Source: Bacteroidales bacterium (lineage in GTDB: Bacteria; Bacteroidota; Bacteroidia; Bacteroidales; JAIPAP01). From it: a stretch of DNA of 41,206 nucleotides. Below, one piece after another: positions 1-41,206 of this stretch. The stretch is taken from contig JAIPAP010000023.1 of NCBI GenBank assembly GCA_021740045.1, positions 1 to 41,206 of the forward strand, read 5' to 3'. A program made the translations under genes and the position numbers. Position 1 is the stretch's first letter. The number at the start of each line of letters is the position of its first letter. The notes under the pieces were generated by a model that saw only the letters and a program-made list of their open reading frames with translations, was not told the DNA's origin and searched no databases.

Positions 1-150
1 GCAACAATTTCTACATCGGGATTATACCTAAGTAAAGCGATTTTTCACTGCGTTTAAATCGCTCAATTTGGGTTTCGATCAATTCACGGTATAATTGATG
101 TTAATCCGCTACAGCCCGGAGCATTCACTCCGTTTTGCGGGCCCAATACT

Positions 151-1146
151 TTACGAGTATTGTTTTTCCACAATGTTTTCGGCGAGATAATTATGTATCT
201 CATTCCATTTTTCCATATTCATTTTAGCACCGGTTACCTCTATCACCTTTCCGGCCAACAGGGAGCCGATTTTGCCACTGGTCTCAAGGTCATAGTTACT
301 GATCAAACCATAGAGGAAGCCCGATGCATAAACATCCCCGGCACCGGTCGTATCAACCGGTTGTGCTTCAATGGGTTTGATACGGTATACCTGATCACCC
401 TGTTTGATGAGAGAACCTTCGCTACCTATCTTCACAATAGCGATTCCGGCTTTTGTTGCCAGAATATTCAGCGCCTCTTCAGGCTCTTTGCCGGTAAGAG
501 ACCGGGCCTCTTCTTCGTTAGCAAAAAGTATGTCTACATAATCGCTGATGAACTCATCAAGGAAGTCCAGGTTCATCTCCACTATATTATAGCTGGCCAG
601 ATCAATCGATATCTTCATATTATTCGATTGAGCAATAGTGGCTGCTTTAGTGAGCAATTCATGACTCTGAACCAGGTAGCCTTCCACATGGAAATAATCA
701 TATCCTTTAAACAGCTCATCGTCCAGGTCCTCAGGGCTTAGTTCCACGGCTGCTCCAAGATATGTGGCAAAAGTTCGTTCGGAATCTTCCGAAACCAATG
801 CAACCGCCCGTCCACTTGGAGTGTTGCTTCTTAAGAGCGAAGGCTTGATCCTGCTTTGCTTCAGGTCATCGGCAAAGAAATTGCCCAGTTTGTCATTTCC
901 AACCTTACCAATGAATCCGGTATCCACACTTAAATGCGCCAATCCATGAATAGTGTTGGCAGCCGAACCCCCGCTCGAAAGTGATTTCTTCAAGCCTTCG
1001 GTAGCCTTACCGATCTTTTTAACCACGTCAGCCTCTACTAGCTGCATGCTTCCTTTGGGCAATTCAAATTGCTCCAGAAGCTTGTCGCTTTCCAGGCGGG
1101 TCATTACATCAACCAGCGCATTTCCCATTCCAAGTACCTTCTTCAT
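151..1146 (-). CDS. PfkB-family carbohydrate/nucleoside kinase, adenosine kinase-like
   Basis: 331 aa ORF; N-term MKKVLGMGNALVDVM, GGSAANT motif and C-terminal DTTGAGDVYASGFL signature of the ribokinase/PfkB family; located downstream of ahcY and metK, which supports adenosine as substrate. Confidence 0.85.
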   Translation of the reverse strand: MKKVLGMGNALVDVMTRLESDKLLEQFELPKGSMQLVEADVVKKIGKATEGLKKSLSSGGSAANTIHGLAHLSVDTGFIGKVGNDKLGNFFADDLKQSRIKPSLLRSNTPSGRAVALVSEDSERTFATYLGAAVELSPEDLDDELFKGYDYFHVEGYLVQSHELLTKAATIAQSNNMKISIDLASYNIVEMNLDFLDEFISDYVDILFANEEEARSLTGKEPEEALNILATKAGIAIVKIGSEGSLIKQGDQVYRIKPIEAQPVDTTGAGDVYASGFLYGLISNYDLETSGKIGSLLAGKVIEVTGAKMNMEKWNEIHNYLAENIVEKQYS

Positions 1147-1280
1147 AAACTTTGCTGTTTTATATATTCAAATTTTGCGTTTTTCAACCTGTTCCGCTTC
1201 ATCCCCATGCGGTCAGCACCTTTGATACTGGACCGCAGGAGAAGAGCAGAATTAACAGGATGAATGTTTATCTTTCTGTT

Positions 1281-2585
1281 TTACACCACGTTGGCTTTGG
1301 CCTTACTTTTTTCTTCCAGGCCGAACTTCTCTTTAACGCGCTCAACATAATCGAGCTTTTCCCACCCGAAGGTTTCCACTTCTTTCTTGTCGCCGTTCAC
1401 ATATACCACTTTTTTACCCGGGCGACGGCCCATGTGGCCATATGCGGCTGTTTCCTGGAATATGGGGTTCTTCAGGCCAAAGCGTCTTACAATTGCACTT
1501 AGCCTGAGGTCAAACAGCTCTTTCACTTTTTCGGCAATTTCTTCATTGGTCATATCAACCCTGGGATTGTGGGTACCCACATAAACGCTTACCGGGTCGG
1601 CAATGCCGATGGCATAAGCCAACTGCACCTCCACCTCATCAGCAAGGCCTGCCGCAACAAGGTTTTTGGCAATATGGCGCGCCGCGTATGATGCTGAGCG
1701 GTCGACCTTTGAGGAATCTTTTCCTGAAAAGGCGCCACCGCCATGGGCACCACGACCGCCGTAAGTATCAACAATGATCTTTCGGCCTGTAACTCCGGTA
1801 TCGCCATGTGGTCCACCGATCACAAATTTGCCGGTTGGGTTTACATACAGGGTGAAATCCGTTTCGAAATATTTTTGGATTTCTTTGGGGTAAGTCTTCA
1901 TTACCCGCGGTATCAAGATATTCCGTACATCGGTTTCGATACGGCCAAGCATATCTTTTTCAGCCTTTTCACGTGCTTTTGGTGTATCATCAACCGGTTT
2001 AACAAATTCGTCATGCTGGGTTGAAACCACTATGGTATCAATGCCCAGCGGGGTGTGATCATCATCGTACTTAAAGGTAACCTGTGCTTTTGAATCGGGG
2101 CGCAGGTATGGCATTTCGCCTTCTACTTTCCGCACCTCCGACAACTCCTTCATTAAACGATGTGAAATATCTACCGGCAATGGCATGTAATTTTCGGTTT
2201 GGTTGGTGGCAAAACCGAACATCATACCCTGGTCGCCGGCTCCCTGCTCTTCTTCCTTTTCACGGTTAACACCCATGCTAATGTCGGGCGATTGTTCGTG
2301 AATGGTGGTTAATACACCACAGGAATCGGCATCGAAGCGGTAATCGGGCTTGATATAGCCAATGCGACGGATCACATCGCGGGCGATTTCCTGCACGTCT
2401 ACATAAGCTTCGGTTTTTATCTCACCACCAACCACAACAAGTCCTGTGGTTACAAAAGTCTCAGCCGCGCATTTTGAATTGGGATCCTGGATGAGGATCT
2501 CATCCAAAATAGCATCTGATATCTGGTCGGATATCTTGTCGGGATGTCCTTCCGAAACTGATTCTGAACTGAATAAATATGGCAT
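1281..2585 (-). CDS. metK: S-adenosylmethionine synthetase
   Basis: 434 aa ORF; FSSESVSEGHPDKISDQISDAILD start, GAGDQGMMFGFA and GGGAFSGKDSSKVDRSASYAARH motifs. Confidence 0.97.
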   Translation of the reverse strand: MPYLFSSESVSEGHPDKISDQISDAILDEILIQDPNSKCAAETFVTTGLVVVGGEIKTEAYVDVQEIARDVIRRIGYIKPDYRFDADSCGVLTTIHEQSPDISMGVNREKEEEQGAGDQGMMFGFATNQTENYMPLPVDISHRLMKELSEVRKVEGEMPYLRPDSKAQVTFKYDDDHTPLGIDTIVVSTQHDEFVKPVDDTPKAREKAEKDMLGRIETDVRNILIPRVMKTYPKEIQKYFETDFTLYVNPTGKFVIGGPHGDTGVTGRKIIVDTYGGRGAHGGGAFSGKDSSKVDRSASYAARHIAKNLVAAGLADEVEVQLAYAIGIADPVSVYVGTHNPRVDMTNEEIAEKVKELFDLRLSAIVRRFGLKNPIFQETAAYGHMGRRPGKKVVYVNGDKKEVETFGWEKLDYVERVKEKFGLEEKSKAKANVV

Positions 2586-2612
2586 ATAATTTAAGTTTTT
2601 AGTTTTAAATTA

Positions 2613-2654
2613 TTCTCTATCTTCTATTTTCTACCTTCTACCTTCTATTCTCTA
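2613..2654 (-). repeat. Six tandem 7-nt units (minus strand TAGAGAA/TAGAAGG/TAGAAGG/TAGAAAA/TAGAAGA/TAGAGAA)
   Basis: Plus strand TTCTCTA TCTTCTA TTTTCTA CCTTCTA CCTTCTA TTCTCTA read directly; the first unit (minus orientation) begins at the ahcY TAG stop. Confidence 0.85.
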
Positions 2655-4076
2655 ATATCTATAATGATCTGACTTATAAGGGCCTTTAACCGGAACACCA
2701 AAATAATCGGATTGATCCTTGGTCATTTCGGTCAGGTCGATGTCCAGATGACTCAGGTGTGCACGGGCAACCTCCTCATCGAGGTGTTTGGGCAGCCGGT
2801 AAACGCCGATCTTGCGATCGTTTTGCCACAAGTCGAGCTGCGCCATCACCTGGTTGGCAAATGAGTTACTCATTACAAATGACGGGTGACCGGTAGCACA
2901 ACCCAGGTTTACCAGGCGGCCTTCAGCCAACAGGATAATGGAATGGCCGTCCTTAAACTTAAATTCATCCACCTGGGGCTTAATGGTTTCCTTTTCAACA
3001 TTGGGATCTTCTTCCATCTTTTCCACTTCAATCTCATTATCAAAGTGGCCGATGTTACATACAATGGCTTTATCTTTCATTTTAGCCATATGATCCACCG
3101 TGATCACTCCTTTGTTTCCGGTAGCGGTTACGAAAATGTCGGCCTTGCCAACAATGTCATCAAGGCGACGAACTTCATAACCTTCCATGGAAGCTTGCAG
3201 GGCACAAATGGGATCGATTTCGGTAACAACCACCTTGGCACCGTATGCACTTAAACCTTGTCCACATCCTTTACCAACGCCGCCAAAACCGCAAACCACC
3301 GCAGTTTTCCCGGCAATCATAATATCGGTTGCACGTTTAATGCCGTCGATAAGAGATTCGCGGTTTCCATAGTTGTTATCGAATTTCGACTTGGTTACCG
3401 AATCGTTCACATTAATAACGGGGAACAATAGTGTTCCGTCATTTTCACGCTGATATAGACGGTTAACACCGGTAGTGGTTTCTTCCGAAGCGCCACGCAA
3501 TTCTTTTACCGTACGATGCCATTTATCTTTATCATCTTCCAGGATCATCTTCAAACGGTTGAGCAGGGCTTCCTCATCCCATGCTTCAGGCTTCTTCTCA
3601 AGGATAGATGTGTCGTCCTCGGCCTGATGACCAAGCGTAACCATTAATGAAGCATCACCACCGTCATCCACAATAATGTTCGGGCCTTTTCCGCCCGGGA
3701 ATGATAAAGCCTGCGCTGTGCACCACCAGTATTCATCAAGGGTTTCGCCTTTCCAGGCAAACACCGGAATACCTTCTTTGGCAATGGCCGCAGCCGCTTC
3801 ATCCTGGGTGGAAAATATATTACAACTGGCCCAACGTACATTGGCGCCAAGTTCGGTTAAGGTTTCTATGAGCACAGCCGTTTGAACCGTCATATGAAGC
3901 GAACCGGTAATCCGGGCGCCCTTCAAAGGCTTTTCCTTCCCGTATTTTTTTCTCAACTCAATGAGACCCGGCATTTCATGCTCCGCCAGCTCAATTTCTT
4001 TACGGCCTGCAGCTGCAAGCTCTATATCCCTAACCCGGTAATCGAGTTGTTCTTCTACTTTTTCCAAAGTCTCCAT
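2652..4076 (-). CDS. ahcY: Adenosylhomocysteinase (S-adenosyl-L-homocysteine hydrolase)
   Basis: 474 aa [43 protein letters not shown]-binding motif, C-terminal [11 protein letters not shown]. Confidence 0.97.
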
Positions 4077-4119
4077 GTTTTAATCCTATTTTCGTTTTTA
4101 ATGGTTAATAATTTATCTT

Positions 4120-4974
4120 TTAGTTGTTTGCACCGTTTTTCTTAAAGTGGAAGATCCCCCAGGTGAGGTTTCCTTCTTTTCCACCTCTAACCCAGTGCAC
4201 CAATCCATTTTTCATCTTTTCGATGTATTCATTGGATATGTAGTTTTTCAAGTAATCTTCCTTTTTGATAGTTTCTTCCCGCACACGACTATAATGATTG
4301 GCCAACTGGTGGGGCATCTCTTCAAATGCCTGCTCTTCCAGTCCAACCTTTTCACAGATTTTACGGTAAAACTGCGGGGAACCCAATGATGAAAGGTTGA
4401 TGCGATCATAGATCGGTTGCAACACGCTTTCATTACAATTATCGGCTTGCATGGGGTCCGAAAGGATGAAATCACCGCCGGGTTTCAGCACCCTTGCCGT
4501 TTCCTCAATAACCTTTTTGCGATTATCGCTATGGAGTATAGCATCCTGCGACCACGCTATGTCGAAGGTCTCATCCGGATAAGGAATTTCATCATAACTG
4601 CCATCGATGATATCGATCAAATGATCGAGGCCCTGTTCACGGTTTTTCTGACGTCCGCGTTCATTTTCAGCCTCACTCAGGTTGATCACTGTAACATGGC
4701 AGCCAAATCTTTCGGCAAGGCGGCGGGCCGTACCACCGAAACCACCACCCAGATCGACAATTTTGGTATTCTCATCGATCTTTTGGGCAAAATGGGCCAT
4801 ACGATCATTGGTACGGCGACTGGCGGTGTAAATATCTTCATCTTCCGACTTATATAAACCTATATGAAGGTCTTCACCACCCCATACCCGGTAATAAAAA
4901 TTGTCAGCATCCTTGCTGTTATAATAACTTCTTGCCTTTTCAACTTCTGTGGAATACTTATAACTCATATTCAT
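4120..4974 (-). CDS. SAM-dependent methyltransferase, sarcosine/dimethylglycine N-methyltransferase-like
   Basis: 284 aa ORF; YYNSKDADNFYYRVWGGEDLHIGLY N-terminus, VDLGGGFGGTARRLA motif I, IAWSQDAILHS and DPMQADNCNESVLQPIYDRINLSSLGSPQFYR resemble SDMT enzymes of halophiles as I recall them. Confidence 0.8.
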   Translation of the reverse strand: MNMSYKYSTEVEKARSYYNSKDADNFYYRVWGGEDLHIGLYKSEDEDIYTASRRTNDRMAHFAQKIDENTKIVDLGGGFGGTARRLAERFGCHVTVINLSEAENERGRQKNREQGLDHLIDIIDGSYDEIPYPDETFDIAWSQDAILHSDNRKKVIEETARVLKPGGDFILSDPMQADNCNESVLQPIYDRINLSSLGSPQFYRKICEKVGLEEQAFEEMPHQLANHYSRVREETIKKEDYLKNYISNEYIEKMKNGLVHWVRGGKEGNLTWGIFHFKKNGANN

Positions 4975-5660
4975 ACTCCCTTAATATTTAAATTTTTGTT
5001 ATATATAATTTAAATTTGTATATTATTTATGATAAATTTTCTACACCTTTTTATTTCATTTATTTATAATCGTATGTTATTGGCTCTTAGTCAAAATTTG
5101 CAATTATGTTTTTTGTAATATGGATTCATCATTATATTCTATAGAACATTTTACCTTACACGAAGCTCTTCAAAACTTCTATATTTTTAACTTTCAATCT
5201 TTTATACCTTTATTATTCGCTTAATTTACCAGTGCTTCTTCCTCTTATACGGAATAGTGTGCGATTTCCGTTGTATGCCTATCCCTTTATCCATTTTTCC
5301 AATGGACAAGGCCTAGATCAAGCGTTTTGGTCAACGCCTCAACCTAATGGTAAACTTTTTAATGTGTATGGACCTACTTCTCCACATTATCTTTTCTTCT
5401 TCTATACGAACAAATTTAACGTAAGATGTTTCAATAAAATCATGTGTAAAATCATTCGAAAGTTTATGTACTGTATTTCTGTGTTTTATAATACAATTTA
5501 TAATGTTTTTTTCCATATTTTCAAATTTCATAAAAAACAATTTACATTTTCTTAACATTGAATCAAGCTCCATATCATATAATATTTGACATATAAATTT
5601 TAGATGGTTATATTTACTAAAAAGAATAATTTTAATTATGTTATCGCATTTTTCGTTAGC

Positions 5661-5701
5661 TTTGTTACATGCTGATCATTTTCGGCAAAACATGTAACAA
5701 A
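5661..5701. repeat. 11-bp inverted repeat TTTGTTACATG-N19-CATGTAACAAA
   Basis: Arms 5661-5671 and 5691-5701 are exact reverse complements, just upstream of the ATG at 5712 and overlapping a TAGCTTTG (TAnnTTTG) -7-like element at 5657-5664. Confidence 0.7.
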
Positions 5702-5711
5702 ATCTAATCCC

Positions 5712-8700
5712 ATGAGTAAGAAACAATTGTTGGTTATTGTAATTGTTATCATTGCAATAGCAGGACTTATTACCTGGTTTATGATCTTTCGCAGCCAAGC
5801 CAGGGGAAAACAATATGAATTTGCCTCGCATATTGCAGCATTTACTTCCGGGGTCATTTCCAACCAGGACAATATCCGTATTGTCTTTATGGAAGAGGTT
5901 CCTGGGGCCAAAAAGAATATGGCGATCGATCGGGACCTTTTTGATTTTAAACCCTCCATAAAAGGTTCAGCTTTTTGGGTTGACAAACGCACACTGGAAT
6001 TCCGGACTGAGAACACACTCCCTTCCGGACAAGCGTATGAAACAGAATTCGAGCTGGATGAGGTTATAGATGTACCCAGGCAGTTGTCAACATTCCATTT
6101 CCGGTTTCAAACCAAAAAACAAGCTTTTGAAGCTAGCTTTAAGGGCCTGCAAACCTATGATCCCAATCAACTTCAATGGCAGCAACTTATAGGCAATCTG
6201 CATACAGCCGATTTTGTTCAAGATGCCCGGGTTGAAAAAATGTTACTGCCTACACAAAACAACCGGAAATTATCAGTTACCTGGCAACATTCGGCCGATG
6301 GCAAACGCCACCGCTTTACAGTTGACTCTATAAGGCGGAAAAAGGAAGCGGAAAAAGTGGTGGTGGTTCTGAACGGTAAACCGCTTGGCCTGGAGCAAAA
6401 GAAGGAAAAGACCTTTGAAATACCACCGCTGGGGGAGTTCAAACTCGTGAACCTAAGTGTGCATCATAAACCACAGTACATATCCCTTATGTTTTCCGAC
6501 CCGCTTGATGAACAACAATACCTGCAGGGATTGGTACGCATGGAAACCGGGACGGGCTTGAATTTCACTATCAATGGAAATGAAATCAGGGCCTATCCTG
6601 AAACGCGACAAAAGGGGAAAATAAAAGTAACAGTTGATGGCGCGATCAAAAACAGCCAGGAATATAAACTCGGCAGTCCTTACACCACTTCCGTTAATTT
6701 CGAAAGCATTAAACCGGCCGTAAAACTGATAGGCGGAGGAAACCTCCTCCCCGATTCGGATGGATTGCTGCTGCCTTTTAAAGCGGTTAGCCTCAATGGT
6801 GTGCACGTAAGAATCATTAAAGTTTTCAGGAATAATATCCTGCAATTTTTCCAGGACAATGATTATGACGGCAAGCAACACCTAAAACATGTAGGACGAA
6901 TTGTATATGAAGATGATATCAAGCTCCGGTCCGACCAGCCCATTGATTACGGTGAATGGAATACTTTTACCCTCGACCTGTCCGACATGATCACCACCGA
7001 ACCCGGTGCCATATACAGGGTTCAGCTGAATATAAAAAAAGATCATTCACGCTACCCCTGTCCTGATGAAGAAGATGATGAGATACCCGATATACAAACC
7101 GATCTTTTCGAAGAAGAAGTGGATCAAAGTGATGTGAACTACTGGAGCTGGAGTGGATATAATCATTACAGTTATTATAACAACAACTACAACTGGCAGG
7201 AACGTAACAACCCCTGCAAGGAATCATATTACATGCATTACAACCGGGCTGTTGAAAAGAATGTACTGGCCTCAAACCTGGGCATCACAGCAAAAACAGG
7301 TGAAACCGGACGTATGATATTTGCCGTAACCGATCTTATCACTACCAAGCCTATTGATAATGTGGAGATTTCCATTTATAATTTTCAGCAGCAGCTTATC
7401 GACCGGGTAAAGACCGATTCCAAAGGCCTTGCTGATATCGACCTGGAGAAGAAACCTTTCATCCTTATTGCCAAAAAGGATGATCAATATGGTTACCTTC
7501 GGTTGGATGATGGCTCGGCGCTGTCGGTTAGCATGTTTAATGTATCAGGGCGCAAAACCAAAAAGGGTCTCAAGGGATACATCTACGGTGAACGCGGTGT
7601 ATGGCGTCCCGGTGACTCCCTGTTTGTATCGTTCTTTTTGGAAGATCCTGAAAATGTGATCCCCGAAACTCACCCTATCCTGTTCGATCTTGTCAATCCC
7701 AAGGGACAGGTGGTCGAGCGCGAAATCAGGACGTCGGGGAAAAACGGATTGTTCACCTTTGCCACCCAAACTGACCCTGACGCCATTACCGGAAATTATA
7801 GAGCCCGCATCAAAGTTGGCGGGGCAACTTTTGAGAACCCCCTGAAAATTGAAGCAGTTAAGCCTAACCGGTTGAAAACAGAGCTTGATTTTGGTGTGGA
7901 TAAAATTACCAGACAAAATCTTGACGATATAAAGGGGAAACTTTCTATAAATTGGCTGCATGGAGCGCCGGGACGTAACCTTAAGGCTAACATTAAAATG
8001 AAGTTCACCGAGGTTAAAACCACTTTTGACGGTTATCCGGGCTTTACCTTTAGCGATCCTTCCGAGGAATTCACCCCAAAAGAAACTGTGATTTTTGACG
8101 GAAAAGTAAATGATGATGGTAAAGTCAGCTTTGATCCCGGTTTTTCAACTCCCCGGAATGCCCCGGGCATGCTGAAAGCCCATTTTACATTAAGAGCATT
8201 TGAAACTTCAGGAAACTATAGTATCACCCGCAAATCAATGCCCTTTTCTCCCTTTTCATCTTATGTTGGGATTAAAGTTCCCAAAGGCTCTGGCTGGCAT
8301 GGGGCATTGAATTCACAAAAAGCCCATCAAATTCCCGTGATTACGGTAAATGAGGATGGCGGCAAAGTTTCGCGCAACCGCATCCGTGTGGAGGTTTTTA
8401 AGATCAATTGGCGCTGGTGGTGGGAACATCGCGATGAGGATTATCTCTCGCGGTATGTCAGCAGCCGGAGTCGCGATTTAATTAGCAGTGATATTATTTC
8501 AACCGTAAACGGAGAAGGCCATTACAAACTAAAGCTGGATCAGAATTACTGGGGCCGGGTATTTATCAGGGTTACCGATATTGAAAGTGGCCACAGCACC
8601 GGTGAGGTAGCTTACATGGATTGGCCGGGCTGGCGCAGGCAAGGGTCAGAACTCCCTGATGGAGCTGCTATACTGAGTTTTACAACCAATAAAGAGGTCT

Positions 8701-11279
8701 ATTCGACCGGAGAAGAAGTTCTTGTAAAGTTTCCTTCGGCCGATAGCAGCAGGGCATTGGTGAGTCTGGAATCAGGGAGCCGCATTGTAGATCATTTCTG
8801 GGTGAAAACCCAACAGGAACAAACGCAGTTCCAATTCAAGACGACCCCCGAAATGGCTCCCAATGTTTATGTGTATGTGTCACTCATCCAACCCCATAAT
8901 CAAACAGCCAATGACAGGCCCATCAGGCTGTATGGCATTCAACCCATCAGGGTGGAAGACCCGGAAACCCACCTGGGACCTGTTATTAAAATGCCCGATG
9001 TTCTTGAACCCAACGAAAACTTCACCATCAATGTGAAAGAAAGCAATAATAAGGCTATGAACTATACCCTGGCTGTGGTGGATGAAGGATTACTGGATTT
9101 AACCGGATTTAATACACCGCACCCCTGGGATCATTTTTATGCCCGCGATGCTTTGGGTGTTAAAACCTGGGATATGTACGACTATGTGATGGGCGCATTT
9201 ACCGGCGAATTTGCGGGCATGCTATCGCTGGGTGGCGGTATTGAAGTGGACCGCGAAGATGCCTCACGGGCAAACCGTTTTGAGCCGGTGGTTATGTTTG
9301 CCGGTCCTTTCCACCTGAAACCGGGCAGTAGTCGCAAACATCGTTTTAAAATGCCAAATTATGTCGGATCGGTGCGAACTATGCTGGTTGCCGGTGCGAA
9401 CGGCGCTTACGGGTCGACTGAAAAGACCACTTCGGTGAAAAAACCGCTGATGGTACTGGGTACCATGCCACGGGTGTTGAGGCCGGAAGAAAAGATCAAG
9501 TTACCGGTTACGGTCTTTGCTATGGATAAAAGCGTTAAAGAAATCAAGGTTACCCTTGAAACTAATGAGTTTTTAACCACTCCCGACCGGAGCACCCGCT
9601 ACATTATTATGGATAAACCCGGCACAAGGGTACTGAACTTCGACTACGAGGTTGCTGAACGGCTTGGTGTTGCCACGGTAAAGATAATAGCCGAAAGTAA
9701 TGGCCGTGAGGCTATACATAATATTGTACTGGACGTGAAAGCACTCAATCCGGAGATCACCAAAGTGGATAAATATACTTTGAAAGCCGGTGGCTCAAAG
9801 ACTTTTACATCTGATCCTATCGGATTGAAAGGAACGAATAACGCAACAGTGGAGCTTTCTTCTTTCCCGCCCCTTAATCTTGAGCAACGCCTCGATTACC
9901 TTATCCATTACCCATATGGTTGCATTGAACAGTTGATTTCATCGGTATTTCCCCAATTGTACCTGCACCGTTTTGTGGAGCTGGAAAAGGAGCGAAAACA
10001 GATAATACAGCAAAATATTGAGGAAGCAATCAGTCGCTTGATGAGCTTTCAAACGAGTGAAGGAGGTTTTGCTTATTGGCCCGGTAATGATTGGGTTTCG
10101 GGATGGGGAACCAACTATGCCGGCCACTTCCTGCTCGAGGCACAAGAGCAGGGTTATGATCTGCCGGTAGGTCTTTTGGACAACTGGAAAAAGTTCCAGG
10201 AAAAAGGCTCCCGTTATTATGCTTCCAATTTTCCACGGCGCAGGGGGGATGATCTTAAGCAAGCTTACCGGCTTTATACACTAGCCCTGGTCGGTGATCC
10301 GGCAATGGGCGATATGAACCGCATGCGAGAAGATGAAGATATTTCGCTGCAAGCTAAATGGCGGCTGGCAGCTGCTTATACCCTGGCCGGAAAAAAAGAA
10401 GTGGCATTAAACATGGTTGAGGACCTTACAACCGGGATTAATGAATATCGATCAACAGGCGGCACTTATGGCTCGCATGTAAGGGATCAGGCCATGATAC
10501 TGGAAACACTGGTGTTGCTGAATAAAACCGGTGAAGCCGAATCACTGGTGCAGGACCTGGCCGGTCAGCTTGGGTCGGGACGGTGGTTAAGCACTCAAAC
10601 CACCTCCTATTCCCTGCTGGCCATTTCCAAGTTTTTGGGCGATCAGGAAATAGATGCTGCAATTGATGTGGAATATACCATCGACAGGCGCAACCCGCAG
10701 CGAGCTTTCACCAAGCAACCCTTTATCCGGCTGGATGTCAGGGAGGCCGGCCGGGCCCATCGGATTAAGCTGGTAAATAACGGTGACTCGCGGGTATTTG
10801 CCAGGATGATACGCAGCGGAATACCGGCGGGTACTAAAGAAGAAGCTGCTTACAGTTACTTGCAAATGAACGTTAGATACCTCAATATGGATGAAATTGA
10901 AATCGATCCGGAAGAATTGGAACAAGGAACTGATTTCATGGCAGAAGTCACCATGAAACATCCCGGAACCCGTGATGATTATGAAGAGCTTGTGCTAACA
11001 CAGATCTTTTCTTCAGGATGGGAAATCCATAATTCGCGTCTCGACAATGTAAGCGGTAAAAAAGACAATGGTTTCGATTATCGCGATATCCGTGATGACC
11101 GGGTTCATACCTTCTTCGACCTGCAATCGGGGAGCGCCAAAACCTTCCGGGTTAAGCTCAATGCAGCCTATATCGGGCGGTATTACCTGCCAATGGTTTC
11201 ATGCCAGGCCATGTATGACAATGAGATTTATGCACAAAAACCGGGTCAATGGGTAGAAGTAGTCATGCCGGGAAAATAA
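5712..11279 (+). CDS. Bacterial alpha-2-macroglobulin family protein (large, membrane-anchored)
   Basis: 1855 aa ORF; N-terminal TM segment LLVIVIVIIAIAGLITWFMIF; GYIYGERGVWRPGDSLFVSFFL (MG domain) motif; thioester motif YPYGCIEQLIS (CxEQ); followed directly by pbpC. Confidence 0.93.
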   Translation: MSKKQLLVIVIVIIAIAGLITWFMIFRSQARGKQYEFASHIAAFTSGVISNQDNIRIVFMEEVPGAKKNMAIDRDLFDFKPSIKGSAFWVDKRTLEFRTENTLPSGQAYETEFELDEVIDVPRQLSTFHFRFQTKKQAFEASFKGLQTYDPNQLQWQQLIGNLHTADFVQDARVEKMLLPTQNNRKLSVTWQHSADGKRHRFTVDSIRRKKEAEKVVVVLNGKPLGLEQKKEKTFEIPPLGEFKLVNLSVHHKPQYISLMFSDPLDEQQYLQGLVRMETGTGLNFTINGNEIRAYPETRQKGKIKVTVDGAIKNSQEYKLGSPYTTSVNFESIKPAVKLIGGGNLLPDSDGLLLPFKAVSLNGVHVRIIKVFRNNILQFFQDNDYDGKQHLKHVGRIVYEDDIKLRSDQPIDYGEWNTFTLDLSDMITTEPGAIYRVQLNIKKDHSRYPCPDEEDDEIPDIQTDLFEEEVDQSDVNYWSWSGYNHYSYYNNNYNWQERNNPCKESYYMHYNRAVEKNVLASNLGITAKTGETGRMIFAVTDLITTKPIDNVEISIYNFQQQLIDRVKTDSKGLADIDLEKKPFILIAKKDDQYGYLRLDDGSALSVSMFNVSGRKTKKGLKGYIYGERGVWRPGDSLFVSFFLEDPENVIPETHPILFDLVNPKGQVVEREIRTSGKNGLFTFATQTDPDAITGNYRARIKVGGATFENPLKIEAVKPNRLKTELDFGVDKITRQNLDDIKGKLSINWLHGAPGRNLKANIKMKFTEVKTTFDGYPGFTFSDPSEEFTPKETVIFDGKVNDDGKVSFDPGFSTPRNAPGMLKAHFTLRAFETSGNYSITRKSMPFSPFSSYVGIKVPKGSGWHGALNSQKAHQIPVITVNEDGGKVSRNRIRVEVFKINWRWWWEHRDEDYLSRYVSSRSRDLISSDIISTVNGEGHYKLKLDQNYWGRVFIRVTDIESGHSTGEVAYMDWPGWRRQGSELPDGAAILSFTTNKEVYSTGEEVLVKFPSADSSRALVSLESGSRIVDHFWVKTQQEQTQFQFKTTPEMAPNVYVYVSLIQPHNQTANDRPIRLYGIQPIRVEDPETHLGPVIKMPDVLEPNENFTINVKESNNKAMNYTLAVVDEGLLDLTGFNTPHPWDHFYARDALGVKTWDMYDYVMGAFTGEFAGMLSLGGGIEVDREDASRANRFEPVVMFAGPFHLKPGSSRKHRFKMPNYVGSVRTMLVAGANGAYGSTEKTTSVKKPLMVLGTMPRVLRPEEKIKLPVTVFAMDKSVKEIKVTLETNEFLTTPDRSTRYIIMDKPGTRVLNFDYEVAERLGVATVKIIAESNGREAIHNIVLDVKALNPEITKVDKYTLKAGGSKTFTSDPIGLKGTNNATVELSSFPPLNLEQRLDYLIHYPYGCIEQLISSVFPQLYLHRFVELEKERKQIIQQNIEEAISRLMSFQTSEGGFAYWPGNDWVSGWGTNYAGHFLLEAQEQGYDLPVGLLDNWKKFQEKGSRYYASNFPRRRGDDLKQAYRLYTLALVGDPAMGDMNRMREDEDISLQAKWRLAAAYTLAGKKEVALNMVEDLTTGINEYRSTGGTYGSHVRDQAMILETLVLLNKTGEAESLVQDLAGQLGSGRWLSTQTTSYSLLAISKFLGDQEIDAAIDVEYTIDRRNPQRAFTKQPFIRLDVREAGRAHRIKLVNNGDSRVFARMIRSGIPAGTKEEAAYSYLQMNVRYLNMDEIEIDPEELEQGTDFMAEVTMKHPGTRDDYEELVLTQIFSSGWEIHNSRLDNVSGKKDNGFDYRDIRDDRVHTFFDLQSGSAKTFRVKLNAAYIGRYYLPMVSCQAMYDNEIYAQKPGQWVEVVMPGK

Positions 11280-13636
11280 TGCACCGAAAACGGACAGCTT
11301 TATCACTCATAGTGTTGATAGTGGCTGCACTATGTGCATTTGTTTTTTGCCTTGCACAGCCCCTTTTTAATGATCCCACCAGCACGGTGCTCGAAGATCG
11401 CAATGGAGAGCTTCTGGCAGCCCGTATTGCAAAAGACGGTCAATGGCGCTTTCCGGAAACGGAACAAGTACCCGCTAAGTTTAAAAAATGTATCATTGCC
11501 TTTGAGGACCAATATTTTAACTATCATCCCGGTGTAAATTTACTTTCGCTGTTCCGGGCGGCCTGGCAAAACTGGCAGGCCGGTGAAATTGTAAGTGGCG
11601 GTAGCACGCTTACCATGCAAGTTATCCGTCTTTCGCGTAAAGGAAAATCGAGAACCATCAAGGAAAAGATCATCGAGTGCATTCTCGCTTTAAGGGCTGA
11701 GTTTTCATACAACAAAAAGGAAATACTGGCATTATATGCTTCTCATGCACCTTTCGGGGGGAATGTAGTGGGACTGGATGCTGCCGCATGGCGTTATTAC
11801 AACCGGCCCCCGGAACAACTTTCATGGGGCGAAACCGCTGCATTGGCAGTACTTCCCAATGCACCCGCTTTGATTTTTCCCGGAACAAACAACCGGGAAT
11901 TTACAAAAAAACGTAATCGCTTGTTGCGAAAACTTCACGAGGCCGGAACAATTAATTCAACCACCTATTCGCTTGCTATTGCCGAGTCGCTTCCCGGCGA
12001 ACCACTTCCCCTGCCACAGGAAGCATTACACTTATTAAACCGCGCAATTAAAGAGGGTCATAAAGGTGAACGTATAAAAACCACCATCGACCGCGGATTG
12101 CAAAAACAGGCGGGGCAACTGGTTGAACAGCATCACCGGCAACTAAAACTGAATGAAATTCACAATGCTGCCGCGCTCATCCTGGATGTGCAAAGCGGTG
12201 ATGCCTTAGCCTATGTGGGGAATGTATCTTCAACATTGAAAAAACATGGAGAATATGTTGACGTAATCGACGCCCCCAGAAGTTCGGGCAGTATATTAAA
12301 ACCAATTCTCTACGCCACCATGCTAATGGATGGAAAGATCCTCCCTAAAACGCTGGTGGCCGATGTCCCCACACAAATTGCCGGCTATACGCCTATGAAT
12401 TTCAGCCGCGATTTTAACGGGGCCGTGCATGCCGATGAAGCCCTGTACCGTTCGCTGAATGTGCCGGCTGTCCGTATGCTCAAAGATTACGGGCTTCCAC
12501 GTTTCTATCATAAGCTTCAAAAACTTAAACTATCTACCTTAAAACAACCTGTTGATCATTATGGGCTTTCCATTATCCTGGGTGGCTCTGAAGTAACATT
12601 ATGGGAGATTACCGGGATTTATGCCGGCATGGCCCGAACATTGAACCATTTTTATGATTTTAGTTCCCGCTATAATGTCAAAGACTTTCGTCAGCCGAAT
12701 TTTTATTTTAATCAATCAAAACCGCCTTTAAAAAAAGGCCGGCAAAAAACAGGGATCTTATCGGCAGCCTCCATCTGGCATACCTTCGAAGCTATGAAGG
12801 AGGTGCACCGCCCCAGGGAAGAAAGCGGCTGGCAGCATTTTAAATCATCCAAGAATATTGCCTGGAAAACCGGGACCAGTTTTGGATTCCGCGATGCCTG
12901 GGCCATAGGTTTAACCACCGATTATGCCATAGGCGTTTGGGCCGGTAATGCCGACGGGGAAGGTCGTCCGGGGCTTACCGGGGTAACTGCAGCAGCTCCC
13001 CTCCTATTCAGGCTGTTTAAGCTGTTTCCGGCTTCCGGCGCTGACTTCGATGTACCTTTTGATGAAATGAAGAAAGCCGGCATTTGTCGCCTGAGCGGTC
13101 ATTTAGCCGGACAAGATTGCCCGGATGTCGATACCATGTTTATTCCCATTGCCGGGCAAAGGACTTCCGGTTGCCCATATCATAAGCTCGTACATCTGGA
13201 TAAGGATGAAAACTTCCGGGTTACCAGCCAATGCATGGATGTTTATGAGATGGAGCATAAATCCTGGTTTGTATTGCCCCCGGTTATGGAATGGTATTAT
13301 AAGCAGGATCATCCTGAATATCGCTCTCTTCCACCGCTTGCCCCCGGATGCCGGAATTCAGGAGACCAGCATGCCATGGATATTGTTTACCCCCGAGAAC
13401 TGACCCAAGTTTTTATTCCCACGGAATTAAACGGACAAAAGGGGAAAGTGGTTTTTCAGGTGGCCCATCGCGACCACCAAAGTACAGTTTACTGGCATCT
13501 TGATGAGCAATATGTTGGTAAAACCCAACGGGATCACCAAAAAGCCTTAAGCCCCGAACCCGGGAAGCATACCCTAACCTTAGTAGATAAGGAAGGTGCT
13601 ATGCTGGAAAGGAAGTTTGTGGTGATGAGGGATTGA
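11279..13636 (+). CDS. pbpC: Penicillin-binding protein 1C (transglycosylase/transpeptidase)
   Basis: ORF listed from 11249, but ATG at 11279 overlaps the upstream stop (TAATG) and gives MHRKRTALSLIVLIVAALCAFVF; transglycosylase FEDQYFNYHPGV and GGSTLTMQVIRL; transpeptidase SGSILKP and KTGTS motifs; PBP1C-type C-terminus. Confidence 0.93.
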   Translation: MHRKRTALSLIVLIVAALCAFVFCLAQPLFNDPTSTVLEDRNGELLAARIAKDGQWRFPETEQVPAKFKKCIIAFEDQYFNYHPGVNLLSLFRAAWQNWQAGEIVSGGSTLTMQVIRLSRKGKSRTIKEKIIECILALRAEFSYNKKEILALYASHAPFGGNVVGLDAAAWRYYNRPPEQLSWGETAALAVLPNAPALIFPGTNNREFTKKRNRLLRKLHEAGTINSTTYSLAIAESLPGEPLPLPQEALHLLNRAIKEGHKGERIKTTIDRGLQKQAGQLVEQHHRQLKLNEIHNAAALILDVQSGDALAYVGNVSSTLKKHGEYVDVIDAPRSSGSILKPILYATMLMDGKILPKTLVADVPTQIAGYTPMNFSRDFNGAVHADEALYRSLNVPAVRMLKDYGLPRFYHKLQKLKLSTLKQPVDHYGLSIILGGSEVTLWEITGIYAGMARTLNHFYDFSSRYNVKDFRQPNFYFNQSKPPLKKGRQKTGILSAASIWHTFEAMKEVHRPREESGWQHFKSSKNIAWKTGTSFGFRDAWAIGLTTDYAIGVWAGNADGEGRPGLTGVTAAAPLLFRLFKLFPASGADFDVPFDEMKKAGICRLSGHLAGQDCPDVDTMFIPIAGQRTSGCPYHKLVHLDKDENFRVTSQCMDVYEMEHKSWFVLPPVMEWYYKQDHPEYRSLPPLAPGCRNSGDQHAMDIVYPRELTQVFIPTELNGQKGKVVFQVAHRDHQSTVYWHLDEQYVGKTQRDHQKALSPEPGKHTLTLVDKEGAMLERKFVVMRD

Positions 13637-13710
13637 TTGTCAACAACATTTTATACCCCAAATTAGAACTTTGTGGAATTGATAACGTTTAGTGATAAAA
13701 GGCCGGTACC

Positions 13711-14361
13711 ATGAATTACTACTTTATTCCATTGTTCATTATCGTTATCCTGGCCGGTATAATCACGGTATCGGGGGTCATGTTGTTTTTAAGGGGCATT
13801 GGAAAGCGTTTCCGGTTTTTATACATGGGAGGTATTGTTTTATTTTTATTGGGGCTCTTTATTGGTATTAGCAGTTTATACCTTGGGGTCGGTAATATCA
13901 CCCAAAACCTGAATTCGATGGAAGAAAGACCGTCTCACGACGATGATCCTCAAATCATTATTCCAAATCCCGGTAGTAGAAGCGGCTACCGGTTAAGAGC
14001 AGAAGATACCTTGTTTAAATATTCCTTCGGAGATGAATTGAAGGTTAAAAGCAATGTCCGCTCCATTAAGCTGCTTTTTCAAAACAAAACCAGGCTTCTC
14101 GGTGTGTATCCCAAGAAATTCGGGCTCGATAGCATTTCGTTTACCCAAGATCACACCGTTCCGGTATACACCTACTTTAGCAAGCCATATACGGGGTTGC
14201 TTGCACTAACTGCTTTTGCGCCCGATAGTAACAGGCTGGGCAAAAGCCAGGTTGAAATCAATCAAAAACGAGGCGGTGAAGGATATTACATCGATTTTCT
14301 ATTCGATTCCATTGATGGAACTGACATTGACTACCTTAAATTGACTTCCGACAGTTTGTAA
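13711..14361 (+). CDS. Hypothetical membrane protein with two N-terminal TM segments and a C-terminal soluble domain
   Basis: 216 aa ORF starting ATG; hydrophobic segments FIPLFIIVILAGIITVSGVMLFL and FLYMGGIVLFLLGLFIGISSLYLGV; no family recognised. Confidence 0.7.
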   Translation: MNYYFIPLFIIVILAGIITVSGVMLFLRGIGKRFRFLYMGGIVLFLLGLFIGISSLYLGVGNITQNLNSMEERPSHDDDPQIIIPNPGSRSGYRLRAEDTLFKYSFGDELKVKSNVRSIKLLFQNKTRLLGVYPKKFGLDSISFTQDHTVPVYTYFSKPYTGLLALTAFAPDSNRLGKSQVEINQKRGGEGYYIDFLFDSIDGTDIDYLKLTSDSL

Positions 14362-14403
14362 AAACAAATTCTTATTAAGTTTGCAGCCCAAATTGCGTAA
14401 AAA

Positions 14404-15426
14404 ATGTTCTCAGCTGCAGAGGTAGAAAGTATATTTGAACGCTTCAGTCGACTGAAGATAATGATCATAGGTGATGTAATGATCGATTCCTATTTATGGG
14501 GTTATGTCAGCCGTATTTCCCCCGAGGCGCCCGTTCCCATTGTTACGGTAAAGAATCGCTCCAACCTGCTGGGTGGAGCTGCCAATGTTGCCCTGAATGT
14601 TAAAGCCCTGGGGGCCGAACCGGTTTTATGTACCGTTATTGGTAACGACCAGAAAGGTGATGATTTCATTGATTTAGTGGAAGAAGCAGGAATGAGCCGT
14701 GAAGGAATACTGCGAAGCGATAACCGGATCACCACGACCAAATTCCGTATTATCGGTAATAAATCACATATGTTACGAGTTGATGAGGAGACAGATACAG
14801 AACTAAATACGGATGAATGTCAGGCCTTTTTCGAAAAAATCGAGGGCCTGATCGATAATAACGGGATCGATGCCATCATTTTTCAGGATTATGACAAAGG
14901 CATCATTAATGCCAACTTAATCACCCGGATTTCTGAAAAAGCCTTAAGCAAAAATATTCCGGTAACGGCCGACCCCAAGAAACGGAATTTTAATTCATAT
15001 AAAAACATTACCCTTTTTAAGCCCAATTTAAAGGAATTGAAAGAAGGCCTTCACCTGAACTTCAATTCCGGTGAACATTTCGAGCTCTCACAAGCCATTC
15101 GGATGATACAGGATAATCAGAACATTGTTACGGTGCTGACCACCCTTTCGGAAAACGGGGTTTTTATCCGCTCACGAAATGAGGATGAAAGCATTGAAGA
15201 ATTCCATATTCCGGCTCATGTGAGGGATATTGCCGATGTTTCGGGCGCCGGTGACACGGTGATCAGCGTGGCGGCACTTTGTTTGGCACTTAAACTCAAT
15301 TCACGGAGCATTGCTGAGTTATCGAATCTTGCGGGAGGCTTGGTATGTGAACACATCGGAGTGGTTCCCGTTAGCAAAGAAGCATTAAAGAAAGAAGCAC
15401 TTCAATTGAAACCTCATGACGAATGA
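14404..15426 (+). CDS. D-glycero-beta-D-manno-heptose-7-phosphate kinase-like (RfaE1/HldE N-terminal domain)
   Basis: 340 aa; KIMIIGDVMIDSYLWGYVSRISPEAPVPIV, LGGAANVALNVKALGAEP, DVSGAGDTVISV. Confidence 0.88.
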   Translation: MFSAAEVESIFERFSRLKIMIIGDVMIDSYLWGYVSRISPEAPVPIVTVKNRSNLLGGAANVALNVKALGAEPVLCTVIGNDQKGDDFIDLVEEAGMSREGILRSDNRITTTKFRIIGNKSHMLRVDEETDTELNTDECQAFFEKIEGLIDNNGIDAIIFQDYDKGIINANLITRISEKALSKNIPVTADPKKRNFNSYKNITLFKPNLKELKEGLHLNFNSGEHFELSQAIRMIQDNQNIVTVLTTLSENGVFIRSRNEDESIEEFHIPAHVRDIADVSGAGDTVISVAALCLALKLNSRSIAELSNLAGGLVCEHIGVVPVSKEALKKEALQLKPHDE

Positions 15427-16120
15427 ATTACTTTGGGTGGCGATGCTGCTGATTAACTTCGGTTTGATCATCGCATCCTACAAAATATTCGGTAAAAAAG
15501 GACTTTTCACCTGGATACCCATAGCCACTATAGTAGCCAATATTCAGGTAATACAAACCATCGAGCTGTTCGGATTTACAGCAACCTTGGGAAATATTGT
15601 TTATGCATCATCATTCCTGGTTACCGATCTGCTCTCGGAAAACTATGGGAAAAAAGAAGCCGAAAAGGCTGTTTGGATCGGATTTTTCAGCCTCATCGCT
15701 ATGACCATCTTAATGAACCTGGCTTTGCTTTTTGTTCCATTAGCCGATGATTACTCCAGCTCAACGCATGAGCATTTGGATAGCATTTTTAGCTTGATGC
15801 CCCGTATTGCCACGGCCAGCCTGATAGCCTATATTGTTTCACAAAAACACGATGTTTGGGCCTATCACTTCTGGCGTAAACGCTTTAGCGGAAAAAAGAA
15901 TATCTGGCTACGAAATAACCTGAGTACCATGGTAAGTCAGTTACTGGATAGTGTCATCTTCACGGTCATCGCTTTCTGGGGAATTTATGAATGGCCAATA
16001 TTTCTCGAAATTATCGGTACAACCTATATTTTAAAATGGGTGATTGCTGCCAGTGACACGCCTTTTGTTTATTGGGGAAGCCATCTGAAAGCAAAAGGGA
16101 AAATACCTTCTGAAGAATGA
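15416..16120 (+). CDS. Queuosine precursor transporter (YhhQ/VUT family)
   Basis: 234 aa multi-TM; TLGNIVYASSFLVTDLLSENYGKKEAEKAVWIGF signature; overlaps the upstream gene by 11 nt. Confidence 0.85.
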   Translation: MTNELLWVAMLLINFGLIIASYKIFGKKGLFTWIPIATIVANIQVIQTIELFGFTATLGNIVYASSFLVTDLLSENYGKKEAEKAVWIGFFSLIAMTILMNLALLFVPLADDYSSSTHEHLDSIFSLMPRIATASLIAYIVSQKHDVWAYHFWRKRFSGKKNIWLRNNLSTMVSQLLDSVIFTVIAFWGIYEWPIFLEIIGTTYILKWVIAASDTPFVYWGSHLKAKGKIPSEE

Positions 16121-16247
16121 TTTTGAATATTACTTTTCAAAAGGAATGAGCCTCCAATCCTTTCATTCCAAAAGCAAGTTGGAAGTATGCTGAAATAAAT
16201 GCTTGAGCCAAGCGTTATGAATAACAAATCAAAAAAAACAGGCATCA

Positions 16248-17018
16248 TTGAAACGTACTACTGCTCTAGCAACCGGAATACTATTAGCATTATTTGCCGT
16301 TTCCAGTTTTTCATTTGCCCAGGCGCCTAAGGTCCAAAATATGCCGACCTACGACCAATCACCCTACCATTTCGGGTTTATTCTGGCGGGTAATACCATG
16401 TACTTTTCCATCGATCCCAAGGCCAACTTTCAGGATGATATCTATGCCGGTGATGCCGTTAGTAATCTTAACCTTGATGAAGCCTCGATATATGGAATAG
16501 AAGGTATCTCAACCTATGGCTTTTCAGTGGGCATTGTAGGTAATTTGCGCCTCGGTAAGTATAGCGATCTTCGCTTTGTCCCCTCGCTGGCTTTTGGTGA
16601 ACGAAAATTGCAATACACCCTTAAAGGAACTAAAGGCGCCGACACTTCCCTGATCACCATCGATGATAACATCCAATCGACCTTTATCGATTTGCCACTC
16701 CACATCAAGTACAAATCCAAACGCATGCATAATATGCGAGCCTACGTATTTACAGGCCCTAAAGTGAGCATCGACCTGGCCACTCAGAAAGATGACGAAC
16801 AGGATCAGAATCCACTCAACCTGGAGCTTAACCGCAATGATGTATACCTTGATATAGGCGTTGGGTTCGACTGGTATTTTTCATTTTTCAAATTCGGCAC
16901 GGAACTAAAAATGTCATACGGGCTGATGAACATGATCAAGCGGGAAGATAATATATATACCCAAGGTATTGACAATCTGCGTTCTAAAATTTTTCAGCTT
17001 TCTTTTACTTTTGAATAA
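16248..17018 (+). CDS. PorT-family outer membrane beta-barrel protein (type IX secretion-associated)
   Basis: 256 aa from a TTG start; signal peptide ALATGILLALFAVSSFSFAQA; YHFGFILAGNTMYFSI and TFIDLPLHIKYKSKR ... YVFTGPKVSIDL resemble PorT. See finding on the A8 tract upstream. Confidence 0.72.
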   Translation: MKRTTALATGILLALFAVSSFSFAQAPKVQNMPTYDQSPYHFGFILAGNTMYFSIDPKANFQDDIYAGDAVSNLNLDEASIYGIEGISTYGFSVGIVGNLRLGKYSDLRFVPSLAFGERKLQYTLKGTKGADTSLITIDDNIQSTFIDLPLHIKYKSKRMHNMRAYVFTGPKVSIDLATQKDDEQDQNPLNLELNRNDVYLDIGVGFDWYFSFFKFGTELKMSYGLMNMIKREDNIYTQGIDNLRSKIFQLSFTFE

Positions 17019-17118
17019 AACAAAACAAAAAGTCTTACGTTAGTTTACCCGTTCGTTCTTAAAAACGGCTTGAAAGCCGCATATAAAAGGAAAATTTTTC
17101 GAAATTTTTTAGCGCAAT

Positions 17119-17149
17119 TTTGGTAATTAAAAAATAAGTTATACTTTTG
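17119..17149 (+). promoter_or_regulatory. Bacteroidetes-type promoter for tRNA-Glu/rpsT (TTTG-N19-TACTTTTG)
   Basis: TTTG at 17119-17122 and TACTTTTG at 17142-17149 with 19-nt spacer match the -33 TTTG / -7 TAnnTTTG consensus. Confidence 0.65.
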
Positions 17150-17173
17150 CGCTCGCATTTAAGGGAAACACAC

Positions 17174-17245
17174 GGTCCGTTCGTCTAACGGTTAGGACGC
17201 CAGGTTTTCATCCTGGTAATAGGGGTTCGATTCCCCTACGGACTG
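17174..17245 (+). tRNA. tRNA-Glu (anticodon TTC)
   Basis: GGTCCGTTCGTCTAACGGTTAGGACGCCAGGTTTTCATCCTGGTAATAGGGGTTCGATTCCCCTACGGACTG; acceptor, D, anticodon (TTTTCAT loop) and T (GGTTCGATT) arms fold. Confidence 0.95.
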
Positions 17246-17277
17246 CAAATTTTTTAACCAGGTATTAAAAAAGATAT

Positions 17278-17532
17278 ATGGCAAATCATAAATCAGCATT
17301 AAAGCGGATAAGACAAAGCAGGAGCAGAAGTACGCATAATCATTATTATGCAAAAAGCACACGTACGGCAATAAAGCAATACCGTAGTCTTGAGAATAAA
17401 AACGAAGCCGAAGAAAAGCTACCCAAGCTTATGAGCCGTATCGATAGATTGGCAAAGAAAAATATCATTCATAAGAATAAAGCGGCCAATTTAAAATCTA
17501 GTCTTGTGCGCCAGTTGCAGGAGATGAGCTAA
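17278..17532 (+). CDS. rpsT: 30S ribosomal protein S20
   Basis: 84 aa MANHKSALKRIRQSRSRSTHNHYYAKSTRTAIKQ ... NIIHKNKAANLKSSL. Confidence 0.96.
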   Translation: MANHKSALKRIRQSRSRSTHNHYYAKSTRTAIKQYRSLENKNEAEEKLPKLMSRIDRLAKKNIIHKNKAANLKSSLVRQLQEMS

Positions 17533-17561
17533 AAGCATATTACACCATTTAATAATTCCAC

Positions 17562-17589
17562 CCCGTTGTTTTTGCAATGGGGTTTTTTA
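17562..17589 (+). terminator. Rho-independent terminator after rpsT
   Basis: CCCCGTTG-TTTTTG-CAATGGGG followed by TTTTTT. Confidence 0.8.
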
Positions 17590-17635
17590 TTTGCGGGAAT
17601 TTTCATAAATTAGCTGGCAACCAATCTTTTCAACC

Positions 17636-18334
17636 ATGAACACATATCCTGAAAAAGTCAGCATTAAGCAATGGGCCGAAAGTGACCGCCCACGCGAAAA
17701 ACTTCTTTTAAAAGGCAAACATTCCCTTAGCGATGCCGAGCTTATTGCCATATTAATGGGCTCGGGCAATACCGAATTATCGGCCGTTGACCTGGCAAAG
17801 ACCATTCTCAACAGTGTTGATAATAACCTTATTGGCCTCTCTAAACTCTCGGTACAGGACCTGATGAAATTCAAAGGTATTGGACAGGCCAAAGCTATTG
17901 GAATTGTTGCGGCTTTGGAACTGGGCAAGCGAAGACGCAGCTCGGAGATCATCGAACGTAAAAGGATAAACGGTAGCCGTGATGTGTACGAATATTTTCA
18001 TGGATTACTCAGCGATAGCTCCTACGAGGAATTCTGGATATTGTTGCTCAACCGGGCCAATAAGATCATCAAACATATCAATATCAGTCAGGGAGGATTA
18101 ACAGGCACCATAGCCGATCCGAAAAAGATATTTAAAATGGCCCTTGATGACCATGCTTCTTCTGTCATCCTTTGCCATAATCATCCATCGGGAAATCTAA
18201 AGCCCAGTGATGCTGACAATAAACTAACCAAAAAACTCAAACATGCCGGCGAGTTTCTCGACCTTCCCATACTTGATCATATTATCATAGGTGATGAGCA
18301 GTATTATAGTTATGCCGACGAAGGGCAATTGTAA
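17636..18334 (+). CDS. radC: RadC family (JAB/MPN domain) protein
   Basis: 232 aa; IKQWAESDRPREKLLLKGKHSLSDAELIAILMGSG, HNHPSGNLKPSDADNKLTKKLK. Confidence 0.95.
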   Translation: MNTYPEKVSIKQWAESDRPREKLLLKGKHSLSDAELIAILMGSGNTELSAVDLAKTILNSVDNNLIGLSKLSVQDLMKFKGIGQAKAIGIVAALELGKRRRSSEIIERKRINGSRDVYEYFHGLLSDSSYEEFWILLLNRANKIIKHINISQGGLTGTIADPKKIFKMALDDHASSVILCHNHPSGNLKPSDADNKLTKKLKHAGEFLDLPILDHIIIGDEQYYSYADEGQL

Positions 18335-18413
18335 TGTGCCACCAAAATTGTTATTACTTTTGCCTGTGCTGTTAATCGGCAGCCTATAAGAACACTTAAA
18401 ATTATATCGATCA

Positions 18414-19559
18414 ATGCACAAGCTGGTAACCATTATTGGCGCCCGACCACAGATCATAAAAGCAGCAGCTATAAGCCGGGCCATTAAAAATCATTTTAAA
18501 ACCGATATCGAAGAGATCATCGTACACACAGGTCAGCATTATGATGTGAATATGTCGGAAGTTTTTTTCGGTGAGCTCGATATACCTGAGCCCGACATCA
18601 ACCTTAACGTTGGATCGGCCTCACATGGTTTACAAACAGCCCGGATGATCGAAGGTATTGAAAGCGTTTTAATGGAACATAAACCCGATGGCATCATCCT
18701 TTATGGCGATACGAATTCAACTCTTGCCGGTGCGGTGGCAGCTGCCAAGATACACGTGCCCGTCATCCATGTAGAAGCAGGCCTGCGATCATTCAATAAA
18801 AGCATGCCCGAGGAAATTAACCGCATTACTTGCGATCATGCCTCCACCCTCCTCTTCTCCCCAACCAAAACCGGATACAACAACCTGATAAAAGAAGGCT
18901 TCAATCCCGGTAATAAACCACCTTACACCATTGATAATCCGGGCATATTCCATTGCGGTGATGTAATGTATGATAACAGCTTCCATTTTGCGGCAGTGGC
19001 CGATCAGAAATCCGGTATTCTGAAGAAGCTGGAATTGCAGCCGGGAAGTTACATCCTCAGCACCATTCACCGGAATAACAACACTGATGATCCCGAACGA
19101 TTACAAGCCATCTTTAGAGCATTGGATAAAATTGCCGTAAAGCATCATTTAAAAGTAATACTACCTTTGCATCCACGAACAAGAAAAATGCTCGACAGCA
19201 ATCTGAACCGGGAACTCCTGAATGAAGTCAAGAAAAATCCCTTGCTGGTGATCATTCCACCGGTATCGTTCCTGGACATGATCGTGCTGGAAAAAGATGC
19301 CATGATGATCGCTACCGACTCGGGGGGTGTGCAAAAGGAAGCTTATTTTTTTAAAAAGCCTTGTCTTATCCTGCGTCCTGAAACCGAGTGGAAGGAAATT
19401 GTGGAACAGGGAGCCGGTATTGTTACCGATGCTCATGAAATTAACATAATTGAAGCCTACGAACACTTTGCCGGACAAGAAGAATTGGCATTTCCCCAAA
19501 TATTTGGGAATGGTAATGCTGCTTCCTTCATTTGTGAAACTTTAATGAATGAAATATAA
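18414..19559 (+). CDS. wecB: UDP-N-acetylglucosamine 2-epimerase (non-hydrolysing)
   Basis: 381 aa; GARPQIIKAAAISRAI, HTGQHYDVNMSEVFFGEL, HVEAGLRSFNKSMPEEINR. Confidence 0.92.
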   Translation: MHKLVTIIGARPQIIKAAAISRAIKNHFKTDIEEIIVHTGQHYDVNMSEVFFGELDIPEPDINLNVGSASHGLQTARMIEGIESVLMEHKPDGIILYGDTNSTLAGAVAAAKIHVPVIHVEAGLRSFNKSMPEEINRITCDHASTLLFSPTKTGYNNLIKEGFNPGNKPPYTIDNPGIFHCGDVMYDNSFHFAAVADQKSGILKKLELQPGSYILSTIHRNNNTDDPERLQAIFRALDKIAVKHHLKVILPLHPRTRKMLDSNLNRELLNEVKKNPLLVIIPPVSFLDMIVLEKDAMMIATDSGGVQKEAYFFKKPCLILRPETEWKEIVEQGAGIVTDAHEINIIEAYEHFAGQEELAFPQIFGNGNAASFICETLMNEI

Positions 19560-19686
19560 AATAGTTATATGGCCGGTACTTCGTATGCATTTTAAAAGGT
19601 GAAATAAGCTCATTTTTAGTATGGAATTTTCTCTATATGTTTATATTTGCATGCGAAAATAACTGGTTACACAAAAAAAGCTAAAA

Positions 19687-21030
19687 ATGAACAATCAAGA
19701 AGATCCAAAGTACAGGGAAAAAAAAGAACCTATTGATGTAATTACCAAGCCTTTTCAGCGCTTTATTCAAACCGAAGCTTCGAGTGGTGTTATATTGATC
19801 ATTGTAACAGTAATTGCCCTTGTTATGGCAAATTCAGTTTTCGGTGAAGCATTCCATCATTTTTGGAAAACCCATATTGCCTTAAGTATCGGGGATTTTT
19901 CAATTGATAAGTCATTTCATTTCTGGATCAACGATGCCTTAATGGTCATTTTCTTTTTTGTAGTGGGATTGGAGATCAAGCGCGAGATCATGATCGGAGA
20001 ATTATCGTCGGCCAAGAATGCGGCCCTGCCCATTGTTGCCGCACTCGGAGGAATGGTTGTTCCGGCATTAATCTATACCTTTTTCAATCTTGGCGGCCCG
20101 GGTGAAGATGGTTGGGGTATCCCTATGGCCACCGATATTGCCTTCGCTATTGGTATTATGACATTATTAGGCAAGCGGGTCCCGCTATCGCTTAAGATTT
20201 TCCTTACGGCCCTCGCCATTGTGGATGACCTTGGTGCAGTGCTGGTGATTGCCTTTTTCTATACCGCCGATCTAAATCTTATTTCTTTGGGGATTGGCAT
20301 TGCCATATTAGGTGTTATGGGATTGGCCAACATTGCAGGTGCAAGGCATCCCCTTGTTTTCGGATTGCTGGGTATAGCCTTGTGGTTCGCCTTCCTGTAT
20401 TCGGGTGTACACACAACTGTGGCAGGGGTGCTGGCGGCGCTTACCATACCGGTTCGCACTAAAATTAAAGGGCAGACTTTCCTGTCGAGACTCGAATACT
20501 TGCTCAAGCGCTTCAAAACATATTGTTCCAATACAAACCGACTTTATGCCAATACGGAACAACAGGAGATTCTTGGTGGAATTCATGACGTCTCTTCCAA
20601 AGCCCAGTCGCCCATGCACCGGATGGAACATGATACAAGACCCTGGGCTATGTTTCTTATTATTCCGGTTTTCGCCCTTTCGAATGCCGGGGTGAAACTC
20701 GAAAGTGAGTTATTGGGCTCCATAACCGAACCGGTTGCATTAGGTGTTATTTTGGGACTTTTCCTTGGTAAACCCATCGGGATAGCGTTGTTTTCATGGG
20801 TTTCGGTTAAAATGAACATTGCATCAATGCCTACCAAGGCCAATTGGCGACAGCTCATCGGTATTGGGTTTTTAGCCGGTATCGGTTTTACCATGTCATT
20901 GTTTATCAATGGGCTGGCATTTGACACCCAATTGTTGAGTGAAATGGCTAAGATGGGAATTATCTTTGCCTCCCTGATTTCGGGTATTATCGGATGGATC
21001 ATACTGAGCACGGGTAAAACAACAAAATGA
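19687..21030 (+). CDS. nhaA: Na+/H+ antiporter NhaA
   Basis: 447 aa; FWINDALMVIFFFVVGLEIKREIMIGELSS, MATDIAFAIGIMTLLGKRVPLSLKIFLTALAIVDDLGAVLVIA. Confidence 0.95.
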   Translation: MNNQEDPKYREKKEPIDVITKPFQRFIQTEASSGVILIIVTVIALVMANSVFGEAFHHFWKTHIALSIGDFSIDKSFHFWINDALMVIFFFVVGLEIKREIMIGELSSAKNAALPIVAALGGMVVPALIYTFFNLGGPGEDGWGIPMATDIAFAIGIMTLLGKRVPLSLKIFLTALAIVDDLGAVLVIAFFYTADLNLISLGIGIAILGVMGLANIAGARHPLVFGLLGIALWFAFLYSGVHTTVAGVLAALTIPVRTKIKGQTFLSRLEYLLKRFKTYCSNTNRLYANTEQQEILGGIHDVSSKAQSPMHRMEHDTRPWAMFLIIPVFALSNAGVKLESELLGSITEPVALGVILGLFLGKPIGIALFSWVSVKMNIASMPTKANWRQLIGIGFLAGIGFTMSLFINGLAFDTQLLSEMAKMGIIFASLISGIIGWIILSTGKTTK

Positions 21031-21096
21031 CCATACAACATTTAACCCTTTTTATACGATAATAAAGTCAAAGGTTTAGAAAATGAATTTGTCGTA

Positions 21097-21127
21097 TTGG
21101 ATATGAGCAAAAAGTTTTCTAATTTTG
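21097..21127 (+). promoter_or_regulatory. Bacteroidetes-type promoter for the rpsF-rpsR-rplI operon (TTG-N20-TAATTTTG)
   Basis: TTG at 21097-21099 and TAATTTTG at 21120-21127, 20-nt spacer. Confidence 0.55.
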
Positions 21128-21210
21128 CCGTCCGATTTTCGAGCTGGATAGATTGAGCTGAAAATCAGTTGATAATTAAATTAATTAATAACAAACAGAA
21201 ACAAACGATT

Positions 21211-21576
21211 ATGAATCAGTACGAAACCGTTTTCATTATGACTCCCGTCTTGTCTGATGAACAGATGAGGGAAACGGTTAACAAGTTCAAAACGTTTCTG
21301 GATAAAAAAGGTGCAGAATTTGTGCACGAAGAAAATTGGGGTTTGCGTAAGCTGGCCTACCCAATCCAGAAAAAAACCACCGGATTTTATTACCTGTTCG
21401 AATACAAAGCCGAAGGTGATGCAATTCGTGATCTTGAAGTAACCTTCAAGCGTGATGAGCGTGTTATCCGATTTCTCACTGTAAAGCTCGACAAGCATGC
21501 GATCGAATACAATGAGAAAAAGCGCAACAAGAAGAAGGCTCAAGAGCAGGGAACTGAAACAAAATCCGAATCGTAA
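21211..21576 (+). CDS. rpsF: 30S ribosomal protein S6
   Basis: [26 protein letters not shown]... [22 protein letters not shown]; start trimmed from 21169 to ATG 21211. Confidence 0.96.
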
Positions 21577-21595
21577 ACCTTAAAATTCAATAAAT

Positions 21596-21871
21596 ATGGC
21601 ACAACCATCAGGAAATTCAGATATTAAGTATCTAACTCCCATAAACATTGATACCAAAAAGAAAAAGTATTGCCGCTTTAAAAAGGCCGGTATCAAGTAT
21701 ATTGATTATAAGGATTCCGATTTTCTCATGAAGTTCGTTAATGAACAAGGCAAGATCTTGCCCAGGAGAATTACCGGAACATCGAACAAGTATCAGAAGA
21801 AAGTGGCTCAGGCCATCAAGCGTGCCCGTCACTTAGCTTTAATGCCTTATGTAACGGACTTATTAAAATAG
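21596..21871 (+). CDS. rpsR: 30S ribosomal protein S18
   Basis: 91 aa; [61 protein letters not shown]. Confidence 0.97.
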
Positions 21872-21883
21872 GGAGGTTTGATC

Positions 21884-22333
21884 ATGGAAGTTATTTTGAA
21901 AAAAGATGTACCCAACCTGGGTAATGCACATGAAATGTTAACGGTAAAGAACGGGTATGGACGTAATTACCTTATCCCTAAAGGATTGGCCGTTTTAGCT
22001 ACACCAAGTCAAAAGAAGATGCATGCCGAAACCCAGAAACAACGGGCCTTTAAAGAAGAAAAAATAAAGAAGGAAGCCGAAACTCTGGCCAAAGCTATCG
22101 ATGGTATTACCGTTAAGATTGGTGCCAAAGCAGCGGCTACCGGTAAAATATTCGGTTCTGTAAACAACATCCAGGTTGCCGATGCCATCCGCGATCAGTT
22201 CGGTTACGAAATAGACCGCAAAAAGATCCACGTTGATGGTGAAGCTATCAAGGAAACCGGAGCATACCAGGCCCAGATTAAATTGCACAAAGAAGTTACG
22301 GCTACCGTTAACTTTGAAGTATTTGCCGAATAA
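21884..22333 (+). CDS. rplI: 50S ribosomal protein L9
   Basis: MEVILKKDVPNLGNAHEMLTVKNGYGRNYLIPKGLA; ATG at 21884 preferred over the TTG at 21878. Confidence 0.96.
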   Translation: MEVILKKDVPNLGNAHEMLTVKNGYGRNYLIPKGLAVLATPSQKKMHAETQKQRAFKEEKIKKEAETLAKAIDGITVKIGAKAAATGKIFGSVNNIQVADAIRDQFGYEIDRKKIHVDGEAIKETGAYQAQIKLHKEVTATVNFEVFAE

Positions 22334-22361
22334 GCAAACGACGAATTATTACTATATTGGG

Positions 22362-22395
22362 ACCTGTTCTTCGTTAAAGGACAGGTTTCTTTTTG
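22362..22395 (+). terminator. Rho-independent terminator after rplI
   Basis: ACCTGTTCTT-CGTTA-AAGGACAGGT (one G.U pair) then TTTCTTTTT. Confidence 0.75.
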
Positions 22396-22399
22396 CGCT

Positions 22400-23173
22400 A
22401 TGATATCAAAAAATCAAATCAAACATATCAGGTCCCTGCGACAGCTTAAATTCCGAAGTCAATACAAGGAATTTACTGCTGAGGGCGATCGGCTGGTTCG
22501 CGATTTGATCGATAGCGATCTTCATGTTAAAATGATCATTGCAAGTTCAGCATGGTTACAGGCGAATAAATCACAAATCGATAGAAAAACCCGGATCGCT
22601 GAAGCTACAGAGAAGGAATTGTCACAGATAAGCACGCTAACCACCCCTCAACAGGTTGTTGCTGTTATCGGTATCCCCCAACCCACCCTCAATCCTTTCG
22701 AATTATCGGGTAAGTTGAGCCTGGCACTTGATGATATTAGTAATCCGGGTAACCTGGGCACTATCATTCGTACCGCCGACTGGTTTGGCATTGAGCATAT
22801 TATTTGTTCAAATAACACAGCAGATGCCTTCAACCCCAAAGTAGTACAAGCCTCTATGGGGTCCATTGCGCGTGTAAGCTTGCATTATGTGGATCTGTAT
22901 AGATTTTTGACGGAGAATGAGTTACCGGTCGAGTTAATCGCTACAACACTTGGTGGAGAAGATGTAAGAAAAACCGGTATACCAACCGGCACAATGCTTA
23001 TAATAGGTAATGAAGCTCATGGGATAAATAAAAAAATACTTTTTCTTGCCAATAAAAAAATTTTTATTCCATCATTTACGTTGTCAAGTAAGAATAATGC
23101 GGCTGAATCATTAAATGTAGCTATCGCAACGGCGATATTCTGCTATGAATTCAGACGAAATATTCAAACATAA
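22400..23173 (+). CDS. TrmH/SpoU-family RNA 2'-O-methyltransferase
   Basis: 257 aa; LALDDISNPGNLGTIIRTADWFGIEHIICS, PKVVQASMGSIARV, LIIGNEAHGI, ESLNVAIATAI. Confidence 0.92.
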   Translation: MISKNQIKHIRSLRQLKFRSQYKEFTAEGDRLVRDLIDSDLHVKMIIASSAWLQANKSQIDRKTRIAEATEKELSQISTLTTPQQVVAVIGIPQPTLNPFELSGKLSLALDDISNPGNLGTIIRTADWFGIEHIICSNNTADAFNPKVVQASMGSIARVSLHYVDLYRFLTENELPVELIATTLGGEDVRKTGIPTGTMLIIGNEAHGINKKILFLANKKIFIPSFTLSSKNNAAESLNVAIATAIFCYEFRRNIQT

Positions 23174-23277
23174 GGGGTTAATTTAGTTACTTTGCAAATA
23201 TTTATTTTATCTTATGTTGAATATATTTATTATATTTGCAAAACAAATTTTGTGTTGAACCAATAAGAGGCGGAAAA

Positions 23278-24762
23278 GTGAAAAATCATAAGATTCCAAT
23301 CAATTATCACATTGAAGAGTTGAAGACAAAGAATGATTTGTCGGAGCGCACAAAGAATATTTGTTTAAACGATTCTTTGAAAACCTTGTACGACATTTTG
23401 GTTTTTTATCTTAAGCATGGGGACTTCACGTCCATTAAAAATTGCGGTAAGAAATCAAACATGGAACTGTCATACCTGGCTCATAAATTTACCGAAGATT
23501 ATGGGCTTACGTTAGAAAATCTAAAATTAAGTAAGGACGAACGAGCCTTTGAGGACTTCAAGCTGTATTGCTATAAGAACTTCAATGTTCCTTCGGAAGA
23601 ATCGGAGCCTCACAAAAAAGCGTTCTTGCAAAAAGATTTTCCCTTCTTTAAGTACCTGATGATGTCGTTTACTTACATTTTAGACGAACGTGAGTATTTC
23701 ATCTTTAAACAGAATTTTGGATATTTAAGAGGGAAATCCAAGCTTACGCTTCAGGCAATTGGTGATAAGTATAATATTACCAGGGAAAGGGTACGGCAGA
23801 TCTCGCAAAAGGTACCGCTTAAACTGGAAAAGATACTTTCATTATACAACACCGATCTTGATTTTATCAAAGATTATTTCAATTATCAATTAAAGGTTAA
23901 ACGCGATTTTATCCTCATCGACGGGGAAACCGCCGACCATATTAATGAAAAGGAAGAACTGGCGTTAACCCAGAAGTTTTATGCCTTGGCATTCGGCGTT
24001 CTGCACCGGGATAAATATCATTTATTCCAAAACAGGTTAAAAGATTACGAAAACTATTACCTGGTTAAAAAAGAACTGGCTAAACGCTTTGATTTCCGTG
24101 CTCTTTACGATACTATTGAAGAAAAGCTGGATTCCCGAATCGAAGCGGACTATAAGCTTCCCATCGATACATTGATCGAGGATTTCATACATCCCGATGC
24201 TTCGGAGAAGTATTATAACAAGGTGAAATCGGTAACCAAGCGTATAGTTACCGAAGGATTCGGCATTAAGCTTGACCGTGAAAATAATTTGCTGATCAAG
24301 CGTAATACCATTAAGAAATTATCGGAATACATCCTTGAGATCCTTCGTGATTACAAACGCCCCATGCACCTTGAAGAGATTTGCGAGGAGTTAAAGAAAC
24401 GGGCCACCAAGATACCACCGAATATCGAATCATTACGGTCATCTATTTTAAGCATCGAAGAGATCATGGCCATCGGCAAAACTTCCACCTACTCACTTAA
24501 GGAGTGGGGTGAGGTAAAAACCGGCACCATTAAAAATATGGTTCGGGAATACCTCGAGCAAACCGATGAACCCAAGCATATCGCTGAGGTTAGTCGTTAT
24601 GTGAGAAAATACCGTAAAACCAACGATAAAAACATTATGTCGAACTTGAAGCTTGATAAATCCGATACCTTTAGATTTTATAAAAAAGGATATGTCGGGC
24701 TCAGGTCGAAGGATTATTCGAATCTAAAAGGGGAACTTGCTAATTTAAAACCCCTTGGATAA
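23278..24762 (+). CDS. Multidomain transcription-related protein: RpoA-CTD-like region + sigma-70 region-4-like HTH + HARE/RpoE-delta-like winged helix regions
   Basis: ORF track starts at TTG 23236, but that TTG sits within a TATATTTG -7-like element; GTG at 23278 after AAGAGGCGG is preferred. Motifs: LSERTKNICLNDSLKTLYDILVFYLKHGDFTSIKNCGKKSNMEL; LTLQAIGDKYNITRERVRQI; EYILEILRDYKRPMHLEEICEELKKR...SLRSSILSIEEIMAIGKTSTYSLKEWG. Confidence 0.75.
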   Translation: MKNHKIPINYHIEELKTKNDLSERTKNICLNDSLKTLYDILVFYLKHGDFTSIKNCGKKSNMELSYLAHKFTEDYGLTLENLKLSKDERAFEDFKLYCYKNFNVPSEESEPHKKAFLQKDFPFFKYLMMSFTYILDEREYFIFKQNFGYLRGKSKLTLQAIGDKYNITRERVRQISQKVPLKLEKILSLYNTDLDFIKDYFNYQLKVKRDFILIDGETADHINEKEELALTQKFYALAFGVLHRDKYHLFQNRLKDYENYYLVKKELAKRFDFRALYDTIEEKLDSRIEADYKLPIDTLIEDFIHPDASEKYYNKVKSVTKRIVTEGFGIKLDRENNLLIKRNTIKKLSEYILEILRDYKRPMHLEEICEELKKRATKIPPNIESLRSSILSIEEIMAIGKTSTYSLKEWGEVKTGTIKNMVREYLEQTDEPKHIAEVSRYVRKYRKTNDKNIMSNLKLDKSDTFRFYKKGYVGLRSKDYSNLKGELANLKPLG

Positions 24763-24787
24763 GACGAGCTGTTAGTTTAAACAATGG

Positions 24788-24824
24788 TTCCGCCTTTGCT
24801 CCTAAACAAAGGCGGAATTTTTTT
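24788..24824 (+). terminator. Strong rho-independent terminator
   Basis: Perfect 11-bp stem TTCCGCCTTTG-CTCCTAAA-CAAAGGCGGAA followed by TTTTTTT. Confidence 0.92.
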
Positions 24825-24993
24825 GTTCCGGTATTCACAAAAATGAAATGTTATTTGGAAGAGAATTATAAATAAGCAATTCCTCCTTATATATGAGATC
24901 CGGCAGTACAATAATTTGGTATTTTTGCCGTGTTTAATCAAACACTGGGGAATAACAACTCACCCGGTGATAAATTATACTTAAGTTGATGCT

Positions 24994-25215
24994 ATGATAT
25001 TAAAGCTGATATTAATAGGAACTGTTTTACTGGCGCTTGCCATGGCCGGCATTGGAATAAAGCTATTGGTCAAGAAAGACGGTGAATTTAAACACACCTG
25101 TGGAAGTGTTGATCCGATCACCGGCGAACGGGTTGGCTGCAGCTGCGGAAACTCAACACAGGAAGATAGTAGTTGTTCCACATCAAAATACACCAAACCG
25201 CTGGAGGTAGAATAA
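24994..25215 (+). CDS. Small Cys-rich single-pass membrane protein
   Basis: 73 aa; N-terminal TM LKLILIGTVLLALAMAGIGIKLLV followed by FKHTCGSVDPITGERVGCSCGNSTQEDSSCS; convergent with apbE. Confidence 0.8.
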   Translation: MILKLILIGTVLLALAMAGIGIKLLVKKDGEFKHTCGSVDPITGERVGCSCGNSTQEDSSCSTSKYTKPLEVE

Positions 25216-25231
25216 TTTGAGCTTTGCGGCC

Positions 25232-26245
25232 TTATTCATATTCTTTTTTTAAAATTTCTTTCAATCCTTCCGTAGCATAGGTTTTCAAATTCCCGTTTTG
25301 ATCGGAATAAATAAAGTAGCCAGCCATATCCTGGCGCTCTTGTAAAAATGATTTGGCTTCATCAAGCCCCATCACCATAAATGCTGTGGCAAATCCATCG
25401 GCCGTAGCGCAGTCATCAGCCACCACCGATGCACTCAGCAAAGAATGCTGCACCGGGTAACCGGTTTTGGGATTAATGGTATGAGAATATCGCACCCCCC
25501 CTTTTTCATAATACTTCCGGTAATTGCCCGAAGTAGCCATAGCCCTATCCTTGAGGTTGACAATAGCTTTCAAGGTCCGTTCATCCTCCTTCGACTCGGC
25601 CGGCTTTTCAATACCCACTTTCCAATGCTCTCCGGATGGTTTTTTTCCCTTTGCCAGCACTTCACCCCCAATATCCACAAGATATCTATTAATTCCTTTG
25701 GATTCAAGATATTTGCCGAGCAGATCTACGGAATAACCCTGGGCAATAGCATTAAAATCGATGCTGATACGCGGATCCTCCTTTACAATTTTTCCGTCTT
25801 TTAATTTCACAGCTTTATAGTTCACCAGTTGAAGGAGGCTATCAATTACAGCATCATTCACTTCCATGCGATCGGTAAAACCAAAACCCCAGGCGTTAAC
25901 AAGTGGGCCAACGGTAATGTCGAAAGCGCCTCCTGTAGCTTTGGAAATTTCAGCAGATCGATGGAGCAATTCCCGGACGATAGGATCTGTTAAAGCTTGC
26001 AAATCATCGCTATTAATCTTTGAAATGGTGGAACTATCAACATACACCGAAGCCGATTGATCAAATGCCTTTAAAATGGAATCGACTTCATGTTGCAGGT
26101 TACGCTCCTGTTGATCAAAATACGTAACAGCATAATAAGTCCCCTGTGCCAGCCCCTGAAAATGAACTTTTCCGGGATTATTAAACGACTTACATCCTGA
26201 AAATAAGATAATTATACTAAGCAAAAAAATAGTTACTGTTCTCAT
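25232..26245 (-). CDS. apbE: FAD:protein FMN transferase (ApbE family lipoprotein)
   Basis: 337 aa; lipobox LFSGCK; GGAFDITVGPLVNAWGFG; IDFNAIAQGYSVD; DIGGEVLAKGKK; SHTINPKTGYPV. Confidence 0.93.
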   Translation of the reverse strand: MRTVTIFLLSIIILFSGCKSFNNPGKVHFQGLAQGTYYAVTYFDQQERNLQHEVDSILKAFDQSASVYVDSSTISKINSDDLQALTDPIVRELLHRSAEISKATGGAFDITVGPLVNAWGFGFTDRMEVNDAVIDSLLQLVNYKAVKLKDGKIVKEDPRISIDFNAIAQGYSVDLLGKYLESKGINRYLVDIGGEVLAKGKKPSGEHWKVGIEKPAESKEDERTLKAIVNLKDRAMATSGNYRKYYEKGGVRYSHTINPKTGYPVQHSLLSASVVADDCATADGFATAFMVMGLDEAKSFLQERQDMAGYFIYSDQNGNLKTYATEGLKEILKKEYE

Positions 26246-26396
26246 CTTTGTTTGAAATATCGGTTCAACTAAAGGTTACTATTTTATAACCAGTTTAATG
26301 GAACAAATATGATACTTTTATAAGAGTATCCGAAATTTTTCCAATTTCCGGGACTAACAAAAATCTTAACGACCTGGAACGTGCTGTTGGCCTCAT

Positions 26397-26419
26397 AAAA
26401 CCGGTTTTTCAGCTGAAAA
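26397..26419. repeat. Two overlapping perfect palindromes AAAACCGGTTTT (26397-26408) and TTTTCAGCTGAAAA (26406-26419)
   Basis: Read directly from the sequence in the divergent apbE / CoA-binding-gene intergenic region. Confidence 0.75.
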
Positions 26420-26492
26420 GGGCAAAATAAATTGATAAAACTGATAAATTGTAACATTGCATTTGTTACTTTTAAGGGATTAAATAAAAGAT

Positions 26493-26978
26493 ATGGTTAC
26501 ACTAGATGCAATTAAGGAATTTTTAGCACAAAGTGACATAGCAGTCGCCGGGGTTTCAAGAGACCCCAAAAAATTCGGAAATATGATTTTAAAAGAGCTT
26601 CGCGACAAAGGATTTAAGGTATATCCGATAAATCCTCATGCCGAAAAGCTGGAAGATGAAACATGCTACCACTCTGTGGCGGAATTACCAGCTCACATTA
26701 ACGCTCTTATAATCAACACTCCCGGAGAAGTTACTACAAAGATAACCGAAGAAGCGATTAAAAAGGGCATCAATTACATATGGATACAGCAAGGTGCCGA
26801 AGACGAAAAAGCCATACAAGCAGCCAAAAGCGCTAAGGCTACCCTCGTCCATAATCAATGTATTTTGATGCATGCTGCACCGGTGAAATCCATTCATGCC
26901 GTACACCGGTTTTTTTATAAGTTGTTCGGAATTTTTCCAAAGCCTGCAAAACATGAAAAACCAATCTCTCTCAGTTAA
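26493..26978 (+). CDS. CoA-binding (YccU-like, Rossmann) domain protein
   Basis: 161 aa; IAVAGVSRDPKKFGNMILKELRDKGFKVYPINPHAE...IWIQQGAEDEKAI; additional C-terminal tail after residue ~115. Confidence 0.85.
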   Translation: MVTLDAIKEFLAQSDIAVAGVSRDPKKFGNMILKELRDKGFKVYPINPHAEKLEDETCYHSVAELPAHINALIINTPGEVTTKITEEAIKKGINYIWIQQGAEDEKAIQAAKSAKATLVHNQCILMHAAPVKSIHAVHRFFYKLFGIFPKPAKHEKPISLS

Positions 26979-27960
26979 TGAAGAACAATGCATCAAGACA
27001 GGTGTGGTCCTGAAAAAACTGGATGTTAAGCAAAAGTTCTATGAACGCCGGTTTCTGAAACTGTCTCAGCAGGAAAATAACTGGTCTGATGCCTGTTATT
27101 TTGCTGTAGCCATCTGCCATCAAACCCATAAGCTTTATCATCCCATCCTTAACCTGCAGGGCTGGAATTATCTCGAAGAAGTATTTGCCGATTTTATTGA
27201 GGAGGAAAATGAGCTAATCAAGCCCACTTCATTAGCAGCGATGGCAGTTCGGGAGATCGAAGATAGTCTTTGTTCGGTTTTTAGTCATGACAGTTACCCC
27301 GATCATTGTGCCTTAGACAGGCTGGGTGAACGTGCAAAACTCATGCATGAAGCTGCCCTTTTCCTGACAGAAAATTTCAGCGGTTCGTTCTTAAATCTTT
27401 TAAAGCATAGCCAGGGGTATTTATTTAATCGCGGGCAGGGTTTATATGAGATTCTTGAGCAGATCAATCCCTATTCCGATCCTTTAAGGAAAAAGTCCTC
27501 ATTTTTGATCAAATTAATACAGGACGCCGGTATAATTGATTTGCAAGATCCGGAAAACTATATCCCTATTGTTGATTACCATATGCAGCGTGTACTACTG
27601 CGCATGGGATGCATTGAAGTTGAAGATAATGATTTACGTAAAAAAATAATGCAACGGGTTCCAATGGAATCGGATAAGCCATTCCGTGAGGCAGCCATTG
27701 AAGCCTTTGGCATAATCGCTGAACACTCGGGGCACAGCCTTGCTGTAATGAATGATTTTTTCTGGCCCCTCGGAAGAAGCTGTTGCCATGAAACCACCTT
27801 ATGTAAGACCGGATTTTGTTCGAAGAACCCCTGTACCTTTAAAAAGATGACAACGGTGGAAGATCATACCCAATGTTTTTTCAGCGAAGTGTGCAAGGGA
27901 GCCGGTTTATCGGCCTATCGCAAGCTTTGGCAACCTGTTGTGGAAACTCATTACTATTAA
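26953..27960 (+). CDS. Uncharacterised protein with HhH-glycosylase-like features and a C-terminal Cys cluster (possible Fe-S)
   Basis: Start placed at ATG 26953 (MKNQSLSVNEE), overlapping the upstream gene by 26 nt. FSDPLRKK-like, IPIVDYHMQRVLLRMGCI, DFFWPLGRSCCHETTLCKTGFCSKNPCTF. Confidence 0.6.
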   Translation: MKNQSLSVNEEQCIKTGVVLKKLDVKQKFYERRFLKLSQQENNWSDACYFAVAICHQTHKLYHPILNLQGWNYLEEVFADFIEEENELIKPTSLAAMAVREIEDSLCSVFSHDSYPDHCALDRLGERAKLMHEAALFLTENFSGSFLNLLKHSQGYLFNRGQGLYEILEQINPYSDPLRKKSSFLIKLIQDAGIIDLQDPENYIPIVDYHMQRVLLRMGCIEVEDNDLRKKIMQRVPMESDKPFREAAIEAFGIIAEHSGHSLAVMNDFFWPLGRSCCHETTLCKTGFCSKNPCTFKKMTTVEDHTQCFFSEVCKGAGLSAYRKLWQPVVETHYY

Positions 27961-27961
27961 T

Positions 27962-28438
27962 ATGAAGGAAAAAGAGCAATGCCCGTTTTGTGCCCCGGAG
28001 ATCAGGGAAAGTGTGTTTGATGAATCGGAGCATTTTATGGCCATATATAACCTTGCTCCCATCCTGCCCGGGCATTCGATGATAATACCCAAAACCCATT
28101 ACTCGGGAATTTTGGAACTCCCAAAAGATCATTTTATTGAGATGATGCTGTTTAGCCGGGAAGTGGTTAAGCTGCTTACAAAGGCTTTTAACACTAGCTC
28201 ATTCAACTGGACAGTGCAGGAAAAAGAACCTGCCGGGCAAACCTTAGAGCATCTCCATCTGCACATTATTCCCCGGAAAACAGGCGACCTGCAAAAGCCG
28301 GGGGACTGGTTTCCCGAGATGCAAAAATCGGAGGAGCAACTCATTGATAGTGAACTCCGGCCCAGGTTATCCGGTAAGGAAATGCAAAAGCGGGTAGCTT
28401 ACATCAAACAGTTCAAATCATCCCATAAAGAAGATTGA
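27962..28438 (+). CDS. HIT family hydrolase/transferase
   Basis: MKEKEQCPFCAPEI...; FMAIYNLAPILPGHSMIIPKTHYSG; HLHLHIIPRK (HxHxH); start ATG 27962 one nt after the upstream stop. Confidence 0.9.
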   Translation: MKEKEQCPFCAPEIRESVFDESEHFMAIYNLAPILPGHSMIIPKTHYSGILELPKDHFIEMMLFSREVVKLLTKAFNTSSFNWTVQEKEPAGQTLEHLHLHIIPRKTGDLQKPGDWFPEMQKSEEQLIDSELRPRLSGKEMQKRVAYIKQFKSSHKED

Positions 28439-29350
28439 TACACCAATAACGGCAATCAATGCCCCGATAATCTCAGCCACTCTCAGCTTTTCCTTGAATA
28501 ACAGAACAGCCGGAGCAATAATGATCACCGGGGTGATGCTCATTAAAGTGGAGGCAATACCGGTGGTTGTATATTTCACCGCCAGTAACGAAAAGGATAC
28601 CCCGAGGAAAGGGCCGAAAAATGACCCGATGCTAATACCGGTCATGGCCTTGCCATTAGTTAGGGCCTTTCCAACACGTTTCCATCTTCTGATGAAGGTA
28701 AATATCAATGAAAATCCAACTGCACCCGCTATCACCCTGATTTGAGTAGCGGCAAAAGGATCGTAATCCTGCATGCCATATTTGCTCAATACAAGACCTA
28801 CCCCCTGCCCGGCTGCACCTCCAAGCCCAAGCAATAAGCCTATTGGAGACAGATTAACGTTAAATCTGGGTCTTTTGCGCTTTTCGGGGGTTGAAATGCG
28901 TTCAATATTAGTCTCCCTTTTCAGGATCACCAGGATGATGCCGGTAAGGGTAAGAGTCATTCCTACAAAATTCATCAACGTAAAAACTTCTCCCATGATC
29001 AACCATCCGGCAAAAGCAGCAATGGGTGGAGTTAATGACATGATCACACTGGATATACGTGCCCCGATCACCACAAAAGCCTGGAACAGGCATAGATCGC
29101 CTATCACAAAACCTACCAACCCGGACAACGCCAGCCATGTCCAGTTGTGCATGGAAGCATCCGTGGGAAAGAATTTCCCTCTTGTAATAAAGGTATATAA
29201 GCTTAAGATGAATATCGCAATGATGAGTCGTATTAAGTTTACGGTGAGTGAGCCGACCTTTTTCCCTGCCGATTCAAACGCAATACCCGTTACAGCCCAG
29301 CACATGGCAGTGACCAGTGCGGCAAGTTCTCCATAGTGATCTTCAATCAT
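28418..29350 (-). CDS. EamA/DMT-superfamily transporter
   Basis: 310 aa, about 10 TM segments, two EamA repeats; LMSITPVIIIAPAVLLFKEKLRVAEIIGALIAVIGVSIFF. Confidence 0.85.
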   Translation of the reverse strand: MIEDHYGELAALVTAMCWAVTGIAFESAGKKVGSLTVNLIRLIIAIFILSLYTFITRGKFFPTDASMHNWTWLALSGLVGFVIGDLCLFQAFVVIGARISSVIMSLTPPIAAFAGWLIMGEVFTLMNFVGMTLTLTGIILVILKRETNIERISTPEKRKRPRFNVNLSPIGLLLGLGGAAGQGVGLVLSKYGMQDYDPFAATQIRVIAGAVGFSLIFTFIRRWKRVGKALTNGKAMTGISIGSFFGPFLGVSFSLLAVKYTTTGIASTLMSITPVIIIAPAVLLFKEKLRVAEIIGALIAVIGVSIFFMG

Positions 29351-29440
29351 TTATCATCCTTTTAGTTCATTCATCATAGCAGCGAAAATAAGATTTTATC
29401 CCTAATTCATTACCTTTGCCCATTAAATAGGTATACTTCG

Positions 29441-30058
29441 ATGGAGCAGGAGCAGGATCAATACCAAACCATTAAGGTGGAATCGCAAGGCTATTATAAG
29501 GATAGGGGCAGCAAGTTCATATCCTGCGCAATACCCGTGCAATCGGAGGAAGAAGCCATGAACCGCCTCAATGAACTGAAAAGCAAGTATTACGATGCAC
29601 GGCATCATTGCTTTGCTTATCAAATTGGTGTTGATGATCCCTTATGGCGGCAAAATGATGACGGCGAGCCCTCGGGAACAGCCGGCCGGCCCATTTATGG
29701 TCAAATTATGAGTTATGAACTCACCAATATCATCATCGTTGTGATTCGTTATTTCGGCGGTGTTAAGCTGGGTGTAAGGGGACTGATCAATGCTTATAAA
29801 TATGCCGCCCAGGATGCCCTTGACAAGGCTCACATCATTACCAAAACCCGCAAAGACCTTTATAAAGTTACTTACGATTACCCGCTCATGAACGAGGTGA
29901 TGCGTATTATTAAGGAGGAAAATCTCGATCAGCGAGTTACGGATTTTGGCTTGGACTGCAAAATAACATTTGCGGTGCGGCAAAAAGAATCAATAAAAGT
30001 AAAAAAGTACTTTGACAATATTAGAAAAGTAAAGCTCGAATATGTTGGCGAGGAATAG
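29441..30058 (+). CDS. IMPACT/YigZ family protein
   Basis: 205 aa; YKDRGSKFISCAIPV, ARHHCFAYQIG, NDDGEPSGTAGRPIYGQI, VVIRYFGGVKLGVRGLINAY. Confidence 0.93.
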   Translation: MEQEQDQYQTIKVESQGYYKDRGSKFISCAIPVQSEEEAMNRLNELKSKYYDARHHCFAYQIGVDDPLWRQNDDGEPSGTAGRPIYGQIMSYELTNIIIVVIRYFGGVKLGVRGLINAYKYAAQDALDKAHIITKTRKDLYKVTYDYPLMNEVMRIIKEENLDQRVTDFGLDCKITFAVRQKESIKVKKYFDNIRKVKLEYVGEE

Positions 30059-30074
30059 ATATGCGCTTAACCCC

Positions 30075-30482
30075 TTACCTTAAGCGTTTTTCCAGCTTTT
30101 TTATAAACCAGGCCGGAGCTTCAACCGGGCGCATGCTTTGCTTATCGACAAAGACCAGCACCGTAGAGGCTTTACTTAGCAATTCCTTATCGCTGTTGTA
30201 AATCTCATAATCGAAGTGAATCCTGGTTTTTGGAATATCTTGGATAATGGTTCGAATGGTAAGCAAATCATCATAATAGGCAGGCCTAATGTATTTAATA
30301 TTCATGGAGAGAACCGGCATAATTACCCCGCTTTCCTCCATAGCCCTGTAGCTGGTTTTGAGCTCACGCATGGCCTCTACACGACCAATCTCCAGGTATT
30401 GAGCGTAATTGCCGTAATACACGTAACCCATTTGATCGGTCTCAGCATAGCGCACTCGTAATTGCGTTTCGGAATTGAACAT
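30075..30482 (-). CDS. Acyl-CoA thioesterase, 4HBT/YbgC family
   Basis: MFNSETQLRVRYAETDQMGYVYYGNYAQYLEIGRVEAMREL; start trimmed from the TTG at 30509 to ATG at 30482. Confidence 0.9.
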   Translation of the reverse strand: MFNSETQLRVRYAETDQMGYVYYGNYAQYLEIGRVEAMRELKTSYRAMEESGVIMPVLSMNIKYIRPAYYDDLLTIRTIIQDIPKTRIHFDYEIYNSDKELLSKASTVLVFVDKQSMRPVEAPAWFIKKLEKRLR

Positions 30483-30724
30483 AAGTTTTCTTTTTAAATG
30501 CTTGGGCAAAAATAGAAAAATGAGATTTATACATGGTTCAGGGCTATTTTTGTTAAATGAAGTTTAACATTTAGACCCAATAAAAATTAATACGCCTGAA
30601 CACATAGCGCTGATCTACTGACCGAAAACTTATTTAGATTTCTTGTGGAATTAACATTTAAATTAATATTATTTTATATCTTCGCTCCCGTGATTTTATC
30701 TGGTTCTAAACCAGCGGTCTTCAA

Positions 30725-30740
30725 TTTAAGAATTCTTAAA
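30725..30740. repeat. 16-bp perfect palindrome TTTAAGAATTCTTAAA upstream of dnaA
   Basis: Read directly. Confidence 0.8.
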
Positions 30741-30984
30741 ATGATTGTTAATCAAGTGTTAAAGATATGAACGGCTTCTTTTATATTAATGAAAAATTTG
30801 ATTAACATCAATAGTAGTTAATCTTTTTTTTTAACTTTTATTAAAACATCTTTGCTCATGCTTCTGATCGGGAATGATGATGGCTGGTAGCCTACACTCC
30901 AGTACTATAACTGACTAACTCGCAAGCTTTTAGACAAATAGAATCGAATGAATTGTTAATGCTTTAATCATTAAAGATTTTTAG

Positions 30985-32427
30985 ATGAAGGAAATTAATC
31001 ACAAGGAGGTTTGGGACAACTGTCTGCGAATAATAAAAGATAACATTAATCATCAAAGCTTTAAGACATGGTTTCTCCCGATAAAGCCAGTACGATTACA
31101 AAACAATGTTTTAACCATACAAGTACCGAGTCAGTTCTTTTACGAATGGCTCGAGGAACATTACATCAGTTTATTGAAAAAAACAATCAAAAAAGAACTT
31201 GGCGCTAATGGACGGCTTGAGTATAGCGTAGTAATGGATGGTTCTTCCCACAACAATAAGAATCCCTATACCATAAAGGTGCCGACCAGTAACCGGAAAG
31301 CTACTCAAAATCCGTCCGTATCCATGCCCATTGATATTAATCAGGGATCGTCGAAAGAGATACCCAATCCTTTTATTATACCTGGCTTAAAGAAGATCAA
31401 AGTACATTCGCAACTGATTGAGTCCTATTCATTCGAAAACTTTGTGGAAGGCGATTGTAACCGGTTGGCCCGCTCGGCCGGATACGCCGTAGCCAACAAT
31501 CCCGGAAAAACTTCTTTCAATCCCTTATTTATATACAGTCAGGTTGGCTTGGGTAAAACCCACCTGGCACACGCCATCGGGATACAGGCCAAGAACACCC
31601 ACCCTAACAAAACAGTACTGTATGTTTCGGCCGAACAGTTTATTCAGCAGTTCATCGAAGCTGTAAGAAATAATAACCAAAACGACTTTATCCATTTTTA
31701 CCAGATGATCGATGTGCTGATCATCGATGATATTCAATTTTTATCGGGGAAGGAAAAAACCCAGGATGTTTTCTTTCACATTTTTAATTACCTGCATCAA
31801 AAGGGGAAGCAAATCATTATAACATCCGATAAGCCTCCGGTTGAAATGAAAGGAATCGAAACCCGCTTGCTTTCGAGGTTTAAATGGGGGCTTGCCGCCG
31901 ACTTAACGGTACCTTCACTTGAGGTGCGAATTGCTATCCTGAATAAACGATTATATAATGATGGTATTGAAATTCCTTATGAAGTTATTGAATATTTAGC
32001 CTACAGCATTACCACCAATATCAGGGAACTCGAAGGTGCTCTTATCTCCATTATGGCGCAGGCCTCATTAAATAAAAAGGAGATCACCATCGATCTGGCC
32101 AAGCAGATGATCGATAAATTTGTGAAAAACACCTCCAAAGAGATTTCCATTGATTATATCCAAAAAATGGTAAGCGATTATTTTAACATACCTACCGAAT
32201 TAATCAATTCTAAAACCCGCAAGCGCGAAGTAGTTCAGGCGCGGCAACTGGCTATGTTCTTTTCAAAAAAACATACCAAAGCCTCACTGGCTACCATTGG
32301 ACTGCATTGCGGCAATAAAGATCATGCAACGGTACTGCATGCCTGCAAAACCGTGAATAACCTTATCGATACCGACAAGCAATTCCGTCATCACGTTGAT
32401 GAATTGAGTAAGCGGATCAAAATTTAG
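30985..32427 (+). CDS. dnaA: Chromosomal replication initiator protein DnaA
   Basis: 480 aa; NPLFIYSQVGLGKTHLAHAIG (Walker A), VLIIDDIQFLSGKEKTQDVFFHIFN, C-terminal KDHATVLHACKTV. Confidence 0.97.
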   Translation: MKEINHKEVWDNCLRIIKDNINHQSFKTWFLPIKPVRLQNNVLTIQVPSQFFYEWLEEHYISLLKKTIKKELGANGRLEYSVVMDGSSHNNKNPYTIKVPTSNRKATQNPSVSMPIDINQGSSKEIPNPFIIPGLKKIKVHSQLIESYSFENFVEGDCNRLARSAGYAVANNPGKTSFNPLFIYSQVGLGKTHLAHAIGIQAKNTHPNKTVLYVSAEQFIQQFIEAVRNNNQNDFIHFYQMIDVLIIDDIQFLSGKEKTQDVFFHIFNYLHQKGKQIIITSDKPPVEMKGIETRLLSRFKWGLAADLTVPSLEVRIAILNKRLYNDGIEIPYEVIEYLAYSITTNIRELEGALISIMAQASLNKKEITIDLAKQMIDKFVKNTSKEISIDYIQKMVSDYFNIPTELINSKTRKREVVQARQLAMFFSKKHTKASLATIGLHCGNKDHATVLHACKTVNNLIDTDKQFRHHVDELSKRIKI

Positions 32428-32437
32428 CATAATTTGG

Positions 32438-32458
32438 AGGTGCATTTTACACCTTTTT
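32438..32458 (+). terminator. Weak rho-independent terminator after dnaA
   Basis: AGGTG-CATTTTA-CACCT followed by TTTT; short stem. Confidence 0.45.
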
Positions 32459-32546
32459 AGTGTATATTTGTAGGAGCCTGAAGCTGCTTTTCGAAAAAAT
32501 GGGGGTAGCCTAAGCATAGTGAGATTAACCATTAAATTTCAGATAA

Positions 32547-33023
32547 ATGAAAATACTATTTGTATGTCTGGGCAATATTTGCAGGTCACCGCTGGCAGCG
32601 GGGATCCTTAGGAAAAAGATCGATGAGCGTAACCTTGATGTCGAAGTTGAATCGGCTGGGTTTGAACCTCATCATATCGGGCAAGAAGCCGAGCAAAGGA
32701 CTATTGATATTGCGAAAGCACATGGGGTGGATATTATTAAACACGGTATGCGCATGTTTTCTGCTGAGGATTTCGACACCTTTGACCGGATTTATGTGAT
32801 GGATCAGAAAAATTACCGAGACGTAACGGAAATGGCCCGTAATGAGGAAGATATGAAGAAGGTGGATTTTTTATTGAACGTTATCGAACCTGGCGTCAAT
32901 AAAATTATTGCTGACCCCTATTATGGCACTAGTGCTGATTTTGAAAAGGTTTTCCTGAAACTGGATAAGGCGTGTGAAATAATAGCAAACTCAATTGAAC
33001 AGCAAAAACGAGCAACAACTTAA
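32547..33023 (+). CDS. Low-molecular-weight protein-tyrosine phosphatase
   Basis: 158 aa; VCLGNICRSPLAAGIL P-loop (CX5RS), IADPYYGTSADFEKVF. Confidence 0.93.
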   Translation: MKILFVCLGNICRSPLAAGILRKKIDERNLDVEVESAGFEPHHIGQEAEQRTIDIAKAHGVDIIKHGMRMFSAEDFDTFDRIYVMDQKNYRDVTEMARNEEDMKKVDFLLNVIEPGVNKIIADPYYGTSADFEKVFLKLDKACEIIANSIEQQKRATT

Positions 33024-33970
33024 TGATCCCCGATCTTAACGCTATTGAAGAAGCGGCCCGACGAATTGACCCTTTTGCTCATAAAACCCCGGTATTAACC
33101 TCGGTAAACCTGGATGAACTTACCGGCGGACAGCTATTTTTTAAGTGTGAAAACTTCCAGAAAGCCGGGGCATTTAAATTTAGAGGGGCAACCAATACCA
33201 TTCGCTCATTACCGGGCGATGCCCTAAAGAAGGGTGTGGCCACCCATTCATCGGGCAATCATGCCCAGGCCTTATCGCTGGCAGCTCAAATGATGGGCGT
33301 TGAGGCCCATATCGTAATGCCCGAAAATTCCCCCAAAGTAAAGGTGGCAGCAGTGAAGCATTATGGGGGGAACATCACTTTTTGTAAACCTACTTTGCAA
33401 GCCCGTGAAGACACCTTGAAGGATGTCATCGATAAAACCGGAGCTACCGAAATACATCCGTATAACAATCACACGATTATTGCAGGGCAGGCAACTGCTG
33501 CACGGGAACTTATTCATGATGTTCCGGGCCTGGATATTATAGTGGCACCTGTAGGTGGCGGAGGGCTGCTGAGTGGAACAGCGCTTTCCACGTATTACTT
33601 AAGTGCAAAAACCAAGGTTTTTGCGGCCGAACCCGAACAAGCCGACGACGCCTATCAATCGTTTTACCAGGGAAAATTCATCCCTTCGGTAAATCCCAAC
33701 ACCATTGCCGATGGGCTTAGGACTTCGCTGGGAAGCCTCACCTATCCTATCATAACAAAGTACGTAGACCAAATTGTGCGGGTTAGCGAAGAAGGGATCA
33801 TTAAAGCCATGAAATTGATCTGGGAACGCATGAAGATCATTATTGAACCATCGGCAGCCGTACCCCTGGCCGCTATACTGGAAAACACTTTTGAGTGCAG
33901 GAAAAAACGAATCGGCATCATTCTTTCGGGTGGCAACCTTGACCTTGACAAGCTTCCATGGATCCAATAA
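33023..33970 (+). CDS. PLP-dependent (fold type II) threonine dehydratase / serine racemase-like enzyme
   Basis: 315 aa; FFKCENFQKAGAFKFRGATNTI, THSSGNHAQALSLAA, VAPVGGGGLLSG; TAATG overlap with upstream gene. Confidence 0.88.
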   Translation: MIPDLNAIEEAARRIDPFAHKTPVLTSVNLDELTGGQLFFKCENFQKAGAFKFRGATNTIRSLPGDALKKGVATHSSGNHAQALSLAAQMMGVEAHIVMPENSPKVKVAAVKHYGGNITFCKPTLQAREDTLKDVIDKTGATEIHPYNNHTIIAGQATAARELIHDVPGLDIIVAPVGGGGLLSGTALSTYYLSAKTKVFAAEPEQADDAYQSFYQGKFIPSVNPNTIADGLRTSLGSLTYPIITKYVDQIVRVSEEGIIKAMKLIWERMKIIIEPSAAVPLAAILENTFECRKKRIGIILSGGNLDLDKLPWIQ

Positions 33971-33980
33971 TATTCCTACA

Positions 33981-34694
33981 ATGATACATATGCCCGGCAA
34001 ACTATACCTCATTCCTAAGACTATTGGCAATACCGCTACCAACAAGGTATTGCCTCATTATAACCATGAGATCATTAACGCATTAAATGAATTTATTGTT
34101 GAAGATGCCCGTACAGCAAGGCGTTTCCTAAAAGCTTCGGGTTATGAAGGTTCCCTGGATAATTTAATGCTTCATGTATTAAACAAGCATACCTTACAGG
34201 AAGAAATTCCAGGATTTTTAGAAAACTGCCTGGCCGGAAAGGACATAGGTTTAATGTCGGAAGCCGGTCTTCCTTGCATAGCCGACCCTGGCAATGTTGT
34301 TGTAAGCCTTGCTCATCAAAAAGGAATACAGGTGATACCACTGGTAGGGCCTTCCTCAATTCTACTGGCACTGATGGCCTCGGGATTTAACGGGCAGCAA
34401 TTTGCTTTTCATGGATATCTGCCCATTCCATTAAAAGACAAAGAAAAGAAAATCAGGGAAATGGAACGATCAATCTACCGACTTGATCAAACCCAGATTT
34501 TTATGGAAGCTCCCTACCGAAATAATAAACTGCTGGATAACTTGCTAAACACGTGCCAACCCGATACAGTGCTGTGTATAGCGGCCTCCCTTACTACCGA
34601 AGAAGAATATATTAAAACCCTGCCTATAAAAAACTGGGCAAAGAAAAAGCCGGATCTTCATAAGAAACCGGCTCTATTTCTTCTTTATAAATGA
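33981..34694 (+). CDS. SAM-dependent methyltransferase, tetrapyrrole-methylase fold (RsmI-related)
   Basis: GKLYLIPKTIGN, FIVEDARTARRFLKASG, IGLMSEAGLPCIADPGNVVV, PLVGPSSILLALMASGFNGQQFAFHGYLP; start trimmed to ATG 33981. Confidence 0.9.
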   Translation: MIHMPGKLYLIPKTIGNTATNKVLPHYNHEIINALNEFIVEDARTARRFLKASGYEGSLDNLMLHVLNKHTLQEEIPGFLENCLAGKDIGLMSEAGLPCIADPGNVVVSLAHQKGIQVIPLVGPSSILLALMASGFNGQQFAFHGYLPIPLKDKEKKIREMERSIYRLDQTQIFMEAPYRNNKLLDNLLNTCQPDTVLCIAASLTTEEEYIKTLPIKNWAKKKPDLHKKPALFLLYK

Positions 34695-34702
34695 TTTACT
34701 AT

Positions 34703-35206
34703 TTACTGATGACCTTCCGGTCCATGAGCGTGGCCATGATTAATTTCCTCCTCTGAGGGTTCTCTTACTTCAACGATCTCACCGATAAAGTGAAGATTTT
34801 GACCGGCCATCGGGTGGTTGAAGTCCATTTTCACTTTATCATCACCTACTTCTTTCACTTGCCCGTCGAGGCGATTACCCTGCTGATCCTGCATTGGGAT
34901 ATAGTTACCAACTTGAAGCAGGTTCTCATCAATTTTACCCTCCACTTCAAATACATTTTTCGGAAGATCGATGATAGCTTCATCACTGGGATCGCCATAG
35001 GCCTCATCCTTGCTTAAGGTGAATTCAAATTTATCGCCTTCTTGCTTTCCTTTAAGCTTTTCCTCAAAGGCGGGCAACATATTACCGGCACCATGCAGGA
35101 ATACAAAGGGTTTATCTTTATCGACCTGTTCCACAACATCTCCTTCTGCACTGTCCAGCTTTAATTCGTAAGTAAGTGTTACTACTTTGTTACTTGCTAC
35201 TTCCAT
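34703..35206 (-). CDS. FKBP-type peptidyl-prolyl isomerase (SlyD-like)
   Basis: 167 aa; VVTLTYELKLDSAEGDVVEQV, FLHGAGNMLPAFEEKLKGKQEGDKFEF, FNHPMAGQNLHFIGEIVEVR, His-rich tail HGHAHGPEGHQ. Confidence 0.93.
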   Translation of the reverse strand: MEVASNKVVTLTYELKLDSAEGDVVEQVDKDKPFVFLHGAGNMLPAFEEKLKGKQEGDKFEFTLSKDEAYGDPSDEAIIDLPKNVFEVEGKIDENLLQVGNYIPMQDQQGNRLDGQVKEVGDDKVKMDFNHPMAGQNLHFIGEIVEVREPSEEEINHGHAHGPEGHQ

Positions 35207-35228
35207 TTCTTAATATGTTTTGATTTCC

Positions 35229-35273
35229 AAAAAACAACTGAGGTGACTTGCAATACTCAAAGTCACCTCAGTT
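35229..35273 (-). terminator. 14-bp perfect inverted repeat with U-run on the minus strand (possible leader attenuator of the FKBP gene)
   Basis: AACTGAGGTGACTT (35236-35249), 10-nt loop, AAGTCACCTCAGTT (35260-35273); minus strand continues G-TTTTTT (plus AAAAAA at 35229-35234). Confidence 0.75.
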
Positions 35274-35423
35274 TATTCATTTATTATTTAAACTCACAAC
35301 AATTTGAAAAATTGTATATAACTACCCAAAATTTCAAGCATTTACTGAATTTTCCGGTTGTTTTTAATGGTCCTTTAGGCAAGATGATCAAATCTTTATA
35401 ATTTTACAGCCAAAAATTAATCA

Positions 35424-36326
35424 TTGGATACAACGATATTATCGACCAATAAATTATCGAAAAAGTACGGACGCTTAACAGCTGTATCGGAACTCGACCT
35501 GGAAGTAAGACGCGGAAATGTGTATGGCATACTTGGTCCTAATGGCAGTGGTAAAACTACTACCCTGGGAATGATCTTGCAGGTGATTAATCCCTCGGGA
35601 GGAGAATACAGGTGGTTTGGGCAAATGCCCAACAAAGAAACCCGGAAACGTATCGGGGCTATCCTGGAAAACCCCTTGTTTTACCCTTATTTGAATGCCA
35701 CTAAGAATCTTGAGTTAATTGCCCGGATGAAAGATGTTGATAATCCGCCGTTGGATGAACTGCTTGACAAAGTTGGATTGCTCAACCGCAAGCATAGTGC
35801 ATTCAAGACCTTTTCCTTTGGCATGAAGCAAAGACTTGCCCTGGCTTCGGCATTACTGGGTAATCCTGAGGTCCTCATTCTCGATGAACCTACCAATGGT
35901 CTCGATCCCCAAGGCATTGCTGAGATCAGGGAGTTGATTCGCAAAATTGCCAATGAAGGGGTGACCATTATCCTGGCCAGCCACTTGCTGGACGAAGTGC
36001 AAAAAACCTGCTCCCACGTGGCTATTTTAAGGAACGGTAAAAAATTGCATTCGGGTAAAGTGAATCAAATCCTGGCCGACTCTACCATAATCGAACTGCA
36101 AGCAGAGGACATGGAAAAACTGGAAAATCTTATAAATGAAACTGAACAGCTTGCCTACTTTGGCCAAGAAAGTGGAAAAGCCCTGGTAAAATTAAAACAA
36201 CAGATGAAACCCGATGAGATTAACCGGCTTTTTTATAATAAGGGAATCGTTTTGTCCCACCTCGCCACACAACAAAAAAGCCTTGAGAAACATTTTCTTG
36301 AACTATTAGCCGATAACAATGAATAA
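35424..36326 (+). CDS. ABC transporter ATP-binding protein
   Basis: 300 aa from TTG; GILGPNGSGKTTTLGMI Walker A, FSFGMKQRLALASALLGNPEVLILDEPTNGLDP. Confidence 0.93.
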   Translation: MDTTILSTNKLSKKYGRLTAVSELDLEVRRGNVYGILGPNGSGKTTTLGMILQVINPSGGEYRWFGQMPNKETRKRIGAILENPLFYPYLNATKNLELIARMKDVDNPPLDELLDKVGLLNRKHSAFKTFSFGMKQRLALASALLGNPEVLILDEPTNGLDPQGIAEIRELIRKIANEGVTIILASHLLDEVQKTCSHVAILRNGKKLHSGKVNQILADSTIIELQAEDMEKLENLINETEQLAYFGQESGKALVKLKQQMKPDEINRLFYNKGIVLSHLATQQKSLEKHFLELLADNNE

Positions 36327-37122
36327 ACTAATTTACCTGGAATACCGTAAGATAGCCTCATACAAGACCTTTTGGATAATGCTCGGGCTGTACGCCTTGT
36401 TATCAACTTTGGTATTTATGGGGGTTGAATCCTTTATTAATAATGTGACCACTGATGCCACCAAAAACAGTGACATGAAAATACCCAGTATCACGCTTTA
36501 TGCTTTCCCCGATATCTGGCACAATATTACCTTCCTGGCCGGGTATTTTAAGATTTTCCTGGGTATTTTGATGCTCATCCTCATCACTAATGAATTTAAT
36601 TACCGGACTGTACGGCAAAATGTGATCAATGGACTGAGCCGAACCGATGTTATTCTGGCAAAATTTCTGGTTGCCCTTGCTTTAAGCTTGATAGCTATGC
36701 TGTTGATCTTTTTCACCGGGCTTATACTGGGCCTGATTAATTCCCCAAGCTTATCATTCGGAAGCGTATTTACCGATTTTTCATTCATCCCGGCCTATTT
36801 CCTCGAAATTATAACCTACTTGTCCCTGGCACTTTTTATAGGGTTTATTGTTAAACGGCAGGGGCTTGCTATCCTCCTGCTATTGCTATATTCATTTATA
36901 GCTGAACCCATTCTGGCCTATAAATTACCCAATGTTGTTTCCAATCATCTTCCCCTTAAAGCAATGGGTAATTTGATACAGGTGCCCAACACCGCGCTAA
37001 TGAAACTAGCCGGAATTGAATTCCAGGATTATGTTGGCATTGACGAGATAGCCTCCTGCGTAATCTATATAGGCTTGTTTGTGTCGTTGGCTTATTATTT
37101 TCTGAAAAAGATGGATTTATAA
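36319..37122 (+). CDS. ABC-2 type transporter permease
   Basis: 267 aa, multi-TM, overlaps the ATPase gene by 8 nt; NEFNYRTVRQNVINGLSRTDVILAKF. Confidence 0.88.
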   Translation: MNKLIYLEYRKIASYKTFWIMLGLYALLSTLVFMGVESFINNVTTDATKNSDMKIPSITLYAFPDIWHNITFLAGYFKIFLGILMLILITNEFNYRTVRQNVINGLSRTDVILAKFLVALALSLIAMLLIFFTGLILGLINSPSLSFGSVFTDFSFIPAYFLEIITYLSLALFIGFIVKRQGLAILLLLLYSFIAEPILAYKLPNVVSNHLPLKAMGNLIQVPNTALMKLAGIEFQDYVGIDEIASCVIYIGLFVSLAYYFLKKMDL

Positions 37123-37225
37123 GAATTCAATCAATGATTAATTTTGAAAGTGAATGTAACATTTGATGCGGCTTTTACGTCAACTAAATTAGTATGTAAA
37201 AACCGCAAAAATCTTCACAGCTGTT

Positions 37226-37660
37226 ATGATCAAGCTCTTACTTTCCATTAGTTGGATGATGATGTTGAATTTTATGCCGGTAATGAACCAAACATCACCG
37301 GAAGAATTCCTGAAGATTGCTATACAAAAAACCGAGCAGGGGAATTACAGCGAATCGATCAATTATTGCAGCAAAGCCATAGTCCTCGATAAAGACTATG
37401 AACTGGCCTATTATCAAAGAGGATACAATTATTACATGCTCGGAGAGTATGAACTGGCCAAAGAAGATTTCAACAAAACCCTCGAATTTAACCCCAATAA
37501 TGCTCAAGCTTATATCATGCGGGCCGAGTGCCACAGTGAACTGGGAAACCGAATGAAATCCATTAAAGATTATAACCGGGCCCGGAAGATCGATTTTTTT
37601 CTTACTATGGGACATATTTCCAAGAATCTTTTCAACACCATCCTTCCTTCCGGTAAATGA
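37226..37660 (+). CDS. Exported tetratricopeptide-repeat protein
   Basis: 144 aa; signal-like N-terminus; TPR units GNYSESINYCSKAIVLDKDYELAYYQRGYNYYMLGEYELAKEDFNKTLEFNPNNAQAY. Confidence 0.82.
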   Translation: MIKLLLSISWMMMLNFMPVMNQTSPEEFLKIAIQKTEQGNYSESINYCSKAIVLDKDYELAYYQRGYNYYMLGEYELAKEDFNKTLEFNPNNAQAYIMRAECHSELGNRMKSIKDYNRARKIDFFLTMGHISKNLFNTILPSGK

Positions 37661-37852
37661 TCAAATGATAGCATTTATCCTTGAAACACCTTCCATTATC
37701 GGAGTTTGTCCTTTCTCATTTAAATTTGTCCCCATAACGGACTTGTTTTTATCAACATTAAATTGTAAATAACTGAATAACAAACACAATCTACTTGTGG
37801 CACAATTGTTATATATTTAAAGACGGCAAATGACATTGAAAAACCCTGAAAT

Positions 37853-40102
37853 ATGAAACGTTTAAACACTACTTCAATCTACGCTGCTATTGTAATCATT
37901 GGTTTTCTGCTAAGTATTACTGCTTGCCAGAAGACCAAGTCGCCCAATCAGAACAATGAAACTCCCGATAGCTTTGAAGAACTGGTGGTAGATAAGGATT
38001 TTAAATTCAAAACTACCCGAACTATTGATGTCAATATTAACATCATTTCCAATTACAATGTTCCCCATATTCTCACCATCTATGAAGGTGATCCCGAGGT
38101 GGAACTTCGCACCCTTAATAAAGGACTGGCTAATGAACAATTAGAATACTCGGCAACTGTTCGTATCCCAACATACAGGGAATTTATTTATGTTCAATGT
38201 GATGCTCCCGGAAGCACTAACGACCTGGCAAAAATAGATATAAAAGGTGCACAGGAAATCAACCATACTTTTGATGAAACTAAAAAAGCTGCCTTATACA
38301 AAAGTGTGGAGGCAACTATGGGAGATCCCGGCTGTGGCTCCAATTGTGATGAAACCCTGAGCGGTAATCACAATAACTTAGATATTAATAGTGGTAATAC
38401 TTATTGTATTGACCAGGGAAGTTCCGTAACTGTCAACAACCTCAGGTTTAAAGGCGGCGTGCTTATTGTTTGTGGAAATCTTACCGCTAATAATATCAGC
38501 GGACAGGGACAAGGAGGTGGAGGTCTGCTCATAAGCGGTCCCGGAAATCTAACGGCGACAAATATTAATTTTAACAAAATAGATTCGCTGGTAAGCTACG
38601 GAACGGTTCAAAGTAACAACAACCTTACACTGAAAAATGGAAGCAGCTGGAAAAACTACGGTATTGTTAACATCATAGGAATGAACCTGGAATCGGATGA
38701 ATTTTACAATGACGGCGATTTCAATATTGGCGGGAATTACAATAACAATAACGGAACACTTACCAACCAGAGTAACGGAATATTCTCGGTAGGCGGCAAT
38801 TTTAATAATAATGAATCCGGGGTTAACTACGGAACCATAGAAGTAGGCGGATCATTCCATAATAACGGGAACGGTGAATTCGAAAACTATTGTAAACTGG
38901 ACGTAGGTGGCGATTTCCATCAGAACGGAAGTATTCATAACCATGATTACATAAAAGTTGACGGACAATCATATATACAAGGGAACCAGCCTCTATACAT
39001 GTATGCCGGAGCATTGATCGAAACCAACAATCTAACCTTAAACAGCGATATTATAGGATCTGAAAACGGTTGCGCCCGCATCAACATTGAACAAACCACC
39101 ACAATTAACGGTGGAGCCGATGTTACCAACAACATGGACTTTTGCGATGCCGATGGTATAGAAACCAACAATGGCAATTTAGGCCCGGATGTAACCTTTT
39201 GCGAGTGCTTTGTTCCACAAACCGCCTGTAACCCGGGCGCCGGGCAACAGCAATTGCAGGATGACGATGGCGACGGCGTACCCAACGATCAGGACGAGTA
39301 TCCGAACGACCCCGACAGGGCCTTTAATGCCTATGACTTCTCATCGGTTTCTTTCGAAGACCTCTGGCCATCATTGGGCGACTATGATTATAACGACCTG
39401 ACCATGACATGCGATTACCAAATAGTTACTAATGCCGATAACGAAGTGGTCGACCTGATTTGCGATTTTAAAATCGAAGCTACAGGAGCCGGCTTAAATA
39501 ATGGATTCGGATTCTCGTTACCGGTTGATCCCTCGAATGTAGCTTCCGTATCAGGGTATGAACACCAAAGCAACTGGATTGACCTGCACGAAAATGGCTA
39601 CGAGAATGGTCATCCCGATAATACGGTTGTGATCGTTTATGACGAGATTAACAGCATGCTTGGCGGAGGAATGTATAACACAATTCCCGGTGGCAAAACC
39701 ACCGAAACCGATACGACTACGGTTACCATCACTTTTAGCAATCCGCCGGAAAGTATTGGAACGGCTCCCTATAATCCATTTATGATCATTGATGAAGAAC
39801 GCGGAAAAGAAGTACATCTCATCGATAATGAGCCCACGGCACTGGTTGATGAAACCTATTTCGGCACTTCACATGACGATTCGCAACCCGATGAGGGGAG
39901 GTATTATGTAACCGAGAACAACCTCCCCTGGGCCATAGAGATACCGGTTAAATTCGATTATCCCATCGAAAAAGCCGATATACTTCAAACTTATTTGAAA
40001 TTCGCCGATTGGGCACTCTCCAACGGCCAGCAATACCCCGACTGGTACCTGGATGAAAACGGTTACCGGAACGAGGATAACATCTATGCAACCTATGAAT
40101 AG
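37853..40102 (+). CDS. LruC domain-containing lipoprotein with internal Asn/Gly-rich repeat region
   Basis: 749 aa; lipobox SITAC; Asn/Gly-rich repeats; DDDGDGVPNDQDEYPNDPDRAF Ca-binding-like motif followed by SFEDLWPSLGDYDYNDLTMTCDYQI (LruC-type). Confidence 0.85.
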   Translation: MKRLNTTSIYAAIVIIGFLLSITACQKTKSPNQNNETPDSFEELVVDKDFKFKTTRTIDVNINIISNYNVPHILTIYEGDPEVELRTLNKGLANEQLEYSATVRIPTYREFIYVQCDAPGSTNDLAKIDIKGAQEINHTFDETKKAALYKSVEATMGDPGCGSNCDETLSGNHNNLDINSGNTYCIDQGSSVTVNNLRFKGGVLIVCGNLTANNISGQGQGGGGLLISGPGNLTATNINFNKIDSLVSYGTVQSNNNLTLKNGSSWKNYGIVNIIGMNLESDEFYNDGDFNIGGNYNNNNGTLTNQSNGIFSVGGNFNNNESGVNYGTIEVGGSFHNNGNGEFENYCKLDVGGDFHQNGSIHNHDYIKVDGQSYIQGNQPLYMYAGALIETNNLTLNSDIIGSENGCARINIEQTTTINGGADVTNNMDFCDADGIETNNGNLGPDVTFCECFVPQTACNPGAGQQQLQDDDGDGVPNDQDEYPNDPDRAFNAYDFSSVSFEDLWPSLGDYDYNDLTMTCDYQIVTNADNEVVDLICDFKIEATGAGLNNGFGFSLPVDPSNVASVSGYEHQSNWIDLHENGYENGHPDNTVVIVYDEINSMLGGGMYNTIPGGKTTETDTTTVTITFSNPPESIGTAPYNPFMIIDEERGKEVHLIDNEPTALVDETYFGTSHDDSQPDEGRYYVTENNLPWAIEIPVKFDYPIEKADILQTYLKFADWALSNGQQYPDWYLDENGYRNEDNIYATYE

Positions 40103-40124
40103 GCTGTATTAATTTCAGGGTTTT

Positions 40125-40151
40125 AAGCAGGCTTTACGGCCTGCTTTTTTT
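40125..40151 (+). terminator. Rho-independent terminator
   Basis: AAGCAGGC-TTTACG-GCCTGCTT followed by TTTTTT. Confidence 0.85.
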
Positions 40152-40223
40152 ATTTTCGTTCAAACTAAAATGCGATTGGCTTGTATTATTAGTTAATTTA
40201 AATACAGCTCCAAACAAAACTAA

Positions 40224-40964
40224 ATGGGCATAAAAAAATCATTGGCAAAAGAAGCTTTAAAGGATAAGCAAAAGCCTTTACAACAAATGTACACCAAGGT
40301 CCCCAGGCACTACGACCTGATCAACCGCTTATTCACCTTACGAATGGATGAACTTTGGCGCAAGAAGGCAGTGAGGGAGTGTTTAAAGCATAATCCGTTG
40401 CATATTATGGACCTGGGAACCGGTACAGGTGATCTTGCATTACGCATAGCAAAACAAGCTCCTTCAATCCATATCACGGGATACGATTTTAGCCAGCCCA
40501 TGCTTGATATTGCCCTTAAAAAGGCACGGGAAGAACGGGCAAAAAATGTGGAATTCATTGAAGGCGATGCGGCCCAAATGCCCTTCCGGGATAATAGCTT
40601 TGATGCCATTACCATTGCCTTTGCCTTCCGCAATATGACTTTTAATAATCCAAACCGCTCAAGTTACCTGACCGAAATGCATCGCACTTTAAAACCCGGA
40701 GGAAAGTTGGTGATCGTGGAAAGCAGCCAGCCCAAAAATCTCATTATCCGCAAGCTTCATCATCTTTACCTCGAGCATATTGTTTCCGGAATGGGAGGAT
40801 GGATATCAGGAGAAAAAGGAGCTTATCACTACCTGGCTTATTCCTCTAAGCATTTCTATTCAAGGCCGGAATTGAAAAAACTACTTGAACACCACGGATT
40901 TCATAACGTTAAATCAAAACCGCTTTTCTTTGGGGCGGCGGCACTTACTGTTGCCTATAAATAA
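40224..40964 (+). CDS. ubiE: Demethylmenaquinone/2-methoxy-6-polyprenyl-benzoquinol methyltransferase
   Basis: 246 aa; HYDLINRLFTLRMDELWRKKAV, IMDLGTGTGDLALRIA, DAITIAFAFRNM, EMHRTLKPGGKLVIVESSQP. Confidence 0.94.
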   Translation: MGIKKSLAKEALKDKQKPLQQMYTKVPRHYDLINRLFTLRMDELWRKKAVRECLKHNPLHIMDLGTGTGDLALRIAKQAPSIHITGYDFSQPMLDIALKKAREERAKNVEFIEGDAAQMPFRDNSFDAITIAFAFRNMTFNNPNRSSYLTEMHRTLKPGGKLVIVESSQPKNLIIRKLHHLYLEHIVSGMGGWISGEKGAYHYLAYSSKHFYSRPELKKLLEHHGFHNVKSKPLFFGAAALTVAYK

Positions 40965-41064
40965 GGTATAAACTACCCGATCCTCCTATATACTTTCGCA
41001 TTTTGTGTATTTGTCCCGCTACGCTTCACAAAGGAATGAAGGACAATGCTGCCGAGCTAATACT

Positions 41065-41136
41065 GATGATTTAACCTTGCGAAAAACTGGTGATTTACTA
41101 TTGCGAAAAATTGATGATTGTTTATTGCTATTTACA
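41065..41136. repeat. Three imperfect 24-nt tandem units
   Basis: GATGATTTAACCTTGCGAAAAACT / GGTGATTTACTATTGCGAAAAATT / GATGATTGTTTATTGCTATTTACA; units 1 and 2 are 19/24 identical by eye, unit 3 is degenerate. Confidence 0.55.
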
Positions 41137-41206
41137 AAAGAACAATATATTTTAAATTCTATCTATCCGCGTAGTTGCTGGTTAAAGCTCATTGTCATTA
41201 AATGAC

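Follow-up and report, generated by a model that had tools for sequence, protein, structure and literature searches.

A protein of 494 residues encoded in the window (the whole stretch of 41,206 nucleotides that was analysed) carries in a single chain an alpha-CTD-like domain, a sigma-70 region 4 (sigma4) and a HARE-type winged helix. Profile searches, partly through relatives of the protein, support this chimeric composition, which the preliminary description had proposed. We hold with moderate confidence that it is a promoter-binding regulator reusing the upstream DNA-reading surface of RNA polymerase (RNAP): the part retained is, as judged from its sequence, the DNA-reading surface of alpha-CTD and of sigma4. 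The features of the locus, and what each is based on, are the following.

23231..23238, + strand: Bacteroidota-type −7 promoter box TAnnTTTG (TATATTTG) (sequence)
23278..24762, + strand: gene, 494 aa, GTG start (ORF listing)
23326..23517, + strand: alpha-CTD-like helix-hairpin-helix domain, aa 17-80 (class A profile, hhalign, relatives over the Pfam cut-off)
23662..23841, + strand: sigma-70 region 4 domain, aa 129-188 (Pfam Sigma70_r4, 1.2e-6; PDB sigma4 chains)
23779..23802, + strand: −35-recognition helix TRERVRQI, aa 168-175 (conservation in alignments)
23890..24081, + strand: winged helix a, aa 205-268 (AF2 models of the window protein and of a Patescibacteria relative, pLDDT 92 for the latter)
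24082..24312, + strand: winged helix b, aa 269-345 (the same two AF2 models)
24313..24513, + strand: HARE-type winged helix c, aa 346-412 (HARE-HTH over the cut-off in relatives)
24514..24711, + strand: winged helix d, aa 413-478 (the same two AF2 models)
24786..24826, + strand: intrinsic terminator, 13-bp stem then T run (folding of 24760-24832, −22.7 kcal/mol)

The open reading frame extends from the GTG at 23278 to a stop ending at 24762. A TTG found further upstream, at 23236, overlaps with the −7 box and makes an improbable start codon. In the closest relatives, which we call class A (a clade of proteins of about 490 aa from the order Bacteroidales, including the window protein), the start codon is GTG or ATG and lies at about the same point. 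GTG is the apparent start in around half of the class A genes, that of the window included, and perhaps serves translational control. A TAnnTTTG box was found upstream of 17 of the 18 family genes examined, the window gene being one of the 17, so that transcription of this gene from a promoter of its own is very probable. Together with the hairpin and T run downstream, the box supports the independent transcription unit suggested at the outset.

Sigma region 4 was recognised in the window protein alone, with a Pfam match above the cut-off and matches to PDB sigma factors down to 9e-6, as expected from the region-4-like HTH reported initially. Its recognition helix TRERVRQI is invariant over a 15-sequence alignment ranging from Bacteroidota to Patescibacteria, and is identical in the RpoD-like factors of the same genome. 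Within class A the helix is nearly invariant, with T168, R169, E170, R171, R173 and Q174 strictly so. R169 and E170 are, in an alignment made by eye, the counterparts of sigma4 R584 and E585, which contact bases at −32 and −33 (PMC5101437). Recognition helices are altered in distant members of class B, a group of longer relatives (mostly about 590-820 aa). The C-terminal end of region 4 appears, by eye, to be replaced, and docking of the window protein on the beta-flap is therefore doubtful. Of the sigma-70 family features, region 4 with its −35 helix is thus present, and region 2 gave no match in the window protein with either Pfam or NCBIfam, in line with what had been noted before.

For the N-terminal domain, the window sequence alone gave 0.018 with the NCBIfam rpoA model, below the cut-off for alpha-CTD. 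Relatives exceeded the Pfam cut-off for this domain (L035, 1.7e-13; L145, 1.2e-9; L149, 1.5e-8; L146, 1.5e-5). When a profile of the 16 class A N-termini was compared to 9,383 ORFs, family members ranked first and were followed by the 13 RpoA present (E-values between 9e-4 and 0.018), among which a single other ORF was placed. A direct hhalign comparison of the class A domain with RpoA C-terminal domains gave an E-value of 1.7e-5 (probability 78.6). On these profiles, the closest relative of the N-terminal domain outside the family is RpoA. Across 13 genomes, the alpha-CTD model matched RpoA and family members, plus a single other protein in genome G003, weakly (0.019) and below the cut-off. 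The alpha-CTD-like N-terminus of the preliminary description is therefore upheld by the relatives and by the ranking of RpoA directly after the family, although not by the window sequence taken alone.

R24, N55, G57 and K59 fall, in an alignment made by eye, at the positions of E. coli R265, N294, G296 and K298, and R24, C56, G57 and K59 are invariant in class A. R265, N294 and K298 are minor-groove contacts of alpha-CTD (PMC5101437). Overall, the residues predicted to provide the minor-groove grip of alpha-CTD and the −35 reading of sigma4 are largely invariant. The RNAP alpha N-terminal assembly domain was searched for with Pfam and NCBIfam in the window protein and gave no match; a separate rpoA is present in the genome. 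At four loci (L010, L142, L196 and L197) we also saw proteins of 205-350 aa in which alpha-CTD-like domains occur in tandem and no sigma4 was found; they are possible related regulators.

AF2 models were obtained for the window protein (pLDDT 69, moderate confidence) and for its Patescibacteria relative L038 (pLDDT 92, pTM 0.79, high confidence). Judged by secondary structure, each has four winged helices in tandem after sigma4, whereas two C-terminal ones had been anticipated. The HARE-like segment also proposed corresponds to winged helix c. Here the window protein remained below the Pfam HARE-HTH cut-off (13.2 bits for 25.9 required, E 0.12), but its class A sibling L006 (26.9 bits, 6.7e-6) and most Patescibacteria relatives tested were above it, and the stretch is homologous between class A and Patescibacteria proteins (hhalign, 2e-21). 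Mean identity within class A is 0.59 for winged helix d, the most conserved module, 0.57 for c, where 16 of 67 positions are invariant, and 0.29 for b, the least conserved. SelB, through its winged helices in tandem, was the best Foldseek match of the whole window model (7.7e-4), ahead of sigma factors; TM-scores were mostly low, so that Foldseek supports the modules and not a whole-fold match. The L038 model retrieved many sigma4 chains, including that of 3n97, a crystal with alpha-CTD and sigma4 together on UP/−35 DNA.

Relatives were collected by an alignment-based scan of genome contigs, a single-protein scan having given none. Of the 295 genomes sampled in the order, 16 (that of the window among them) carry class A, and 31 have any family match at 1e-10. 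Class A forms one clade in the tree (support 100/100), and its genes hold a constant position behind rplI and a gene for an RNA methyltransferase (identified by sequence motifs). That methyltransferase gene immediately preceded the class A gene in 13 of the 15 loci for which the upstream flank was seen, and for the most part the locus is an ordinary ribosomal-protein neighbourhood. Two pairs of closely related class A members gave dN/dS values of about 0.04 (0.056/1.337) and 0.02 (0.027/1.187), from which we concluded that class A is under strong purifying selection.

A core made of sigma4 and the four winged helices, devoid of alpha-CTD, occurs in 112 of the 192 Patescibacteria genomes (match below 1e-50), and is colinear with class A over 303 columns (hhalign, E 2e-21). 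This core did not figure in the preliminary description, and neither did the Dnd-linked relatives treated below. In most of the Patescibacteria loci seen, the core gene adjoins an unnamed membrane-protein-like gene. This conserved gene follows the sigma4-HARE gene in L036, L038, L039, L043, L047 and L076, and two representatives, each scanned in Pfam and NCBIfam, had no match; a VirD4/TrwB-like ATPase gene is sometimes nearby. Elsewhere, members were sporadic in the rest of Bacteroidota and found in 4 of 201 Chloroflexota. Viral contigs yielded 36 loci (among the matches listed, mainly the sigma4 region was covered, and none was full length) and phages two weak partial matches; the family is therefore not evidently phage-encoded. 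Among plasmids there was one distant relative, a 656-aa hypothetical protein of Segatella copri, and no match with a class B query. Identity with an MZA protein was considered and rejected, PADLOC naming only MzaA, through sigma4.

How such a protein might act can be sketched as follows. Promoter binding, which we infer, would begin with the alpha-CTD-like domain gripping an A/T-rich, UP-like minor groove, while sigma4 would read a −35-type element, the two domains lying side by side as in RNA polymerase. The four winged helices, the HARE-type one included, would extend or select the site. Since region 2 was not found, the protein would neither melt DNA nor have sigma activity on its own, and would rather tune transcription at the promoters so marked, RNAP being either occluded or assisted. 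The predicted role of RNAP regulator or nucleoid factor is plausible. Against a promoter reader, the folds HhH and HTH are widespread and might bind DNA with no connection to promoters; the altered helices of distant class B members, the replaced-looking C-terminal end of region 4 and the moderate confidence of the window model count against it too.

A different role is suggested by some class B relatives. In L144, L145, L239, L240 and L252, the class B gene is followed by DndD and then by a DndE-HerA fusion (DndD, 1.4e-92; DndE, 5.8e-12), in constant order and on the same strand, and cassette members share 43-59% identity with their L145 counterparts across the five loci. Reading by eye around the five cassettes, we did not recognise DndC, DndA or DndB in the stretches covered. 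PMC10853773 describes DndE-HerA fusions next to ATPases of the DndD type, and the portion consulted makes no mention of the class B gene alongside them. In the tree, the four Dnd-linked members present do not form one clade, and their terminal branches are all shorter than those of the 12 unlinked members (1/1820 by our count), a hint that the Dnd link is old and that unlinked copies are drifting. At L254:8363-14000, sequence reading places a YgjP-like peptidase gene and an HsdR-like restriction gene next to another class B gene. The family may then consist of sensors of modified or foreign DNA stemming from defence systems, with the HARE-type winged helix as the reader and class A as a domesticated copy, an explanation we regard as possible but doubtful. 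The constant cassette of the five genomes, the short branches of its class B members and the HsdR-like neighbour in L254 all speak in its favour, as does the proposal, in PMC10853773, that HARE-HTH reads modified DNA. This HARE reading of modified bases is however itself largely predicted, the cassette is absent from the majority of class B loci seen, and class A sits in its mostly ordinary ribosomal-protein neighbourhood. Furthermore, DndE gave no match in any of the 16 class A genomes, the window genome included, and the neighbours of the window gene differ from the cassette; the defence link therefore concerns a part of class B, not the window gene. It is distinctly unlikely that both roles are combined, with the HARE-type domain of a promoter reader sensing DNA modification, so that transcription follows the modification or invader state, Dnd-linked relatives paired with DndD and DndE-HerA, and the Patescibacteria core acting as a general regulator.

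The remaining explanations concern the use made of the DNA-binding modules. A nucleoid-type or generic multi-site DNA binder, in which HhH and HTH modules are past any promoter role, would fit with six predicted DNA-binding domains in tandem, and with SelB being a better match to the whole chain than sigma factors. We nevertheless consider it unlikely: the base-reading helix of sigma4 and the groove residues of alpha-CTD are both kept, which is unexpected for nonspecific binding. PhyR has a sigma-like domain described as altered where promoter and core are contacted, and acts as a decoy for an anti-sigma factor. That the window protein be a sigma mimic of this kind would agree with its sigma-like domain outside a full sigma factor, yet is highly improbable, the recognition helix being invariant here and the promoter- and core-contacting regions altered in PhyR (as the portion of PMC8103513 consulted describes). 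The same portion of that source provides a precedent for sigma4 and sigma2 residing on two proteins, as in SigO-RsoA of B. subtilis, and sigma4 is well kept in the present family. Even so, we hold it very unlikely that the protein is the sigma4 half of such a split factor, given that no gene for a separate region-2 partner was recognised by eye beside the gene in class A or Patescibacteria loci.

If the promoter-binding regulator is the correct reading, the face with which RNA polymerase reads promoters would also exist in bacteria as a free-standing copy. In one Bacteroidota order this copy would be under strong selection, and its core would occur in more than half of the Patescibacteria sampled, a group with very small genomes. 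Promoters could then be controlled by a new route that does without a sigma factor, and through the Dnd-linked relatives a promoter reader would be connected to DNA modification and defence.

Several known systems share parts of this architecture. PglW of type 2 BREX resembles the window protein by an alpha-CTD-like domain followed by three winged helices; it has nuclease, kinase and ATPase-like domains, and sigma4, present in the window protein, is not described for it in the portion of PMC12839542 consulted. With sigma-70 factors, the region 4 fold and its −35-reading helix are common, but in the window protein region 2 was not found and region 4 is fused to winged helices. With RNAP alpha, the shared element is the HhH C-terminal domain with its DNA-contact residues, the alpha N-terminal domain not being found here. 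RNAP delta (RpoE) and HARE-HTH proteins have the HARE-type winged helix in common with the window protein, which has four winged helices and, by sequence reading, no acidic tail. A functional test of the family was not found in the literature. Calling the system little-described was fair, although a 2012 work of Aravind and Iyer on HARE-HTH reportedly mentions proteins of bacteria that unite features of RNAP-alpha with those of sigma. The family was probably noticed before: an alpha-CTD-like domain, sigma4 and HARE-HTH in one chain are reportedly common to those proteins and to ours. What we found in addition is the array of four winged helices, the fixed class A locus, the Patescibacteria core and the Dnd cassette.
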